DNA of 64,000 nucleotides, taken from contig JAFLCN010000012.1 in NCBI GenBank assembly GCA_017303555.1, positions 62,001 through 126,000 of the forward strand, given 5' to 3'. Source of the DNA: Planctomycetota bacterium. Lineage in GTDB: Bacteria; Planctomycetota; Phycisphaerae; Phycisphaerales; UBA1924. The notes beneath the pieces are model-generated. The model saw only the letters and a list, made by a program, of their open reading frames with translations, was not told where the DNA came from and made no database searches. Below are positions 1-64,000 of the stretch, piece by piece. Within the stretch, counting starts at the first letter, position 1. Each line of letters opens with the position of its first letter. The position numbers were made by a program, and so were the translations under genes.

Positions 1-714
1 GGAGAAGAGCACCAAGATGTCGAGGTCAAACTTGACCGGGAAGCCGCGAATCTGGACATCGCGTTCCTCGAGGATGTTGAAGAGGCCGACCTGGACGAGA
101 TCGTCGAGGTCGGGCAGTTCGTTCATGGCGAAGATGCCGCGGTGCATGCGGGGGATGAGGCCGAAGTGGAGAGATTCTTCGAGCGACATGCTCGCGCCTT
201 CGGCGAGTTTGCCCGGGTCGATCTCGCCGATCACGTCGGCGAACTTGGTGCCGGGCGCGAGGCGCTCGGCGTACCGGTCTTCGCGCGACCACCACGCGAT
301 GGGGGCGGCTTCGCCGTACTGCGCGAGGAACGCGCGGCCGACGGTCGTGATCGGGCTTTCGGGGTCTTCGTGGACGGGGGAGCCGCCGCGGAAGGAGGCC
401 GGGATATCGAGGTAGGGGATGAATGCGTCGAGAAAGCGGGGGAGCTGACGCATCAGGCGGCTCTTGGCCTGACCTTTTTCGCCGAGAAAGAGCATGTCGT
501 GCCCGGCGAGGATCGCGTTGATGATCTCGGGGATGACGGTGCTGTCGAAACCGACGATGCCGGGGAAGAGCGCGTCGCCGGAGCGGAGGGCGCGGCTGAG
601 GTTGGCGCGCAGCTCGGCCTTGACGGAACGGGATTTCCAGCCGGAGGCGCGTAAGTCCTTGAGCGTGGGGGGGAGATTGGACGGAATCGGGTTGTCGGTG
701 GAGGCGTTCTTCAT
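1..714 (-). CDS. Mg-chelatase/MoxR-like AAA+ ATPase (C-terminus cut by window edge)
   Basis: The frame is open from an ATG at 714 to base 1, giving the first 238 residues of a longer protein. A Walker A-like GEKGQAKSR follows the [16 protein letters not shown] region, as in the ChlI/BchI and MoxR AAA+ groups. A Walker B-like stretch [20 protein letters not shown] precedes [13 protein letters not shown], the hallmark of Mg-chelatase subunit I-like ATPases. Such proteins usually act with a vWA-domain partner as metal-insertion or protein-remodelling machines, so the partner may lie beyond the left edge. No bacteriochlorophyll gene is nearby, so a pigment role is not implied. The gene is divergent from cbs, with a 179-base spacer. 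The start is the first in-frame ATG before the conserved region; no clear Shine-Dalgarno is seen. Confidence 0.85.
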
Positions 715-893
715 GGGTACGAAAGGAAACTCGCCGGAATGCCATTGTTGGATGCAGACAAAGGCACTTCGATGCGGATTTCAGGGCTGACCGGCGTGCG
801 AAGCGGGCGTATCGTCGTTTTCTGATGGCCTTCGGGCTGGCCCGAGAGAGAGGCCCTGTTCGGCGCCCAATTTGGTAAGGTGAACGCACTCAT

Positions 894-2270
894 ATGCACG
901 CAAACATTTCCGCCAATATTCTCGATGCCGTCGGCAGCACTCCCCTCGTCCGCCTGAACAAGGTCGTCGGGCCGGATGCGGCGACGGTGCTCGTCAAGTG
1001 CGAGTACATGAACCCGACGGGTTCAATCAAGGACCGGATGGCGGTGCACATTCTCAACGAGAGCGAGAAGCAGGGCTTGATCAAGCCCGGCGCAACGATC
1101 GTCGAGAACACGAGCGGTAATACCGGACAAGGCGTGGCGATGTGGGCCGCGGTTCGGGGGTATCGGTGCGTCTTCACGATGCCGGACAAGATGAGCCTTG
1201 AAAAGGTGAACATGCTCAAGGCGTTCGGGGCCGAGGTGGTGATTACGCCGACCGATGTGCCGGGCGATTCGCCGGAGCATTACGTCGAGACGGCCAAACG
1301 CATCGCCCGCGAGACGCCGGGCGCGTTCTATGTGAACCAGTATCACAACCCGCTGAATATCGATGCCCACATGCTCTCGACGGGCCCGGAGATCTGGAAG
1401 CAGACCGGGGGCAAGATCGACGCCGTCGTTGCCGGCGCCGGAACCGGCGGCACGATTTCGGGCATCGGTCGCTACTTCAAGCGAAACCACCCGCACGTTC
1501 GCGTGGTCGGCGTCGATCCGATCGGCAGCGTGCACTATCACTATTTCTACACGAAGACGATGCCAACGCCGCATGTGTACAAGGTCGAGGGTATTGGTGA
1601 AGACATTCTTTGCGACGCGATGGACTACTCGGTGGTGGATGAGTTCCACCAGACCAACGACAAAGAAGCGTTCACGATGGCGCGGCGCCTCGTGCGCGAA
1701 GAGGGCCTCTTCTGCGGCGGATCTTCCGGCTGCAATGTCCACATCGCGATCAAGGTCGCGAAGCTGCTCGGGCCGGGCAAGACGGTTGTGACGCTGCTGC
1801 CGGATTCCGCGACGCGGTACACGACCAAGTTCCTGAACGATGCGTGGATGAAGGATTACGGTTTCCTGGGCAGCGACCGCGACCTTGGAGTCGTCGAAGA
1901 CATTCTCAAAGGACGGCAGGGGCAGGTCATCACGGCGAAGGAAACCGATTCGGTCGAGTCGGTGATCGCGCTGCTCAAGAAGCACGGCGTTTCGCAGGTG
2001 CCCGTGGTGGATGACAAGGGCCGCCCGCACGCGATCATCGCGGAAGTGGACATTCTGCGCGGATTGCAGGAAGGCAACGCCCAGATGTCGTCGCCGGTGA
2101 AGGCGGTTGCGCAGCGCATCGGCGGGTTGATCTATCCGAAGGCACGCATCGAAGAGCTGTACCGCATCTTCGAGACGAACCAGGTCGCGATCGTGGTTGA
2201 CAACGAGAAGATCGTCGGCGTGGTGAGCCAGATCGACGTGATCGATTTCATGAGCAAGAAAGGCCGGTAG
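894..2270 (+). CDS. Cystathionine beta-synthase (PLP fold plus C-terminal CBS domain pair)
   Basis: This 458-residue enzyme should condense homocysteine with serine to give cystathionine in the cytoplasm. The N-terminal part is the fold II PLP domain: VGSTPLVRLN near residue 14, PLP lysine K46 in NPTGSIKDRMA, TSGNTGQG phosphate contact, GAGTGGTISG loop and GGSSGCN late motif. Residues from about 335 to the end form two CBS repeats, a putative ligand-sensing module as in eukaryotic CBS; a plain cysteine synthase (CysK/CysM) lacks this tail. A purine-rich AAGGTGA lies 12 bases before the ATG. The cystathionine gamma-lyase-type gene follows 145 bases later, making a reverse transsulfuration pair. 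Confidence 0.93.
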   Translation: MHANISANILDAVGSTPLVRLNKVVGPDAATVLVKCEYMNPTGSIKDRMAVHILNESEKQGLIKPGATIVENTSGNTGQGVAMWAAVRGYRCVFTMPDKMSLEKVNMLKAFGAEVVITPTDVPGDSPEHYVETAKRIARETPGAFYVNQYHNPLNIDAHMLSTGPEIWKQTGGKIDAVVAGAGTGGTISGIGRYFKRNHPHVRVVGVDPIGSVHYHYFYTKTMPTPHVYKVEGIGEDILCDAMDYSVVDEFHQTNDKEAFTMARRLVREEGLFCGGSSGCNVHIAIKVAKLLGPGKTVVTLLPDSATRYTTKFLNDAWMKDYGFLGSDRDLGVVEDILKGRQGQVITAKETDSVESVIALLKKHGVSQVPVVDDKGRPHAIIAEVDILRGLQEGNAQMSSPVKAVAQRIGGLIYPKARIEELYRIFETNQVAIVVDNEKIVGVVSQIDVIDFMSKKGR

Positions 2271-2276
2271 GAGGAT

Positions 2277-2383
2277 TTACCACGGAGCACACAGAGAGCA
2301 CAGAGGGAGATGCTGACAAGAGAAATCTCAGCCAGTGTTCTCTTGTCTTTCTCCGTGTGCTCTGTGCCCTCTGTGGTGAAATG
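2277..2383. repeat. Inverted pair of CACAGAG-rich intergenic repeat
   Basis: Two diverged copies of a unit with core CCAC(A/G)GAG...CACAGAG face each other, the left from 2277 and the right ending at GTGGTGAA near 2380. Together they could fold into a long imperfect hairpin. Related units occur at 40591-40782 and 49052-49092. The element lies between cbs and the downstream gene and ends about 30 bases before that gene's start. Confidence 0.75.
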
Positions 2384-2415
2384 TCTTTCCCTTCGTTTCT
2401 TTGAGCCACGAAACT

Positions 2416-3633
2416 ATGTCGCAAGAAACCCACCGTTTTGGAACCAACTGCATCCACGCCGGTCAATCGCCGGACCCAACGACCGGCGCGATCATGACGC
2501 CTGTCTACATGACGAGCACGTTCGTGCAGAAGTCGCCGGGTGTCTTCAAGGACGGGTACGACTACGCGCGTAGTAAAAATCCGACGCGGCAGGCGCTCGA
2601 GGACAATCTTGCCGCGCTTGAAGGTGGGACAGTCGGTCTTGCTTTTTCCAGCGGGCTCGCGGCGATGGACTGCGTGCTCCACCAGCTCCGCGCGGGCGAT
2701 CACGTCGTGCTTTCGGATGATGTCTACGGCGGTTCGTTCCGGCAGATGGACAAAGTGTTTCGACACATGAACATGTCCTACACGCGGGTGGACATGACCA
2801 AGCTCGCCGAGATCGAGAAGGCGATGACACCCAAAACGCGGGCGGTCTGGCTCGAGACACCGAGCAATCCGATGCTCAAGGTGATCGACATCCCCGGCGT
2901 GCGGAAACTCGTTGATAGCGCGAAAGTGAGCGATCTCGGAACTACCGACAAGTCGATCGGCCCGCTCGGCTCGCCGCTGGAAAAGCCGCTTCTGGTCGTC
3001 GACAACACGTTCGCTTCGCCGTACCTGCAGAATCCGCTCGCGCACGGCGCGGACGTGGTGCTGCACTCGTGCACGAAGTACATCGGGGGACACAGCGACA
3101 TGGTGGCGGGGGCGCTCATCACAAAGGATGAGGCACTCGGCGAGCGTCTGAAATACGTCCAGAACGCAGTGGGGGCAGTGCCCGGCGCGATGGATTGCTT
3201 CCTGATGCTGCGCAGTACCAAAACGCTGCACCTTCGCATGCAGAGGCACTGCGAGAACGCGATGAAGATCGCGCAGTGGCTCGAACAGCATTCCAAGATC
3301 GAGAAGGTGATCTATCCCGGTCTCGCCAGCCACCCGCAGCACGCGCTGGCAAAGAAACAGATGCGAAACGGCTTCGGCGGCATGATCTCCTGCGTTGTGA
3401 AAGGCGGTCTCGAACCCTCCCGAAAGGTGCTCGAGAAGACCAAGCTCTTCTCGCTCGCAGAGTCGCTGGGAGGCGTCGAGAGCCTGATCGAGCATCCGGC
3501 CATCATGACCCATGCGAGCGTGCCGGCCCCTGCCAGGGCGATCCTGGGTATCGCGGACGGGCTGATCCGGCTCAGCGTTGGGTGCGAGGATGTTGAAGAC
3601 CTTACGAGCGATCTTGATCACGCTCTCGCGTAA
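2416..3633 (+). CDS. Cystathionine gamma-lyase / gamma-synthase family PLP enzyme
   Basis: A 405-residue Cys/Met-metabolism PLP enzyme (fold type I). Motifs: HAGQSPDPTTGA at the N-terminus, Y-ARSKNPTRQALE, SGLAAMD, LETPSNP, VDNTFASP, and the PLP lysine in SCTKYIGGHSDMVAG. It follows a CBS-type cystathionine beta-synthase, so gamma-lyase (cystathionine to cysteine, 2-oxobutyrate and ammonia) is the more likely activity; a gamma-synthase (MetB) role cannot be excluded from sequence. About 20 extra residues lie before VVDNTF. The ATG at 2416 is preferred; an in-frame TTG 15 bases upstream is possible, and neither has a strong Shine-Dalgarno. Confidence 0.92.
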   Translation: MSQETHRFGTNCIHAGQSPDPTTGAIMTPVYMTSTFVQKSPGVFKDGYDYARSKNPTRQALEDNLAALEGGTVGLAFSSGLAAMDCVLHQLRAGDHVVLSDDVYGGSFRQMDKVFRHMNMSYTRVDMTKLAEIEKAMTPKTRAVWLETPSNPMLKVIDIPGVRKLVDSAKVSDLGTTDKSIGPLGSPLEKPLLVVDNTFASPYLQNPLAHGADVVLHSCTKYIGGHSDMVAGALITKDEALGERLKYVQNAVGAVPGAMDCFLMLRSTKTLHLRMQRHCENAMKIAQWLEQHSKIEKVIYPGLASHPQHALAKKQMRNGFGGMISCVVKGGLEPSRKVLEKTKLFSLAESLGGVESLIEHPAIMTHASVPAPARAILGIADGLIRLSVGCEDVEDLTSDLDHALA

Positions 3634-3637
3634 AAAA

Positions 3638-3669
3638 GCCGCCGATCGCTTCGGGGCACGATCGGCGGC
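3638..3669 (-). terminator. Rho-independent terminator between convergent genes
   Basis: GCCGCCGATCG (3638-3648) pairs perfectly with CGATCGGCGGC (3659-3669) around a 10-base loop. Read on the minus strand, the stem is followed by six T residues. It should therefore end the DUF4139 transcript, while possibly also helping the plus-strand gene that stops at 3633. Confidence 0.85.
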
Positions 3670-3701
3670 GGCAATGGATTCGAATTTGAGTAGCGTCCGC
3701 G

Positions 3702-5876
3702 TTACTCGACCGTCAGGTCGCTGAGGAACTTATTCAGCTCTTCCTGCTGCTTGCGAAGCTCGTTTCGCGTGTTGATGTTGTCGGCCCCGATCTGTTCGCC
3801 CTGCGTTTCCTGCTCGCCGAGCTTCTTCATATAGCGGGCGTAGAGGTCGGAGTTGCGGTCGATGGCCTGCATGTTGGCGCGGGTGCGGGCCTGGTCTTCG
3901 CTGATGCGCTTCCATTCGGCATCGAGGTCGGAGGATTTGCGTTCGAGTGATTTGATCGCGGCCTGGCGCTTGGCGACTTCGCGGAATGTTTCGAGCACCT
4001 TGGGTGAGAGCTTGCCCGATTGCTGCCACGCGAGGATGGTGCGGTCGTCGTAGGAGTTGATGCCAACGGTCGTGACACCCGCGGATTCCTGTACGACGGT
4101 GAAGTCCTTCTTTTCGCCGGGCTTCAGCTCGACTTCGAAGCGGTACAAAGAAGCGGTTTCACTCGTGGGCTTAAGTGAGTCGATCAGCTTGTACCCGCCC
4201 AGACGGGGCTGCTCCAGAATGACCGTGCGCGAGGCCTTTTCGCTTTTGTTTCGAAGTTTGTAAGTCGTGGTCTGCGTTGAGACCGAGCGCATCTCGAAAC
4301 TGCCCTGCACAATGCGGAGTCTCTTCATGTCGTTCGAGGACGATTCATCGGTGACGGCGACCACTTCGAGATCGGTTGCGTAGGAAACGAGCCGCGTGTC
4401 GCCGGGGCCGATCTGCTCGATCATGGAATCGCCGGCGTAGACGCCCGAGTCGTAGATTGCGAGCGGACCGGGGAGCAACTGCAGATCGGTTGAGTTAGTG
4501 AGTTCCATTCCTCGCATGGGATAGCGGGTCTGGTTCGCTGGGCCGGGCGAGAGGATGCTGACGCGGCGGGTTTTCACATCCGCCCCGACGATGGGAATCA
4601 TCGCGGAACTCTGGCGCGCGATGGTGGTGGGGGTGGAAACGTCGTAGTGGAAGACTTCGCCGGTGACGACCCCTCCGGCTCCCGCCGGCATGGACGCCGA
4701 GAGCGAACCACCCATCGAGGCGTCGCGTTCTCGCAGGGACTGATCCAATGCTGGTGATGCTGGGGCAGCCTCTGACATGCTGAACTGTCTCTTGTTCTCG
4801 ACGGATTGCCCTCTGTTCGCAATCGCCATCTTCCGGGCCGCGGCCTGCAACTCGTCTTTCTGGTTGCTTTGGGTAAACGACCGATCGATCATGCTGTCTT
4901 CGTACACCCGAGGCATCATCCCGCCGACACTTGGCACCGCGACATTCGGCCGCCAGGCAAACAGCGGCTCCTGCAAATCCATGGTGAAGCTCACGGGTCT
5001 TCCCGAAACCAGCGACAGCCGCACATCCGTCCAGTCCTCGTCCGTGGTGTTCTCAATGATCGCCCAGCCGCTCATGCGGGTCGGGGCTTTTTCATCCAGC
5101 AGCACGCGATAGGACGCCTTCCACACCGGCGACTCGTGCGTGTACATCACCGCGACTTCGCGATCGCCGGTGCCCGCAAACGAAACATCGAGCGAGCGGC
5201 TTTGCTCCTGCCTTTGCTGAGCGATCGCGGTGAGAGCCTTGGTGAGTTCGGCCTGCAAATCCGGATCGGTGAGTTCGATCGAGCGCGCCTCAAACAAGTT
5301 CACGGAGTGGATGCCGCCCTTCCCGACCACATTCAGGAACGGCACTTGAATCGTCTTCTGCGCGTTGCCGCTCGCTTCTTCGCGGACTTCGCTGCCGAGT
5401 ATCGTTCCGGTCACGGTGCCGTTTGCCGAGGTCACTTTCACTTCAGCGCCGCGGAGCCGACCGAGCAAAACGCCCATCGACGGGTCATCGCCGAGATTGA
5501 TTCCGAACGCCGCCAGCCTCCGTGCCAGCGGCGCGTTGCTTGCGTAGGAGACGCCGCGCACGGAGCCTTTTCCAGACATATCCGCGGCGACCAGTGATTT
5601 CAGGACGTCGTTCACCTGCGCGTTGTCGAATCGCAAGCGGAGCGTCGAGTCGCCTGCGACAGATCCGGAGCGTTCGAACGAGGCGACGCCCGACCGGTAA
5701 AGGGTGATCCGCGTGATGGGCAACGTCGCCTCGCCTTTGTCGGCGTTCCGGGCTTCCGCGGCCTCGATTCCCCTCTCGGCCCATTCCCCGCCCGCTCCCA
5801 ACGCCGCCCGATCCGGCAGAGCGAAGCAAAGACCGGACACGAGCGTCAGAGCCAGGGCAACTCGCAGCTTCAACAT
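3702..5876 (-). CDS. Secreted DUF4139-type protein of unknown function
   Basis: A 724-residue protein with an N-terminal signal peptide (hydrophobic residues about 5-25, Ala-rich cleavage region). The N-terminal third starts ITRITLYRSGVASFERSG and contains a region with VNDVLKSLV. The central part, with YTHESPVWKASYRVLL and ENTTDEDWTDVRLSLVSGRP, is typical of the DUF4139 beta-rich domain. The C-terminal 110 residues are charged and likely coiled coil. The family has no firmly assigned function; an envelope or periplasmic role is inferred from the signal peptide. GGAGTG lies 7 bases before the ATG. It stands alone between a terminator and the divergent dehydrogenase gene. Confidence 0.85.
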   Translation of the reverse strand: MLKLRVALALTLVSGLCFALPDRAALGAGGEWAERGIEAAEARNADKGEATLPITRITLYRSGVASFERSGSVAGDSTLRLRFDNAQVNDVLKSLVAADMSGKGSVRGVSYASNAPLARRLAAFGINLGDDPSMGVLLGRLRGAEVKVTSANGTVTGTILGSEVREEASGNAQKTIQVPFLNVVGKGGIHSVNLFEARSIELTDPDLQAELTKALTAIAQQRQEQSRSLDVSFAGTGDREVAVMYTHESPVWKASYRVLLDEKAPTRMSGWAIIENTTDEDWTDVRLSLVSGRPVSFTMDLQEPLFAWRPNVAVPSVGGMMPRVYEDSMIDRSFTQSNQKDELQAAARKMAIANRGQSVENKRQFSMSEAAPASPALDQSLRERDASMGGSLSASMPAGAGGVVTGEVFHYDVSTPTTIARQSSAMIPIVGADVKTRRVSILSPGPANQTRYPMRGMELTNSTDLQLLPGPLAIYDSGVYAGDSMIEQIGPGDTRLVSYATDLEVVAVTDESSSNDMKRLRIVQGSFEMRSVSTQTTTYKLRNKSEKASRTVILEQPRLGGYKLIDSLKPTSETASLYRFEVELKPGEKKDFTVVQESAGVTTVGINSYDDRTILAWQQSGKLSPKVLETFREVAKRQAAIKSLERKSSDLDAEWKRISEDQARTRANMQAIDRNSDLYARYMKKLGEQETQGEQIGADNINTRNELRKQQEELNKFLSDLTVE

Positions 5877-6088
5877 GATTCACTCCAATTGTGTGTGCGC
5901 CGTGTGTGAAGCGCACCAACGTCGAACCGGGTTCGGCGTTCTGAACGCTTTCTGGCGACTCGCTTTGAGGTCACGTCCACATCCCTTCAGCACGCGCCCC
6001 GCGATCGCCGATCCGTATAGTCCACCCTTGTAAGCACAGGGGCAGTCAAAGGCGGCCGAACTTCCGGCCCGTGCGGGATGTATCGGCG

Positions 6089-9000
6089 ATGACGAGTCTT
6101 CCAGTCCTGAACAACTCCGGCTCACCCGCACGCTCGTGGGATGCGCCGCCTCTTTCGCCCGATTTTGACCGCGACGGGGTGGCCCGGGCGTTTGCATCGA
6201 CGGTGGAGGGTGAAGTCCGCTTCGGGCTGCACGATCGCATGCTCTACGCCACGGATGCCTCGCTTTATCAGGTCGAACCTCTGGGCGTTTTCATCCCCGC
6301 AAGCACGGATGATGCCGTCCGTGGCGTCCGGTTCTGTGTTTCCCGGAACCTTCCGATCCTTCCCAGAGGCGGAGGCACTTCGCTTGCCGGGCAATGCACC
6401 AATCGGGCCGTGGTGATCGATTTTTCGAGCCGCTGCAACCGCCTGCTGGAGACGGATGCCGCGGGGCGAACGTGCCGCGTGGAGCCCGGGATCACGCCCG
6501 ATGATCTCAACGATCGGCTTGCGTCCACGGGCCTGTTCTTCGCGCCGGACCCGGCGACCTCGAAGCACGCCAACGTTGGCGGCTGCATTGGCAACAACGC
6601 GGCGGGCGCGCGATCGATCCTGTACGGACGCACATCCGAGAACTTGATCTCGGTGGATGCCTGTCTCGCCGACGGCTTTGTTGCCCGGCTGGAGTCGGGG
6701 GCCGCATCGCGGCATGAGCACATCGGGCGACTCACGCGGCGCGTGGTGGATGTGGTGCTTCGGAATCGGGAAGCGATTCGAGAGCGATTTCCGAAGACCG
6801 TCCGACGCAACGCTGGTTACAGCCTCGACCTGATGCTGAACCAGATCGAGGCTTCGCGGGGCGATCTTGATGGGATCAATCTCGCGCATCTGCTGGCGGG
6901 GAGCGAAGGCACGCTTGCCGTGACGCTCGGCGCGCAGCTGAGGCTTCATCCGCGTCCGAAGCTCAAGGGATTGGCGCTGCTGAGTTTCAATGATCTTGAT
7001 CCGGCGATTGAGGCGACGGTGCCGATTCTCACGACGGGGCCGTCGGCAGTGGAATTGCTCGACGACACGGTCATCGATCTCGCTCTGGCGAACATCGAGT
7101 ACCGCAAGTACGTGGAGATCATGCCGCGCCCGCATTCGGGCCAGCTTCGCGCGATCCTGTATGTCGAGTACTACGGGAACAGCGCGGACGAATTGAAAGC
7201 GAAGTTTGAATCGCTTCGGCATCTCTTCCCGTCCGTTTCGATGAAGGAAGTGACCGACGCGGCATCCATGGCAAGCGCGTGGAAACTGCGAAAGGCCGGC
7301 GAGCCGCTGCTGCACGGTGTCGCTGGCGCCCGCAAGCCGATCACGTTCATCGAGGACAATGCAGTGCCGGTCGAGCACCTCGTCGAGTTTGTGAGGCGAC
7401 TGCGCGAGATCGTGACGAAGCATGGAACGCGGGCCGCATACTGGGCCCATGCCTCTGTCGGCGTCTTGCATGTTCGCCCGCTCATCGATATTCACGACGA
7501 GGCCGACCGCCAGCGCATGCAAGCGATCGCAGTAGAAACGGCCGATCTCGCCAAGAGCCTCGGGGGCGTGATGTCGGGCGAGCACGGTGATGGCCGCGTG
7601 CGCGGGCCGCTGCTCGAACGTTTTTACGGCCCGGTCCTGATGCAGGCGATGCGGGAGATCAAGGAGATCTTCGACCCGCGGAACCTGCTCAATCCCGGCA
7701 ACATCGTCGAGCCCCGGCCGATCGAATCGATTGCCGAGAATCTACGCATTGAGCCGGATGGCAAGCCTCTCTCGATTCCGGCTGTCAACACGTTCTTCAA
7801 CTACGACGACCAGCACGGATTTGATGGTGCCGTCGAAATGTGCAACGGATCGGGTGTCTGCCGCAAGAAGTCCGGCGGCACGATGTGCCCTTCCTACATG
7901 GGCACGCTCGATGAGCGCCACAGCACGCGCGGGCGTGGCAACGCCCTGCGGCTTGCGATCTCCGGGCAGTTGACCCCCGGCAGCGCAGAGCCCGCGTGGA
8001 ACGACGCCGAGACGATCAAGACGCTTGATCTCTGTCTCTCGTGCAAAGCGTGCAAGACCGAGTGCCCGAGCAATGTGGACATCTCACGGCTGAAAGCCGA
8101 GTACACGGCTCAGCGGTTCCGCCAGAACGGCGGAGCGCCCCTGAAAACGATGCTGCTCGGACACTTCCGCCCGCTCGCACAACTCGGTTCGTTCACGCGC
8201 GGCATCTCCAACTGGATGAATTCGTCGGCGCTCGGTCGGACGGTGATCAACGCGGTCATGGGCTTCGATCAGCGGCGCACTGTGCCGCCGTTTTCGCCGA
8301 GCCTGAAGCGATCGTTCCGAAACGAAGCGCCGGCGAAACAGGAGCAGCCAACGGTCGCCCTCTTCGGCGACTGCTTCACGATGTATCTGGATTCGGGCAT
8401 CGGCGCTGCGGCGAAGCGGGTGTACGAGCGGCTCGGATATCGCGTGACATTGGCCGACGCCGGCTGCTGCGGCAGAACACTGATCTCGACCGGCCTCCTC
8501 GAAGAGGCGACGACCCAGATCGATCGCACCATCGAGCGGCTCCGGCCGCTCGCAGACGATCCGTCCGTGCGTGCCATTCTGGTGATCGAGCCTTCGTGTC
8601 TTTCCGCGATGAAGGATGACTGGCTCCAGCTCAAGCTCCAATCCTCGCTCGAACTCCGCCGCCGCATCGCGTCCAAGAGTTTCCTCGCCGAGGAGTTTCT
8701 CGCGAAGGAAGCCAAATCACACCCGAATCAGAAGGCGATCAGCGATGCGGCACAAGTCGCCTCGGTCGAAAGCTCACCGGTCATTCTGCACGGGCACTGC
8801 CATCAGAAGGCACTCTGGGGTGCGGAGTCGAGCGGTGCGGCGTTGAAGCTCTTCGCGGGCGCTCGCGTGCGAACACTCGACACGGGGTGCTGCGGCATGG
8901 CGGGTTCGTTTGGCTACTCAAAGGACAAGTTTGACCTGTCCATGAAGATCTGCGAGCTGGACCTTGCGCCTGCGGTGCGTGCGGCAAAGAGCTCGGACAG

Positions 9001-9118
9001 TGCATCGCCGATCTGCGCACCCGGCACTTCTTGCCGACATCAGATTCACGATGCAACGTCTGAGCACGCGGTGCATCCGATCGAGCTCATCGACCGCTGG
9101 ATGCAAGCGGCGCGTTAG
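6089..9118 (+). CDS. FAD-linked dehydrogenase fused to Fe-S/CCG domains (YdiJ-like)
   Basis: A protein of about 1009 residues joining three modules. First, a FAD-binding PCMH domain with PRGGGTSLAGQCT and GGCIGNNAAGARS; then a FAD-oxidase C-terminal domain with SGEHGDGRVRG. Next, a ferredoxin-like part with CNGSGVCRKK...CPS and CLSCKACKTECPS. Last, two CCG cysteine-rich units ending DAGCCGR and DTGCCGMAGSFGYSKDK with HGHCHQK between. This is the architecture and length of YdiJ-type D-2-hydroxyacid dehydrogenases (substrates in the family include D-lactate, glycolate and D-2-hydroxyglutarate) that pass electrons through Fe-S clusters. The substrate cannot be read from sequence. ATG 6089 is chosen over an in-frame GTG at 6071. 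Its stop overlaps that of the convergent CDGSH gene. Confidence 0.92.
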   Translation: MTSLPVLNNSGSPARSWDAPPLSPDFDRDGVARAFASTVEGEVRFGLHDRMLYATDASLYQVEPLGVFIPASTDDAVRGVRFCVSRNLPILPRGGGTSLAGQCTNRAVVIDFSSRCNRLLETDAAGRTCRVEPGITPDDLNDRLASTGLFFAPDPATSKHANVGGCIGNNAAGARSILYGRTSENLISVDACLADGFVARLESGAASRHEHIGRLTRRVVDVVLRNREAIRERFPKTVRRNAGYSLDLMLNQIEASRGDLDGINLAHLLAGSEGTLAVTLGAQLRLHPRPKLKGLALLSFNDLDPAIEATVPILTTGPSAVELLDDTVIDLALANIEYRKYVEIMPRPHSGQLRAILYVEYYGNSADELKAKFESLRHLFPSVSMKEVTDAASMASAWKLRKAGEPLLHGVAGARKPITFIEDNAVPVEHLVEFVRRLREIVTKHGTRAAYWAHASVGVLHVRPLIDIHDEADRQRMQAIAVETADLAKSLGGVMSGEHGDGRVRGPLLERFYGPVLMQAMREIKEIFDPRNLLNPGNIVEPRPIESIAENLRIEPDGKPLSIPAVNTFFNYDDQHGFDGAVEMCNGSGVCRKKSGGTMCPSYMGTLDERHSTRGRGNALRLAISGQLTPGSAEPAWNDAETIKTLDLCLSCKACKTECPSNVDISRLKAEYTAQRFRQNGGAPLKTMLLGHFRPLAQLGSFTRGISNWMNSSALGRTVINAVMGFDQRRTVPPFSPSLKRSFRNEAPAKQEQPTVALFGDCFTMYLDSGIGAAAKRVYERLGYRVTLADAGCCGRTLISTGLLEEATTQIDRTIERLRPLADDPSVRAILVIEPSCLSAMKDDWLQLKLQSSLELRRRIASKSFLAEEFLAKEAKSHPNQKAISDAAQVASVESSPVILHGHCHQKALWGAESSGAALKLFAGARVRTLDTGCCGMAGSFGYSKDKFDLSMKICELDLAPAVRAAKSSDSASPICAPGTSCRHQIHDATSEHAVHPIELIDRWMQAAR

Positions 9119-9351
9119 GCTTCCGATTCTTCCGTTGAATCCAGCACGGCCTTGGTGACAGGGTCGTACCGGTAAAGCCTGCCGGGCTCTTCGCGGCAGG
9201 ACTTGTGTGTGCCATCGCAGAGCGGAAACTTGCTGGAAAGCCCGCAAGCGCAGATGAAGATGGATTTCAGGTTGCCCTGGGCGTCGCGGGGCCAAGTGGC
9301 CGGATCGATCTTGATGGGGCCTGTTTGTTCGAGTCGGACCAGTCGTGCCAT
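9115..9351 (-). CDS. CDGSH-type iron-sulfur protein
   Basis: A small protein of 78 residues with a complete CDGSH (mitoNEET-type) motif, CACGLSSKFPLCDGTHK: three cysteines and one histidine that would bind a redox- and pH-labile 2Fe-2S cluster. The start is the ATG at 9351, with GGAG about 8 bases upstream (minus strand); the open frame upstream of it is not conserved in style. It is convergent with the FAD/Fe-S dehydrogenase, the two stop codons overlapping by two bases. Cytoplasmic; its electron or cluster partner is unknown. Confidence 0.9.
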   Translation of the reverse strand: MARLVRLEQTGPIKIDPATWPRDAQGNLKSIFICACGLSSKFPLCDGTHKSCREEPGRLYRYDPVTKAVLDSTEESEA

Positions 9352-9472
9352 GCAATTCTCCGGGGAATTCGATGGTATGGTCGGTGCGGGACTTCTTGCA
9401 TGCGTTAGAATCTTGTGAAGGTTGGCCGCCAGCGTGGGGACATTGGCGGGTTCCAGGAGGCCGCGGGTAGAT

Positions 9473-10438
9473 TTGGACAGCACGTTCGACCCGAATCAAT
9501 CTGCCGCGTTCAGCGCGGCGCCGGAAGTGCAGCCGCTGCTCGCCAAGGAGCTGACGGGGGATTTGCGCTGCGCGCGGTGTCAGTACAACCTGCGGGGGCT
9601 CTCCATCCGGGCGCGCTGCCCGGAGTGCGGGATGTCGATCCGGGGCACCATCCTGGCGAAGGTGGATCCGCACGCTTCGGAGCTTCAGCCGATCTACTTC
9701 CCGAGGCTGACGGCGCTCGGGCTGGTGGTGTGGCCCCTGGCCGCGATCCTTGCGGCGGCGTGCCTGTGGTGGCTGCGTGCGTCGGAGATGGCGGCGCGGG
9801 CATCTCCTTCCTGGGTGGGGGATGGCGCGGTGCTCTTCACGCTGCTCTCCGGGCTCGGGGCCGTGGCGTTGATCAAGCCGCACGCGCAGATCGCTGCGGA
9901 CGGGATCGCGCGGGCCGCGATCGGCGTGCTGCTGTATCTGCCGCTGGCTCTTGCATTTCACATCGTCATTAACCGGATGGACTCCATCGCGCCCACGCCG
10001 TTCGTTGCGCTCGGGCAGTTGAGCACCGAACGGTCGGCGGTCCGGTTGATCTGCGATCTGCTGATGATGGTTCTCTTGGCTTGTCTTCGTCCGAACGCGA
10101 GGCTGTTCGTGCATCGCTCGATGCTGCTGCGTTCGGGCAAGGTGGATCGTCAAACGATGCTCGCGATGGTGGGAGCATTGGCGGTCATTGCGGTCGGGGA
10201 TCTGGCGCACCTGTTCGGTGCCCGGGCGGCGGGCGGCATCGAGCAGATCGCGCAGGTGCTGGGCACGGTGCTGATTGCCGTGGGGTCGATGTTCCTGACG
10301 ATCGGGATGGTCGGCGTGCTCGTGGATATTTTCCGGATTCTGCCGGCGGTTTTGAGCGCGCCCGTTTCGCTCGAATCGGTGACAGACGGCGAATTCTCGG
10401 GGTCGATGCTGAGTACTTCGAGTTCTCGCGTACCCTGA
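9473..10438 (+). CDS. Zinc-ribbon multi-pass membrane protein, function unknown
   Basis: About 321 residues. After a short leader comes a zinc ribbon, CARCQYNLRGLSIRARCPECG, then five or six predicted membrane helices (for example LGLVVWPLAAILAAACLWWL and GAVLFTLLSGLGAVALI). Proteins with this N-terminal ribbon followed by membrane helices are frequent in planctomycetes and have no known function. The start is uncertain: TTG at 9473 has an AGGAGG 12 bases upstream, and GTG 9434 or TTG 9422 are also in frame. The next gene starts 3 bases after its stop. Confidence 0.7.
   Translation: MDSTFDPNQSAAFSAAPEVQPLLAKELTGDLRCARCQYNLRGLSIRARCPECGMSIRGTILAKVDPHASELQPIYFPRLTALGLVVWPLAAILAAACLWWLRASEMAARASPSWVGDGAVLFTLLSGLGAVALIKPHAQIAADGIARAAIGVLLYLPLALAFHIVINRMDSIAPTPFVALGQLSTERSAVRLICDLLMMVLLACLRPNARLFVHRSMLLRSGKVDRQTMLAMVGALAVIAVGDLAHLFGARAAGGIEQIAQVLGTVLIAVGSMFLTIGMVGVLVDIFRILPAVLSAPVSLESVTDGEFSGSMLSTSSSRVP
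10431..10436 (+). promoter_or_regulatory. TANNNT -10-like box (TACCCT), 5 bases before a GTG start
   Basis: TACCCT ends 5 bases before the GTG at 10442 and no Shine-Dalgarno is present, consistent with a leaderless transcript. It lies in the last codons of the preceding gene, so read-through from that gene is also possible. No -35 element is evident. Confidence 0.4.
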
Positions 10439-10441
10439 ACC

Positions 10442-10855
10442 GTGCTGAGTAACCGCGAACGCCAACGGTTTGATTCGTTGCTCGAAGAAGCGATCGAGCA
10501 GTTGCCGCCCGCGCTCCGCGACCTGATCGACGAGGTTCCGGTCGTGGCCCTCGATCGCCCGACGGACGCGATGCTTCGGGATTTGGGGATCGATCCGGCC
10601 GACGAGGAAGAAGCGACGTCGCTCTGCGGCCTGCATTCGGGGGTCTCGAATACCGAGCGGTCGGTGGAACGGTCGGGCGACCTGCCCTCGGACATCCACC
10701 TGTTCCGCGAAGGGATCATCAGCCTCGCGGGCGGGTTCGACCAGCCGGAGGCCGACGACGTGGTGTACGAGGAGATCATGATCACGCTGCTTCACGAGAT
10801 CGGCCATGAGTTCGGCCTCGACGAGGACGATCTCGAGCGGCTCGGGTACGCGTGA
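10442..10855 (+). CDS. Minimal zincin-like metallopeptidase family protein
   Basis: A protein of 137 residues ending in a zincin motif, HEIGH at 118-122, followed by EFGLDEDDLERLGYA. This matches the small 'metallopeptidase family' (zincin-like, DUF1025-type) proteins, whose HExxH helix lies near the C-terminus with a downstream acidic residue. Substrate unknown; cytoplasmic, as there is no signal peptide. The GTG start lies 3 bases after the upstream membrane-protein gene. Confidence 0.85.
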   Translation: MLSNRERQRFDSLLEEAIEQLPPALRDLIDEVPVVALDRPTDAMLRDLGIDPADEEEATSLCGLHSGVSNTERSVERSGDLPSDIHLFREGIISLAGGFDQPEADDVVYEEIMITLLHEIGHEFGLDEDDLERLGYA

Positions 10856-10946
10856 GCGGAATCCGCACCAAGAATGCGTTGAACCGGTATCGCATCGCTG
10901 ATTGTCCCCTCTAAAGATCCGTTGCACATCGCGAAGGGAGTTGCTC

Positions 10947-12734
10947 ATGGTGTCCACGCTTCGTTCGGTTCTGGCGGGCCTCGCGCTCGCGGGTTCGGTG
11001 GTCTCGATCGGTCGGGGCGCGGCAGTCGCGCCCGACAAGCAGGGGAAGATCGGCAACATCGAGATCAAGGGTGCGCCCTCGGCTCGCCAGACGGCGGTTT
11101 CGCTCTTCGGCGGCAAGCGGAGCCTGACGCTCCGTGAACTGGTGGACGCGATCGAATCCGCCTCGACGAAGGACGAGGTGGGCGCGGTGCTCGTGCGGCT
11201 GAAAGATGCGCAGATCACGATGTCGCAGACCGAGGAACTCGGCGCCGCGATCAAGAAAGTGCGGGACAGTGGCAAGCGGGTGACGGTGTTCAGCGAGAGC
11301 TACGACACCACGGATCTGCTCCTGGGCAGTTACGCCGATGAGATCGTGATCCAGGAAGCCGGGCCGGTCTCGTTCCCCGGTCTTCACATGGAAGAGATGT
11401 TCCTTGCCGACACGCTCGGGTGGGCGGGCCTGAAGGCAGACATGGTGCAGGTTGGCGAGTACAAGGGCGCCAATGAGCAGATGACGCGGTCGTCCCCGAG
11501 CAAACCCTGGAGCGAGAACATCGACCAGTTGCTGGACAGCCTCTACGCCAATCAGCGCGCGGCGATCAAGACGGGCCGCTCGATGGATGATGCGAAGCTC
11601 GACGCCGCGATGAAGAAGGCGTGGATGGCGGACTCGGCCGACGCGATCGCGGTCGGGCTCGTGGATACGCAGCTCGACCTGACCGGCCTCGTCAAGCATG
11701 TGGCGGAGAAGAGCGGGTTATCGTCGCAGAAGCTGGTGACGCTGGTCGCGGCACGCGATGAGATCGATCTGGCGACCGCAAATCCGTTCACGATTCTGTC
11801 AACGATCATGAAGCCCCCCAAGCGTGAGATCACCCAGGAATCCATCGCGGTGCTGCACATCGACGGGGCGATCGTGGACGGGGATTCCAAGGCGGGCTTC
11901 ACGGGCGAGCGGAGCGTTGGAAGCCGCACGATCCGCAACGCCCTCGAGGACATCCTCGACGAGGATCTCATCAAGGGCGTCGTCGTTCGGATTGATTCTC
12001 CCGGCGGCAGCGCTGTCGCGAGCGAAGTCATCTGGCAGGGCCTGAAGCGGGTCGCAGCGAAGAAGCCGGTGTGGGTCAGCGTCGGCAACATGGCCGCGAG
12101 CGGCGGATACTACATCGCGAGTGCCGGGCAACGCACGTATGTGAACCCATCGAGCATCGTCGGCAGCATCGGCGTGGTCGGGGGCAAGATCACGATGGGC
12201 GGGCTGTATGAACACCTGAAGGTGCATGTTTCAAGCCGCTCCCGGGGGCCGATGGCCGGGATGTTCGACTCGACGACGCCCTGGACGGACGAACAGATCA
12301 AACTTGTGCGGGGGAAGATGACCGAAACGTTCGACCTGTTCAAGCGGCGCGTCGCAGAAGGCCGCACCGGAATCGACCTGTCGAAGACGGCGGGCGGCTG
12401 GCTCTTTGCAGGTCAGAAGTCGATCGACCTGAAGATGGCGGACAAGATCGGCGGGCTGAAGGTCGCGCTCGATGACATGGGCAAGCAGCTCAATATGGCT
12501 GCGTACGAGGTTGTGGACTATCCGGCCCCGCCTTCCTTCAGCGACATGCTGGATAACGCGTTCGGTTCCGCGAGCGCGCCGAGCGGCGTGGCGATCTCCG
12601 AGCTGAAGCGAATTTCCGCGGAGCTGTTGGGCGAGAGCGCGTGGTCGCAGGTGTCGCGGGCGTTCGATGGGCTCTTGCAACTGCGGCGCGAGCCCGTGCT
12701 GCTGATGCACCCCGGCGTTTTGATCTTCAAGTAA
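10947..12734 (+). CDS. sppA: Signal peptide peptidase SppA, long (67K) type
   Basis: A 595-residue S49 serine protease made of two tandem crotonase-like repeats. In the 67K family, which cleaves leftover signal peptides in the membrane, the dyad lysine lies in the N-terminal half and the serine in the C-terminal half. Here the expected lysine is K173 in VGEYKGANEQMTR and the serine S385 in GNMAASGGYYIA. The N-terminal hydrophobic stretch (residues 5-20) is a signal or anchor. RIDSPGGS is the oxyanion-side motif. The ATG at 10947 is preceded by GAAGGGAG, which decides the start. The aldo/keto reductase follows after 17 bases. Confidence 0.93.
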   Translation: MVSTLRSVLAGLALAGSVVSIGRGAAVAPDKQGKIGNIEIKGAPSARQTAVSLFGGKRSLTLRELVDAIESASTKDEVGAVLVRLKDAQITMSQTEELGAAIKKVRDSGKRVTVFSESYDTTDLLLGSYADEIVIQEAGPVSFPGLHMEEMFLADTLGWAGLKADMVQVGEYKGANEQMTRSSPSKPWSENIDQLLDSLYANQRAAIKTGRSMDDAKLDAAMKKAWMADSADAIAVGLVDTQLDLTGLVKHVAEKSGLSSQKLVTLVAARDEIDLATANPFTILSTIMKPPKREITQESIAVLHIDGAIVDGDSKAGFTGERSVGSRTIRNALEDILDEDLIKGVVVRIDSPGGSAVASEVIWQGLKRVAAKKPVWVSVGNMAASGGYYIASAGQRTYVNPSSIVGSIGVVGGKITMGGLYEHLKVHVSSRSRGPMAGMFDSTTPWTDEQIKLVRGKMTETFDLFKRRVAEGRTGIDLSKTAGGWLFAGQKSIDLKMADKIGGLKVALDDMGKQLNMAAYEVVDYPAPPSFSDMLDNAFGSASAPSGVAISELKRISAELLGESAWSQVSRAFDGLLQLRREPVLLMHPGVLIFK

Positions 12735-12751
12735 GCCAACAGGAGCGAAGC

Positions 12752-13756
12752 GTGCGCTATCGCAACGTCGGAAAGACCGGCATCAGGGTCTCGGAAATCG
12801 GCTTTGGCTGCTGGACGATGGGCGGACCGAACTGGTCCTCCGACAGCGGGCAATCGATCGGCTGGGCCGACGTCAATGCGGACGAGATCCTGCAGGGGAT
12901 CAAGACGGGCCTCGATGCGGGGGTCAACCATTGGGATAACGCCGATGTCTACGGCAACGGAAGGGCCGAGCGAACGCTCGGAGCCTGTTTCCACAAGCTG
13001 GGCGTTCGACGATCGGACCAGGTCATCGCGACCAAGGTGGGCCACTTCCGCGGCACGTCCCCGTTCTCGTACGACCCGGCGAACATCCGGCACCAGTGCG
13101 AGCAGTCGCTCCGCAATCTGCGGACGGATGTCATCGATATCTACTACTTCCACCACGGCACGTTTGTCGGTCCGTGCGTGGAAGGGAAAGAGCACGACTA
13201 CCTGCACGTGGCCGCGGACACGATGCGGGCGCTCGTGAAGGAGGGAAAGGTCCGCGCGGTCGGCCAGAGCGCGTATTCAGAGGACGATTTCGAGCGAGCC
13301 GTTCCGGTCGTGCGCCCCGACGTGCTGCAGAACAAGGCGAACATGCGCTACGACCAGTTCATCCGCCCGGGGAATCGGGTGCCCAAACTGATGGAAAAGT
13401 ACGGATGTTCGTTCGTCGGATTCGGTCCGCTCGATCAGGGCATCCTGCTCGACAAGTTCGACCCGGCGAATCCGCCCAAGTTTGTCGAGGGCGACTATCG
13501 GAACAATCGAGAGGACATGAAGGGGGATTCGCTGCGAGCGCTGAAACCCGCGATGGCCAAGCTTCGCGCCCGGTTCGGCGACTCGACCGAAGCGCTCTCG
13601 TCGGCCGCGTGCAGATTTGTTCTCGCGCATCCCGGCGTTTGCAGCACGATCCCGGGCTTCCGGAACGCGCGACAGGCGTCGTGCAACATCAAGGGTTCGA
13701 CCGACGAGGGGATGGGATCGGCAGATGTCGAGTTCTGCCGAAGTCTCTTCGCGTAG
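12752..13756 (+). CDS. Aldo/keto reductase family oxidoreductase
   Basis: A 334-residue TIM-barrel NAD(P)H oxidoreductase. Visible motifs are GKTGIRVSEIGFGCWTMGG at the N-terminus, the catalytic Asp-Tyr region DNADVYGNGRAE, the catalytic-lysine strand ATKVGHF, the catalytic-His-like YYFHHG, and the C-terminal cofactor region HPGVCSTIPGFRNARQ. Such AKRs reduce carbonyls, and some act on sugars; the substrate is not predictable. A GTG start is preceded by AGGAG at 8 bases. It probably belongs to one transcript with sppA. Confidence 0.9.
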   Translation: MRYRNVGKTGIRVSEIGFGCWTMGGPNWSSDSGQSIGWADVNADEILQGIKTGLDAGVNHWDNADVYGNGRAERTLGACFHKLGVRRSDQVIATKVGHFRGTSPFSYDPANIRHQCEQSLRNLRTDVIDIYYFHHGTFVGPCVEGKEHDYLHVAADTMRALVKEGKVRAVGQSAYSEDDFERAVPVVRPDVLQNKANMRYDQFIRPGNRVPKLMEKYGCSFVGFGPLDQGILLDKFDPANPPKFVEGDYRNNREDMKGDSLRALKPAMAKLRARFGDSTEALSSAACRFVLAHPGVCSTIPGFRNARQASCNIKGSTDEGMGSADVEFCRSLFA

Positions 13757-13867
13757 CCGGATGGGGAACGCGTTCGAACGCCATGCGGAGCGAGGACCTG
13801 GTCCGGCTGGGTTCTGCATCAACGGCGGTCCGTGGCATCTTGTGCTCCTGAGAGGACGAGAAGGCGT

Positions 13868-14998
13868 TCAGCGCTTGCGCTTGATTCCGAACAGGCCCGT
13901 CGCAACGAGAACCAGAATTGAGCCCGGGGCGGGGACTTCGCGGTCGCTGCCGCTCTTGTTGGCCTCGGTCTTCGAGCCGCCGGCGGGCATCATGCCGAAG
14001 TCGTTGGGCAGGTAGCCCGCGATCTGGGCGTTGTCCCAGTTGCCGTGATAGGTCTTGGTGCCGGTGCCCGCGCCGCCGCCTTTTCCGCCCGAATCGGGCA
14101 CGAGCGCGAGCACGACGTTGGTGAGGCCCCAGGCCGAAGTCTGCTGGCTGGAAAGTCCCCGGGCGAAGAACTCGATGCGGACATCGTCGCTGCCGCTCTC
14201 GGTCGCTTCGGCGGCGCGATTGAAGCGGTAGGTGAGGCGGTACACGGTGGCGAGCTGGCCATCTGTGGTGGTAAACGTTTCGATCGCCTGATAACCGGCC
14301 TCGAAGTTCGAGCGGCCGACGGCGTCGGGGTACGCCTGCGTCGAGCCCGGCGTGGTCGCGAAGTTGGTTTCGGCAAGGATGGGGCCGTCAACGACGCGAA
14401 CGCCCCAGACTTCGGGCAAGCCGGTCGAGGTCCTGTTGCCCTGCCACCCGCCGATCGCGAGAACATCGAACTGGATGACGTAGTCGCCGTTCTTGGGCGC
14501 CTGCGAAACGGTGAGCGTGGTCGAGCCGTTCCCGATGGTGCCGAGGAAGCGGCGGCCCTGCGGGGTTTCGCGGACGTCGCCGTACGACCACTCGGTGCGG
14601 AGCGTGTCCTGCACGGGTGAATCGAAGTCGGACCGGTAGATCACGCGGCACGCTTCGTCCGCCGTGCCCTGCTGCAGGACGATATCGGTCTCGAAACGGC
14701 TGACGGGAGCAAACCGGCCGAGGCCGTCGGGGCCCGCGTTGTACGGGGCGTGCATCGCCATCTCGAGTTCGGCGGAGAGGGTCGAGCTGAGGACCGTCAG
14801 CGCGCCCGGCAGGTGGGCGCCGTAGTTGCCGGTGTTGATGGCATCGACGCGCTTGGAAAGACGGGTGGAGACCTTGGTGGTCACGGCCGAATCGGCCATC
14901 GATGCGAACGCTTCGTTCGAAGCAAGAGTCGCAACCGACACGAGCGCGATGATCGCGCCGGCGCCGAAGCGCCTCGTTTCAAATATGACGGGCATCAT
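13868..14998 (-). CDS. Exported PEP-CTERM-like protein, function unknown
   Basis: A 376-residue exported protein. The signal peptide covers residues about 10-33 (ending NEAFASM). The middle is beta-rich with no recognised domain. The C-terminus VPAPGSILVLVATGLFGIKRKR has the tripartite PEP-CTERM plan: a PAP variant of the PEP triplet, a hydrophobic helix, then a basic tail. Such tails are cleaved by exosortase and route proteins to the envelope surface. No exosortase gene is in the window. It is convergent with the aldo/keto reductase. An alternative start is the second ATG 3 bases on. Confidence 0.75.
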   Translation of the reverse strand: MMPVIFETRRFGAGAIIALVSVATLASNEAFASMADSAVTTKVSTRLSKRVDAINTGNYGAHLPGALTVLSSTLSAELEMAMHAPYNAGPDGLGRFAPVSRFETDIVLQQGTADEACRVIYRSDFDSPVQDTLRTEWSYGDVRETPQGRRFLGTIGNGSTTLTVSQAPKNGDYVIQFDVLAIGGWQGNRTSTGLPEVWGVRVVDGPILAETNFATTPGSTQAYPDAVGRSNFEAGYQAIETFTTTDGQLATVYRLTYRFNRAAEATESGSDDVRIEFFARGLSSQQTSAWGLTNVVLALVPDSGGKGGGAGTGTKTYHGNWDNAQIAGYLPNDFGMMPAGGSKTEANKSGSDREVPAPGSILVLVATGLFGIKRKR

Positions 14999-15169
14999 CC
15001 CTTTTTCCCCTTCCCTGGATCCCGGCCGGCTGCGCTCAAACGGATGCGCACCCCCGACCGATCTCCGAGACTCTCGCTGTCAATCTCAACATGCCATGCG
15101 CAGGGCGATCCGGCAAGGTTCCAACTGCCGCGGGCAAGCAATCAACATTCCGGGAGCCCTACAAACGGA

Positions 15170-15195
15170 AAACGCCCTGCATCTGCAGGGCGTTT
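15170..15195 (-). terminator. Terminator downstream of frr
   Basis: AAACGCCCTGC (15170-15180) and GCAGGGCGTTT (15185-15195) form a perfect 11-bp stem with a 4-base loop. On the minus strand it lies about 55 bases after the frr stop and ends in T residues. It should end the pyrH-frr transcript. Confidence 0.8.
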
Positions 15196-15249
15196 GTCGC
15201 ATAACTTCGCATTGGAAACGCTGAAAGCGCTTCCAACTCTGCATGGTTC

Positions 15250-15819
15250 TCACACCGTCTGAATCTCCTTGACCTTCTCATCGACACGCTTGTCGATGTC
15301 GTCTTCGTACTTCTTCAGCAGTTGCTGGATCTCCTCTTTGAGCTTCTCGATCTCGTCTTCGGGGAAGTGTGCGCCGGCTTGTTTCGTCAGGCCGTCCGCG
15401 TGCTTATTGGCATCGCGCCGGACGTTTCGAATGGCGGTCTTCTGCTCTTCGCCCATCTTCTTGACCTTGGCGGAAAGCTGCGTGCGCCGTTCGGTCGAAA
15501 GGGCGGGGACGACGAGGCGGATCTGCTTTCCTTCCACCTGCGGATTGAGTCCGAGGCCCGACGCTTCGATCGCCTGCTTGATCGCACCGACCGAGCCGGC
15601 GTCGAAGGGCTTGATGAGGAGCTGCGAGGGCTCCGGGACGCTGATCGCCGCGAGGCTCTTCAGGTCGGTCATGCTGCCGTAGTAGTCGGCCTTGATGAAA
15701 TCGACCATCGCCGGGCTGGCGCGCCCGGTGCGGATGCCGCGGATCTCGCTCTTGAGGTACTCGAGCGCCTTGGTCATGGTTTCTTCGGTTTCGAGCAGAA
15801 TCGTGTCAGGGTCGGTCAT
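15250..15819 (-). CDS. frr: Ribosome recycling factor
   Basis: A 189-residue RRF, the usual length. It splits post-termination ribosomes together with EF-G. Diagnostic blocks are IRTGRASPAMVDFIKADYYG, the SVPEPSQLLIKPFD strand, ASGLGLNP and the helical C-terminus GEEQKTAIRNVRRDANK. It follows pyrH by 40 bases on the same strand, the conserved pyrH-frr order; tsf is not directly upstream here. A CCGGAG lies about 10 bases before the ATG. Confidence 0.97.
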   Translation of the reverse strand: MTDPDTILLETEETMTKALEYLKSEIRGIRTGRASPAMVDFIKADYYGSMTDLKSLAAISVPEPSQLLIKPFDAGSVGAIKQAIEASGLGLNPQVEGKQIRLVVPALSTERRTQLSAKVKKMGEEQKTAIRNVRRDANKHADGLTKQAGAHFPEDEIEKLKEEIQQLLKKYEDDIDKRVDEKVKEIQTV

Positions 15820-15859
15820 GGTGTGGATGCTCCGGATTCATCGGATGGTAGCGGAACGA

Positions 15860-16639
15860 TCAGTTCACGGTCACGAGCGTGCCGACCCGATCGCCCTTGA
15901 TGACCTTGGCGATGTTCCCGCTCTTGTTGAAATCGAAAACCAGAACCGGGATGGCGTGTTCCTGGCACATGGCGAGGGCCGTCATGTCCATGACCTTCAA
16001 CTGCTTGGCCAGAGCTTCCGCGAAGGAAAGCGAATCGAACTTTCGCGCTGAAGGGTCCTTTTTCGGATCGGCCGTGTACACGCCGTCCACCTTGGTCGCT
16101 TTCAGCAGGATGTCGCATTCGAGCTCGGTCGCACGGAGCGCAGCGCACGTATCCGTCGTGAAGAACGGGTTGCCGGTGCCCGCCGCGAGAATGACCACCC
16201 GCCCCTTCTCCATGTGACGCAGCGCCCGGCCCCGGATGAACGGCTCGGCAACGGCGCGGATCTCGATCGCCGACATCACGCGGCACTCGTTCCCGAGTTC
16301 CTTCAGCTTTTCCTTCAGCGCGAGCGCATTGATCACGGTGCCCAGCATCCCCATGTGGTCCGCCGTCGCCTGGTGGATGTGACCCGCTTCCGCGAGCTGC
16401 GCCCCTCGGATGATGTTGCCACCCCCGACGACGACCGCGATCTGCGTCCCGAGCTTTGCCGCCTCACGGATCTCGCCCGCGATCCAGTGCAGCTCGTCGG
16501 GGCCGATCCCGAATCCGCCCGGCTTGCAGAATGACTCGCCGCTCAATTTCAGGAGCACACGCCGGTACTTCCGCCCCGCGGCCGGTGCCGGCTTGGTCGT
16601 GGGCTTGGTCACTTTGCGGGCGGCTTCCTTCGTCGGCAT
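15860..16639 (-). CDS. pyrH: Uridylate kinase (UMP kinase)
   Basis: A 259-residue amino-acid-kinase-fold enzyme that phosphorylates UMP to UDP in pyrimidine synthesis. Motifs: RRVLLKLSGESF, VVVGGGNIIRG, DHMGMLGTVINALAL, GTGNPFFTTDTCAALRA and KATKVDGVYTADPKKDP. A Lys/Pro/Ala-rich leader of about 20 residues precedes the kinase core. The ATG at 16639 has AAGGAG 6 bases upstream, so the longer open frame reaching back over the divergent gene is not coding. It is co-transcribed with frr. Confidence 0.96.
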   Translation of the reverse strand: MPTKEAARKVTKPTTKPAPAAGRKYRRVLLKLSGESFCKPGGFGIGPDELHWIAGEIREAAKLGTQIAVVVGGGNIIRGAQLAEAGHIHQATADHMGMLGTVINALALKEKLKELGNECRVMSAIEIRAVAEPFIRGRALRHMEKGRVVILAAGTGNPFFTTDTCAALRATELECDILLKATKVDGVYTADPKKDPSARKFDSLSFAEALAKQLKVMDMTALAMCQEHAIPVLVFDFNKSGNIAKVIKGDRVGTLVTVN

Positions 16640-16933
16640 CGGAACTCCTTCGTGCGGGGCGAACGGGGCATTGAAACCAAAGCACCATGCCGCGTCAACT
16701 TTGCCCGCCCCTTCGTGCCCCGGAAGTCGTGTTTTTCTCCACTTTGAGCCCCGATCCTGCGCGGAATCGGGGTTCGGCGGCAACCGATGCCTCCCTGAAC
16801 CGAAAGAGAACTGGAGCCCAGGCTGCTCACGGGAAGCACGCCGGGCATGCTCCCATCGCACGGTTCGGGTGCTTCGCCGGGTAAGGCGGGCTCGTCCGGT
16901 ACGGGGGCCGCCCGCCAAGCCATAATTCCATTC
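16640..16933. other. Divergent intergenic region between pyrH and the vWA/ExbBD operon
   Basis: No gene is visible in these 294 bases. It holds a perfect 7-bp inverted repeat, CCCCGAT (16749-16755) with ATCGGGG (16766-16772), and a CATAAT box at 16921-16926, 7 bases before the ATG of the vWA gene. It must contain promoters for both directions, but no convincing -35 element is seen. Confidence 0.5.
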
Positions 16934-17914
16934 ATGGAGCAGGTCCTCGATCCAGAATCCGGTGAGACTTCGAGCGGCGAGTTTCTCGCCCCCGAATCCT
17001 CCTCCCGCTGGCTGCTTCGCCTCGCGCGTCGAGCGCTGCTGGTCGGACTGGTCCTCTCTTTGCTGGTGCACATTGTGGGCCTGGCGATCTCCGCCCGGGT
17101 GTTCTATGGCATGGGCGGATCGGCCTCGATGGGCGCCGATGAAACGCCCGGGCTCGCGCTGACACGCGGGCCCGAACTCTCCGACCTGATGTCCGGTTCG
17201 ATCGAGATCTCCGCACCCGCATCGGGCGATCTCGCGGCGGAACTGAAGGAAGTGAATCCCAATCAGCCGCTGGATGTGCCGCGCGATCCATCCCTCTCGC
17301 AGTCTGAGAATCTGGAAGGGTCGGGTTCGTTGTCCGGCGCGGGCAATGTCTCCACCGATCAGGGGATGGGTGAAGGACTGGGTTTGGGCGGTGGCGGCGG
17401 TGGCGCATCGTTCTTCGGTGTCGAAGCGACGGGGAGCCGCTTTGTGTTCATCGTGGACGTCTCGGGCTCGATGAGCCTGGGCGGGAAGATCGATGCGCTC
17501 CGGGGGCAACTGACCCGTTCGATTCAGAACCTTGTCGAGACCTCGACGTTCGCGGTGTTCACGTTCTCGGATGATGCGGCGCCACTGGGGAACGCGCGCG
17601 ACTGGACTCAGGCGATCGAGGAGCGCAAACGCTGGGCGAGAAAAATCATCGGGACGCTCACTCCCGGGGGCGCGACCGTTCCCATGAACGCTTTTCGTGC
17701 CGCGTTCCGTCTTCGGCCCAGGCCCGACGCGATCTATTTCATGACAGACGGCGAGTTCGATCCTTCGGTTGCGGATGAGATCGCGCGATTGAACACGAGT
17801 CGTATCCCGATCCACTGCATCGCGTTCACCAGCCCCGAATCCGAGCAGCAGATGCGAAGGATCGCAACACAATCACGCGGCACATACACTTTCGTTCCGG
17901 GGGCGAGGCCGTGA
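16934..17914 (+). CDS. Membrane-anchored vWA-domain protein with TonB/TolA-like N-terminal helix
   Basis: A 326-residue protein. One membrane helix (about residues 33-57) contains S42 and H46 in LSLLVHIVGL, the S-x3-H spacing seen in the TonB/TolA anchor that contacts ExbB/TolQ. A Gly/Ser-rich linker follows (about 125-158). Residues 168-322 form a vWA domain with an intact MIDAS: D175-V-S-G-S in FIVDVSGSM, T248 in GGATVP, and D272 in MTDGEFD. The basic stretch before the helix predicts a cytoplasmic N-terminus, placing the vWA domain in the periplasm. It is the first gene of an operon with an ExbB and two ExbD genes; the next gene overlaps by 4 bases. ATG 16934 is chosen because upstream in-frame GTGs lie in non-conserved sequence. 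Confidence 0.85.
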   Translation: MEQVLDPESGETSSGEFLAPESSSRWLLRLARRALLVGLVLSLLVHIVGLAISARVFYGMGGSASMGADETPGLALTRGPELSDLMSGSIEISAPASGDLAAELKEVNPNQPLDVPRDPSLSQSENLEGSGSLSGAGNVSTDQGMGEGLGLGGGGGGASFFGVEATGSRFVFIVDVSGSMSLGGKIDALRGQLTRSIQNLVETSTFAVFTFSDDAAPLGNARDWTQAIEERKRWARKIIGTLTPGGATVPMNAFRAAFRLRPRPDAIYFMTDGEFDPSVADEIARLNTSRIPIHCIAFTSPESEQQMRRIATQSRGTYTFVPGARP

Positions 17915-19086
17915 AACGCTCGATCGCCGCGGGAACCTTGTCTTTTCTTGCGGTGTTTGCCCACGCCGAGGAGTCGTACGCGACTCTGCGGAACGGCGCA
18001 CGGGTCGCGATCACCGACGTTTCGGCTGCGGGCATCGCGCTGGCGGCCGATCGGGGAAAAGGCCCGAAACTCGAATCGCTTTCACAGGTCCGTTCGGTCG
18101 AAGGTCCGCTCCAGGCCAAGTTCGAAGCGAACCGCGGACTCGCGAACGACTTGCGCCGGGCATCGACTCGGCTTTCCCGTGGCGACGAGGCGGGCGCGGA
18201 ACCGCTCTTTGAAAAGCTCTGGACGAGCTCTTCGGGCGTGCCCGGCCCGACACGCGCCGAGATCGCGGCAGGGCTCGCGGCGTGCCGAATCCGACGGGGC
18301 GCGAGCGCGACCGCAATCGAACCCTGGGTCGAATGGATCCGCCGTACCGGCGAGCTCTCGCCGGAGCAGCTTGAGAACCAGCGGACCGTTCTCGGGATTT
18401 CCGAGCCCGGCTCGTACTGGATCGATGCGATCCCTCCCGTCTGGTCCGATTCCACACCGGTGCGCACGCTCGCTGCCGCGTCGGTTGCCACGAACCAAGC
18501 CGGTGGCGCGCACCCGTCCGGCGACGACATCGCCCTGATCTACACCGTCGCGGCCAGGCGCGATTCTGGAATGCCGTGGCAGATCGACCCCGCCAAAGCG
18601 GTCAAGAGCCCGACATGGGCCAACCTCGCCGGCGAGATGGTTCTCGCGGAGTCCGACGCACCCGAGGTGCGGGCCGAAGCGCGTCAGCGATTGCTGGCGC
18701 GCCTCGGATCGGACGTCCCGCTTTGGAAGCAGATGTGGATCCGGCTGGCGGTGGGCCGTTCGCTCCTTCATGAATCCGATTCAGACGATCGGCGTGCTGG
18801 CGTCCTGAACCTGCTCTGGATCGCGTCAAGGCCGGAGGGCACGCCGTCGATCGTCACGCAGGCGATCGCCAGCGCGACAAAGGCCCTCGCGGCGCTCTCG
18901 GATTACGAGGGTGCCCGGTCGCTCCTGGCGGATCTCGAGAAGCGTTTTCCCGATGATCCGATTCTCGATTCCGCTGGGCTCGCTTCGGTACGGCGATCGT
19001 TGCCGCAACCCGTGACCCCGGCTCAAACCCTGCCGGCACCCCTCACGGCACCTTCCGACTCCGCTTCAAACAAGGACGAACGATGA
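17911..19086 (+). CDS. Secreted hypothetical protein of the vWA/ExbBD operon
   Basis: A 391-residue protein not recognised as a named family. The signal peptide is residues 1-19 (cleavage after AHA). A short beta-rich segment, ATLRNGARVAITDVSAAGIALA, is followed by a mostly helical body of Ala/Glu/Arg-rich repeats that look TPR-like. The end is Pro/Thr-rich. Likely periplasmic. Its GTG start overlaps the vWA stop by 4 bases (GTGA), and its own stop overlaps the next ATG by 4 bases, so translation is probably coupled with the motor genes. Confidence 0.75.
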   Translation: MKRSIAAGTLSFLAVFAHAEESYATLRNGARVAITDVSAAGIALAADRGKGPKLESLSQVRSVEGPLQAKFEANRGLANDLRRASTRLSRGDEAGAEPLFEKLWTSSSGVPGPTRAEIAAGLAACRIRRGASATAIEPWVEWIRRTGELSPEQLENQRTVLGISEPGSYWIDAIPPVWSDSTPVRTLAAASVATNQAGGAHPSGDDIALIYTVAARRDSGMPWQIDPAKAVKSPTWANLAGEMVLAESDAPEVRAEARQRLLARLGSDVPLWKQMWIRLAVGRSLLHESDSDDRRAGVLNLLWIASRPEGTPSIVTQAIASATKALAALSDYEGARSLLADLEKRFPDDPILDSAGLASVRRSLPQPVTPAQTLPAPLTAPSDSASNKDER

Positions 19087-19832
19087 GACTTCTCGGTCAG
19101 ATCCAGTGCCTGCTTGCGGACGCTTCGGCGCCGGCGACCCGCAAGTCGCTCTTCGAGTACATCCACGCGGGCGGTTTCATCGGCTACACGCTTGTGGTGC
19201 TCTCGGTGCTGGCGGTGGCGCTGCTCATTGCGCACTTGCTGAAGGTAAGGCTTTCTGTCATGGCACCGACCGAGGTGATTCTCGGTTTGGAGGATCGGCT
19301 CCGGAATGCCGACACGGCCGACGCGATCGAGTTCTGCCGGCGCGACGAGAACAAGTGCTTCCTCGCGAACACTTTCGCGGCGGCGCTCACCCGCTGTTCG
19401 CGTTCCAGCTTCGGCCTCCTCGAATTGCGCTCGGCGCTCGAGGATGCCGGTTCCAAAGAGGTCGAGAAGCTCATCCGGACCACCGACGGCATCGCGATCA
19501 TCGCGGCGATCGGACCGATGATGGGGCTGCTCGGCACGACCATCGGCATGATCGGTGCATTCGCGACGATCGGACAGCTCGAGGGCGCGGCACGATCGAA
19601 CGAACTCTCGAGCTACATGTCGCTCGCGCTGGTAACGACCGCGCAGGGATTGCTCGTCGCGATTCCCTGCACGGTGCTCTACACAATTCTCAGACGCCGC
19701 GTCGAACGGCTCGCAGCGGAAGTGGGGGACGTGGTTGAAGATCTTGCCGCGCTGTTGAACGCGCCAGGAACCGAGCGCCGTCCGGCTCGGCCAGCGGCAC
19801 GAGAACACGCCGAGCCCGCGGGAATCGCCTGA
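19083..19832 (+). CDS. MotA/TolQ/ExbB-family proton channel protein
   Basis: A 249-residue inner-membrane protein with three predicted helices, about residues 30-52, 136-161 and 178-203. The conserved pore segments are visible: GPMMGLLGTTIGMIGAF (TM2), and MSLALVTTAQGLLVAIPC (TM3) with the polar Thr pair T185-T186. The family forms a pentamer around an ExbD/TolR dimer and converts proton flow into movement of a partner protein. The ATG overlaps the upstream stop by 4 bases; two ExbD-type genes follow. Whether it serves TonB-like transport, Tol-like envelope work or a new function is not settled by sequence. Confidence 0.93.
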   Translation: MRLLGQIQCLLADASAPATRKSLFEYIHAGGFIGYTLVVLSVLAVALLIAHLLKVRLSVMAPTEVILGLEDRLRNADTADAIEFCRRDENKCFLANTFAAALTRCSRSSFGLLELRSALEDAGSKEVEKLIRTTDGIAIIAAIGPMMGLLGTTIGMIGAFATIGQLEGAARSNELSSYMSLALVTTAQGLLVAIPCTVLYTILRRRVERLAAEVGDVVEDLAALLNAPGTERRPARPAAREHAEPAGIA

Positions 19833-19856
19833 ACCCGCCAGACCAGATCCGGCCCC

Positions 19857-20324
19857 ATGCGCTTCAATCGAAACAACGACATGCCCGAAGCCGGTTTCGA
19901 CATCACTTCGATGATCGACGTCGTTTTGCTGTTGACCATCTTCTTCATGATGTCGTCGCAGTTCTCTCGCATCTCCCAGCGGAACCTTGATCTGCCCCGC
20001 CAGAAAGGCGACGCGAATGCACGGCCCGATGCCAGCAGCGATGCCGCCGTCGTCATCGATCTGGAAACCGACGGCCGGCTTTCTGTCGCCGGACGCTCCT
20101 ATCCGCTCGAGCGGCTCGCCACGCTGGTCGCGATCGACCGGCAGAAAATGGAACGCTCGGGCGGAATCCTCGACGTCATCGTCCGGGCCGATCGCGCAAC
20201 CCCGGCACCGCAGCTCCAACGGCTCGCCGCGGCGTTGAGCCGCGAAGGCGTCGCGACGTGGCGGCTTGCGACGAGCGGTGAAACCTCGCACAGCACCCAG
20301 CGCGGTGGCGGGGGGCTGCCGTGA
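19857..20324 (+). CDS. ExbD/TolR-family protein 1
   Basis: A 155-residue single-pass protein. A short cytoplasmic N-terminus leads into a helix (about 17-37) holding the conserved membrane aspartate, D21 in ITSMIDVVLLLTIFFM, the proton-carrying residue of the family. The periplasmic part has the usual alternating alpha/beta pattern (VVIDLETDGRLSVAGRSYPLE, ILDVIVRADRATPAPQLQRL). It starts 24 bases after exbB and overlaps the second ExbD gene by 4 bases. Confidence 0.9.
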   Translation: MRFNRNNDMPEAGFDITSMIDVVLLLTIFFMMSSQFSRISQRNLDLPRQKGDANARPDASSDAAVVIDLETDGRLSVAGRSYPLERLATLVAIDRQKMERSGGILDVIVRADRATPAPQLQRLAAALSREGVATWRLATSGETSHSTQRGGGGLP

Positions 20325-20740
20325 ATTTCCGGAAGTCCAAGTCCCGCGGAATCATCGCAATCCCGCGACTGGCTCTGGTTGCGTTCATCGATATCGTGCT
20401 GTTCCTGCTGCTCTACCTGATGCTCGCGGGCTCTCTTGCGCCCGCAGAGTCGCGGATTTCCGCCGGCCTGGAGAAGCCCGCGGCGGCCGGCGGCAACGCT
20501 CCCGATCTTCCCCCGGTTTCGCTGAAGGTGATTCGCGCGGGAGAAACGGTCGTGTTCCGAATCGGGCAGCGGAGCCTGGCGAGCGTGGAGGCCGTGCGTC
20601 TGGCGCTCTCCGAATCACCCAAGCAGGGTGGAGTCATCGTGCGGTCCGACGCGAGCGCTTTGGTCGGTGATATCGCGGCGGCAATGCAGGCCGCGAAGGA
20701 TGCCGGTTTCGATCGAGTGAGCTATGCCCCCACGCCGTAA
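20321..20740 (+). CDS. ExbD/TolR-family protein 2
   Basis: A 139-residue paralogue of the preceding gene, clearly diverged. Its N-terminal helix (about 17-38) contains D24 in LVAFIDIVLFLLLYLML, so the key acidic residue is kept. The periplasmic domain ends GGVIVRSDASALVGDIAAAMQAAKDAGFDRVSYA, close to the ExbD consensus. A pair of ExbD proteins with one ExbB suggests a heterodimeric rotor. The GTG start overlaps the ExbD1 stop; the stop overlaps the next gene by 17 bases. Confidence 0.9.
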   Translation: MNFRKSKSRGIIAIPRLALVAFIDIVLFLLLYLMLAGSLAPAESRISAGLEKPAAAGGNAPDLPPVSLKVIRAGETVVFRIGQRSLASVEAVRLALSESPKQGGVIVRSDASALVGDIAAAMQAAKDAGFDRVSYAPTP

Positions 20741-23399
20741 CCATCTCGTCGCGATGCTCTGCTGCCTGCTCGGGTGGGCCGCGAACGGTGCGCCGACGCC
20801 CGATCGCGGGCTCTACGACGAGGCGCTCGACGAGTACCTCTCCCGGCGCGGGCTGCTCACGATGCGGATCTACACGCTCGAGAAATTGCTGCCGAGCGCG
20901 ACGGGAGCCGAGCGTTCGCGTGTGCTCTCGGAACTCGCCGGCGCGTACGAGGTGCTTCTCGAGACTCTGCCAGCGGAGAAGCGCGCGGTGCTGCGGGAGC
21001 GATCGCGTGTGTTGCTGAAGGACAATCCACGCCCGGAACTCGCCGCGCTCCGGATCAATCTTCTGAAGGCCGAGTACCTGGCTGCGGAACAGGTCGCGGA
21101 ACGGCAGAGGCTCCGGCTGGCGACCGAGACCGATGCCTCGGAGGCGATCGCCTCGCTGAAGCGGCTCGCAGTCGAGTTCGCGGAGATCGCTCAGGCCGCC
21201 GGGGCCAAGGCCCGGACGCTCGATGTGCAGGAACAGGCGCGCGGCGACGCGAGTATCGCGGAAGAGACCGAACTCAAGCGTCAATTGGCGGACGCACGGC
21301 GCATCAGGTCGCTCGCGAGCTACTACGCGGGCTGGAGCAATTGCTACATCGCGCAGCTCACGAAAGATCGGGAAGCCGCGGGAGAGGCGCTGCTCCAGTT
21401 CGGCGCGTTGCTGAACGCTCAGGACCGAAAGCCCCCAACGCTCGATCGGCTTCCCAAGTCGCTGCTGGTACACGAGCACGTGGCCCGGGCCTGCCTCGGC
21501 GTTGCGGTCTGTCTCTCGATTCTGGGCAACGATGCCGAAGCGCTCCGATGGTTGGATGATTTGTCAACGGTCGATGCAGTTCCCGCGGCGGTGCGTTCCC
21601 AGTTGCTGACCAGACGCATCACGGTGCTCGGCGCCGGATCACGATGGAATGAGCTCGCGTCGTGGGTGCAGCGGGCGCGGGCGCCCCACGGGAAGGTCAC
21701 CTCGCCCCTCGATGCCGCCGACGCTGTCCTGCTTGCGGTCACCGCCTTTGAAGGGGTTGACGGCCCTGCGCCGGGCGGCGAGAGTGCACGAACCGAGCTG
21801 GGTCGGCTGGCGCTCGCGGATCTCATCGCACGCGGACAGACTTCCTACGTGGTGGCGCTGGCCAAAAGGTTCGGCACCGGCGCGCTGGCTTCGGACGGGT
21901 TTGTGGCGCAGTATGTGCGGGCACTGCAGGCCTTTGATTCGGCCCGTGCGCGTCATCGTGCCGCCGGACGCGAGAACGATCCGGCCCGAAGCGCGGAGAT
22001 TGTGGTGGCGTATCGCGAGGCGGCGGCGCTCTTTGGTGCCGCGGCTTCGGCGCAGGATGCATCGGCTTTCGAGAGCGACGCGACCAAGGCCGCACTCAAC
22101 GCGGGGATGGCCTTGTTCTACGCGGGTGACTTTGTCCCGGCAGCCGACCAGTTCGCGCGAGTCGCGCAGCGAGCCAGAGACGCCGACGCCAAGCGCGATG
22201 CGGTGTGGTTCGAGGTCGTCGCGCTCGATCGCGCACTCGAGGCCGGACGCAAGGACATTGCCGATCGGCGCGACGGTGCCGCGGCTCTGTATGTGTCAAC
22301 CTACCCGAAGACCGAACAGGCGGCCCGGCTGCTGCTCAAGCGGGCCGGCATCGGCACCTTCTCCGATGCAGCGGTCGTCGAGTCTCTGCTGAGCGTTCCG
22401 GAGGATTCGCCGATCCGGCACGAAGCGCACGTGCAGGCATCCTCGTTGCTCTTTAAGCTCGCGCGGGGTGCGCCCGCTTCGGAACGCGACGAAGCGTTCC
22501 TCCGATTTCTCGTTGTGTCGGACAAGGTGTACCCGTCGGAGCGAGACGCGGCGGTCGCCGCCGATGGGTCGCGTCGCGAAGCGCTCGCCGGGCGCGTCCT
22601 GTTGCTCGCCCGACAGCAGCTCGAAGCGGCGCTCTCGCTCACTTCGCCCGATACGGCCCGGGCTCAGAAACTACTGGCCGAGATTCCGCACTTCGCGGAA
22701 CTCTGCGGCGTGCCGATCACCGATCTTTCCGATGAGCTGGCGTACCGGCGTGTACAACTGGCGGTGGCATCCGGCGATGAGACCGCAATAGATGCCGCGA
22801 TTGCATCCCTGAAGGAATCATCGTCTCCGTTTGCTCAGGGCGCGAGAATGCTGGCGCTCCGGCGGGCGATCGAAGCATCGCGTGCGGCGCCCAGCAGCAT
22901 CGAGGCCTCACGAAGAGTCGTCGCCGTCGGCGCGCCGGTGGTCGCCGGGCTGGACGACCAGAAGCAGTTTGACACCCGGGCGAACGCGATTCGCGATGAG
23001 GTGGCGGGCGCCGCGGTGTTGGTGTACGGGCAGAGCAACGAGACCGCGCTCCGTGACCTCGCTCTCCGCATTGATAAGGGAATGTACGAGCGGGGCGGTC
23101 GATTCACGTCCAGCCTCCGAAGGCTCGCGGAGTTGAGCGAGCAAATCGGCGATGATGCGACCGCGCTCGAGTGTTGGAAACTGCTCGTGTCCGGGCTGCG
23201 AGAGGAACAACCCGCCTGGTTTGAGGCACGCTATCGCTCCATTGTGCTGATGGCGAAGGTTGACATCGCCGGCGCCCGCGATGCGTTCCGCCTCTTCGAG
23301 CTTTCGCATCCGGATTTCGGCCCCCCGGCCTTTGCCCCGCGATTCCAGCAACTGCGTGAGCGGCTTCTGCCCGCCCCGGCAAAAGGGGGCGGCCCATGA
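20724..23399 (+). CDS. Large secreted helical-repeat protein of the vWA/ExbBD operon
   Basis: An 891-residue protein without a recognised named domain. It has a signal peptide (residues about 8-23, cleavage after NGA) and then an almost entirely alpha-helical, Ala/Arg/Glu-rich sequence with TPR-like periodicity (for example ALNAGMALFYAGDFVPAADQ). It is probably a periplasmic scaffold. The start overlaps exbD2 by 17 bases; an alternative ATG at 20754 would remove the overlap and keep the signal peptide. The stop overlaps the next gene by 4 bases. A TPR-like periplasmic protein beside an ExbBD motor recalls YbgF/CpoB beside TolQR, but no direct homology is claimed. Confidence 0.8.
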   Translation: MPPRRNHLVAMLCCLLGWAANGAPTPDRGLYDEALDEYLSRRGLLTMRIYTLEKLLPSATGAERSRVLSELAGAYEVLLETLPAEKRAVLRERSRVLLKDNPRPELAALRINLLKAEYLAAEQVAERQRLRLATETDASEAIASLKRLAVEFAEIAQAAGAKARTLDVQEQARGDASIAEETELKRQLADARRIRSLASYYAGWSNCYIAQLTKDREAAGEALLQFGALLNAQDRKPPTLDRLPKSLLVHEHVARACLGVAVCLSILGNDAEALRWLDDLSTVDAVPAAVRSQLLTRRITVLGAGSRWNELASWVQRARAPHGKVTSPLDAADAVLLAVTAFEGVDGPAPGGESARTELGRLALADLIARGQTSYVVALAKRFGTGALASDGFVAQYVRALQAFDSARARHRAAGRENDPARSAEIVVAYREAAALFGAAASAQDASAFESDATKAALNAGMALFYAGDFVPAADQFARVAQRARDADAKRDAVWFEVVALDRALEAGRKDIADRRDGAAALYVSTYPKTEQAARLLLKRAGIGTFSDAAVVESLLSVPEDSPIRHEAHVQASSLLFKLARGAPASERDEAFLRFLVVSDKVYPSERDAAVAADGSRREALAGRVLLLARQQLEAALSLTSPDTARAQKLLAEIPHFAELCGVPITDLSDELAYRRVQLAVASGDETAIDAAIASLKESSSPFAQGARMLALRRAIEASRAAPSSIEASRRVVAVGAPVVAGLDDQKQFDTRANAIRDEVAGAAVLVYGQSNETALRDLALRIDKGMYERGGRFTSSLRRLAELSEQIGDDATALECWKLLVSGLREEQPAWFEARYRSIVLMAKVDIAGARDAFRLFELSHPDFGPPAFAPRFQQLRERLLPAPAKGGGP

Positions 23400-26167
23400 A
23401 CAGCCATGGTTCCTCGCGTGACCGGCGCACCGCACGGTTCGACCCCGTGCCGATTTTCTTCGGACCGACCGCTCCCGGTCCGTTCGCGCTGCTCGGCCTT
23501 GATGTCGGGGAGTACGACGCGCCCGCAATCTTCCAGGCCCTCCACGCGCGGCTTGCTCGACTCGCGGCCCATCCTCAGGCGGCAACTCCGGCCGGAGAGG
23601 AAGTCACGCTCGCGCTGCATGCCGCGGCGGCGCAGCTCTGCGATCCTGCTATCCGCCGCGTGCTGATCCACACTTGGAACGCCGATGCCGCATCCGTGCT
23701 CCCGACGCAACCGATGCCGCTCGGTGAGATCGTGATGGATTCGAATGCCGGCGCGATCGAGCGCGACCTGCACTTGGCGGTCGGACTGAGCGGCGGTTGG
23801 AACTCGCGGGCAATGGAGCGGCTTGCCATCGCCTGCCGCTCTCGAGGTGTCGATCTCGACGCAGCGGTTCGCGGCTTGCAATGGCGGTCGGTGCCGAATC
23901 GATCGCGCCAAACGCGCGATGAAGCGAATCGACAGCAGACTGCGGCCCCGCGGCCGACGGATGCACCGCGCACGCGACGCGGCAGGCGCAGAAGCGGCGC
24001 GCACGCCGCGAAACAGTCGCACGCGAGCATGCGGAGCGGCCTTCGAGATGCGGTGATACTCGCCGTCCTCGGCGCCACCGGAGTGCTTTGCCTTGCCGTC
24101 GCGATCATCTTCCTCTCTCCCGGCGGGCGTCCGCCTCTTCCTGTGCAGCCTGCGGCGGGCGAGTCTGCCGTTGCCGCTCCGTTGCCGTTCGCTCCCTCCG
24201 CTCCGCCTCAATTGGTGGAGAACGAAAGAGCGAATCCGGATGAACTCGAGAGCGGCGACCCCCGCATCATGACGCAGGAGCTCGTCGGCGCGACACAGGA
24301 CCTCGCGACCGATGCCGGAGCGGCGCACGCGCGCTTTGCCCGGGCATATCGCGCATTCGGGCGCAGTTGGCCGCTGCTCAATCCGGACGAAGTCTCCGCC
24401 GTCGTGTCGGCGATTGTCGATTTCTGCTACGGCGCATCGCGGATCGAGACGCCCACAGCATCGACGATCACGGCGCCGCTTCAAGGCAAACTGGCATCGG
24501 GGCGCTTCGCGGTTCGCGAAGCCGCTGCCGCCGCGAGCATCTCCGGTCGGCTCCTCTCGGAGCGGGAGCTTCCCCGCGCGTTTCTCGATCAGATCGAGGC
24601 GGGCGCGACGCTGGGTGACGACGGACCGAAGGTTGAGCCAAGCTCCGCGTTCCGTGTCGGGCTCGAACGAAACCTGATCAGCATCGCCGGCCAGATCGCG
24701 AGGGCCGCCCCGGCTTCTTCCGAATCGTGGAAGGGTTTCATCGAAGTTCGCGATGCCGCTTTGGGCGACCGTCTGCCCGCGCGCGATGTTTCAACGCTCA
24801 ACGCGATCGAGATGCTGCTCCGGAGCACCTCCCTTCCGCCCCGGGATCTTGTCCGATCCATCGGCGTCTTGGCTGCCGCGCTGAGCTGGCATCCATCCGA
24901 CGAGCTTCGCATGGCAATTTCCGGTTGGCTTGAGGACACGACCGTCCCCGCGGAACTGCTCACTGAGATAACCAGGGCAATGGTCGCCAGCAGTGCGCCC
25001 GGCGTGGATTCAACCATGGTTCTCGCGCCAGGCGCGGGGCCGAACGCGCGCAGCGAGCTTCGCGAGCGCCTCGCGCAGGTCTGGCAGGGCAAGTCGATCT
25101 CGACCGAGCGGGAGGACTTCGCGAACTGGACCACGCGGGCATCCGAACTGCTCGACATCCAGGCCGGTTCGGATGCCGAAACGCTCGCACTCGCCGCTCG
25201 GATCTCGCGGACCATCCTCGCCCTTGATGCCCTTCGCGCCGGCAAGGTCGACCGCGCGAACGAGATAATGGCCGCTTCGGGCGCCGACACTCCGACAACT
25301 CCGGCATCGCAACCACCGGCAGCGCTCCCAAAGCCCGATCCGGCTTCCAAAGCGCTCGAATACGCCGCGGCAGGCAATTCCGTTCAGGGGCGGCTGGAGG
25401 CGCTCAAGCAGATCCACGCAGCGAATGCCCCGCCCGACACCCTGCTGGCCGAGTTGCTCGTGACCGAATCGGCGCGGGGCACGCCCGCGGCGATCCGAGA
25501 TTTGGCGCGCACCACCCTCCGCCGGCACGCACTCGAGCCTTCCATTCTCCTCGCCACTCTGCGGGCGTTGCCCTCGATTCCCGAGACCGCCGAGAACGCC
25601 GAATGGGTTGCCGAAGTCGCGGCAGCGGGCACCAAGTGGAGCAAGCGCTCGAAGTGGAAAACGCAGGCGCAGATCGCGCTGCTCGACAGGGCGATCGCGG
25701 TTTTCCCCGCGTCTCAAGCCGAAGCCGCCATCGATCTGGCGGCAAGCGAGCTCGCGACTTCGTGGTTTGAGCGTGTCGGAGATGGTGCCAAGCCGGCTTC
25801 GGACGATCCGAACGCCGCGATCGAATCTCTTGAAGCCGCGATGGCTTCGGCGGCGCGATCCCCTCGAGGAGGGGCGCCGGCGGGATTGAACCCCGCGGAG
25901 ATACGCCGACGCCTTGCCGCACGGAAGGAGATCGCGCCGGGGCCGCTCGAACTCGCTGTGGCGCGCCAGGGCGCGTGCGTGGAATGGACAGCGCTCGGCG
26001 TTGCGCAGGAGCGGCCGGGCGACATCGGCGCGGTGCAGCAGATCATCGAACAGTGGAACACCGCCCGGCGGAAGGCCGGATCCAGCATCGATCAGTTGCT
26101 CGAAGGCGAACGGGCCGTTCTCCGCCTCCAGTTGCTGCGCATCGGCGCGAAGGCGAGGGAATCATGA
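23396..26167 (+). CDS. Large single-pass membrane protein of the vWA/ExbBD operon
   Basis: A 923-residue protein. Residues 30-95 form a helical segment starting PFALLGLDVGEYDAPAIFQAL that resembles the opening of a J-domain-like fold but lacks the HPD motif. A basic linker (about 190-215) precedes a membrane helix at about 219-240 (AVILAVLGATGVLCLAVAIIFL). The rest (about 680 residues) is helical, Ala-rich and probably periplasmic. The basic side before the helix predicts N-in topology. Function unknown. It overlaps both neighbours by 4 bases, so it belongs to the same translational unit as the ExbBD motor. Confidence 0.8.
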   Translation: MNSHGSSRDRRTARFDPVPIFFGPTAPGPFALLGLDVGEYDAPAIFQALHARLARLAAHPQAATPAGEEVTLALHAAAAQLCDPAIRRVLIHTWNADAASVLPTQPMPLGEIVMDSNAGAIERDLHLAVGLSGGWNSRAMERLAIACRSRGVDLDAAVRGLQWRSVPNRSRQTRDEANRQQTAAPRPTDAPRTRRGRRRSGAHAAKQSHASMRSGLRDAVILAVLGATGVLCLAVAIIFLSPGGRPPLPVQPAAGESAVAAPLPFAPSAPPQLVENERANPDELESGDPRIMTQELVGATQDLATDAGAAHARFARAYRAFGRSWPLLNPDEVSAVVSAIVDFCYGASRIETPTASTITAPLQGKLASGRFAVREAAAAASISGRLLSERELPRAFLDQIEAGATLGDDGPKVEPSSAFRVGLERNLISIAGQIARAAPASSESWKGFIEVRDAALGDRLPARDVSTLNAIEMLLRSTSLPPRDLVRSIGVLAAALSWHPSDELRMAISGWLEDTTVPAELLTEITRAMVASSAPGVDSTMVLAPGAGPNARSELRERLAQVWQGKSISTEREDFANWTTRASELLDIQAGSDAETLALAARISRTILALDALRAGKVDRANEIMAASGADTPTTPASQPPAALPKPDPASKALEYAAAGNSVQGRLEALKQIHAANAPPDTLLAELLVTESARGTPAAIRDLARTTLRRHALEPSILLATLRALPSIPETAENAEWVAEVAAAGTKWSKRSKWKTQAQIALLDRAIAVFPASQAEAAIDLAASELATSWFERVGDGAKPASDDPNAAIESLEAAMASAARSPRGGAPAGLNPAEIRRRLAARKEIAPGPLELAVARQGACVEWTALGVAQERPGDIGAVQQIIEQWNTARRKAGSSIDQLLEGERAVLRLQLLRIGAKARES

Positions 26168-27111
26168 AGCGCGCCAGGCTTGTTCTGCTCGCATCCGCTG
26201 CGTTCGCTCTCCCCGCGCTCGCGCAAGACCGCATCATCGAGGGCGGCGAGGCCGGCGCAGCCGCGGCTCCGCCCGTCGTGGCAAGGGCGGTGTTCGATCC
26301 GACCGAGGTGAGCCGGTTGCAAAGCCTGTCACCGGCCGATCCGACCGCGTACCTCGAGCTCGGCGAAGACATTCTGGAATTGCCCGATTCGCACGAGCGG
26401 GTTGAAATGGCGCGTCAGTTATTCGCACGCGCACTCGAGTTTGGCAGGGTTCGTCCGGAGAATCGGCGCACCGCGGCCTCCGCGGCGATCGCGCTCGCTT
26501 CGATGAGCAAGCGCGAGGGAGATCGGCTCTGGCTGCGTTCGGTCGCCGCGATCATCGAGCCTTCGAACGCCGAATTCACAGGCGCCGTTCCGTCGGCACG
26601 CCAGGACCCGCCGGTCGCCGCGGCCCGCGCTTCGCTCTTCCTGACCCAGCTCCGGGCCGGCGCGGGGATTGAAGCCCGCGATTCGCTCGCGGCAAAGGGC
26701 GTGCGCGATGTGCTGACGCGACACGAACGCGAGCTTTCCGCGAACGGCGGAATCTCCGTTCAGCATCTGGAAAACGAGGCCAAAAAATGGCCCTGCACCG
26801 AATGCGCCAGTTCCGGCATCGTCGTCCCGCCTCGCGGGCAGCGCGGACCGGCCAAGCTCTGCCCCGTCTGCGCCGGACAACCGGGAATGAAGCTCAGCGC
26901 CGCTGATCTCGCGGCGCAGCTCCGTCTGCAGCGACGGCTCGCGGGCTCATACTCCGAGCCGTGGGGATCGCTCGCGGCCTCCGAAGGCGCGCCGCCGGCC
27001 CGCGATCCCGACCCGGCGACCGTCGCCTCTTCCCTCGGCGTGGACGCCAGGTTGTCGGTTTGGCGCGACGGTCGCTGGTCGCTTCCCGAGCAATCGCCCA
27101 CTCCGCCCTGA
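26164..27111 (+). CDS. Secreted protein with CxxC-CxxC zinc-finger-like motif
   Basis: A 315-residue protein ending the operon. The signal peptide is residues 1-20 (cleavage after ALA). A helical domain follows (about 45-200). Residues 211-236 carry two CxxC pairs, CTEC and CPVC, 18 residues apart, resembling a zinc ribbon or a single DnaJ-type zinc-finger repeat. No named family is recognised. The ATG overlaps the upstream stop by 4 bases. A CxxC protein in the periplasm could bind metal or form disulfides; this is inference. Confidence 0.78.
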   Translation: MKRARLVLLASAAFALPALAQDRIIEGGEAGAAAAPPVVARAVFDPTEVSRLQSLSPADPTAYLELGEDILELPDSHERVEMARQLFARALEFGRVRPENRRTAASAAIALASMSKREGDRLWLRSVAAIIEPSNAEFTGAVPSARQDPPVAAARASLFLTQLRAGAGIEARDSLAAKGVRDVLTRHERELSANGGISVQHLENEAKKWPCTECASSGIVVPPRGQRGPAKLCPVCAGQPGMKLSAADLAAQLRLQRRLAGSYSEPWGSLAASEGAPPARDPDPATVASSLGVDARLSVWRDGRWSLPEQSPTPP

Positions 27112-27164
27112 ACCGGATTGCCCGGCGCACGCTCCTACAGTCGGCCCTTCTCAGGAGATTGGCA

Positions 27165-27569
27165 ATGTCCGACGCGCCCGCACCTTCATCCGTTCCCTCG
27201 ACCGTCACCGCAAAGCCCGCGATCACCTTCGAGGACTTTGCAAAGGTCGATCTGCGCGTCGCCCGCATCGTGAAGGCCGAGTTCCACCCGTCCGCCGATC
27301 GACTCTTCAAGCTTCAGCTCGACGACGGCTCCGGCACGCCCCGGCAGATCTGCGCCGGAATTCGTGGCCACTACACGCCCGAGGAATTGGTCGGTCAGTC
27401 GATCATCATCGTGGCGAATCTCGCGCCCCGAGTCATTCGAGGCGAAGAGTCCCGCGGGATGCTGCTCGCAGCGAGCGATGCTCCGAAGGATGCCGCGCCC
27501 GACGTGCAGCGTCGAGTTGTCATCCTGATGCCTCGGAGCGAGATCGCTCCGGGCTCGGTCGTTTCCTGA
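27165..27569 (+). CDS. Stand-alone tRNA-binding (MetRS C-terminal/beta-type) protein
   Basis: A 134-residue OB-fold protein of the tRNA-binding domain family, like the C-terminal appendix of methionyl-tRNA synthetase or its separate beta subunit. Motifs: FAKVDLRVARIVKAEFHPSADRL, LFKLQLDDG, ICAGIRGHYTPEELVG, VANLAPRVIRGEESRGMLLAA. CsaA is a related alternative. The catalytic MetRS is not in the window. An AGGAG lies 6 bases before the ATG, which sets the start. Convergent with the next gene, with a 10-base gap. Confidence 0.92.
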   Translation: MSDAPAPSSVPSTVTAKPAITFEDFAKVDLRVARIVKAEFHPSADRLFKLQLDDGSGTPRQICAGIRGHYTPEELVGQSIIIVANLAPRVIRGEESRGMLLAASDAPKDAAPDVQRRVVILMPRSEIAPGSVVS

Positions 27570-27579
27570 AGAGTCCGAA

Positions 27580-28632
27580 TCAGCGCGGACGCTGCCCCGG
27601 TTCGGGCCGGCGGTTTCCCGGGTCGCCGGGCGCTTTCTGGGGCTCATCCCCGGGCTGCGGCGACACCCGCTGGCGTTCCAGCACCTGCTGCACCGCCTTG
27701 TCGAGCAGCTGCTCGCGCACGTCCTTTGTTTCTTGAATCCGCGCTCGGGTTTCCTCAAGCCGCTTGGCGAGACGGTCGGCCTCGTACTGCCGCACGCGAA
27801 CTCGTGCGTCGTATCCCTTTCCCATCAGCTCGCGCAGCTCGGCCTTCGACTTGATGAACTCGGCGCTCTCGGCTTGCCCTTTATTCGCGGCCTGGGCGGC
27901 GCGAACTTCGGTCGCCTTCTCGACGACGAGAATGCTCGCCCGAAGGTCGTCCTTGCGAAGCTCGAAGAGCTGCTGATCCCGGTCGCGCTCGCGAAAGGTA
28001 TCCACAGCCTGCATGAAGAGATGCCCGATGACAGCCCGGAACGCCTTGGGCTCCGCCTTCTGCCAGGCGTCCAGCTTCGAACCGAATTCCGGACGCACTT
28101 CGCGGATGAATCTCATCAGCTCGTCGCGCCGTTCCGCATCGAATCCCCCGCCGGGAACGCCCGGCTCCTTCTCGAACATCGGGCCTTGCGACTTCGGATC
28201 GTCGCGCTGGCGCTCACGCCAGTTCCAGAAGAACTGTTCGGCCATGTTTCCCGCCCGAGCCTCGCGCAGCATCCCGATCACCTCCGCAGGAGATGCGCCG
28301 CCATCGAGCTTCGCCTTCGCATCCGCGAGACGCTTCTCGATCCGGTTGTTCTGCTCCAGCATCCGATCGAGCATTTCCTTGAGCAGCTTCGGATCGCGAG
28401 CCGCGGCCTCCCAGCGATCCCCGGGGCGGTCACCCATGCGATCGCCCATGCGATCGCCCGGCCCCGGACGGCGCCGTTCGTCGCCCGCGCGCCGATCGTC
28501 TCTCGGCGCAGGTTCGCCCACCGCGTCACCCGGTGGCGGCGGGGGAGGCGGGTTCGTCTCGGGCTGGCGCGCGAGCGCACAGGTCGCGAGAAAAATCGCC
28601 GGAATCGCGTATCGCACATTCGTGTACGTCAT
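27580..28632 (-). CDS. Secreted Arg/Pro-rich helical protein, function unknown
   Basis: A 350-residue protein with a signal peptide (cleavage near LARQPE) and a Pro run, then a low-complexity Arg/Gly/Asp/Pro stretch with the repeated unit GDRMGDRM (about 55-75). The C-terminal 250 residues are charged and strongly helical, probably coiled coil (EADRLAKRLEETRARIQETK). No family recognised. It lies directly downstream of a sigma/anti-sigma-like pair on the same strand (6-base gap), so it may be part of that regulatory unit, as a periplasmic sensor or client. Confidence 0.72.
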   Translation of the reverse strand: MTYTNVRYAIPAIFLATCALARQPETNPPPPPPPGDAVGEPAPRDDRRAGDERRRPGPGDRMGDRMGDRPGDRWEAAARDPKLLKEMLDRMLEQNNRIEKRLADAKAKLDGGASPAEVIGMLREARAGNMAEQFFWNWRERQRDDPKSQGPMFEKEPGVPGGGFDAERRDELMRFIREVRPEFGSKLDAWQKAEPKAFRAVIGHLFMQAVDTFRERDRDQQLFELRKDDLRASILVVEKATEVRAAQAANKGQAESAEFIKSKAELRELMGKGYDARVRVRQYEADRLAKRLEETRARIQETKDVREQLLDKAVQQVLERQRVSPQPGDEPQKAPGDPGNRRPEPGQRPR

Positions 28633-28638
28633 GGCCGA

Positions 28639-29142
28639 TCAAACCCCCTGCTTGGACTTTTCTTCCGATGGCTCCGCCGAGTACGAGCGGTCGGTCGTGA
28701 CAAGCTCGTGCAAACGCGCCGCATCCTCTGCGAGCTGATCAAAGTTCCCGCTCAGCGGCTCATCCAGCAACGAAACCGCTGCAAGAACAAGCTCGACTTC
28801 CGCCGCCGCCTTGTTCGGATCGCTCGATGCGATCGTTGTCGGTGCTGTCGCCGGACGGAGCGACACGATCGCACCGCCGAGGCCGGCGATCACCGCGATC
28901 GCCGCCGCGATCTTCCAGGCCGTGCCAAAGCGGCCGACGCTTTCGGGCCCGATTCGGGCGATGACCGGCGAGGTGTTGTTCAACACGCCCTTGGTCGCGC
29001 TGAAAACTCGATCCTCCAGCGTCGCGCCGGCCGGGTTGCCGGGAAGCACTCGTGCCGCGCCCGCATCGGCTCGCGCCGCTCGGTGCAGCATCGCATCGGT
29101 CTCGCGCAGCGTCGGGTCGATCTGTTCGTTGTGGATATTCAT
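28639..29142 (-). CDS. Putative anti-sigma factor-like single-pass membrane protein
   Basis: A 167-residue protein with one central membrane helix (about residues 78-96, WKIAAAIAVIAGLGGAIVSL), a cytoplasmic N-terminus and a periplasmic C-terminal helical part. No zinc-binding anti-sigma motif (HxxxCxxC) is seen, so the call rests on topology and context: its ATG overlaps the stop of an ECF sigma gene by 4 bases, the classic sigma/anti-sigma arrangement. GGAGG lies 8 bases before the start. The next gene follows after 6 bases. Confidence 0.68.
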   Translation of the reverse strand: MNIHNEQIDPTLRETDAMLHRAARADAGAARVLPGNPAGATLEDRVFSATKGVLNNTSPVIARIGPESVGRFGTAWKIAAAIAVIAGLGGAIVSLRPATAPTTIASSDPNKAAAEVELVLAAVSLLDEPLSGNFDQLAEDAARLHELVTTDRSYSAEPSEEKSKQGV

Positions 29143-29759
29143 GCTCCGATCCTCCCCCCGGCGCGCATGCCGGGGCTTTCGGGTTGCAGAGTTTGCTCCA
29201 TCAACCCCTTCAGTTTCGCAAGCGCCCGGTGGTGACGCGCCAGCAGTGTTCCCAGCGGCTCGCTCAGCATTTCGGCCAGCTGCGCGAAGCTCAATTGTCC
29301 GTGGTGACGCAGTTCGATGACTTCTCGATCGGTCTCGCTGAGCTGCCCGAGCGCCCACCGGAGCCGGGCCACCTGTTCCGGAGGCGTGCGATCGGCTTCT
29401 TGAACCTGCGTCTGCGCGATCCGCTCCGAATCGTGCGTCGTGGGATGCCGGCGGGTCCGGCGCAGCTCGTCGCGAATCCGATTCGACGCGATTCGGAAGA
29501 GCCACGGCTCGAACTTGCCCCGCTCCGTGTAGCCGCCCCCGACCAGCTTGGCCGCGAGCGTCGCGAACACGGATTGGGCGATCTCTTCCGCCACTTCAGG
29601 ATTCCTCAATCTCGCTTGAGCGAGCGCAAACACGCGACGTGCGTACAGATCGACGATCCGCCGCCATGCGGTTTCGTCGCCCTTCGACGCGGCAATCAAG
29701 ACCGACGTGATCTCGGCGCCGCCCGAATCCGGGATGGAAGATTCCGGAGCGGCGTTCAT
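29139..29759 (-). CDS. ECF-type RNA polymerase sigma factor
   Basis: About 206 residues from the ATG at 29759. Region 2: DLYARRVFALAQARLRNPEVAEEIAQSVFATLAAK, then FEPWLFRIASNRIRDELRR. Region 4: LRWALGQLSETDREVIELRHHGQLSFAQLAEMLSEPLGTLLARHHRALAKLKGLM, a helix-turn-helix for the -35 element. An earlier ATG at 29873 adds 38 low-conservation residues but would overlap the divergent gene starting at 29863, so the shorter start is preferred; neither has a strong Shine-Dalgarno. It overlaps the putative anti-sigma gene by 4 bases. Confidence 0.88.
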   Translation of the reverse strand: MNAAPESSIPDSGGAEITSVLIAASKGDETAWRRIVDLYARRVFALAQARLRNPEVAEEIAQSVFATLAAKLVGGGYTERGKFEPWLFRIASNRIRDELRRTRRHPTTHDSERIAQTQVQEADRTPPEQVARLRWALGQLSETDREVIELRHHGQLSFAQLAEMLSEPLGTLLARHHRALAKLKGLMEQTLQPESPGMRAGGRIGA

Positions 29760-29850
29760 CTCGCCAGCCAAACGCCGATCGGCACCCTTTATTGCCCGAT
29801 CCGGCACGCGACCATCCGCTTCCGAGAACTCGGAATCGTCTCCGTTTCGA

Positions 29851-29856
29851 TATGCT
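29851..29856 (+). promoter_or_regulatory. TANNNT -10-like box (TATGCT), 6 bases before a GTG start
   Basis: TATGCT ends 6 bases before the GTG at 29863 and there is no Shine-Dalgarno, so a leaderless transcript is likely. It lies in the divergent spacer with the sigma factor gene. Confidence 0.4.
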
Positions 29857-29862
29857 GTGGTT

Positions 29863-30213
29863 GTGTCCGCCATCGTCTACACAGTCTGCGTGTCGCTTCC
29901 GGATGAGCCTATCGCCCGGGAATACATCGGCTGGCTCACCGGGGGGCACATGCAGGCGGTTCTCGATGGCGGCGCCGAATCGGCCCAGATCATCCGTGCG
30001 CAATCGCCTTCGGAGCCGCTTCAACTCGAGGTACGCTATCTTTTCCCGAACCAGCAGGTCTTCGATCGATACGTGGCGGAGGTGGCTCCGGCGTTGCGGG
30101 CCGAGGGGGTTCGCCGGTTCCCGCCCGAACGGGGAGTCCGTCTGGAACGAAGGGTCGGAGTGGTCTGGTTCGACACCGCACACCCGGGCCCGGCGATCCG
30201 GCCAATTCAGTAG
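29863..30213 (+). CDS. DUF4286-like small protein
   Basis: A protein of 116 residues. The N-terminal half reads IVYTVCVSLPDEPIAREYIGWLTGGHMQAVLDGGA, matching the small ferredoxin-like DUF4286 family ('YTV...V...YI.WL..GH...VL..G'), whose function is unknown. A second beta-rich half contains QLEVRYLFPNQQVFDRYVAE. Start choice: GTG at 29863; GTG 29857 is also in frame. The next gene, another ECF sigma factor, follows after 45 bases. Confidence 0.72.
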   Translation: MSAIVYTVCVSLPDEPIAREYIGWLTGGHMQAVLDGGAESAQIIRAQSPSEPLQLEVRYLFPNQQVFDRYVAEVAPALRAEGVRRFPPERGVRLERRVGVVWFDTAHPGPAIRPIQ

Positions 30214-30258
30214 GTACTGCCGGATCGATTGATCCGAGAATCAGAGCAAGGAACGCCA

Positions 30259-30870
30259 GTGAAGGAACTTACGGACGAAAAGCTCTTTGACCAGTTTCGC
30301 CGGGGGGACATGGGGGCCTACCGCAAGATCATTGAGCGGTATAAGGACGATCTGCTCCGCTTCCTGTTCCGCCTGGTGGGGGACCGTACCGCCGCCGAAG
30401 ACGTCTTCCAGGAGACGTTCATGCAGATTTATCAGTCCTGCGACACGTTCGACATCGAACGGCGTTTTCGGCCCTGGCTTTTTACGATCGCGGCGAACAA
30501 AGGTCGGGATTACCTCCGTAAGAAGATGCGTCGCCAGGAAGTGGACCTCCTGGCTCCCGTCGGCGGCGGCGACGCATCCGACGGATCCGGTGCCATGTTC
30601 GTTGACCTGCTCGAGGTCGAAGTGGAGAAGCCGGATGCTCAGATGGACCGTTCCGAACGGGACTCGCTTGTCCAGCAGGCGCTGGGCGGCCTTTCCCCGA
30701 CTCTGAAGGAGATTCTGCTCCTTGCCTACTTCCAGCGCCTGAGTTACGTGCAGATTTCAGAGGAACTTTCGATTCCTCTCGGGACAGTCAAGTCCCGCCT
30801 GCACGCCGCTGTCGCCGCCTTCGCAAAGCGCTGGCAGGCAGTGAACAAGGGACACGAAGAGGCCGCGTGA
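30259..30870 (+). CDS. ECF-type RNA polymerase sigma factor (RpoE-like)
   Basis: A 203-residue sigma-70 family protein. Region 2 is DQFRRGDMGAYRKIIERYKDDLLRFLFRLVGDRTAAEDVFQETF, followed by FRPWLFTIAANKGRDYLRKK. A linker rich in Asp/Gly leads to region 4: LSPTLKEILLLAYFQRLSYVQISEELSIPLGTVKSRLHAAVAAF. The GTG start has AAGGA 5-6 bases upstream. The neighbour 45 bases downstream is a membrane protein whose N-terminal part could be its anti-sigma domain. Confidence 0.93.
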   Translation: MKELTDEKLFDQFRRGDMGAYRKIIERYKDDLLRFLFRLVGDRTAAEDVFQETFMQIYQSCDTFDIERRFRPWLFTIAANKGRDYLRKKMRRQEVDLLAPVGGGDASDGSGAMFVDLLEVEVEKPDAQMDRSERDSLVQQALGGLSPTLKEILLLAYFQRLSYVQISEELSIPLGTVKSRLHAAVAAFAKRWQAVNKGHEEAA

Positions 30871-30915
30871 GTTTCCGCCGTTCCGTCTTCCATCCGTTCG
30901 TGAGGCTGTTCGCAC

Positions 30916-32139
30916 ATGAGTGATCCGATCGAAAATCCCGCCGGAAACGACTTCGGCTCCCACGTCACGCTGGGCGGGCAGGACAATGCCGCCCTCGACG
31001 CACTGCTCGAAGCCGAACTGCAGGTTGAGCGCGTGCCCGAGGCACTTCGTTCACGAGCCGAGAAAATTGGCCGGTTGCTCGGCCTGCTCGATGCGAGCCA
31101 CATCACCTGCGATCCGGCGCTCGTGGATGTCACGCTCCAGCGCATCGCACGCCACGCCGAGCCCGCCCTGATCGCCGACGACGCCGAAGCCCTCGACGCC
31201 TGGGCGCTCGCCGGCTATGACGCGGCCCACACGCCGGGCTCGCTCCGGGAACGCGCCGGACGGCATCAGCAGCTTGCTTCCGTCGTCACCGATTCCGACA
31301 TCACCGCGACCCCGCTCCTTGTTGAACGAACCTTCCAGGCCGTTGCCGCCAGGGTTGCCGCCAATCGCGCTCAGGGCCACATCACCCCTGCCGGCCGTGG
31401 CTGGCGGATGTCCGATTTGGTCTCCGTTGCCGCCATGGCGCTGATCGGCGTCTCGATTCTCTGGCCCACCCTGTCCTATGTGAATCAGAAGGGCCGCCAG
31501 CTCGCCTGCAAGAGCAACATGGGCAGCATTGCTTCGGCGATGGGGCTCTATGCCGGAAATCATCGGGATTCGCTCCCCGTCGCGACCGCCGGGTTCGGCG
31601 GTACGCCGTGGTGGAATGTTTCTCCCGACAAGCCCCAAGCCAACTCGTCGAATCTCTTCACGCTCGCCCGTACCGGCTACAGCAAGCTTCGCGATCTCGC
31701 CTGCTCGGGGAATCCGAAGGCCGAAGTCGGCGAGGTGAAGAAGGGCGCGTACGACTGGTCAAATCTTGAAACGATTTCGTACAGCTACCAGATCATGGGC
31801 GGGCAGGAACGTCCGAATTGGTGCCGCTCGCGAGGCGCTTCGCCGGCTTCGATCGTGGTCCTCGCCGATCGCTCGCCGGTCGTGCTCCGGGCGTATTACA
31901 AGCAATCGATCGACCCGACCGAGAATTCGCCCAACCACGGCGGTGCGGGTCAATACGTCCTCCTCGCCGATGGCAGCGTGAATTGGATGACCAACCCGGA
32001 CCGCCCCGACGGCGACAACATTTGGCTCCCCCGGGCCATCGAGATGCTGATCCAGCAGGCCGCCAAGCTCCACCAGACGGGCCGTTTGGAAGGCGTGGAA
32101 ATGCCCTTGGATGCCAAGGACTCCTTCGTCGGGCCATGA
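30916..32139 (+). CDS. Hybrid membrane protein: cytoplasmic helical domain plus pseudopilin-like H-X-DG domain
   Basis: A 407-residue protein. The first 170 residues are helical, hydrophilic and contain two repeated units (ALRSRAEKIGRLLGLLDAS and SLRERAGRHQQLASVVTDS). One membrane helix (about 176-196) is followed at once by NQKGRQLACKSNMGSIASAMGLYA, the pattern found just after the N-terminal helix of DUF1559/type II pseudopilins, but with no prepilin peptidase site. The end keeps NHGGAGQYVLLADGSVNWM, an H-X10-DG motif. It directly follows an ECF sigma gene, so the N-terminal half may act as an anti-sigma domain; that is inference. Confidence 0.75.
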   Translation: MSDPIENPAGNDFGSHVTLGGQDNAALDALLEAELQVERVPEALRSRAEKIGRLLGLLDASHITCDPALVDVTLQRIARHAEPALIADDAEALDAWALAGYDAAHTPGSLRERAGRHQQLASVVTDSDITATPLLVERTFQAVAARVAANRAQGHITPAGRGWRMSDLVSVAAMALIGVSILWPTLSYVNQKGRQLACKSNMGSIASAMGLYAGNHRDSLPVATAGFGGTPWWNVSPDKPQANSSNLFTLARTGYSKLRDLACSGNPKAEVGEVKKGAYDWSNLETISYSYQIMGGQERPNWCRSRGASPASIVVLADRSPVVLRAYYKQSIDPTENSPNHGGAGQYVLLADGSVNWMTNPDRPDGDNIWLPRAIEMLIQQAAKLHQTGRLEGVEMPLDAKDSFVGP

Positions 32140-32285
32140 GTCGACCAGAGGCTCCGAAAGGGCAACAGCAAGTCCCCAGGCCATCCAAGCCGCCCCGGCG
32201 AAACTCGCCTTTCACCGAGTACTTGCCTAGTATCTTGACCCTGCCAAGGCCGTTCCCGGCCCCGCGCGCGGGGATCGAGAAAGTC
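32140..32285 (+). other. Leader region of rpmI-rplT
   Basis: 146 bases upstream of rpmI without a gene; infC is absent. It must hold the promoter or a processing site. A CGCGCGCGGGG stretch lies near 32263. In other bacteria L20 represses this operon by binding the leader mRNA; I could not build a confident L20-binding structure here by eye. Confidence 0.3.
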
Positions 32286-32606
32286 ATGGCAAAGAGCAAG
32301 AACCACAAAGGCCTCCTGAAGCGCATCCGCATCACCAAATCCGGTTTGGTGCGTCACCGCTCAGCCAATCACAAGCACCTCCGCTCCGGCAAGGGCGGCA
32401 AGCGCCTCCGCCAGCTCCGCAAGGACCCGATGATGTCCAACCCGGAAGCGAAGCGGATTGAGAAGCTTCTGTTCCGTCGCCTCCGTGGCCGGGCGCAGTC
32501 GCGTGCGACGATCAAGCGCAACCCCACGCCGGCCGAGCGCAAGGCCGCCGTGGCTGCGAAGGCCGCCAAGAAACCCGCCCCGAAGGCGGCGGCCAAGGCC
32601 AAGTAA
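32286..32606 (+). CDS. rpmI: Large ribosomal subunit protein bL35, with long basic tail
   Basis: A basic protein of 106 residues starting MAKSKNHKGLLKRIRITKSG. The core bL35 pattern follows, with RHRSANHKHLRSGKGGKRLRQLRK. Most bL35 proteins are about 65 residues; the extra 40 residues form a Lys/Ala/Pro-rich C-terminal tail (AAVAAKAAKKPAPKAAAKAK). The 102-base gap to rplT is short, and the pair is the conserved rpmI-rplT order. Confidence 0.93.
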   Translation: MAKSKNHKGLLKRIRITKSGLVRHRSANHKHLRSGKGGKRLRQLRKDPMMSNPEAKRIEKLLFRRLRGRAQSRATIKRNPTPAERKAAVAAKAAKKPAPKAAAKAK

Positions 32607-32708
32607 CCGTCCTTTTCGTCCGGGCACGTCGCCCGGATACACACCGTTCGCCGGGCCGCAAAGTCGGGAGCAGATCCCGCCCCGTACGGACCAGTTGGAG
32701 TTTCAAAC

Positions 32709-33083
32709 ATGCCTCGCGTTCGCAAAGGCGCAGCCCGCGCCCAAAACCGTAAGAGACTTCTCCGGGAAGCCAAGGGCTACTTCGGCACAAACAGCAAGCA
32801 CTGGTACCGGGCCCGCAACGCGGTCATCCGCGCCGGCGTCTACGCCCTGCGTGACCGTCGCTACCGCAAGCGCGATATGCGTGCTCTGTGGATCGTTCGC
32901 ATCACCGCCGCGTGCCGCCTGCGCAACACGCGCTACAGCCTGCTGATGAACGGCCTTCGCATGGCCGGCATTGTTCTCAATCGCAAGATGCTCAGCGAAA
33001 TCGCCATCAGCGATCCCAAGCTCTTCGACAAGATTGTCGCGATCGGCGTGAAGGCGTCGAAAGCGATTCCCGCGAAGGCCTGA
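32709..33083 (+). CDS. rplT: Large ribosomal subunit protein bL20
   Basis: A 124-residue ribosomal protein, slightly longer than the usual 118. The N-terminal rRNA-binding arm MPRVRKGAARAQNRKRLL and the LREAKGYFGTNSKHWYRARNAV block are typical, as are RALWIVRITAACRLRNTRYSLLMNGL and LNRKMLSEIAISDPKLF. It is needed early in 50S assembly. A terminator lies 28 bases after the stop. Confidence 0.97.
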   Translation: MPRVRKGAARAQNRKRLLREAKGYFGTNSKHWYRARNAVIRAGVYALRDRRYRKRDMRALWIVRITAACRLRNTRYSLLMNGLRMAGIVLNRKMLSEIAISDPKLFDKIVAIGVKASKAIPAKA

Positions 33084-33111
33084 GTTCCCAGAATCCGTTG
33101 ATCTTCCCAGG

Positions 33112-33135
33112 CCCGGCGTTCCGCCGGGCTTTTTC
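33112..33135 (+). terminator. Terminator of the rpmI-rplT operon
   Basis: GCCCGGCG (33112-33119) pairs with CGCCGGGC (33123-33130) around a TTC loop and is followed directly by five T residues, a textbook rho-independent terminator. Confidence 0.93.
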
Positions 33136-33197
33136 ATGCGCAGGTTTCGGCCGCGGTTACCCGATACTCTCACGAAGGAAGCACGCAAGGAGCCAAC

Positions 33198-33878
33198 ATG
33201 GATTGGTGGGTCGCTGTCTGGTACGAGCGCAACGCGGTTTTTCTCTTCTCCTGGATTCTCTGGGTGATCGGTTCAATCTGCCTGCACGAACTCGGCCACG
33301 GATGGATGGCCATCCGCTGCGGCGACAACACGCCCCGAGCGCTCGGGCACATGACGCTCAATCCGATGGTGCACATTCCCTGGCCCTGGGCGTGGATCAT
33401 GTTCGGCGTCTTCGGTTTTACCTGGGGCCTGATGCCTGTCTCGCCCGATCGCTTCCGGGGCCGCTACGACGATGCCAAGGTCGCGGCCGCCGGCCCGGCG
33501 GTCAATCTCATCCTGGCGGTTCTCTGCGTGGCCGGTTCGGTTGCGTGGCTCTTCGTCGGTCCGAACGCGCCCGACAACGTGCGTCAGAACGTCGCGATCT
33601 TTCTTTGGGCCGGCGTGATGATCAACACGATGGGAGTGCTGTTCAACCTCATTCCCGTCCCGCCTCTGGACGGCTCGCGCATCCTCGCCGACTTCTCGCC
33701 CCCGTACCGGCGGCTGCTCTACAGCGAGCAAGGCAGCATGTTCGCTCTCTTCGCGATGCTGCTGCTTTTCTCGGTTGGTTCGGGCAAGATTTGGGACGCG
33801 ACGTTCTTTGTGACCGATTGGTCGCTCACAAATGCCGCCCGCCTGACAGGCCAGGTCTGGCTCGGTCGGCCGTTCTGA
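33198..33878 (+). CDS. Site-2 protease family (M50) zinc metalloprotease
   Basis: A 226-residue polytopic membrane protease. HELGH at residues 30-34 in the first long helix binds zinc, and the second conserved site, NLIPVPPLDG at about 150-159, supplies the third ligand (D158). GPAVNLILA is the usual intervening motif. No PDZ or CBS domain is present, so this is the compact S2P type. Substrate unknown; such enzymes often cut anti-sigma factors within the membrane. GGAG lies 6 bases before the ATG. It is followed convergently by the Mla-type operon. Confidence 0.93.
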   Translation: MDWWVAVWYERNAVFLFSWILWVIGSICLHELGHGWMAIRCGDNTPRALGHMTLNPMVHIPWPWAWIMFGVFGFTWGLMPVSPDRFRGRYDDAKVAAAGPAVNLILAVLCVAGSVAWLFVGPNAPDNVRQNVAIFLWAGVMINTMGVLFNLIPVPPLDGSRILADFSPPYRRLLYSEQGSMFALFAMLLLFSVGSGKIWDATFFVTDWSLTNAARLTGQVWLGRPF

Positions 33879-33899
33879 TTCGCGCGATCGGATCTGTCG

Positions 33900-34508
33900 C
33901 TATTTCGCCCCCGCTCCATCGACAAACTTCTGCACGGTCGAGCCGAACGCCCGGCCGAGCGCCTCGGCGATCCCCGCGCCCGAATTGCTGCTGATCGGCA
34001 CTGTCGCGTCGAAAGTCTGATCGCTGAGGACCGCCGTGCCACCGCCCTCGTTCTTCAGCCTTCGGAACTTTGCGCGACAGACCGCCACCGGCTTCTGCGC
34101 ATCGCGTTCGTCCGCGTAGAGGTCCGTTACCATGCACTCGAGTGTCACGTCTGCGCTGCTCGCGCTCGCGACGCCTGAAACCTGCTTGAAGACGCCCGAA
34201 TCCGACAGCATCCGGATCAGCTCCGCCGTCGCGAGTTCATCCGGAGGCGCGATGAACACGTTGTAGTAATCGCGATTGAAAGCGACCTCGCCGGTTCGGT
34301 ACACCAGGCTCCGTCCATCAAACGGAGGCGCGATCCGCACGGGCTCGACCCGCACCGTTTCGCTCAGGGTGAACGGGGCACGCCCGATCTCGCCGCCCCG
34401 CAGCACAAAGGTGTCCTTCGCCGGATACGGCTGGCTCAGGCTGCATCCGCCACCAAGGGCGGCGACTCCTGCCAGCACAACAGAAAGAAGAACGCGTGCG
34501 TTGTTCAC
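33900..34508 (-). CDS. ABC-type transport auxiliary lipoprotein (PqiC-like)
   Basis: A 202-residue exported protein. The signal peptide ends in an imperfect lipobox LGGGC (C22). The rest resembles the auxiliary lipoprotein family (PqiC/ABC-type transport auxiliary component), with the FRRLKN strand and a C-terminal GIAEALGRAFGSTVQKFVDG helix. It is the last gene of the MCE operon; its ATG overlaps the MCE gene by 4 bases. PqiC-type lipoproteins sit at the outer-membrane end of MCE lipid shuttles. Confidence 0.8.
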   Translation of the reverse strand: MNNARVLLSVVLAGVAALGGGCSLSQPYPAKDTFVLRGGEIGRAPFTLSETVRVEPVRIAPPFDGRSLVYRTGEVAFNRDYYNVFIAPPDELATAELIRMLSDSGVFKQVSGVASASSADVTLECMVTDLYADERDAQKPVAVCRAKFRRLKNEGGGTAVLSDQTFDATVPISSNSGAGIAEALGRAFGSTVQKFVDGAGAK

Positions 34509-35650
34509 TTTGGTCCTCCAGAATTCGGAGACTCGCCGGGCCTGGTGCGGGGCGGCGGATCACCAAACAGCAGACGCGACGGATTGTTCTTGGCGTCGGA
34601 TGTGATCGCGTCGACATTCTCGAGCACGCTGCGCAGCACTCCGAGCGACCTTTCGATGTTGCTCTGGCTCTCCGCGATGACCGCGTTGAGCCTGCGGACC
34701 AGTTGCCGCACATCCTCCGCTGCCGCGGGTGTCGAAGCCAGCGTCTTGTCGAGATTGTCGAGAATCCGCCGGGTCTGCGGGTCGGCGAGGATCTGATCGA
34801 CACGCCCCGACGCATCCCGCAGGCTCTTCGCGACCGCGGGAAGTTCGCTCACAAACGCCGCCAGGTCCTTCTTCTGCGGATCGCCCGAATTGAGCGACGC
34901 CGAGATCTGCTCGACGTTCGCCAGAATCTTCTCGATGGCGGGATTCTCGAGCAGCGTGCGCAGCCGGGTTGCGGCCTGATTGGCGTTCGCCATCATCTCG
35001 TTCGCCGAGTTCTTGAGATCGGTCAGGCCCGTCCCGCTCAACGCATCGTCCGCGTGCGTGAGCAGGTTGTTGAGCATGTTGAACGTGTCCTTGAAGTCGA
35101 TCTGCGCCAGGTGCGTCGCGAGCGTTTCCACGCTCGCCGTAATCTGCGAGATCACGCTCGGGCTCGCCGGGATCACGATCCCTTCGGGCTGCCATGTGAT
35201 CGCCAGGGGCTTGCGCCCGACATCATCGGCAATCATCACCAGTTCGAGATAGGCCGGCCCCATGAGCGAACTCGATGCGAGCCGCGCGTGCAGCCCCTCC
35301 TTGAGCGCGGTTTCCAGCGTCGCTTCGGTCTCCGACATGTTCAGCCCCGTGCGCGTATCCAGGCTCATCTGGATCATCACATAACCCGCGACATTGTCGC
35401 CGGATTTGAAGGTCACGTCGTACCGCTGCGCCACGAATCCGATAAAGGTGACTTCGCCAACGCGCACGCCCCGGAACCGCACCGGCGCACGCACATCAAG
35501 CCCCAGCACAGAGTCCGGCGTGTACGTCTCCGCCAGCACGCCCCGAGAGCGGAACACCCCCGCGCCCAGCGCCGCCAGAAAGCCCAGGAACAGCAGGACC
35601 GCCACCAGCGTGAACAGCCCGAGTTTGAATGAATTGGCGCGATCGCTCAA
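34505..35650 (-). CDS. MlaD-family (MCE-domain) substrate-binding protein
   Basis: A 381-residue single-pass protein. The N-terminal helix (about 10-30, LGLFTLVAVLLFLGFLAALGAGVF) anchors the MCE domain: YTPDSVLGLDVRAPVRFRGVRVGEVTFIGF and the following VMIQMSLDT. From about residue 160 the protein is a long helical coiled-coil region, as in MCE proteins that span the periplasm. It binds phospholipid between the ABC core and the outer-membrane side. It overlaps both neighbours by 4 bases. Confidence 0.92.
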   Translation of the reverse strand: MSDRANSFKLGLFTLVAVLLFLGFLAALGAGVFRSRGVLAETYTPDSVLGLDVRAPVRFRGVRVGEVTFIGFVAQRYDVTFKSGDNVAGYVMIQMSLDTRTGLNMSETEATLETALKEGLHARLASSSLMGPAYLELVMIADDVGRKPLAITWQPEGIVIPASPSVISQITASVETLATHLAQIDFKDTFNMLNNLLTHADDALSGTGLTDLKNSANEMMANANQAATRLRTLLENPAIEKILANVEQISASLNSGDPQKKDLAAFVSELPAVAKSLRDASGRVDQILADPQTRRILDNLDKTLASTPAAAEDVRQLVRRLNAVIAESQSNIERSLGVLRSVLENVDAITSDAKNNPSRLLFGDPPPRTRPGESPNSGGPK

Positions 35651-36465
35651 GCGACGTTCCCCTTTGCCGAAATCGTGTCACGGTTGAAGAAGGCCCGCAT
35701 CCATTCGTCGATCGGGTGATCGCGTAACTGCGCCGGTGGCCCCTCGGCAACCATCGTTTTCTTGGATGCCTGCAGCACGATGCACCGATCGGCGATCGTG
35801 TAAATGCTCGGCAGCTCATGCGAAACCACCACGAAGGTCATGCCGAGCAGCTTCCGCAGTTCGAGAATCAGCGAATCCAGCGACGCCGACGTGATCGGGT
35901 CCAATCCCGCCGACGGCTCATCCAGAAAAATGATCTTCGGGTCGAGCGCCATCGCCCGCGCGATCGCCGCGCGCTTCTGCATGCCCCCCGAGACCTGCGA
36001 CGGAAGCAATTCCGCCGCGTGCGACAGGCCCACCAGATTCAATTTGCCCAGCGCAATCGCGTCCATCGCTTCGCTCGGCAGATCCGTGAACTCTTCCAGC
36101 GGCAGCCTGATGTTCTCGCGCAGCGTCATCGACCCGAACAACGCCCCCGATTGATACGCCACGCCGATCATCCGCAGCATTTCCAGCCGCTCTTTCCCCT
36201 GCACCGTGCCGACATCAAACCCCGCAACATTGATCGTCCCGCCCGCGGGCTTATACAGCCCGATCATGTGCATGAGCAGCGTGCTCTTGCCACACCCAGA
36301 GTCCCCGACGATCACGATGACCTCGCCCGCCCGAATCTCGAATGACACGTTCGAAAAAATCGTCTTCGGCCCGAACGCGGCACGCAGCTTCTCAACGCGG
36401 ATCAGCGGCTCGCCCGCCCCTTCCGATTCCGGTCTCGCTTCAACTTGTCTCGCGCCGCTCAACAC
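35647..36465 (-). CDS. MlaF-family ABC transporter ATPase
   Basis: A 272-residue ATPase. Walker A GDSGCGKST, Q-loop GVAYQSGALFGSMT, signature QVSGGMQKR, Walker B KIIFLDEPSAGLDP and H-loop VVVSHELPSIY are all present. SGGMxKR is typical of the Mla/Ttg2A group. The GTG at 36465 is chosen: it leaves a 28-base gap after the permease and has GGAG upstream; a longer frame starting at 36540 would overlap the permease gene. It powers lipid movement with the MlaE and MCE partners. Confidence 0.93.
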   Translation of the reverse strand: MLSGARQVEARPESEGAGEPLIRVEKLRAAFGPKTIFSNVSFEIRAGEVIVIVGDSGCGKSTLLMHMIGLYKPAGGTINVAGFDVGTVQGKERLEMLRMIGVAYQSGALFGSMTLRENIRLPLEEFTDLPSEAMDAIALGKLNLVGLSHAAELLPSQVSGGMQKRAAIARAMALDPKIIFLDEPSAGLDPITSASLDSLILELRKLLGMTFVVVSHELPSIYTIADRCIVLQASKKTMVAEGPPAQLRDHPIDEWMRAFFNRDTISAKGNVA

Positions 36466-36493
36466 CGGATATCCATCTCCATTCAATGCCGAT

Positions 36494-37621
36494 TCAAAGC
36501 CGCAAGTAAAAGAACACGACGCCCAGCAACCCATCCACAACCACGATCAGCACAATCCCCGCAACCACCGCGCTCGTTGTGCTTCTGCCCACCGCTCCCG
36601 GACCCGAACCGGTCTTCAGCCCGCGCTGGCAGCCCACCGCGCCGATCACAAACGCAAAGATCACGGCCTTGAACAGACCCTGCAGCAGATCTTCCGGTCC
36701 CACGGCGCTCCGCACGCCCTCGATGTAAAACTGCAACGTGTATCCGAACGACAGCATCGTCGGTATCCCGCCCAGCAGCCCCATCAGCGTGCAGAAATTC
36801 GCGAGCAGGGGGGTCATGATCATCGCCGCCAGAACCCGCGGCACAACCAGAAACCGCATCGGCCTCACGCCGAACGTGTTGAGCGCATCAAGTTCCTGCG
36901 TCACCTTCATCGTTCCGATCTCGGCCGCAAACGCCGAGCCCGAACGCCCCGCCAGGATGATCGCCGTCGTCAAGGGCCCGAGTTCCCGCACCATCGCCAG
37001 CCCCATCAGCACGGGAATCTGCGAGACCGCGCCGTACTCCTGCAAGGGAGTCGCCGTCTGAAACGCGATGATCAGCCCCATCAAAAAGCCCAGCAGCATC
37101 ACCACCGGCAACGCGTTCACACCCGCCCGCTCGCACACCAGCAGCACATCGGCCCAGCGCACTCTCGTCGGATGCGTGATCGCCCAGCCAAAGGCCTTGA
37201 TCGATTCACCCAGGAACTCGACCAGCCCGTAAAGATCGCTCAGCACCGAGCTCGCAGAAAGCCCGATCGAAGAAACGACGTCCGGCTTGGTCGCCGCCGG
37301 GGGCGGGAGCTCCGCGGGCGTTGCCTTCTCTAGAAGCAGCCGAAGGTCTTCATTCAGCCCCTCATACGAAATCGAAGCCTTCCGGGCGCGGCACACCAGC
37401 GCCAATTCCATCAGCAGCCCGATCCCCGCGCCATCGCAGTACGAAACGTCCTTCCCGTCCACCGTGAGCGTCGAAAAACCCGAATCCCGGACCGGCGGCA
37501 CCACCCTGTCCCAAAGCCCCGCCACCGAATTCGCGTCCAGCCTCCCTTTGAGCGCAACGCGAGCCGAACCTCCTTGTGAGGTCACGCTCGCGTCCGCCTG
37601 CTGTGCCTGTGCTTCGCTCAA
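36494..37621 (-). CDS. STAS-MlaE fusion: ABC lipid-transport permease
   Basis: A 375-residue protein. The first ~100 residues are a STAS domain (VALKGRLDANSVAGLW, TVDGKDVSYCDGAGIGLL), as in MlaB, fused to an MlaE-type permease with about five helices. The MlaE signature is clear: MGLIIAFQTATPLQEYGA, REIGPL-like VRELGPLTTAIILAGRSGSAFAAEIGTM, and ELDALNTFGVRPMRFLVVPR. This permease is the first gene of a four-gene operon with the ATPase, MCE protein and lipoprotein. The TTG start is preceded by a TACCCT box at 6 bases. Confidence 0.93.
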   Translation of the reverse strand: MSEAQAQQADASVTSQGGSARVALKGRLDANSVAGLWDRVVPPVRDSGFSTLTVDGKDVSYCDGAGIGLLMELALVCRARKASISYEGLNEDLRLLLEKATPAELPPPAATKPDVVSSIGLSASSVLSDLYGLVEFLGESIKAFGWAITHPTRVRWADVLLVCERAGVNALPVVMLLGFLMGLIIAFQTATPLQEYGAVSQIPVLMGLAMVRELGPLTTAIILAGRSGSAFAAEIGTMKVTQELDALNTFGVRPMRFLVVPRVLAAMIMTPLLANFCTLMGLLGGIPTMLSFGYTLQFYIEGVRSAVGPEDLLQGLFKAVIFAFVIGAVGCQRGLKTGSGPGAVGRSTTSAVVAGIVLIVVVDGLLGVVFFYLRL

Positions 37622-37627
37622 GGGCCG

Positions 37628-37633
37628 AGGGTA
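37628..37633 (-). promoter_or_regulatory. TANNNT -10-like box (TACCCT on the minus strand), 6 bases before a TTG start
   Basis: On the minus strand TACCCT ends 6 bases before the TTG of the Mla-type permease, with no Shine-Dalgarno. It is likely the -10 box of a leaderless operon transcript. Confidence 0.4.
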
Positions 37634-37743
37634 CTCCGCCTCGCTGGTGCCGGGAACTCGTGTCCGATCGGATTGCGGGCGAAGTGTACCGGATAGCGCT
37701 CCGACGTCCCGCCAGAAGACCGCCCCGATCTCTCGTATCCTCC

Positions 37744-39078
37744 GTGCGACTGAAGTACATCATCGTCATCCCCGACGGCGGCGCGGACTTTCCTCTCGAG
37801 CAACTCGGGGGCAAGACCGCTTTTCAGGCCGCGCACACGCCGCACCTCGATGCGCTCGCATCCAAAGGTCGGCTGGGCGTCGCGAAAACCACGCCTCCCG
37901 GCTTCGAAGCCGGTTCCGATGTCTGTTCGATGTCGCTCCTCGGCTACGACCCCGCGAAGTACCACACCGGCCGCGCTCCGCTCGAAGCCGCATCGCTCGG
38001 CCTCCAGCCCGGTCCGCAGGATTGCATCTTCCGTTTGAATCTCGTGACCACCGGCGCATCGACCAGCGGCCCGTACTCCGCTTCGGACGAAGCGCTGATG
38101 ATCGACCATTCCGCCGGCGCGATCACCGACGCCGAAGCCCGATCGCTCATCGCAAGTCTTGTGGAACACTGGAAAATTGCCGTACCTGCCGCGGCCAAGT
38201 CGATGGTACTCACCCCGGGCGTCAGCTACCGCAACATCCTGATCGACTCGAGCGGCCGCAGCTACGCGGATGTCATCACAACGCCGCCGCACGCCGTTCC
38301 CGGCGAGTCGTGGCGCGCCCATTTGCCGAAGTGCAGCGTCACCGAAAGCAAGAGTGGGGCGGCAGGGGTAGATACCGCCGGCAGCGTGTCCGCCGTCGAT
38401 GTCCTCCGCGATCTCATGCTCGCCTCGCGCGATTGTTTCCGCGATCACCCAATAAACAAGGCCCGCATCGCTTCCGGCAAGCGCCCGGCCACAATGGCCT
38501 GGATCTGGGGCCAAGGCGTGAAACCCAGCATGCCGGCTTTCCAACAACGCTTCGGCATCCGAGGCAGCATGATCACCGCCGTCGATCTTCTCTCCGGCAT
38601 CGCGGCCTACATGGGCTGGGATCGGCTCGATGTTCCCGGAGTGACCAGCTATCACGACACCGATTACGCAGCGCAGGGCCGCGCCGCCGTCGAAGCCGTC
38701 ACCACCAAGAACTACGACATCGTCTGCTGCCACGTCGAAGCACCCGACGAAGCCTCGCACCAGGCCGATTGGAAAACCAAGGTTGCCGCGATCGAAGCGA
38801 TCGACCGCCACGTCGTCGCGCCGATCGCCGATTGCATGTCGAAACTGGACTCAAATGGCCACGGCTGCCGAGTCTTGGTCATGCCCGATCACTACACCCT
38901 CGTCAGCACCCGCAAGCACGATGCGACCCCGGTTCCGTTCCTTCTTGCGGGTGCGGGCATTTCGTCCAATGGGGCGGCCACCTTCGACGAGTCCGCGGCA
39001 GCCGCCACCGGTCTTGTCGTTCAACACGGGCACGATCTGATGTCGCAGTTCCTGGGCATCCATGAGAACCACGCATGA
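37744..39078 (+). CDS. Cofactor-independent phosphoglycerate mutase-like (ApgM-type) enzyme
   Basis: A 444-residue alkaline-phosphatase-superfamily metalloenzyme. It starts with the metal motif KYIIVIPDGGADFPLEQLGGKT, the nucleophile serine lies in GSDVCSMSLLGYDP, and later metal ligands are VCCHVEAPDEASHQAD and VMPDHYTL. This is the archaeal-type ApgM pattern; some members have been proposed to act as homoserine kinases, so either glycolytic mutase or homoserine kinase is possible. The GTG at 37744 begins at the conserved core. A membrane-protein gene overlaps its stop by 4 bases. Confidence 0.87.
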   Translation: MRLKYIIVIPDGGADFPLEQLGGKTAFQAAHTPHLDALASKGRLGVAKTTPPGFEAGSDVCSMSLLGYDPAKYHTGRAPLEAASLGLQPGPQDCIFRLNLVTTGASTSGPYSASDEALMIDHSAGAITDAEARSLIASLVEHWKIAVPAAAKSMVLTPGVSYRNILIDSSGRSYADVITTPPHAVPGESWRAHLPKCSVTESKSGAAGVDTAGSVSAVDVLRDLMLASRDCFRDHPINKARIASGKRPATMAWIWGQGVKPSMPAFQQRFGIRGSMITAVDLLSGIAAYMGWDRLDVPGVTSYHDTDYAAQGRAAVEAVTTKNYDIVCCHVEAPDEASHQADWKTKVAAIEAIDRHVVAPIADCMSKLDSNGHGCRVLVMPDHYTLVSTRKHDATPVPFLLAGAGISSNGAATFDESAAAATGLVVQHGHDLMSQFLGIHENHA

Positions 39079-39737
39079 GCGAACCCGATTCCGCTTCCGG
39101 TCCATCCGCCGACGCGAACAAGCCCTCGCCATCGCTCGGGCCGCCTCTTGTTGATCCCAAAGAGTCATACGACCTCGAACCGGCCGAAACGGTCGCGGCT
39201 CCCCAGCCTCCGCCTCCAGCCCCTCTTCCAAAGCCCGCTCCCGTCGCGGTTCTTCCCTCAACAGATTTCATCAAGCCCGGATTCGGCACAGCGCAGGTCG
39301 TCGGCATCATCGGCGGCACCATCCTGGCGATCGCCGTGATCTTCGCCACGGTGCTGGCTTGGAAAGCCGGTACGCGATGGTGGGCGACCGGACTGCTCAC
39401 GGCCTATCTCGGCCTCCTTCACGCCGGGACCGGCGCCGCCGCAGTGGGCTTTGTTGCGTACGCGCTCGGGCGCGAGATCGGGAATGTCCCGCTCGCCGCG
39501 GCACGCATGCTGGTCGCGGTTGCGCTGCTGCTCCTCACCCTGCACTGCGGGATTCCGCTCCACCCGATCCTGCTCTTCCTTTCCGCCTATCTCGTGTACG
39601 CCCTTGCAACGATCATTTTCTTCCGATGGGAGATGTCGGAATGGGCGGGAGTGGTCAGCGTGCACGCTCTGCTCTGGCTTGTGATGTACCTCGCCGCGAT
39701 GCTGCAGGTCGCGGTTGCGCTCAATCCGGGCAAGTGA
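39075..39737 (+). CDS. Multi-pass membrane protein with Pro-rich N-terminus
   Basis: A 220-residue protein of no recognised family. The first 70 residues are disordered and rich in Pro, Ser and Glu. Four or five predicted helices follow (for example VVGIIGGTILAIAVIFATVLAW and LLTLHCGIPLHPILLFLSAYLVYALATIIFF). Its ATG overlaps the mutase gene by 4 bases; BtpA-family gene follows after 24 bases. Confidence 0.78.
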   Translation: MSEPDSASGPSADANKPSPSLGPPLVDPKESYDLEPAETVAAPQPPPPAPLPKPAPVAVLPSTDFIKPGFGTAQVVGIIGGTILAIAVIFATVLAWKAGTRWWATGLLTAYLGLLHAGTGAAAVGFVAYALGREIGNVPLAAARMLVAVALLLLTLHCGIPLHPILLFLSAYLVYALATIIFFRWEMSEWAGVVSVHALLWLVMYLAAMLQVAVALNPGK

Positions 39738-39761
39738 TTCGGTTCGTTTCAAGGATCTGTC

Positions 39762-40580
39762 ATGGCAAAGAAGTCCAACCACGGTTCGTTTCTGCAGCTT
39801 CCCAAGAAATCCCTCATCGGCATGGTCCACGTCGGCGCGCTCCCCGGCTCACCCTTCGCCCGTGCTCCGCTCTCTCAAATCGAATCCACCGCACGCGCAG
39901 AGGCGAAGATCCTCATCGACTCCGGCTTTGATGCCGTCATCGTCGAGAACATGCACGATCGCCCCTACCTGCAGCCACCTCACTCGCCCGCGACGGTTGC
40001 CGCGATGACGGTTCTCTGTGCGGCAGTCAAGGACGCCATCGGCTCCGCACCAATGGGTGTCCAAGTCCTCTCCTGCGGCGAGCGCGAAGCCCTCTCCATC
40101 GCTCTCGTCACCGGCGGCTCGTTCATTCGCTGCGAGAACTTTGTCTACGCCCACGTCGCCGATGAAGGCCTGCTCGCTCAAGCCTCCGCCGGCCCGCTCC
40201 TCCGCTTCCGCAAGGAAATCGGCGCGGAGCACATCAAGGTCATCTGCGACATCAAGAAGAAACACGCCTCGCACTCCATCACCGGCGATATCACGCTCGG
40301 CGATGCAGCCCACACCGCCGAATTTTTCGGAGCGGATGGGGTCATCGTGACCGGCGCCTTCACCGGCGACCCGGCGAACGAAGAAGATGTTGCAGAAGCC
40401 AAGCGTTCCGCCCACCTTCCAGTCTGGGTCGGCTCCGGTGTCGATCCCGATCAGGCCAAGTCGCTCTTTGAACACGCCGACGCCCTCATCGTCGGTTCGT
40501 ACATCAAGCGTGGCGGCCTTTGGTCCGCACCGATCGATCCGAAGCGCTGTCGCGCGATGGCAAAGGCGAAACGCTTCTGA
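39762..40580 (+). CDS. BtpA/SgcQ-family protein
   Basis: A 272-residue TIM-barrel protein. KSLIGMVHVGALPGSPFA at the start, VENMHDRPYLQP, VKVLSCGEREALSIA-like GVQVLSCGEREAL, RCENFVYAHVADEGL, and ADGVIVTGAFTGDPA are characteristic of the BtpA family. BtpA was named for photosystem I stability in cyanobacteria, but relatives such as SgcQ occur in non-photosynthetic bacteria and their enzyme role is unproven. AAGGA lies 6 bases before the ATG. Confidence 0.9.
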   Translation: MAKKSNHGSFLQLPKKSLIGMVHVGALPGSPFARAPLSQIESTARAEAKILIDSGFDAVIVENMHDRPYLQPPHSPATVAAMTVLCAAVKDAIGSAPMGVQVLSCGEREALSIALVTGGSFIRCENFVYAHVADEGLLAQASAGPLLRFRKEIGAEHIKVICDIKKKHASHSITGDITLGDAAHTAEFFGADGVIVTGAFTGDPANEEDVAEAKRSAHLPVWVGSGVDPDQAKSLFEHADALIVGSYIKRGGLWSAPIDPKRCRAMAKAKRF

Positions 40581-40590
40581 AGAAAACGCA

Positions 40591-40782
40591 TTCACCACAG
40601 ATCGAAGATCCGCCCCGGCGAAGACACAGAGTCACGAAGAAACGCGGGGAAATTGGATAAAGGCAATGATGGGCTGAGATGAGTTCTGTGCCGGGTTGGC
40701 TGTGTTCTGCGTGTTTCAATGCGTCATACAAAATCGGATTTCAGTCCCACTCTTCTCTGTGCCTCTGTGTCTCCGTGGTGAA
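40591..40782. repeat. Intergenic element flanked by inverted CACAGAG-type repeats
   Basis: TTCACCACAG at 40591 and CCGTGGTGAA ending at 40782 face each other. Each is followed inward by CACAGAG-rich sequence, the right arm being CTCTGTGCCTCTGTGTCTC from 40755. About 110 bases of unrelated sequence separate the arms. The same right arm, with its trailing ATCTTCTGCCTT, recurs at 49052. The M48 gene starts 15 bases after the element. Confidence 0.75.
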
Positions 40783-40796
40783 TCTTCTGCCTTCCC

Positions 40797-42311
40797 ATGA
40801 CCACCGGCCTCGTCATCCTGATCTTTCTTCTCGACGGCGTCATGCCCGCGTTCAGTCACGACGCACAGAAGCCAGATCCCTGGCTCTACGCCGGCTGGCT
40901 CGGAGGCATGGTCGTCGGCGTCTCGCTGCTTCTCACAATTCTTCGACTCCGCCTCGATCGCACCGGCCTCAGCCGCAACATCGCGCTCGCGGAACGCCTG
41001 CTGAGCTTTGGCCGCGCTGTCGTTGTCGGCATCCACGCCTACGCCATCATCGAACTCGGTTGGAGCCAAACCGCAAGCCACCTCTCGAACAACCTCCCGG
41101 TTGTTCGAGAATTCGTCACCGCGCTTCCTCCGCTCGTTGCGTTTGTCGTGCTCTATTGGGCCTACGCCCCAATCCAGCGCCGAATCCGTGAAGCGCTCCT
41201 CTGGCGTCACTTGCATCAGGGCGTCCCGATTCTCCCCGATCGCTCCCGCGCCGCACTCGTCTGGGAACACATCCGCCATTCCATACTTCTCGGCCTGATC
41301 CCGCTTCTCATGCTCACCGCATGGAGGCACATCGGTGAATTCGTCGCCGCGCGGCAGCACCAAACACTCGGCAACTGGCTCGAATGGCTCCTCATCATCT
41401 GGCAGGTCGCCGGTGTCTTTGTCGTGCTCGCCGTCTCGCCGTACATACTCCGCTTCGTCTGGGACACCGTGCCGCTCCAGGGCGGCCAGCTCCGCGAATC
41501 CGTCGAGAGCGTCTTTTCGCGAAACAACGTCTCCGCTCGCGAAGTCCTCGTCTGGCAGACTTCCAGCGGCATCCTGAACGGCGCGCTCATGGGCATCATC
41601 CCCCGCGCCCGCTACGTTCTCTTCACCGATGCACTTCTTCAAGTGCTGCCGCTTCGTCAGGTCGAGGCCGTCGCGGCACACGAAGCCGGTCACGGCCGCC
41701 TGCATCACCTTCCCTGGCTTCTCGGCGCGACAATCGTCTCCTCACTCGTCGGTGCCACTGCCTTTTCGATCCTTTTCGAAATCGTTCGCCCGGAAGAATC
41801 GTGGTACGTCACCGCGATCGGTCTGCTCTGTTCCGCCGGTCTCGGTTTTTTCGTGCTCGGATTCGTCAGCCGCCGCTTTGAATTGCAGGCCGACGCCTTT
41901 GCCGCCAAAGACCTCAGCCGCTTTCAGCCCCCGATCGAGACCGGCGATTCGCCACTCCCCGCCAGTTCCGAAGTAACCCACGAAAGCGCCGCCTCGATGA
42001 TCGATGCTCTCGAAACTGTCTCTCGCCTCAACGGCACATCTCCCGAGCGCTTCACCTTCCGCCACGGCACGGTCCGAGGCCGTCAGGCCCACCTCGCCTC
42101 CATAGTCGGAACGCCCCTCACCAAACTGCCGATCGATCGAGCCGTCAAACGCCTCAAACTCGCAACGCTTGCCGCGGCAGCCGCCGTCGTCCTCGTCCTG
42201 ATCGCCAGCGTGCTGTTTCTCCCTTCCCGCGATAACCTAGAGCATGGGACTGAGCCCGAAGGAACAACAACTCGCCGACACGATCCGCGCTTCGAGCGCT
42301 CGCCTACTTGA
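40797..42311 (+). CDS. M48-family membrane metalloprotease
   Basis: A 504-residue polytopic protease. About five helices precede the zinc motif HEAGH (residues 295-299) in VEAVAAHEAGHGRLHHL. The third ligand region is FVSRRFELQADAFAAKD, typical of HtpX/Ste24-type M48 enzymes. The first helix is MTTGLVILIFLLDGVMPAF. Likely role: quality control of membrane proteins. The last 68 bases overlap the next gene in another frame. No Shine-Dalgarno is seen before the ATG, which immediately follows the repeat element. Confidence 0.9.
   Translation: MTTGLVILIFLLDGVMPAFSHDAQKPDPWLYAGWLGGMVVGVSLLLTILRLRLDRTGLSRNIALAERLLSFGRAVVVGIHAYAIIELGWSQTASHLSNNLPVVREFVTALPPLVAFVVLYWAYAPIQRRIREALLWRHLHQGVPILPDRSRAALVWEHIRHSILLGLIPLLMLTAWRHIGEFVAARQHQTLGNWLEWLLIIWQVAGVFVVLAVSPYILRFVWDTVPLQGGQLRESVESVFSRNNVSAREVLVWQTSSGILNGALMGIIPRARYVLFTDALLQVLPLRQVEAVAAHEAGHGRLHHLPWLLGATIVSSLVGATAFSILFEIVRPEESWYVTAIGLLCSAGLGFFVLGFVSRRFELQADAFAAKDLSRFQPPIETGDSPLPASSEVTHESAASMIDALETVSRLNGTSPERFTFRHGTVRGRQAHLASIVGTPLTKLPIDRAVKRLKLATLAAAAAVVLVLIASVLFLPSRDNLEHGTEPEGTTTRRHDPRFERSPT
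42233..42238 (+). promoter_or_regulatory. TANNNT -10-like box (TAACCT), 5 bases before an ATG start
   Basis: TAACCT ends 5 bases before the ATG of the M20 gene, inside the 3' end of the M48 gene. No Shine-Dalgarno is visible, suggesting a separate, leaderless start for the arginine-catabolism cluster. Confidence 0.4.
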
Positions 42312-43464
42312 CGACCTGCGCACGCACGTCAATCTCCCGACCGGAGGCATCGCCGCGCCGGCGATGGATGAGTCCGTCGCCCTCTTCACCCGCCGCCTCG
42401 AAAAACTCGGCGCAAGCACCTTCACCGAAGTTGGCGATCGTCCACCCTCGTGGCTCTTTTCCGGCGCTGCCGAGATGTCGCCCCGCAAAGTCGCGATCTG
42501 CTCGAAGAAGTCCACCGGCGCATCGCGCATTCTCCTGAGTGGTCACGTCGACACCGTCCACGAGCCCGATAGTCCATTCCGCGAACTCACGATCGCCGCC
42601 GACAAAAAGACCGCGCTCGGCCCCGGCTGCGTCGATATGAAAGGCGGCCTCGTCATCGCCGTCGCCGCGCTCGAAGCGCTCGAAGCCTGCGGCATCCCCT
42701 GTATCTGGTCCTTCATCTTCTCGACGGATGAAGAGACGGGCTCGTATGCCGCCGAACGTTTCCTGCGCGAGCAAGCCAAGCTCCACGATGTCGGTCTCGC
42801 GCTTGAGCCCGCAATGGCCGACGGTGGCCTTGTCATTGAGCGCCCCGGAAGCGGCCAATTCTTCATCGAAGCAACCGGCAACCCCGCGCACGTCGGCCGT
42901 GATTTCAAGAGCGGCGTTTCCGCAATCGATGCAATCTCCCGCGCCATCCCGCCGATCTCCGCGCTCGCAGCGCCCGATGAAGGCCTCATCGTCAGCGTCG
43001 GCATTATCAAGGGCGGCACCGCGACCAACATCGTGCCGGATTCCGCCAAAGCCTGGGGGAACATGCGTTTCTCCAAACGCGAGCAAGGCGAAGCCGCCGT
43101 CCGCGGCATCCAATCTGCCTGCAAGGCCGTCGCCGGCAAGGCCACGATCGACGTCCAAGCCACGCTGAACCGCCCCGCCAAGCCGACCACCGACGGCACC
43201 ATGGTGCTCGCCAATCTCGCCCGAGCCGTCGCCGAAGACCTCGGCCAGAAGCTCCCTTTCGGCAAGACGGGCGGCGTTTGCGAGGGCAATAACTTGCAGG
43301 CCGAGGGCCTCCCGACCATCGACACCCTCGGCGTCCGGGGTGGCGGCCTGCACACCCCGCAGGAATGGATCGACCTCTCCAGCCTTGTCGAACGCTGTCA
43401 GTTGCTCGCCATCCTCCTGTCGAGACTTTCCGAGCGACCGTTCCAAGAATGGTCAAAGAACTGA
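42244..43464 (+). CDS. M20-family metallohydrolase (ArgE/DapE-like), candidate N-succinylglutamate desuccinylase
   Basis: A 406-residue co-catalytic zinc enzyme. Metal ligands and catalysts are visible: H101 and catalytic D103 in SGHVDTVHE, D131 in GPGCVDMKGG, E163/E164 in STDEETGS, E188 in LALEP, and the last His in GGGLHTPQEW. A dimerisation domain (about 195-310) carries GNPAHVGRDF. The M20 family includes DapE, which removes succinyl groups. Because aminotransferase, AstA-like and AstD-like genes follow, it could do the final desuccinylation normally done by AstE; this is inferred from context. It overlaps the M48 gene by 68 bases. Confidence 0.85.
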   Translation: MGLSPKEQQLADTIRASSARLLDDLRTHVNLPTGGIAAPAMDESVALFTRRLEKLGASTFTEVGDRPPSWLFSGAAEMSPRKVAICSKKSTGASRILLSGHVDTVHEPDSPFRELTIAADKKTALGPGCVDMKGGLVIAVAALEALEACGIPCIWSFIFSTDEETGSYAAERFLREQAKLHDVGLALEPAMADGGLVIERPGSGQFFIEATGNPAHVGRDFKSGVSAIDAISRAIPPISALAAPDEGLIVSVGIIKGGTATNIVPDSAKAWGNMRFSKREQGEAAVRGIQSACKAVAGKATIDVQATLNRPAKPTTDGTMVLANLARAVAEDLGQKLPFGKTGGVCEGNNLQAEGLPTIDTLGVRGGGLHTPQEWIDLSSLVERCQLLAILLSRLSERPFQEWSKN

Positions 43465-43513
43465 CGATCTTTCAGTTGTGTTCGGACCGGGCATTTCTCT
43501 CACGGAGTTCACG

Positions 43514-45004
43514 ATGACCGTTACCGCCAAGCCGCTCACGCCCTCCATCCCGCAGCCCGCGATGCATGCCGGCCCGGAGACCGTGGGGGCGCAGCTCCGC
43601 AAAAGCCCGGCCGTCCACGCCGCGATCGAAGCGATCATCCACGAAGTCACCGCCAAGAGCGCGGAGATCACCGATGTCCGCCCGCCCAACCCCGGCCTGA
43701 AGCAGTCGTACGACGCGCTCATGGCTCGCGCCGCCGAAACCCGCGGCCGCGCACTGCTCTATCCCTACATCGGCTCCGGCCTCGGCAACGGCGCGCTCGT
43801 CGAGCTCTCCGACGGCAGCGTGAAGTGGGACATGATCTGCGGCATCGGCGTCCACTACTTCGGTCACAGCGATACCGATCTCATCCGCGAAAGCCTGCTC
43901 GGCTCGCTCGATGACACCGTCAAGAGCGGCAACCTCCAGTCCAACATGGACGCGTACGAGTTTGCCGAGACGCTCGCAACCGAAGCAAAGAAGAACAGCC
44001 GCCTGCGCTACGTCTATGTCAGCACCTCCGGCGCGATGGCGAACGAGAACGCGCTCAAGGTCTGCTATCAGAAACACGCACCCGCCAACCGCGTGATCGC
44101 GTTCAAAGACTGCTTCATGGGCCGCAGCATCACCATGGCGCAGATCGGCGACACCGCTGATTACCGCCAGGGCATCCCGCTCAGCACGCTCGTCGATTAC
44201 ATGCCCTTCTACGACGCGGTCGCCGCGGAAAAGATGGGCAAGGCCAAGTACATCGAAGGCGCCGTCGCGCAGCTTCAGGAATACATCACGCGCTACCCCG
44301 GCCAGCACGCCTGCTTCATCTTCGAGATGGTGCAGGGCGAAGGCGGCTTCAACGTCGGTGATCGTGACTTCTTCAAGGCGTTGATGGAAGTCTGCAAGGC
44401 CAACAAGATCGCGGTCTGGGATGATGAAGTGCAGACCTTCGGCCGCACCGGCCAGATGTTCGCGTACGAGCAGTTCGATCTCGGTCAGTATGTCGATGTC
44501 TTCTGCGCCGGCAAGCTCACGCAGGCCTGCGTCACCATGTTCACCGAGGAATACAACCCCAAGCCGGGCCTCCTCAGCGGCACATTCACCGGCGAAGGCC
44601 CATCTTTCCGCGTCGGTCGCCGCATCATCGAGCGCCTCCGTGATGGCAACTACTATGGCGACAACGGCATGATCGCCCGCCACCAGCAGGCCTTCCGCAC
44701 CGAGATGGGCAAGCTGATGGCCAAGTTCCCGGCCCACTTCCCGTCGGTCGCGGCGCTCGGTGGCGGCGGCAACATGCTCGTCGGTGGCACCGGCGGCATG
44801 ATGCGCTTCACACCCTTCGGTGGCAAGAAGGACAAGGTCGCTGGCTTCTGCAAGACCGCCTTCGAACACGGCGTCGTCCTCTTCTACTGCGGCCACGGCC
44901 CGTACCACCTCCGCATGCTCCCGCCCATGGGCGTCATGAAACTCGAAGATTGGCCGCGCGTGTTCGCGTGCCTTGAAAAGGCTTTCGCGGCCGTTCCGGC
45001 GTAA
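43514..45004 (+). CDS. Class III aminotransferase, candidate succinylornithine transaminase
   Basis: A 496-residue PLP enzyme (fold I). STSGAMANENALK binds the phosphate side, D304 in WDDEVQTFGRTG contacts the pyridine N, and K334 in FCAGKLTQA is the PLP lysine. It is about 90 residues longer than typical AstC/ArgD owing to an extended N-terminus, resembling lysine 6-transaminase-like members. It lies just upstream of the AstA-like and AstD-like genes, so succinylornithine with 2-oxoglutarate is the likely reaction; omega-amino acids are alternatives. GGAG lies 6 bases before the ATG. Confidence 0.85.
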   Translation: MTVTAKPLTPSIPQPAMHAGPETVGAQLRKSPAVHAAIEAIIHEVTAKSAEITDVRPPNPGLKQSYDALMARAAETRGRALLYPYIGSGLGNGALVELSDGSVKWDMICGIGVHYFGHSDTDLIRESLLGSLDDTVKSGNLQSNMDAYEFAETLATEAKKNSRLRYVYVSTSGAMANENALKVCYQKHAPANRVIAFKDCFMGRSITMAQIGDTADYRQGIPLSTLVDYMPFYDAVAAEKMGKAKYIEGAVAQLQEYITRYPGQHACFIFEMVQGEGGFNVGDRDFFKALMEVCKANKIAVWDDEVQTFGRTGQMFAYEQFDLGQYVDVFCAGKLTQACVTMFTEEYNPKPGLLSGTFTGEGPSFRVGRRIIERLRDGNYYGDNGMIARHQQAFRTEMGKLMAKFPAHFPSVAALGGGGNMLVGGTGGMMRFTPFGGKKDKVAGFCKTAFEHGVVLFYCGHGPYHLRMLPPMGVMKLEDWPRVFACLEKAFAAVPA

Positions 45005-45029
45005 ACGCCAATATCGCTTCTTCGTTTGT

Positions 45030-45127
45030 GCCCCAAAGGGGCAACTCAACCGAAGCCCAAGGCAACGCCCTGGGGGAAGGCGTTCGCATCATCACCGATC
45101 CTTTTGTGGATCGAGCCCTGAAAGGGC
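45030..45127. repeat. Cluster of four small hairpins in the aminotransferase-astA spacer
   Basis: Four inverted repeats lie within 98 bases: GCCCCAAAGGGGC (45030-45042), CCCAAGGC..GCCCTGGG (45056-45074, imperfect), CGATCC..GGATCG (45096-45113) and GCCCTGAAAGGGC (45115-45127). The block sits in the longest spacer of the cluster and an open frame runs through it into astA, but it reads as structured non-coding DNA. It may be a dispersed palindromic element or an mRNA processing or stability site. Confidence 0.6.
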
Positions 45128-45204
45128 GACCCAGTCTCCGCAATATCGCTCTACCATCCCCTCCCGAGGGCGGCCCCGCCCCCGCAAAACCACGGAGGGT
45201 TCGC

Positions 45205-46371
45205 TTGTTCCTGATCCGCCAATCCAAACTCGACGACGTCGCGACGCTGCTCAAGCTCGCGCAGATGGTCTACTTCATCAACCTGCCCCCCAACGAACAG
45301 ATCATCTCCGGCAAGATCGAACAGAGCGCGATCTCGTTCGGCCGCGCCGCGGGTAAGACGAAGGAATCAAAGCCCAAGGCTCGCAAGAACCCATCCGCCT
45401 CGCAGTACGAAGGCAGCGATCTCTTCGTCTTCTCGATGGTCGACACCGAGACGGGCACGGTGATCGGCACTTCGCAAGTCCGTTCACATCAGGGCGGCCC
45501 CGGCAACCCCAACTGGGCGATGAAGATCAGCGAGCGCACCTTCCGCTCCGAGCCGCTCTCGTACTCGTCCACGCACAAGGTCGGCAAGCTCTTCGGCGAT
45601 GAAAGCGGCCCGACCGAAATCGGCGGCCTCATCATCCAGCCCAGCTACCGAGGCAATCACCTCCGCCCCGGCCGCTTCCTCTCCTTCGTCCGCTTCCACT
45701 TCATCGGCCTCTATCGCAAGTACTTCGCCGATCGCATCCTCGCCGAGATGATGGCCCCTGTCAGCACCGAGGGCGAGAACTCCTTCTGGGACAACTTCGG
45801 CCGCAAGTTCATCCCCGTGAAGTACGCCGAGGCCGATCGTTTCTGCCAGCACAACCGCCGCTTTATCCCGGAACTTCTGCCCCGCGAAGAGATCTATTTC
45901 TCGCTCTTCTCGCTCGAAGTCCAGAACATGGTGGGGCAGGTTGCAAAGGAAACGGTGCCCGCGCGTCGCCTGCTCGAATCCATGGGCTTCAAATACCGAG
46001 GCATGATCGATCCCTTTGATGGCGGTCCGCATCTGGATGCGCCAACCGATCAGATCGACCTCGTCAAGAAGACCCGCTCGCTCCCGCTCGTCGCTCCGCA
46101 CAGCGGCCGCGTCGGTACGCACGGAATCGTCAGCGTTCTCACGAAGGATGCCGAGTTTCGCGCACTCGAAACCGAGTATGCGATCGAAAAAGGCGGCATC
46201 CGCCTCTCCGAAGCAGCAATGGCCGCGCTCGAGGTTTCGCCGGGCGCGATGATCGGCTTCACGCCCGTCGCCCCGATCGAAGAAGCCCCGATTGATCACG
46301 CCCCGATGGCCAAAGCCCCACGCAAAGTGACCAAGTCGCCCGCCCGCCGCACGAAGGCAGGCAAGGCTTGA
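45205..46371 (+). CDS. Arginine/ornithine N-succinyltransferase (AstA-like)
   Basis: A 388-residue acyltransferase of the AstA family, the first step of the AST pathway (arginine or ornithine plus succinyl-CoA). Family signs are FLIRQSKLDDVATLLKLA at the start, the long RSEPLSYSSTHKVGKLFGD region, EIGGLIIQPSYRGN, and MAPVSTEGENSFWDNFGRKF. A Lys/Ala-rich tail of ~40 residues is extra. TTG 45205 is chosen since GGAGGG lies 5 bases upstream; the frame upstream crosses the hairpin block. Orthologues can use arginine, ornithine or both, so substrate is unsettled. The next gene overlaps by 4 bases. Confidence 0.9.
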   Translation: MFLIRQSKLDDVATLLKLAQMVYFINLPPNEQIISGKIEQSAISFGRAAGKTKESKPKARKNPSASQYEGSDLFVFSMVDTETGTVIGTSQVRSHQGGPGNPNWAMKISERTFRSEPLSYSSTHKVGKLFGDESGPTEIGGLIIQPSYRGNHLRPGRFLSFVRFHFIGLYRKYFADRILAEMMAPVSTEGENSFWDNFGRKFIPVKYAEADRFCQHNRRFIPELLPREEIYFSLFSLEVQNMVGQVAKETVPARRLLESMGFKYRGMIDPFDGGPHLDAPTDQIDLVKKTRSLPLVAPHSGRVGTHGIVSVLTKDAEFRALETEYAIEKGGIRLSEAAMAALEVSPGAMIGFTPVAPIEEAPIDHAPMAKAPRKVTKSPARRTKAGKA

Positions 46372-47927
46372 AACACGCATCACTCCAGAATGAACCGAGT
46401 GACTTGATCGCCGGCAAGTTCATCCGCCCAGACGGCGCACGCGTCTTCTCGACCAATCCTGCCCGTCCCGAGAGCATCGTCTGGGATGGAGCGTCATCGG
46501 TCGCGCACGTGGACAAGGCCGTCGCCGCTGCCCGCGCCGCGCTGCCCGCGTGGTCGAGTGCACCGATCGAGAAGCGCATCGCAGCGCTCCGCCGCTTCCA
46601 GAAACTCGCCGATTCCAAGCAGGAAGCGATCGCGAATCTCATTCGCGATGAAACCGGCAAAGTGATGTGGGACAGCAAGGCCGAAGCAAGCCTGCTCGGC
46701 GCGAAGGTCGATATCACGCTCGATTCTTCCGAGATCGGCGCGATGCGTCGCGTCTCCGGCTACGAGATCGATCTCGCCGCGACGCGAAAAGGCCGCGCCT
46801 GGTTCCGCCCGCACGGCGTCATGGCCGTCCTCGGCCCCTTCAACTTCCCTGCGCACCTTCCCAACGGCCACATCATCCCCGCGCTCGCGATGGGGAACAC
46901 CATCGTTCTCAAGCCCAGCGACAAAACTCCGGCCGTGGGCCAGTTGCTCGGTGAGCTGTATCAGGAAGCGCTCGCCGCCGAAGGCTTCGGCGCAGGCGTC
47001 GTCAACGTCATCCAAGGGGGCGTCGATGTCGCCAAAAAGCTCTCGGCCCACCGCGATCTCGACGGCATCCTTTTCACCGGCTCGTGGCCCGTCGGTCGCG
47101 CCATCATGGAATCCAATCTCGATCACCCCGGCCGCATGCTCGCGCTCGAGATGGGAGGCAACAACGCCGCCGTCATCCTCGATGATGCCGACCTCAAGCA
47201 GGCCGTGATCGAATGCGTCCGCTGCGCCTTCATCACCACCGGCCAGCGTTGCACCTGCACTCGCCGAGTAATTGTCCAAAAAGGCGTCGCCGACAAGGTC
47301 ATCAGCGCGATCTGCAAGAGTTCCAGCAACCTCATCATCGGCGACCCCGCCGCCACGCACCCCGTCTTCATGGGCCCGCTCATCAGCCGAGCCTCGCGCG
47401 ACGCGGTTCTCCAAGCCCAGGAACAAATGATCCGCGCCGGCGCGCATGTCCTTCTCAAATCCGAAGCGATCAACGAACCAAGCCCAACGCCCGGTGGCCA
47501 CTACATCTCTCCGGGCATTCTCAAAGTCGACAAATTCGTAAGCGACGACGCCGCAGGTTTCGCCGGTGCCGACACCGAAATCTTCGGCCCCTTGCTCCGC
47601 ATCTCCGTCGTCGATTCCCTCGACGAAGCAATCGCGCAAACCAACGCCACCAAGTACGGCCTCGCCGCCTCGATCTTCTCGAAGAACCCGGCCAGCATCG
47701 ACCGCTTCCTCGCCGAAGCCCGCGCCGGCTGCGTGAACGTCAACGCCGGAACCGCAGGCGCCAGCAGCAAGCTCCCCTTCGGCGGCCTCGGCCACAGCGG
47801 CAACCACCGCCCCGCCGGCTCCTTCAGCCTCGACTACTGCGCCTACCCCGTCGCTGGTATGCTCGAACACGGCACTTCCGCGACCATCAGCGCGGGGATG
47901 CGCGTCGAAGACGCATGGCTTGCTTGA
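46368..47927 (+). CDS. Succinylglutamate semialdehyde dehydrogenase (AstD-like)
   Basis: A 519-residue aldehyde dehydrogenase. NAD-binding and catalytic parts are LGPFNFPAHLPNGHIIPAL, GNTIVLKPSDKTP, FTGSWPVGR, E261 in LALEMGGNN and nucleophile C295 in TTGQRCTCTRR, a form typical of AstD. It should oxidise N-succinylglutamate 5-semialdehyde to N-succinylglutamate. It starts at a TTG overlapping the astA stop (TTGA), so the two are translationally coupled. About 30 residues longer than the usual AstD. Confidence 0.9.
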   Translation: MKHASLQNEPSDLIAGKFIRPDGARVFSTNPARPESIVWDGASSVAHVDKAVAAARAALPAWSSAPIEKRIAALRRFQKLADSKQEAIANLIRDETGKVMWDSKAEASLLGAKVDITLDSSEIGAMRRVSGYEIDLAATRKGRAWFRPHGVMAVLGPFNFPAHLPNGHIIPALAMGNTIVLKPSDKTPAVGQLLGELYQEALAAEGFGAGVVNVIQGGVDVAKKLSAHRDLDGILFTGSWPVGRAIMESNLDHPGRMLALEMGGNNAAVILDDADLKQAVIECVRCAFITTGQRCTCTRRVIVQKGVADKVISAICKSSSNLIIGDPAATHPVFMGPLISRASRDAVLQAQEQMIRAGAHVLLKSEAINEPSPTPGGHYISPGILKVDKFVSDDAAGFAGADTEIFGPLLRISVVDSLDEAIAQTNATKYGLAASIFSKNPASIDRFLAEARAGCVNVNAGTAGASSKLPFGGLGHSGNHRPAGSFSLDYCAYPVAGMLEHGTSATISAGMRVEDAWLA

Positions 47928-47928
47928 A

Positions 47929-47975
47929 GCCCCCCTCCCTGATGGGAGCGAGGGATGGGGGTGGGAGGGTGATGC
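47929..47975. repeat. G/C-tract intergenic element with opposed C and G runs
   Basis: Right after the AstD-like stop, a C-tract (CCCCCCTCCCT) is followed by AGGGATGGGGG and GGGAGGG. The opposed tracts can pair as a hairpin or form a G-quadruplex on one strand. No T-run follows, so it is not a standard terminator. Confidence 0.45.
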
Positions 47976-48045
47976 ACACAAATTCACTCGACGGCAACTC
48001 CAACGGTCGCCTTTGGATATTCCAATCGCCGATGTTGAATGACTC

Positions 48046-49011
48046 ATGACTACCGGCGCTCGAAAGACCATCCTCCCCTCCGGCCGCGTCCAACCCCGCT
48101 TCGCCGGGATCTCCACTTTCCTTCGCATTCCCCACATCGACGACGTCGCACCCGAGAACCGCCCGATCGACTGGGCCATCTACGGCATCCCCTCCGACGC
48201 CGGCGTCACCTTCCGCCCCGGCGCACGCTTCGGCCCCCGCGCAATCCGCGCCGCCAGCCAGTACATCAAGCCCTACCTCATCGAGCAGGCCGTGCACCTC
48301 GCCGAAAAGCTCAGCCTCGCCGACGCGGGCGACTCTCCCGTCAGCCCGTACTCCTGCAAACAAACCCTCGAAGACGCCTCGCTATTTGCCTCCAGACTCG
48401 GCGACCCCAAGCACACCAAGCTCTTCGCCATCGGTGGCGATCACTCCATCGCCTTCGCCAACCTCAAAGCAACCTACGAGCGCCGCGGCAAACCCTCCGG
48501 CGGCCTCGCCATCATCCACTTCGATGCCCATATGGACACCGTCGATGAAGTCTGGGGAGAGAAGTGGGGGCATGCCTCGCCCTTCCGCCGCGCAATCGAA
48601 GCCGGATACATCGATCCCAAGTCGATGATCTCGATCGGCATCCGCGGCACACTCAACGACCCCGCCGATCTCAACTACGCCAAACAGCAGGGCGTCACGC
48701 TCATCACGTTCGATGAGTGGCGAAAGAACGGCCCGCAGCTCCTCGCGGCGTTCATCTCCAAACTCGCAAAACGCGAAACCTACCTCACCTTCGATGTCGA
48801 TGCCGTCGATCCAGCCTTCTGCCCCGGCACCGGCACACCCGTCGCAGGCGGCTTCACCAGCGCCGAAGCGCTCGCCGCCATCCGCTCCCTCCGAGGCATC
48901 AACCTCGTCGGCGCCGACATCGTCGAAGTCCTCCCCGACCGCGATGTCTCAGAAATCACGGCAACCTTCGCAGCCCAGCTCCTGGCCGAAATCCTCGGCC
49001 TGAACGCTTAA
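48046..49011 (+). CDS. Ureohydrolase (arginase/agmatinase family)
   Basis: A 321-residue binuclear manganese enzyme. GGDHSI, FDAHMDT and FDVDAVDPAFCPGTGTPVAGG hold the metal ligands. GIPSDAGVTFRPGARFGPRAIR in the N-terminal part is closer to the agmatinase (SpeB) style than to classical arginase, but the family also includes arginase and guanidinobutyrase. It is 118 bases after astD on the same strand. If it acts on arginine it would supply ornithine to the AstA-like enzyme; if agmatinase, it makes putrescine. No start-defining Shine-Dalgarno. Confidence 0.88.
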   Translation: MTTGARKTILPSGRVQPRFAGISTFLRIPHIDDVAPENRPIDWAIYGIPSDAGVTFRPGARFGPRAIRAASQYIKPYLIEQAVHLAEKLSLADAGDSPVSPYSCKQTLEDASLFASRLGDPKHTKLFAIGGDHSIAFANLKATYERRGKPSGGLAIIHFDAHMDTVDEVWGEKWGHASPFRRAIEAGYIDPKSMISIGIRGTLNDPADLNYAKQQGVTLITFDEWRKNGPQLLAAFISKLAKRETYLTFDVDAVDPAFCPGTGTPVAGGFTSAEALAAIRSLRGINLVGADIVEVLPDRDVSEITATFAAQLLAEILGLNA

Positions 49012-49051
49012 CCACCAGACGCCAATAGCATTTCTCTGCTGCTCTGCTGTT

Positions 49052-49092
49052 TCTCTCTGTGCCTCTGTGTCTCAGTGGTGAGATCTTCTGCC
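49052..49092. repeat. Single copy of the CACAGAG-type intergenic repeat
   Basis: TCTCTGTGCCTCTGTGTCTC followed by (A)GTGGTGAGATCTTCTGCCTT nearly matches the right arm of the 40591-40782 element over about 40 bases. It fills the space between two convergent genes and reaches the stop of the minus-strand gene. Confidence 0.7.
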
Positions 49093-49587
49093 TTACCGCG
49101 ACGCCGGCGCCCGTTTCCCCCGCAGATTCAGAATTAGCTCCACCTGCCCCGTCGGCATCTGAAGCCGCCGCGCGATCTCCACCGCGCTCAATCCATCATC
49201 CGCCATCGCGCACACTTCACGGTGCATCGGATCCGCAAAGATGGACGGCTCCGGATTCGCGTGCGCCGGATGCTTCAACTTCGCTTCCGCGATCACCGTC
49301 GGAGGTTTCGCCGCCGCCCGCTGCTCGCTCGCCCGCAGCTCCGTGATCGTCGTCTCCGCCCGCTCGATCAGCCGCTCCAGCCGCTCGGCCCGAGCCTCAA
49401 GCTCATCAATGAGCTCTCGCGTCAGTTTCTCGGCCCCGTCCCGCGCGTGCCCCGGCACTTCCCGCTTGCGGCTGAATATCCCCCAGCCGATCAGCAGAAC
49501 GCCGATCCCCAAGACGCCCCCCGCAAGAAGCAGCTCCCGTACGCCAAACTCGGTCTCTGCCAATGTCATGAAAATCGTTGCGTGCAC
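49093..49587 (-). CDS. Small membrane protein with coiled coil and C-terminal HTH-like segment
   Basis: A 164-residue protein. One helix (about 18-38, LLLAGGVLGIGVLLIGWGIF) is followed by a coiled coil (LIDELEARAERLERLIERAETTI), a Pro/Lys linker, and a C-terminal segment VCAMADDGLSAVEIARRLQMPTGQVELILNLR that looks like a helix-turn-helix, as in DUF6115/DUF2802-type proteins. Function unknown. GTG 49587 is chosen because AGGAGG lies 5 bases upstream. It is divergent from tilS. Confidence 0.75.
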   Translation of the reverse strand: MHATIFMTLAETEFGVRELLLAGGVLGIGVLLIGWGIFSRKREVPGHARDGAEKLTRELIDELEARAERLERLIERAETTITELRASEQRAAAKPPTVIAEAKLKHPAHANPEPSIFADPMHREVCAMADDGLSAVEIARRLQMPTGQVELILNLRGKRAPASR

Positions 49588-49680
49588 GCCGACCTCCTGT
49601 CGCCCACGTCTCTACCTATCCACCGCATGTCCCGCGGCAGTTCCCCCCTTGCCCCAAAATCGTCCTCACGCCCGCCAAAG

Positions 49681-49686
49681 TACCAT
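49681..49686 (+). promoter_or_regulatory. TANNNT -10-like box (TACCAT), 6 bases before a GTG start
   Basis: TACCAT ends 6 bases before the GTG at 49693 of tilS. With no Shine-Dalgarno this favours a leaderless start there over the in-frame ATG at 49627. Confidence 0.4.
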
Positions 49687-49692
49687 CTTTTC

Positions 49693-50694
49693 GTGCCCGA
49701 CGCAGCCCCCCCAATCACGCCCGAGAAGTCACACCCGGTTGTTCACGCCATCATTTCAAACTGGCGTCGGCTGACCGGGGGCAAAGCTGTCCGCGACGCC
49801 GATCGCCGAACGCTCATCGCTTGCTCGGGCGGGGCCGATTCGTCCGCCCTCGTCCTCGCTCTCGCCACCCAGCCGGCCAGCATCGTCGTCGCTCACATTG
49901 TCCACGACATGCGCCCGGAAGCCGATTCGGCCAGGTGTCTCGACGCCGCTCGCTTTCTCGCCGAATCGATCGGTGTGCCCTTCGACTCGGCACGTATCGA
50001 AGCCAAAGCCCTCGAAGGCAATTACGAAGCCGCCGCACGCGGACTCCGGTACGCAGCCCTCGAGCAACTCGCCCTCCGGCACGGCTGCCGTTCAATCGCC
50101 ACGGCTCATCACGCCGAGGACCAACTCGAAACGATCCTCCTCCGCTTGATCCGCGGCACGGGTCCAAAGGGCCTTGCCGCCATCCGTGCCAAACGCAGGC
50201 TCCCAAGCGGCCTGATGGTGGTCCGCCCCATGCTGTCGCTCACCCGCGAGCACGCCCGGAGGCTCTGCCGGGACTGTCACTGGTCATGGTCCGAAGACGC
50301 CACCAATGCAGACGTGTCACACAAGCGCGCCGCAATCCGGGCGGAGGTCTTGCCCCGCCTCCTCGAGATCGAGCCTCAGGCCGCGCTGCGTGCCGTGGAT
50401 GCTGCCCGCCTGTCGATGCTCGCCGCCGACCATCTCGGCAGGGCCGCGGGCGCGCTTGCTCGTGCTTCGAAAACCGCCGACCGGGAGCGATTCGACCGCG
50501 CCACCCTCCGCTCGGCCGACCGAATCGTTCTCCTGACGTGGCTCCGCACGCTGCACGCGGGAGCATCCTTTCGCGTCCTCGATTCCATCGCCCGGATTGT
50601 CCGCTCAAACAGCGGCGAACCACGCGAGTGGTCTCTCGGCGAGAACACAATCCGCCTGACCCGCGATGAGCTCTGCGTCCGCCGGAAGAAATAG
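49693..50694 (+). CDS. tilS: tRNA(Ile)-lysidine synthase
   Basis: A 333-residue N-type PP-loop ATPase that converts C34 of the CAU-anticodon isoleucine tRNA to lysidine. The PP-loop is ACSGGADSSALVLAL; later family motifs are VAHIVHDMRPEADSARC, NYEAAARGLRYAALEQLA, ATAHHAEDQLETILLRLIRGTG, and VRPMLSLTREHARRLC with EDATNADVSHKRAAIRAEVLP. GTG 49693 is favoured by a TACCAT box 6 bases upstream; an in-frame ATG at 49627 would add 22 residues. Confidence 0.93.
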   Translation: MPDAAPPITPEKSHPVVHAIISNWRRLTGGKAVRDADRRTLIACSGGADSSALVLALATQPASIVVAHIVHDMRPEADSARCLDAARFLAESIGVPFDSARIEAKALEGNYEAAARGLRYAALEQLALRHGCRSIATAHHAEDQLETILLRLIRGTGPKGLAAIRAKRRLPSGLMVVRPMLSLTREHARRLCRDCHWSWSEDATNADVSHKRAAIRAEVLPRLLEIEPQAALRAVDAARLSMLAADHLGRAAGALARASKTADRERFDRATLRSADRIVLLTWLRTLHAGASFRVLDSIARIVRSNSGEPREWSLGENTIRLTRDELCVRRKK

Positions 50695-50719
50695 CCAGCC
50701 TTGTTCGGCCGCCGTGCGC

Positions 50720-51691
50720 TCACATGACCCGATGCACGAGCGCCTCGCCGACAAGGATCATCAGCAGCAAAGGCAAGTGCGCGATCGACGCGAAGAACAC
50801 ACGCCTGGCCGATTCCCGTGTCCGCGTCCGGCCGAACCCGATCGTCAGCCAGAGAAACGCGAGCCCCGACACCAACGCAAACGCGCCGTAAACCAGCCCG
50901 ACGCGCTCCGGCATCGCCCATATCGGCAGCAATGTCGCCGGGATCAGCAGCACGGCCCACCCGATCATGTTCCGCGCCGTCCGCACGCCCGTCGGATCCT
51001 CCGCAGCCAGGATCCGGAATCCGCCGAGCGAGTAATCCGCCCGGTACATCCAAGCGATCGCCATGAAGTGGGGGATCTGCCAGACGAACATCAGCGTGAA
51101 CAACGCCCATCCGCCCGCCTGCATCAGCGACGGACCGCCCTGGCTGTGCCCGCCCGCCGCGGCCCACCCAATCAACGGAGGCAGCGCACCCGGGATCGCC
51201 CCAAACAACACCGAAACCGGCGACCGCAGCTTCATCGGCGTGTAGATCGCAACGTACGTCACCAGGCACGCCAGCGAGACCAGCGCCGCCCAGATGTTCG
51301 TCATCAGCCCCAGCACCGCAAGTCCCAGCGCCGATTCAATCAGCCCCGCGACGAGCGCGAACCCCGGCGAGATCCGCTGCTGCGGCAGCGGCCTGTGCGC
51401 CGTTCTCTGCATCAGCGCATCCCGGTCGCGCTCCATCCATTCATTCAGCGTGTTCGCGCCCATCGACGAGAGCGCCGTGCCGATCGCGCATCCAGCCGCC
51501 AGAATTGCAAGCTCGCTCCAAGCCGCCTCGTGCCCGAGAGCCGACAGCACAAACCCCACCAGCGCCGTGATCGTCACCATCCGCGTGATGCCCGGCTTGC
51601 CCGCCTCGACAAGGCTGCCCAAGACGCCGCTCCGCGTCGCTCGCGGACGCGCGCCCGTCACCGATTCTGCTGCTGCAACAACGCGGCTCAA
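50720..51691 (-). CDS. Protoheme IX farnesyltransferase (heme O synthase)
   Basis: A 323-residue UbiA-family prenyltransferase with about nine helices, adding a farnesyl group to heme B to give heme O for oxidases (CyoE/CtaB). The Asp-rich motif is NTLNEWMERDRDALMQRTAHRPLPQ, and the second is YTPMKLRSPVSVLFGAIPGALPPLIGWAA with WQIPHFMAIAWMYRADY. TTG 51691 is preferred because AAGGG lies 5 bases upstream and it gives the typical length. No oxidase subunit gene is in the window. Confidence 0.92.
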   Translation of the reverse strand: MSRVVAAAESVTGARPRATRSGVLGSLVEAGKPGITRMVTITALVGFVLSALGHEAAWSELAILAAGCAIGTALSSMGANTLNEWMERDRDALMQRTAHRPLPQQRISPGFALVAGLIESALGLAVLGLMTNIWAALVSLACLVTYVAIYTPMKLRSPVSVLFGAIPGALPPLIGWAAAGGHSQGGPSLMQAGGWALFTLMFVWQIPHFMAIAWMYRADYSLGGFRILAAEDPTGVRTARNMIGWAVLLIPATLLPIWAMPERVGLVYGAFALVSGLAFLWLTIGFGRTRTRESARRVFFASIAHLPLLLMILVGEALVHRVM

Positions 51692-51783
51692 TGGCCCTTC
51701 TCTCCCGTGAAATGCGGGTGGTTCAACAAAGAAGGATAAGCGCGATCTGGTGGCATCTCCCCCCCGGGCGTGCCCCCTTTTCC

Positions 51784-53001
51784 TCACTTCTTCGCCGGCA
51801 CAACAACCTCCACCCAAACCGGGAAGTGGTCGCTCGGGAACTTTCCACCCGCGCCGCTCGCGCCCGGCAGCGTCCGCCAGACACCGCCCTGCGTCACCTT
51901 CAGCTCTTTCGAAGGCAGTACATAGTCCACCCGCATCTTGAACATCGAAGTGTCCGTCGGTTCCAGGCCCGCAACCTCCACATCCGCCTTCGGCGTGAAC
52001 TCGCGCGACACTCTTCTGGCCGCCATCAGCTTGGCGATCGGGTTCTTGAAGCTGTCGCCCTTCTTCGGGTCCGCGTTCAAGTCGCCCACGATCACAAACG
52101 GCGCATCGCTCCCAAAGCCGCCGTACTTCGCGTTGTCATCTACGACATACGGATCATTCGAGAGGTAATCCATCCAGAACCGGATCTCATCGTGGTTGCG
52201 CTTTCCGTTCCGGTCTTCCGGTCCGTCAAAGACCGGCGGCGTCGGGTGGCTGGCAAGCACATGCAGCTCCGCCCCGTTGGGCAACTTCACCGGCACGTCC
52301 CAGTGGCTTTTGCTGCTCAGGCGAACCAGCGCCTTCTCTTCTTCCGTGAACCACGGCGTGCCGTCCGGCTTTGTCGGCAGGTAGTTGCCCGTGACGTAGT
52401 CCCACGGCAACTTCTGAAACGTCCGGACATTCGCCTCATCAATCGTCAGCCGCTCATCCACAAGCAACGCCATGCCGTACTGCCCGGGAAACGTGCCAAA
52501 GCCCCAGCAGTCGTTCCCGAATGCCCGTCCACCCGGCGTCTGCGCGCCCGGCGAGCCATCAGGCTTGGTGCCGGGCGGAGCCGGATACGTCTCGGTCACC
52601 TTTCCGTCGTTGTCGAGGTCAAAGCCGCTGAAAAGCCCGGTGTTGACCGGTGCCATGAACGCCTTGTACCTGATCGGCGTCAACCCCGGCGCCTGCGCGA
52701 CGCTCAGGTAATTCTCCACAAACCGCGCCGCATTCTGCCCGGGCTGATCACCCTCTTTGAACCCCGGCGCACCCGGCATGTCGTACGCGATCTCATTCAA
52801 AAAAATGATGTTCGGCCCGATTCGCTGAATCACCTCCGCGATCGCCTTCAGCCGCGGATTGTCCGCACGCGACACATCCTCCTGCCGCACGTCCTCGATG
52901 TTGAACGTCGCGATGCGCACCGTGACCGCCGGCTTGTCCTCCGCTCGCGCAAAGAGACAACCCCACGTCGCGACAAGCACGAACACCAGCATCTTCTTCA
53001 T
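51784..53001 (-). CDS. Secreted endonuclease/exonuclease/phosphatase-fold protein
   Basis: A 405-residue exported protein. The signal peptide is residues 1-20 (ending FARA). The EEP fold is seen in VRIATFNIEDV, NIIFLNEIAYDMPG, VLASHPTPP, FVIVGDLNADPKKGDSF and a closing SDHFPVWVEV with the catalytic His. Substrates in the superfamily range from nucleic acids to phosphoesters; secretion suggests scavenging. It starts with a TATATT box 6 bases upstream and no Shine-Dalgarno, so may be leaderless. Confidence 0.9.
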   Translation of the reverse strand: MKKMLVFVLVATWGCLFARAEDKPAVTVRIATFNIEDVRQEDVSRADNPRLKAIAEVIQRIGPNIIFLNEIAYDMPGAPGFKEGDQPGQNAARFVENYLSVAQAPGLTPIRYKAFMAPVNTGLFSGFDLDNDGKVTETYPAPPGTKPDGSPGAQTPGGRAFGNDCWGFGTFPGQYGMALLVDERLTIDEANVRTFQKLPWDYVTGNYLPTKPDGTPWFTEEEKALVRLSSKSHWDVPVKLPNGAELHVLASHPTPPVFDGPEDRNGKRNHDEIRFWMDYLSNDPYVVDDNAKYGGFGSDAPFVIVGDLNADPKKGDSFKNPIAKLMAARRVSREFTPKADVEVAGLEPTDTSMFKMRVDYVLPSKELKVTQGGVWRTLPGASGAGGKFPSDHFPVWVEVVVPAKK

Positions 53002-53007
53002 ACGGCC

Positions 53008-53013
53008 AATATA
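53008..53013 (-). promoter_or_regulatory. TANNNT -10-like box (TATATT on the minus strand), 6 bases before an ATG
   Basis: On the minus strand TATATT ends 6 bases before the ATG of the EEP-fold gene. It is a good -10 hexamer; a weak CTGACG lies 19 bases further upstream. Confidence 0.45.
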
Positions 53014-53023
53014 GCTCCGCCGC

Positions 53024-54421
53024 CTACGGGCACGTCAGCGCGTCATACGCCCCCGCAAAGATCACAAAGTCCAGGTCGTCCACCATCGCGTCGCCGTTGA
53101 AGTCGGCCGGGCAGACCATCCCGCACACCAGCGAGTTGTACGCGCTCGCGAAGTCCACGAAATCACTGTCATCCGTGATGTCGTCCCCCGTGATGTCCGT
53201 CGGGCACGTTCCCTCGCGGAAGTCGATCTCGTCCGTCCGCGACGATCCCGCGGCCATCGCCGGTTGCTGGAACGACACGACGACCCGAACCTTTGCAGCG
53301 TTCGCCGGCGCATACCCCTGCGATTGGCTCTTGAACCACTGGTTGACGGGTGTGCTCGCGTCGATCGCCGGGTTCGAGTTCGTCGAGATCAGCGTCCCGC
53401 CGGCCGTGTACCACTCGAGGATCAGCGAAGTCGTGTTCGCGCCTGCCATCGCGTCGAACGACGGGTTGTACCACTGCCCGGAAACCTTGTACCACTTGCC
53501 GGGGGTGACATTGATCTCCTGATACACGCCCGACCAGTTGGTGCTCCCGCTGAAGTTGCCGAACAACTTCACCGAGCTTGCGCCCTCGTAGCCCAGAGCC
53601 CCTTCATAGAACCGATTGCCGAATCCTGTCCAGCCGTACAAGCCGACGTTGCTCGGTCCCCGCGACTCAAACCCCGGGTTCACATACGTCGGCTGATACG
53701 CGCGCACGTAATCGATATCGAAGTACTGCGGAAACACAGTCGTCCCATCCGGATAGCCCGGCCATTGTCCGCCGACCGCCGTGTTCAAGATGATGAAAAA
53801 CGCCGTCTGCGGAATAGCCTGCGTGTGCGTCGCCTTGCGGAAGCCGTCGATGTAGCACTCGATCCGATCCGGCCACCAATCCACCGCGAACGTGTGGAAG
53901 TCCGCCGAATAGTCCGGCCCGTTGATCGTCGTCGTCTGGTGCTGGTTCGTCGGCCACACGCCCCAGTGATTGCTGAAGTACACCGTGTCCGGGTCGTGCC
54001 CCAGCAGCTCCATGATGTCGATTTCCGGCGGCCAGCCTGAAGGATTGGGCAGCATCCAGAACGCGGGCCAGATGCCCTGCGTCTTGGGCATTCTCATGCG
54101 CCCTTCGAACCGACCGAACTTCTGGAAGAATCTGTTCACCGATTCGACCGAGCCCGATGTGTACTGCTTGCCGTTGGTCCAGGTGTTCGTCGATTTCAGC
54201 CGCAGCATTCCATTCACAACCGAAACGTGATTCGGCGCGTACCACTGCGCCTCGCCGTTCTTGTTCGGATCACGGTTGACCACCAGCCATTTCGATGTGT
54301 TCACCGACGTCCCGGTGAATTCATCCGACCACGTCAATTTCCAACCCGGAAGCTCCTGCGCAACACACGCGCCAGCGGGAATCACACCAGCCAAAGCGCA
54401 CAACAAAATCGACTTCTTCAT
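53024..54421 (-). CDS. Secreted GH16 beta-glucanase with CBM-like and dockerin-type C-terminal domains
   Basis: A 465-residue exported hydrolase. Signal peptide 1-22. Residues about 25-260 are a GH16 jelly roll with the catalytic motif E133-I-D-I-M-E138 in PPEIDIMELL, typical of laminarinases (endo-beta-1,3-glucanases). Residues about 250-400 are a beta-sandwich, probably carbohydrate-binding. The last 60 residues hold two Ca-binding-like repeats, ITDDSDFVDFASAYN and MVDDLDFVIFAGAYD, of the GC-type dockerin. Its ATG directly follows the GH1 stop (TAGATG) with GGAGG 6 bases upstream. Confidence 0.93.
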   Translation of the reverse strand: MKKSILLCALAGVIPAGACVAQELPGWKLTWSDEFTGTSVNTSKWLVVNRDPNKNGEAQWYAPNHVSVVNGMLRLKSTNTWTNGKQYTSGSVESVNRFFQKFGRFEGRMRMPKTQGIWPAFWMLPNPSGWPPEIDIMELLGHDPDTVYFSNHWGVWPTNQHQTTTINGPDYSADFHTFAVDWWPDRIECYIDGFRKATHTQAIPQTAFFIILNTAVGGQWPGYPDGTTVFPQYFDIDYVRAYQPTYVNPGFESRGPSNVGLYGWTGFGNRFYEGALGYEGASSVKLFGNFSGSTNWSGVYQEINVTPGKWYKVSGQWYNPSFDAMAGANTTSLILEWYTAGGTLISTNSNPAIDASTPVNQWFKSQSQGYAPANAAKVRVVVSFQQPAMAAGSSRTDEIDFREGTCPTDITGDDITDDSDFVDFASAYNSLVCGMVCPADFNGDAMVDDLDFVIFAGAYDALTCP

Positions 54422-55894
54422 CTACCTGCCTCCGGGAAGAATCGCCGCGGGCTTGCGTGCACCGGGCTTGGACACGATCACATCCTTGCGACCTGGCGCA
54501 CCCGTCAGCGTCGCCCCGGAAGCGGCGGCAAACGGGCTTGCGTCGGAAAGATGATCTCCGTTCGTACGAATCACCTCGGCGTACCAATACGCCGAGTCCT
54601 TGAGCGTCCGCTTCTGCGTCGCAAAGTCCACATAAATCAGGCCGAACCGATCCTTGAATCCCTCGGCCAATTCAAAGTTGTCCAGGATCGACCAGTGGAA
54701 GTATCCATCCACAGGCACGCCGTCCTTCCCCGCGCGGGCAAGCTCGAGCAGATACTGCCGCGTGAAGTCGATGCGCTGCGCATCGTGCACGCGCCCATCG
54801 CTCGCCACCCAGTCCATGTTCGCCATCCCGTTTTCCGTGATCACGATCGGCAGCTTGTACCGCTCGTGCAGGAATCGCGGACCCCAGTACAGCGACTTCG
54901 GCGTAATCGACCAGCGCATCAGCGTCGCAGGCGCACCCGCAACCGGCGGCACCGCCTCAGCAATTCCGTTCGCATTCGTCCGCACCGGCATGCCCGAATA
55001 GATATTCACGCCATAGAAATCGATCTTCTGATGGATCGTCTCCATGTCGCCCTTTTCAATCCGAGGCATGTCCTTCCCAAACAGCTTCACGCCGTCCTCC
55101 GGATAGTGCCCACGGCACACCGGGTCGCCGAACCACGTGTTGTTCCAGAAGTCCTTTTCCGTAATCCCAAAGCTCGAGCGGCGTGCCGCATCGATCTGGT
55201 CCTTCGTCTCCGTCACCGGATAGTCCACGCGTCCGACCGGAGCCCAACCAATGCTCGCCTTCTTCTTCGCCCGCTCGCGAATCACCTGCACCGAGCGTCC
55301 GTGCGCGAGCAGCACATTGTGCGCCGCAGTCAATTGCTCACGCATCGAAAGCTTCAGCCCCGGCGCATGCTTGCCCTCGCGATACCCAAGCCCGATGAAG
55401 ATCTGCGGCTCATTGATCGTGATCCAGTTCGTCACGCGATCGCTCAAGCGATCAACCATCACCCGCGTGTACTCGGCAAACCACGCCGGAATCTCCGGGC
55501 TCAGCCAGCCGCCGCGATCAAACAGCGCCTGCGGCAAATCCCAGTGATACAGCGTCAGCCAGGGCTCGATGTTGTTCGCCAGCAGCTCGTCCACCAGCCG
55601 GTCATAGAACGACAGCCCCGCCTCGTTCACCTTCCCAATACCCAGCGGCAGCACCCTCGGCCACGCCACGCTGAAGCGATACGCCTTCAGCCCCATCCGC
55701 GCCATCAGCGCAACATCTTCCGGCATCCGGTTGTAGTGATCGCAGCAGACATCGTTCACGTCCGAATTCGCAATCGCCCCCGGCCGGCGGCAGAGCGTGT
55801 CCCAAATAGACGGCGCGCGGCCATCCTGCGCTGCCGCGCCCTCGATCTGCAACGCGCTCGATCCTGCACCCCAGACGAATCCTTCGCGGAACAT
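54422..55894 (-). CDS. GH1 beta-glucosidase
   Basis: A 490-residue intracellular GH1 enzyme (no signal peptide) that would hydrolyse imported gluco-oligosaccharides. FVWGAGSSALQIEGA opens the barrel; the acid/base is E162 in ITINEPQ and the nucleophile E354 in VITENGM. Extra Pro/Ala-rich residues form the tail after HWSILDNFELAEGFKDRFG and DSAYWYAEVI. ATG 55894 has GGAG 6-7 bases upstream; the longer frame continuing into the permease gene is a shadow. It lies between the permeases and the GH16 gene. Confidence 0.94.
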   Translation of the reverse strand: MFREGFVWGAGSSALQIEGAAAQDGRAPSIWDTLCRRPGAIANSDVNDVCCDHYNRMPEDVALMARMGLKAYRFSVAWPRVLPLGIGKVNEAGLSFYDRLVDELLANNIEPWLTLYHWDLPQALFDRGGWLSPEIPAWFAEYTRVMVDRLSDRVTNWITINEPQIFIGLGYREGKHAPGLKLSMREQLTAAHNVLLAHGRSVQVIRERAKKKASIGWAPVGRVDYPVTETKDQIDAARRSSFGITEKDFWNNTWFGDPVCRGHYPEDGVKLFGKDMPRIEKGDMETIHQKIDFYGVNIYSGMPVRTNANGIAEAVPPVAGAPATLMRWSITPKSLYWGPRFLHERYKLPIVITENGMANMDWVASDGRVHDAQRIDFTRQYLLELARAGKDGVPVDGYFHWSILDNFELAEGFKDRFGLIYVDFATQKRTLKDSAYWYAEVIRTNGDHLSDASPFAAASGATLTGAPGRKDVIVSKPGARKPAAILPGGR

Positions 55895-55941
55895 GCAAAC
55901 TCCAATCTGCAGGCCCTCGTTGGGCCGGTAGCGGGGCGGCA

Positions 55942-56799
55942 TCAAGCCTTGACGGCGCCCGAAGTCAATCCTGAAACAAAGTCCTTCTGCATCACCAGAA
56001 ACAGCACCATCACCGGCAGGATCGAAATGATCGTTCCCGCCATCTGAAGCCCGTAGTCGTTGTAATACCCGCGACGCAGCTCCGCCACCGCCACCGACAG
56101 CGGAAACTTCGACGGATCCTGCAGCACAACCTGCGGCGCGATGAAATTGTTCCACATCCCCAGGAACGTCACCATCAGGAACGTCCCGATCATCGGACGC
56201 ACCAGCGGGAGCACGACGGTCGCAAAGGTCCGCCACTCGCCGGCGCCATCGATCCGTGCCGCTTCCAGCAGGTCATTCGGCACACCAGACACGATGGCCT
56301 GCCGGAACAGGAAGACGCCGAACGCGGGCGCGAGCGCCGGCAGGATCAACCCGGCAAACGAATCGAGCAGATCAAGCCGGTAGAGAAGCTGGTACGTCGG
56401 CGCGATGATCAACGGGGCCGGAATGAGAACCGCCGCGAGCACGAGCGCGGTGCAGAACCCGCGCCCCTTGAACCGGAACTTCGCGAGCGCATACCCGCCC
56501 ATCGCGCAGCTCAAAGTCGCCACAACCCCCGTCACCGAAGACAGGAAGATCGAGTTCACCAGGCTGTTCGAAAAATCGAGCTCGGTGAACAGCCGCCGGA
56601 ACGGCTCGGTCGTGAGCCGTTCCCACGCGATCCGCTTCCCATCCATCGGCAGGAACGTCGAGCGGAAGAACTCTTCATTGCTCTTGAAGCTCGAGGCGAT
56701 CAGCCACAGGAACGGAATGATCGTGAAGATCGCGGCGATCAGCAGCACGCCGCGCGTCCAGATCCAGCCCAGCACCCGCGTGGTTCGAAGGCTCGTCAT
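55942..56799 (-). CDS. Carbohydrate ABC transporter permease (MalG-type)
   Basis: A 285-residue inner-membrane protein with six helices. The EAA-loop signature is LLEAARIDGAGEWRTFATVVLPLVRPMIGTF, the MalG-like form. It starts at ATG 56799, overlapping the partner permease by 4 bases. Together they import mono- or oligosaccharides. No ATPase gene lies in the locus, so a shared ATPase encoded elsewhere (MsmX-like) is likely. Confidence 0.93.
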   Translation of the reverse strand: MTSLRTTRVLGWIWTRGVLLIAAIFTIIPFLWLIASSFKSNEEFFRSTFLPMDGKRIAWERLTTEPFRRLFTELDFSNSLVNSIFLSSVTGVVATLSCAMGGYALAKFRFKGRGFCTALVLAAVLIPAPLIIAPTYQLLYRLDLLDSFAGLILPALAPAFGVFLFRQAIVSGVPNDLLEAARIDGAGEWRTFATVVLPLVRPMIGTFLMVTFLGMWNNFIAPQVVLQDPSKFPLSVAVAELRRGYYNDYGLQMAGTIISILPVMVLFLVMQKDFVSGLTSGAVKA

Positions 56800-57716
56800 G
56801 CCGAAGCCTCCTCGCCCCGCGAAGTCAATCTCTGCACGCCCGCGCACACAAGCAGAATCAGCGCCAGCGCCCAGCCGATCGCACTGGCGTACCCCAGGTC
56901 GCCCGTTTCAAATCCATTCTGGAACAGGTAGAGCACGATCGTCATGGCCCGGTTGTCCGGCCCCGCCGTGTTGTTGAACATGATGAACGGCAATTCAAAG
57001 AGCTGGAAGCTCCCGATCACGCTCATCAGCACCACAAACCCCGCCACCGGTCGGATCGCCGGAACAGTCACCGTGAAGAACCGCCGGATCGGCCCCGCGC
57101 CATCGACCACCGACGCCTCGATCAGATCCTTCCGCACATTCTGCAGCGCCGCCGAGAAGAACGTCATATTGAAACCGACGAACATCCACAAACTCGCCAC
57201 GATCAGCGCGCTCATCACGTGCTGCTGCAGCCACCCGAAATCCAGGCTCCAGTCCACGCCCACCGGCTTCAGCATCGCGTTCAGAGTTTGGTTCGCCAGA
57301 CCCGTCTGCTTCTCGAAAATCAGAGCAAACATCATCGCCGCGAAAACCACGCCCACCATCGACGGGGAGAACAACAGCAGCCGGATCCAGCTCCGCCCGC
57401 GAAGCCCCGGCGTTTCCAGAACGAGCGCCAAACCCAGAGCCAGCGGCAACTGAATGAACAGCGACCCCAGCGTGTAGATGCACGTGTTCCGCAGCGCCGT
57501 CCAGAAGAGCGGATCGCCCATCAGCCCGCGGAAGTTCGACAGCCCAACAAACTTTGTCGCGCCCGGGCCGAACGTCGTCTGCATCGAGAGCACGACCGAC
57601 TGCACCAGCGGGTACAGAGTGAAGAGCGCAAAGCAGACAAGGAACGGCGAGAGAAACAGCCACGGCGCCAGCCGAGACCGGAATCCGCTCCCCGCGCTCG
57701 AGTGGGCCGCGCTCAC
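56796..57716 (-). CDS. Carbohydrate ABC transporter permease (MalF-type)
   Basis: A 306-residue inner-membrane protein, six helices after WLFLSPFLVCFALFTLYPLVQS. The EAA loop reads DLIEASVVDGAGPIRRFFTVTVPAIRPVAGF. It pairs with the MalG-type permease and uses the upstream-encoded binding protein. The start is a GTG with GGAGG 8 bases upstream, overlapping the binding-protein stop by 4 bases. Confidence 0.93.
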   Translation of the reverse strand: MSAAHSSAGSGFRSRLAPWLFLSPFLVCFALFTLYPLVQSVVLSMQTTFGPGATKFVGLSNFRGLMGDPLFWTALRNTCIYTLGSLFIQLPLALGLALVLETPGLRGRSWIRLLLFSPSMVGVVFAAMMFALIFEKQTGLANQTLNAMLKPVGVDWSLDFGWLQQHVMSALIVASLWMFVGFNMTFFSAALQNVRKDLIEASVVDGAGPIRRFFTVTVPAIRPVAGFVVLMSVIGSFQLFELPFIMFNNTAGPDNRAMTIVLYLFQNGFETGDLGYASAIGWALALILLVCAGVQRLTSRGEEASA

Positions 57717-59161
57717 GAAGCACCTCCCACTTCTGCCAGGAACACATTCCGCTTCAAAACGTCTTCCACCTGCTTCTGGGCCTCACCCAAAAACGCTTTC
57801 GCCCGCGCCTTCAGCCTGGGAAGGTCGTACGCGTTCTTCTCGCCCGCCTCGTGCGCCCGCCGGGCCTCTTCCGCCAGCTTCACGAGCGCATCGACCGTGC
57901 GATACATCGCAAACGTGTTGTACGGCGAACTGTTCCGGTTCGGCACCAGCGGCGCGAGGTTGATGTACAGCCTCCCCGCCGGCTGCCCCGAAAAGAACGC
58001 GTTCGGCTCATCGAAGATCGGATCACTCCAGTACTTCTTCACCGGCGTGACAATCCCGCCCTCGCGGTACAAATCACGCATGAACTGATCCGAGATGTAC
58101 AGCTCTTTGCAGAACGCCCACAGCTTGTCGAAATCGCCCGGCTTCTGCACCGCCGTCTTCGGGATGCCCAGCATCGTCCCGCCCCACACGCTCGTCCGCT
58201 TGCCGCCCTTCTCCCACGCGGGCATCGGCATCAGCTTCATCTTCCCGGAGAGGCTCGGGATTTCGTGCTTCCAGATATCTCCCATCCAGTCCGGAAAGAA
58301 GCTCGCAAGCACGTAACCATCGGCCTTCAGCTTGTTGCCGACCGCCGAGAAGTTCGGCGCATCCGCCGCGATCCGCTTCGGCCCGCCCAGCCACGTCGTG
58401 ATCGTCGCCAGCACGTGCACGTTGATCTCGCTGTCCAGCGTCGGCCGCTCATGCTCATCAAAGAACCCGCCCCCCGCCTGCAGCAGCAACAACTCCAGGT
58501 GATCCTGGTTCGTCTCCCACATGTTCAGCAGGAACCGATCCGGCTTCCCGTCGCCGGTCGTATCCATCAGCGGGCCCAGCACCCGCGCGAAGTCTTCCCA
58601 CGTCTCGATCGTGGAAACATCGATCCCCGCCGCCTCGACAATATCCGCGCGATACCCCAGCATCACCGGATGGACATCGTGCGGCAATCCGAAAATGTGC
58701 CCCCGCGTCGTCCACGGGCTGAAGCTCGGCGCGTTGATTTCTTCGAGCAATCCCTCTTTCTTCAGCGTTTCCGTCAGGTCATAAAACCCGACGCTCTCGA
58801 CCGGCCCGCCGAACGTCCGCGACACGCCGCGCCGCTCGACCTCCAGCACATCCGCGCACGGCACATCACCCAGGAACGAGGCCATCATCCGCCGTTCCAT
58901 CGCGGGCAGGCTCAAGAGCCGCAGATCAAACAGCGCCCGCCCGTCCTTCGCCGCAGCCTTATTCCACGCCTCCACCCGCGGCTCATACATCAGGTAATGC
59001 GGGCGCGCAAACGTCCACATCGCCTTCTCGTTCGGCGTCGGGCGCGATGCTCCCACCGCGAGCAGCGCGCTGCTCACGATCGCCAGCAGCGTCACGATCG
59101 CCGCGCCCGGCGGCAGCCACTCCGGCAGCATCCCTGCAAGTCTGTCTTTCTGCTCCTGCAT
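57713..59161 (-). CDS. ABC transporter extracellular substrate-binding protein
   Basis: A 482-residue family 1 binding protein. An N-terminal hydrophobic segment (about 15-40, GAAIVTLLAIVSSALLAVGAS) has no lipobox and may anchor it to the membrane. Later motifs include YRADIVEAAGIDVSTIETWEDF (the MalE-like hinge region) and KYGVWGGTML-like VWGGTMLGIPKT. It likely binds a gluco-oligosaccharide, given GH16 and GH1 in the same operon. ATG 59161 is used; an internal ATG at 59131, with a weak GCAGGG before it, is possible. Confidence 0.9.
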   Translation of the reverse strand: MQEQKDRLAGMLPEWLPPGAAIVTLLAIVSSALLAVGASRPTPNEKAMWTFARPHYLMYEPRVEAWNKAAAKDGRALFDLRLLSLPAMERRMMASFLGDVPCADVLEVERRGVSRTFGGPVESVGFYDLTETLKKEGLLEEINAPSFSPWTTRGHIFGLPHDVHPVMLGYRADIVEAAGIDVSTIETWEDFARVLGPLMDTTGDGKPDRFLLNMWETNQDHLELLLLQAGGGFFDEHERPTLDSEINVHVLATITTWLGGPKRIAADAPNFSAVGNKLKADGYVLASFFPDWMGDIWKHEIPSLSGKMKLMPMPAWEKGGKRTSVWGGTMLGIPKTAVQKPGDFDKLWAFCKELYISDQFMRDLYREGGIVTPVKKYWSDPIFDEPNAFFSGQPAGRLYINLAPLVPNRNSSPYNTFAMYRTVDALVKLAEEARRAHEAGEKNAYDLPRLKARAKAFLGEAQKQVEDVLKRNVFLAEVGGAS

Positions 59162-59191
59162 GAAAGGTCCAGAAATCTCTGCGCAGCCCCG

Positions 59192-59233
59192 AAAAACTCC
59201 GGGGCCGGCGCTCGCCGCACCGGCCCCGGGAGT
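59192..59233 (-). terminator. Terminator between the dockerin-bearing gene and the binding-protein gene
   Basis: ACTCCGGGGCCGG (59196-59208) pairs almost perfectly with CCGGCCCCGGGAGT (59220-59233). On the minus strand the stem is followed by TTTTTC. It should end or attenuate transcription before the ABC/GH genes, making the dockerin-bearing gene a separate, possibly higher, expression unit. Confidence 0.8.
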
Positions 59234-59279
59234 CGGAAAGGAAGAATGGAATCAGGTCAAACTGATCTCAGTGGCAGTA

Positions 59280-60104
59280 TCAGGGGCAGACCAGTTCGTT
59301 GTACGCCGCAGCGAAGATGACGAAGTCGGCGTCATCGACGAAGGTGTCGTCGTTCAGATCCGCCGGGCAGCCCGCGGGCATGCTCGGATCGGAGCAGTCG
59401 AGGATGTTGTACGCGCCGGCGAAGATGACGAAGTCAGCGTCATCCACAAAGCCGTCGTCATTGAGATCGCCCGGGCAGGTGTCCACCGCGCCGCCGGTCG
59501 CAATGACGGCATTGCCGTACGGGCCGACATCGGTGATCCAGACGTTGGCGCCGACCACCGTGAAGCCCCACTGAACGTGGCGGGCCGGATCGGGCTCGGT
59601 CTCGAGCGAAACGCTGAACGGTCCCGGAACGAGCGGGATGATCATCTCGTTGTGCGAGGAGTAGTCAGGGGCAAAGTCCTTGACCCAGATCGTCGCCGTG
59701 TGCGCCGAGGTGAAATCGTTCGAGATCACCGTTCCCTCGAAGGTCACGACCACGCCGCTCAGCGTGCCGTCGCTCACTTCGTGGTAGCAGTTGGCATCCA
59801 TCCACTTGTTGCCGGTCGAGCCGGGGCCGCCCTCGGGGATGTACCAGAAGGGGTTCGGATCATCGACGCTGTTGGGGTACAGCGTGAGCGTGCCCGCGCC
59901 ATCATTGAACTCGGCGCGCAGGCCATCCACGCCCCAGGGGCTGCCGAAGACGTACCCGCCGCCGTTTTCCGGCAGCTCGAACACGTTCATGTAACCGAGC
60001 CAGCCGGCGGACGAGTCGCCCACACCGACGACCGCGGCCTGCGCGGAAAGCGCCGCACCCGCGACAACACCCAAAGCCAACAGTTGAAGAGAACGCACTT
60101 GCAT
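59280..60104 (-). CDS. Secreted protein with GC-type dockerin repeats
   Basis: A 274-residue exported protein. Signal peptide 1-23 (cleavage after AQA). Residues 24-210 are beta-rich with no recognised family; residues 215-274 hold two EF-hand-like repeats, DLNDDGFVDDADFVIFAGAYN and DLNDDTFVDDADFVIFAAAYN, each followed by Cys. It lies between the sugar transporter and the pseudopilin gene and is separated from the transporter by a terminator. AAGGAG lies 9 bases before the ATG. It may bind or display at the cell surface; not an enzyme by any motif seen. Confidence 0.85.
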   Translation of the reverse strand: MQVRSLQLLALGVVAGAALSAQAAVVGVGDSSAGWLGYMNVFELPENGGGYVFGSPWGVDGLRAEFNDGAGTLTLYPNSVDDPNPFWYIPEGGPGSTGNKWMDANCYHEVSDGTLSGVVVTFEGTVISNDFTSAHTATIWVKDFAPDYSSHNEMIIPLVPGPFSVSLETEPDPARHVQWGFTVVGANVWITDVGPYGNAVIATGGAVDTCPGDLNDDGFVDDADFVIFAGAYNILDCSDPSMPAGCPADLNDDTFVDDADFVIFAAAYNELVCP

Positions 60105-60403
60105 TGCTGAGCTCCTTGAAATCCGACTCTTGAAACAACTTGTGTACCTGTTAGCACACATTCCTTTTCGCTCGAAACGCCCGGTCGTTTGGCGAGCGGG
60201 CCCTCTCTCTCTCCACGGAGCGAAACGCCGCGAAGAGCTCTCACCGACTTGCGGGACACACGTCCCCATTCCTGTCGCGCCTCATTCCCTCGAACGAGGC
60301 TTTCGCCGATCTCATTACTCCCGTTGTAAGAAGCCCGGAATCATCTGAAATCGCCTCGATGCGGGACACGTCGCGTCCACCCTGACGCCGACGACTTTGA
60401 CTG
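60105..60403 (-). promoter_or_regulatory. Upstream region of the dockerin-bearing gene
   Basis: No gene is seen in these 299 bases. Near 60131 a TTGAAACAACTTG segment carries one TGAAAC half of the palindrome found near the LacI gene, so this may be a weak operator. No firm promoter hexamers are evident. Confidence 0.35.
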
Positions 60404-61444
60404 TTATGGTGTCGTCTTCGGTGCTTCCAGTTCGAAATCCTTCGGCGACCACAGAACCTGGAGCGTGCTCCTTGGGGGCTCGGTGGATGTCGAAAAATTC
60501 TCAAAGAGTTGCGTGGGCTGGAACGTCCCCACATGGCCATCGACGAAACCGATCGGTGCAGAGCCGTTGATCGCCGAGAACTGCTTGGAACGGCGCGGAT
60601 GCCGGTACCAGGGGATGTAGCTCTTGAATTCCGATGCGGACGCGGCTTCACTCAACTCCACCGGCCGCTTCGTCGGATCGCCCGGCCACGTGAACAGGCC
60701 GGTGAGCGTTCCGGCACCAAAGCGGCTCGCCACCCGGTATTGCCCGCCGTTGAAACTCGCAAGCTGCCCGATGTTTGCTTCCGTCCACCAGGTCTGGCTC
60801 GTGTCCTGCTTCTTCGCGTCGTTTTCCGATCCCCAGGGTGCCCACGCCTCGCTGATCAAGAGCATCCTGGAGCTGTAATTCACAGCGTTGTCGAAGCCGA
60901 TGCCCTTGAGAACGTCGGGCTTGCCCGCGTAGGTCACATTGTCCGTTCCCGGGCGGTAGGGCGGATTTGCCGTGGCACCAAGTGAGTTGTTCGGGCCAAA
61001 GGTTGTCGCCGACGAAGCCCAGTAGTTCATGGCATACGAACGCGCGGCAAACATATGCGTTGGGCATGCCAAAGCGCCGCCACCCACCGTGGCGTTCTTT
61101 GCATTCGTCGTGTGCAGATTGGAACGGTCCGCCTCCGGCAGATACTTGCCGATGCGATTCACGTCGTACCAGAAGTTGCCCTGCTTCTTTGTCTGCTCGT
61201 CCCGCGCCGACATGTTCGGCGGGAACTGCTGCTTGTAGTCGTTCGAGTACGCCACAAGCGCGGTCACGACCTGTCTCTGATTGACCGTGCACTTCAGCGT
61301 CCGCGCCGATTCCCGCGCCTTCCCCAGCGCCGGCAGCAGGATGCCGATCAGGAGCGCAATCACCGCGATCACAACGAGCAACTCGATCAGGGTGAAACCC
61401 CGACAGTTCGCCCCGGCCCGACATGACTCCGACTTGCTTCGCAT
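60404..61444 (-). CDS. Pseudopilin-like protein with prepilin cleavage site and DG C-terminal motif
   Basis: A 346-residue exported protein. A short basic leader ends at G16; [26 protein letters not shown] is the prepilin peptidase (PilD) site, with E21 at +5, followed by the hydrophobic helix. [20 protein letters not shown] is the usual next segment, and the C-terminus has a FVDGHVGTF motif of the H-X9-DG (DUF1559-like) group common in planctomycetes. ATG 61444 has AAGGAAG upstream; a GTG at 61471 overlaps the LacI stop. Its job beside a glucan locus is unknown. Confidence 0.88.
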
Positions 61445-61467
61445 CGCTTCCTTCTCCTTCTCCAGAT

Positions 61468-62547
61468 TCACGAGTGTGTTTGCTGGAGTTTCACGCGCGT
61501 GCCGTCCGGCAGAACGCGCACAGGGTCGGCAGAAGGCCGACCCGTCGTCTGGTTGATTTCGAGCCTTGTCGTCCGTACGAGACGCATGCTCTTGAGGTTC
61601 TCATCCCCCGGGTTGATCAGCTTGCGCGTCAGCCAGCGGGCCGCTTCAAAGCCCAGCATCTCCGCATCCTGCACCACCGAAGTACACGCCGGGAACGTGT
61701 GCTTCCGCACGTCGCTGTCATCAAAGCCCACGATCGACAGGTCTTGTGGAACGCGCACACCAAGTTCCAGGCACCGACGCAAGGCGCCCACCGTCGCGAG
61801 CGGATCGGTGAAGAAAACCGCAGTGGGGGGCAGGGGCATCGCCATCAACCGCGTGATCAACCCCGCGCCGCCCTCGGTGCTCGCCACGATCTCGTTCTCG
61901 AGCGCCGGATCGAGCGCGATGCCATTGTCGCGCAGCGCGTCCTCGTACCCGTTCCGGCGGTCCATGTGGTCGGTGTCGCGCACGCTGTGCACGCCCAGCG
62001 CGATCCGCCGGTGGCCGAGATCAATCAGGTGCTGGATCGCGCGCCGCGAATCCGCCCGCGACTCGCAGCAGACAAAGTTCACGTTCGGATGATCCGGGAA
62101 TCGATCCGCGATGACCACGCACGGCAAACCCGCTTCCGCCAGCTCCGCCGCGATCAGGCGCGAATCCTCGAAAACCCGCAGAATCGTGCCGCCGATCGTC
62201 TTGCGCTCCAGCACCCGCGCATACCCCTCGCCGGGCACCGCATCGCGCTGCAGCGCGACCATGCGCAGGTCAAACCGATGCTCGTTCAGCCCGCGCAGAA
62301 TCCCCGCCTGCATCGCCGCATCGAATCCGCCGTAATCCGCACGAACCAGTTCGCCCGTATACGCCAGCGCGATCACATTCGTCTGCGTCGAACGCGCCGC
62401 GAACACTTTCGGGTATCCGACGCTCTCGGCCGCCTCGATCACGCGCCGACGCGTGTTCGGATCCACATTTGGGTGGTTGTTCAGGGCGCGCGAAACGGTC
62501 GCGACCGAAACCCCTGCTCTGCTCGCGATTCGCCTGACTGAAGGCAT
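61468..62547 (-). CDS. LacI-family transcriptional regulator
   Basis: A 359-residue repressor. The N-terminal HTH is [22 protein letters not shown] with the hinge helix region GYPKVFAA. The rest is a periplasmic-binding-protein-like sensor domain ([35 protein letters not shown]). GGGAGGG lies 5 bases before ATG 62547, which decides the start. It likely controls the downstream pseudopilin-to-GH16 genes in answer to a sugar, with palindromic sites 30-140 bases upstream of its own start. Confidence 0.94.
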
Positions 62548-62580
62548 GAACCCTCCCGAGTGGGACCGCATGTAACGTCG

Positions 62581-62593
62581 TGAAACAGTTTCA
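62581..62593. promoter_or_regulatory. Putative LacI-family operator TGAAACAGTTTCA
   Basis: A perfect palindrome, TGAAAC-A-GTTTCA, 34 bases upstream of the LacI ATG, with a further TGAAAC half-site at 62601-62606. LacI-family operators are palindromes of this size, often autoregulatory. Confidence 0.6.
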
Positions 62594-62677
62594 AGTTACT
62601 TGAAACATTCCACCCCGTCAACCCCTTCACTGGCTTGTGGACAAGTTTTTTTTCATCTCCACCGCCCTGCTGCATAA

Positions 62678-62691
62678 TGAAAACGGTTTCA
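62678..62691. promoter_or_regulatory. Second putative operator TGAAAACGGTTTCA
   Basis: TGAAAACGGTTTCA is a nearly perfect palindrome (TGAAA/TTTCA arms) related to the site at 62581. It lies in the divergent spacer between the LacI gene and the plus-strand hypothetical gene. A partial GTTGAAACC follows at 62724-62732. Confidence 0.5.
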
Positions 62692-62775
62692 GTCCAAACG
62701 CACTCTGTGAGCCATCCGCAAGTCGTTGAAACCGCATGGCTTTCCAAAGAATCCGCGAATATCCAAACAAAACCC

Positions 62776-62803
62776 TTGCAGTCTTGAATTTGTTCGGTAT
62801 CAT
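62776..62803 (+). promoter_or_regulatory. Promoter TTGCAG-N16-TATCAT with leaderless start
   Basis: TTGCAG (62776-62781) and TATCAT (62798-62803) are spaced 16 bases apart, a good sigma-70-type promoter. The ATG at 62810 is 6 bases after the -10 box, so the mRNA would start at or very near the start codon. Confidence 0.6.
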
Positions 62804-62809
62804 CCCCGC

Positions 62810-63634
62810 ATGGCATTCCAAGCACGTCTGCTCGCCGCTCTTTCCGATCCCAGCCTCTCCCTCCGCGAAGTCGCAGATCGGCTCTGCGTCCCCTTGGACC
62901 AGCTCGCGCTCGTCCTGGCCCGTCCCGACCTCGCCCACGAGATTGATTCGCTCCAGGAGCTCTCCGCCGTGCGGGTCAGGCTCACCGCCTCATCTCTCCT
63001 CCCGAATGCTGCCCACGCGATTCAGCGCGTTCTCGCCGACTTTCAATCCGGCGCATCCGATTGCTCCCGCGAGACCGCCCTGCGTGCGGTTCGCATCCTG
63101 CTCCGACTCGCCAATTTCGCTCCGGGGCCCGTCCAGTCGCGCCCGCCCAGCTTCAAACCACTTCGAAGCCCGTCGCAGTCGCCCGATTCTGGCCGATCGC
63201 AGGATGCTCAACAGCATCAAGCCCAAGCCGCATCAAAGCACACCTCCGTTCTCGCCAACCCGTCCCCTTCCGAACCCCGCGAGAAAGGACCTATCCCGGC
63301 CACGGAGCAGACGTGCGCCCAGCCGGCAACCCAGCCCGCGCCCGCCAACTCGCAACCAAAGCATGAAACCACAGACTCCGAGAGCGATGGCGATGAACAG
63401 ACGCTTTCACCGCTCGAAGCGATCGAGCGGGCGGCCAAGCTCATCCGCGACGGCGCATTCACCGACGATCAACTCGGCGAGCTCTTTCGGATCGCCGCGG
63501 CAGAGTCCGGCGAAGATCCCGACGCCGCGGGCTTTGATTTCGCCAGCGCACGCGACCTTGCGGCACAACTCGAATCCGTCGCCGATGTCTTGCGAGACCC
63601 ACAAGCCGCGCAGTTCGCCGGCGCGCCTCCCTGA
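62810..63634 (+). CDS. Hypothetical protein with HTH-like N-terminus
   Basis: A 274-residue protein of no known family. Residues 1-90 are helical (SLSLREVADRLCVPLDQLALVLARPDLAHEI looks like an HTH), residues about 115-190 are a disordered Ser/Pro/Gln linker, and the C-terminal part (about 190-265) has a helical domain with LSPLEAIERAAKLIRDGAFTDDQLGELFRIAA. A regulatory protein is plausible. ATG 62810 fits a promoter box 6 bases upstream; an earlier frame would begin at 62726 in the promoter itself. Confidence 0.72.
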   Translation: MAFQARLLAALSDPSLSLREVADRLCVPLDQLALVLARPDLAHEIDSLQELSAVRVRLTASSLLPNAAHAIQRVLADFQSGASDCSRETALRAVRILLRLANFAPGPVQSRPPSFKPLRSPSQSPDSGRSQDAQQHQAQAASKHTSVLANPSPSEPREKGPIPATEQTCAQPATQPAPANSQPKHETTDSESDGDEQTLSPLEAIERAAKLIRDGAFTDDQLGELFRIAAAESGEDPDAAGFDFASARDLAAQLESVADVLRDPQAAQFAGAPP

Positions 63635-63798
63635 TGCGCAAGTCCGGCGGCATCCGTCACCGGTCCGTCATCTCCAATCACCGACCTCCGCGCCACGACG
63701 CGGGCGCACCAACCCCGCCCGATCAACCCGCAAGCCGCCGCATCCCTGTGCGGCAGGCCGCTTTCGCCCGCGCCCCTTTGCGTAAACTTGCAACGCGT

Positions 63799-63872
<74 letters not shown>

Positions 63873-63876
63873 TTTC

Positions 63877-64000
63877 TTATTCGCAAAGCAGCGCGTTGTA
63901 CGCGGGCACAAAGAGCTGGAAATCCGCGTCATCGACGAATTGGTCGTTGTTCAGATCCGCGGGGCAACCCGGCGGCATGGCAGCATCGGCGCAGTCAAGC
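63877..64000 (-). CDS. C-terminus of a GC-type dockerin-bearing protein (cut by window edge)
   Basis: Only the last ~41 codons are in the window, ending at a TAA (63877-63879). They read CPADLNNDQFVDDADFQLFVPAYNALLC, the same dockerin-like repeat as at 53024 and 59280, with the preceding DCADAAMPPG linker. The gene is convergent with the tRNA, whose last base is 4 bases away. The rest lies beyond the right edge. Confidence 0.85.
   Translation of the reverse strand, partial: LDCADAAMPPGCPADLNNDQFVDDADFQLFVPAYNALLCE

Follow-up and report, generated by a model that had tools for sequence, protein, structure and literature searches.

Eight open reading frames (ORFs), termed g1 to g8, lie on the forward strand at positions 16934–27111 of the window, the 64,000-nt stretch of DNA that was analyzed. 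Their coordinates confirm the first-pass annotation, which had described eight same-strand genes with six of the seven junctions overlapping by 4–17 bases, and give successive spacings of −4, −4, +24 (a gap), −4, −17, −4, and −4 nt from g1 to g8. Pfam models assign a vWA domain to g1, MotA_ExbB to g3, and ExbD to both g4 and g5, with a weak TPR match to g2 and no significant match to g6, g7, and g8 of the window. The genes and the features within them are as follows.

16934..17914, + strand: g1, a bitopic vWA protein of 326 aa and the proposed TonB/TolA-like force transducer (VWA_3, 1.6e-14; one transmembrane segment, TM; conserved order)
17057..17071, + strand: putative motor-docking motif SxxxH in the TM of g1 (S42 and H46; ortholog conservation)
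17147..17179, + strand: stretch PGLALTRGPEL after the TM of g1, a candidate motor box/D-box (sequence pattern only; positioned as the TonB D-box, PMC10907165)
17441..17893, + strand: vWA domain of g1 with a complete MIDAS (D175, S177, S179, T248, and D272, each invariant in 51 orthologs)
17911..19086, + strand: g2, a secreted TPR-like protein of 391 aa (weak TPR matches in several family members; conserved position)
19083..19832, + strand: g3, a channel protein of the ExbB/TolQ/MotA family, 249 aa (MotA_ExbB, 7.1e-25; T152, T185, and T186 invariant)
19857..20324, + strand: g4, the first ExbD/TolR-like protein, ExbD1 (ExbD, 1.5e-16; D21 invariant)
20321..20740, + strand: g5, the second ExbD/TolR-like protein, ExbD2 (ExbD, 4.1e-11; D24 invariant)
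20724..23399, + strand: g6, a secreted, all-helical TPR-like solenoid of 891 aa (AlphaFold2 model, TPR matches, Foldseek)
23396..26167, + strand: g7, a bitopic protein of 923 aa with cytosolic J-like and GGWN domains, a TM at residues 216–240, and a periplasmic helical-repeat region (model, hydropathy)
23465..23689, + strand: J-like domain of g7, with HP[Q/E] replacing HPD (profile match to DnaJ J domains in the PDB)
23732..23917, + strand: GGWN domain of g7, lost together with the motor (profile scores, sequences read)
26164..27111, + strand: g8, a secreted 315-aa protein whose CxxC...CxxC insert is not conserved (joined to the g7 C-terminus in three lineages)

The putative motor is encoded by g3–g5, in which one MotA/TolQ/ExbB protein and two ExbD/TolR proteins with intact key residues had been recognized at the outset. 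Both the Pfam matches and residue conservation bear this out, as T152, T185, and T186 in the proton path of ExbB are invariant across orthologs and the ExbD aspartates D21 (g4) and D24 (g5) are 100% conserved. NCBIfam equivalog models for TolQ, ExbB, TolR, and ExbD match g3–g5 below their cut-offs, and the motor is thus a relative of the standard Tol and Ton sets rather than one of them. Membership in the Zorya defense systems (ZorAB) was rejected, as the weak PADLOC ZorA match reaches 12.7 bits in the shared channel region and g3 has 249 aa, in contrast to the long-tailed ZorA. A second ExbB–ExbD–ExbD set (G000 contig C36:1-5587 in L003 and L123; L105 and L112 in G059) is found near thiL/tsaE-like genes in several genomes and could be a paralogous motor that drives the vWA arm, and a third ExbB–ExbD pair (G000 contig C39, about 104500–108000, in L001 and L122; also L113) sits beside a protein of >1000 aa and BlaI/BlaR-like genes.

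The vWA protein g1 is proposed as the TonB/TolA-like arm of the operon. The serine and histidine of its SxxxH motif are invariant in 51 orthologs, whereas the remaining TM and the region preceding the vWA domain are variable; when two ortholog sets are combined, the serine is present in 114 of 115 sequences (one has Thr) and the histidine in all 115. By sequence, they are the counterparts of S and H in the docking motif shared by TonB and TolA. The initial statement that the operon contains no TonB or TolA overlooked g1, which carries SxxxH in its TM and has the features of such an arm. Most g1 members also show, by eye, an alternating hydrophobic, beta-strand-like stretch, VEFAVM, after the TM (consensus VEFAVMTxAEL), from which PGLALTRGPEL of the window diverges; the g1 stretch lies at the position of the TonB D-box (PMC10907165) and may represent a D-box or the motor box, the beta-strand predicted after the TM in the vWA transducer class of PMC12204202.

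The remaining genes encode helical and secreted proteins, of which the first-pass annotation had counted four as large envelope proteins, a description that does not fit g8 (315 aa) and the TPR-like g2 (391 aa), in whose family several members give weak TPR matches. The AlphaFold2 model of g6 (mean pLDDT 89) is an all-helical solenoid of about 41 helices, and up to 10 of 29 g6 orthologs have TPR matches. Fold searches with g6 and g7 returned generic TPR and ARM/HEAT solenoids, and the Foldseek list for g6 is dominated by unrelated TPR solenoids; its rank 32 is the periplasmic scaffold of the Campylobacter flagellar motor (PDB 9hmf), likewise a TPR-type solenoid near a MotA-family motor, which at a TM-score of about 0.2 offers an analogy only.

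According to hydropathy, about 215 residues of g7 precede a TM near residue 220, and the model (pLDDT 80) shows the periplasmic part as a helical repeat. Within the cytosolic part, a 19-member profile of residues 24–98 hits J domains of DnaJ in the PDB (E 0.0036, positions 3–67 of 76), and the helices follow the J order in the model; PF00226 reaches a best E of 0.18, in one of 30 members. The fold searches gave no J-domain hit, which does not count against the J-like assignment. The histidine of the HPD motif is invariant and the aspartate, which J proteins require for Hsp70 stimulation, is mostly replaced. A second small cytosolic domain is marked by the motif GGWN. With the GGWN profile, TAL effectors matched at E values as low as 1e-20; these matches were discarded, being the sum of many weak 18-residue repeats of which none passes alone.

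The product of the last gene, g8, begins with a signal-like sequence. Three lineages (L047, L064, and the pair L084/L085) carry it as a fusion to the g7 C-terminus, an arrangement that supports a periplasmic location of that terminus and contact of g7 with g8. Its designation as a CxxC protein had to be abandoned, as the motifs are not conserved and are missing in most of GTDB family f2. In family f4 (L061, L062, L063, L065, L066, and L067), g8 has four CxxC motifs, 11–12 residues apart, and two or none elsewhere.

The order g1–g8 is kept across Phycisphaerales and a recognizable core extends across Planctomycetota. In a sample of 101 genomes of the order, g6 occurs in 53, including (nearly) every genome sampled from f1, the GTDB family of the window, as well as members of f2, f3, and f4, and g7 occurs in 40. 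The gene order is the same in essentially all Phycisphaerales loci that are uninterrupted by a contig end (∼50 sampled genomes), and the overlap geometry recurs across the order, with −4 at most junctions and −17 or −20 between g5 and g6; the same order with the same overlaps in so many genomes means that the clustering is not due to chance. The g1 alignment led to a further 67 non-duplicate loci in named genomes (among them Phycisphaerales and Phycisphaeraceae MAGs and Tepidisphaera), and this second set has the same arrangement. Conservation of the order beyond the source genome, on which the first-pass annotation had staked its proposal, thus holds in both locus sets. Beyond Phycisphaerales, in other families and classes, the core consists of vWA, ExbB, ExbD, ExbD, and a g6-like gene, to which a g2- or g7-like gene is often added.

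A large part of this core has been described before. Williams-Jones et al. (2025; PMC12204202), as excerpted, report a class of vWA force transducers with an SHLS-type TM and adjoining TPR, tolQ-like, and paired tolR-like genes, present in Planctomycetes and of unknown function, for which AF3 predicts docking through the same histidine as that of SxxxH in g1. Going by these excerpts, the class shares with g1 the inner-membrane-tethered vWA protein, the SxxxH TM, and a disordered linker, and with the operon the adjoining TPR gene, one TolQ-like gene, and two TolR-like genes; the core of vWA transducer, TPR, TolQ-like, and two TolR-like proteins is therefore already known from 2025. The present operon differs from the class as excerpted in that the vWA gene comes first, the conserved set adds g6, g7, and g8, and only the serine and histidine of SHLS are conserved in g1, where H+7 is mostly A (74), S (18), or L (18) and H+11 is variable, so that neither the L nor the second S is conserved; the excerpts set no strict rule for the full motif. 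What is new is the larger set, comprising the g6 TPR solenoid, the bitopic g7 with its J-like and GGWN domains, and g8, which three lineages have as a g7 fusion; the same excerpts make no mention of DnaJ or a J-domain. The second family described there, TPH-vWA, is said in these excerpts to have no exbD and a vWA protein that bears the proton-binding Asp without SHLS (PMC12204202), and membership was rejected on the two ExbD genes and the SxxxH motif found here.

The ExbB–ExbD–ExbD block is absent between g2 and g6 in 17 genomes (four first-set loci and 13 assessable second-set loci). Whole-genome searches located orthologous ExbB (230–281 bits) and ExbD2 (116–158 bits) at another genomic site in eight of them, and in the other nine detected no orthologous motor genome-wide, only paralogs or fragments (ExbB ≤149 bits, ExbD2 ≤49 bits). 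The g6 tree, in which L210 is counted as block-lacking despite its in-place label and groups with L048 and L051, suggests about two independent motor losses and five relocations. The GGWN domain of g7 scores 14.7–55 bits in all eight genomes whose motor is relocated and ≤5.7 bits in all nine genomes lacking the motor, as was also read from the sequences, in a sample of draft MAGs that represents about two independent losses; genome search found no strong GGWN copy elsewhere in the nine. This co-loss links g7 with the motor. GGWN is already divergent, yet recognizable by eye, in L050, L059, L224, and L250, which form the sister group of one loss. Loss of the whole cytosolic part of g7, which three genomes of the first set had suggested, was rejected on the larger set, which usually keeps the J-like part and loses GGWN only.

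In the nine genomes without an orthologous motor, the g1 (vWA), g6, g7, and g8 genes persist. Loss of the vWA and secreted genes from operons that retain ExbBD, named beforehand as evidence against a functional unit, was not seen, and the opposite was; the proposal of a dedicated motor with envelope partners is accordingly sound as to the conserved partners and too strong as to "dedicated." SxxxH is present in motor-less genomes wherever the g1 N-terminus is intact, and so g1 cannot depend strictly on g3–g5. A paralogous ExbB–ExbD–ExbD set is present in motor-less genomes and probably serves g1 there; in three of the nine, SxxxH is retained with only paralogous motors in sight. These genomes yield two predictions, namely that GGWN, in the cytosolic part of g7, serves the cognate motor and that another ExbBD motor can take over the vWA arm. 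In two motor-less genomes (G022 C4, L115; G032 C114, L120), an ExbB–ExbD–ExbD set lies directly upstream of genes that by eye resemble LolC/E and LolD.

The eight genes appear to encode a proton-powered motor, a TonB-like arm that it moves and that has a vWA domain at its end, and large helical helpers, and we assign a probability of roughly 0.7 to the whole explanation, a proton-driven trans-envelope machine with the vWA arm on an ExbB–ExbD1–ExbD2 motor. The analysis shows the gene content, conservation, motifs, fusion, and co-loss, and from these we infer how such a machine might dock, pull, and engage its substrate, and what physiological role it might have. The g3 ExbB and the g4/g5 ExbD1/ExbD2 pair would form a 5:2-type inner-membrane motor, on which g1 would dock via S42 and H46 of its TM, with the strand following the TM probably held by ExbD. 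The Gly-rich linker of g1 would extend into the periplasm, where the vWA domain may grip a partner via its MIDAS metal site, and the g6 solenoid, g2, and g8 may act as periplasmic partners or scaffold. The membrane-spanning g7 would act with the cognate motor through its cytosolic J-like and GGWN domains and work with g8 through its periplasmic helical region. Such a machine would pull cyclically on the outer envelope.

Planctomycetes possess an outer membrane, and envelope work in this phylum might be powered by such a conserved, proton-driven vWA arm. The operon resembles Tol-Pal (TolQRA-TolB-Pal) in pairing a proton motor with a bitopic SxxxH arm, although this arm ends in a vWA domain and TolA in its own C-terminal domain, and it resembles ExbBD-TonB in its motor, its arm, and the candidate D-box-like strand following the TM, although g1 lacks TonB_C. 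Profile searches of the source genome detected neither TonB_C (PF03544) nor the TonB-receptor plug (PF07715), and sampled genomes of its family are mostly without TonB; TolB_N (PF04052) was found in 0 of 13 genomes, the source genome among them, in a search that included positive controls. Genomes that possess TonB and its receptors (G009, G033, G010, G373, and G216) retain the operon too, and these two results together make the system independent of Ton and incompatible with classical Tol-Pal. Argued from the absence of other systems, outer-membrane maintenance, a Tol-like task, is tentatively the likeliest role. The broader proposal, in which a force machine present throughout the planctomycete phylum stands in for Tol-Pal, the J-like and GGWN domains of g7 control its motor from the cytosol, and its arm can swap motors in evolution, is speculative and doubtful in its full form.

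The vWA arm could instead open an outer-membrane channel for uptake or export, as a Ton-like transport system without TonB. The TonB-like docking motif of g1 fits such a role, as does a source genome devoid of TonB and plug-domain receptors, in which some other energized uptake could be needed; the conserved operon, however, contains no outer-membrane barrel gene, and its coexistence with TonB and receptors in the five genomes named above indicates that the two are not alternatives, which leaves transport unlikely. The AglR-AglQ-AglS motor consists of one ExbB-like and two ExbD-like subunits, and this composition, the sole likeness to the Myxococcus system, would suit a surface-motility or adhesion motor in which a surface adhesin is the partner of the vWA domain, in the manner of Agl-Glt gliding. 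Here, unlike in AglR-AglQ-AglS, an arm with SxxxH and vWA lies inside the operon, and no gliding partners are known. Participation of vWA domains in adhesion, noted in the excerpts of PMC12204202, speaks for this reading, but g1 is tethered to the inner membrane, g2, g6, and g8 look periplasmic, and presence in nearly all sampled f1 members with a phylum-wide core fits housekeeping better, making a gliding-type machine improbable.

A further possibility is a sensor or quality-control device with no mechanical output, in which ion flow through the motor reports the envelope state to the cytosol via the J-like and GGWN domains of g7. The J-like domain and the strict co-loss of GGWN with the motor are consistent with signaling, but g1 has a long linker and a TonB/TolA-like docking motif, both of which suit force transfer, and the HPD aspartate needed for Hsp70 stimulation is mostly missing, so a purely sensory function also seems improbable. 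A chance or lineage-specific cluster with no joint function is scarcely credible, for although the motor block is missing from the operon in 17 genomes, order and overlap geometry are kept in many divergent genomes, and the co-loss and the gene fusion likewise speak against it.

The operon genes also occur in variant forms. Families f5 and f6 of Phycisphaerales have divergent operon versions, with two tandem vWA transducer-like genes in L166 (8659, 9909) and L174 (7651, 8733), and the vWA transducers of family f73 (L157, 8818–9849; L158, 8747–9787) have an extra N-terminal CxxC...CPxC zinc-ribbon-like stretch. Two records labeled as cyanobacterial, Cyanobacteria bacterium CYA N2_1 (L227) and Leptolyngbya sp. 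PLA1 (L248), contain the full planctomycete operon, fall within the Phycisphaerales tree, and are probably mislabeled MAGs.
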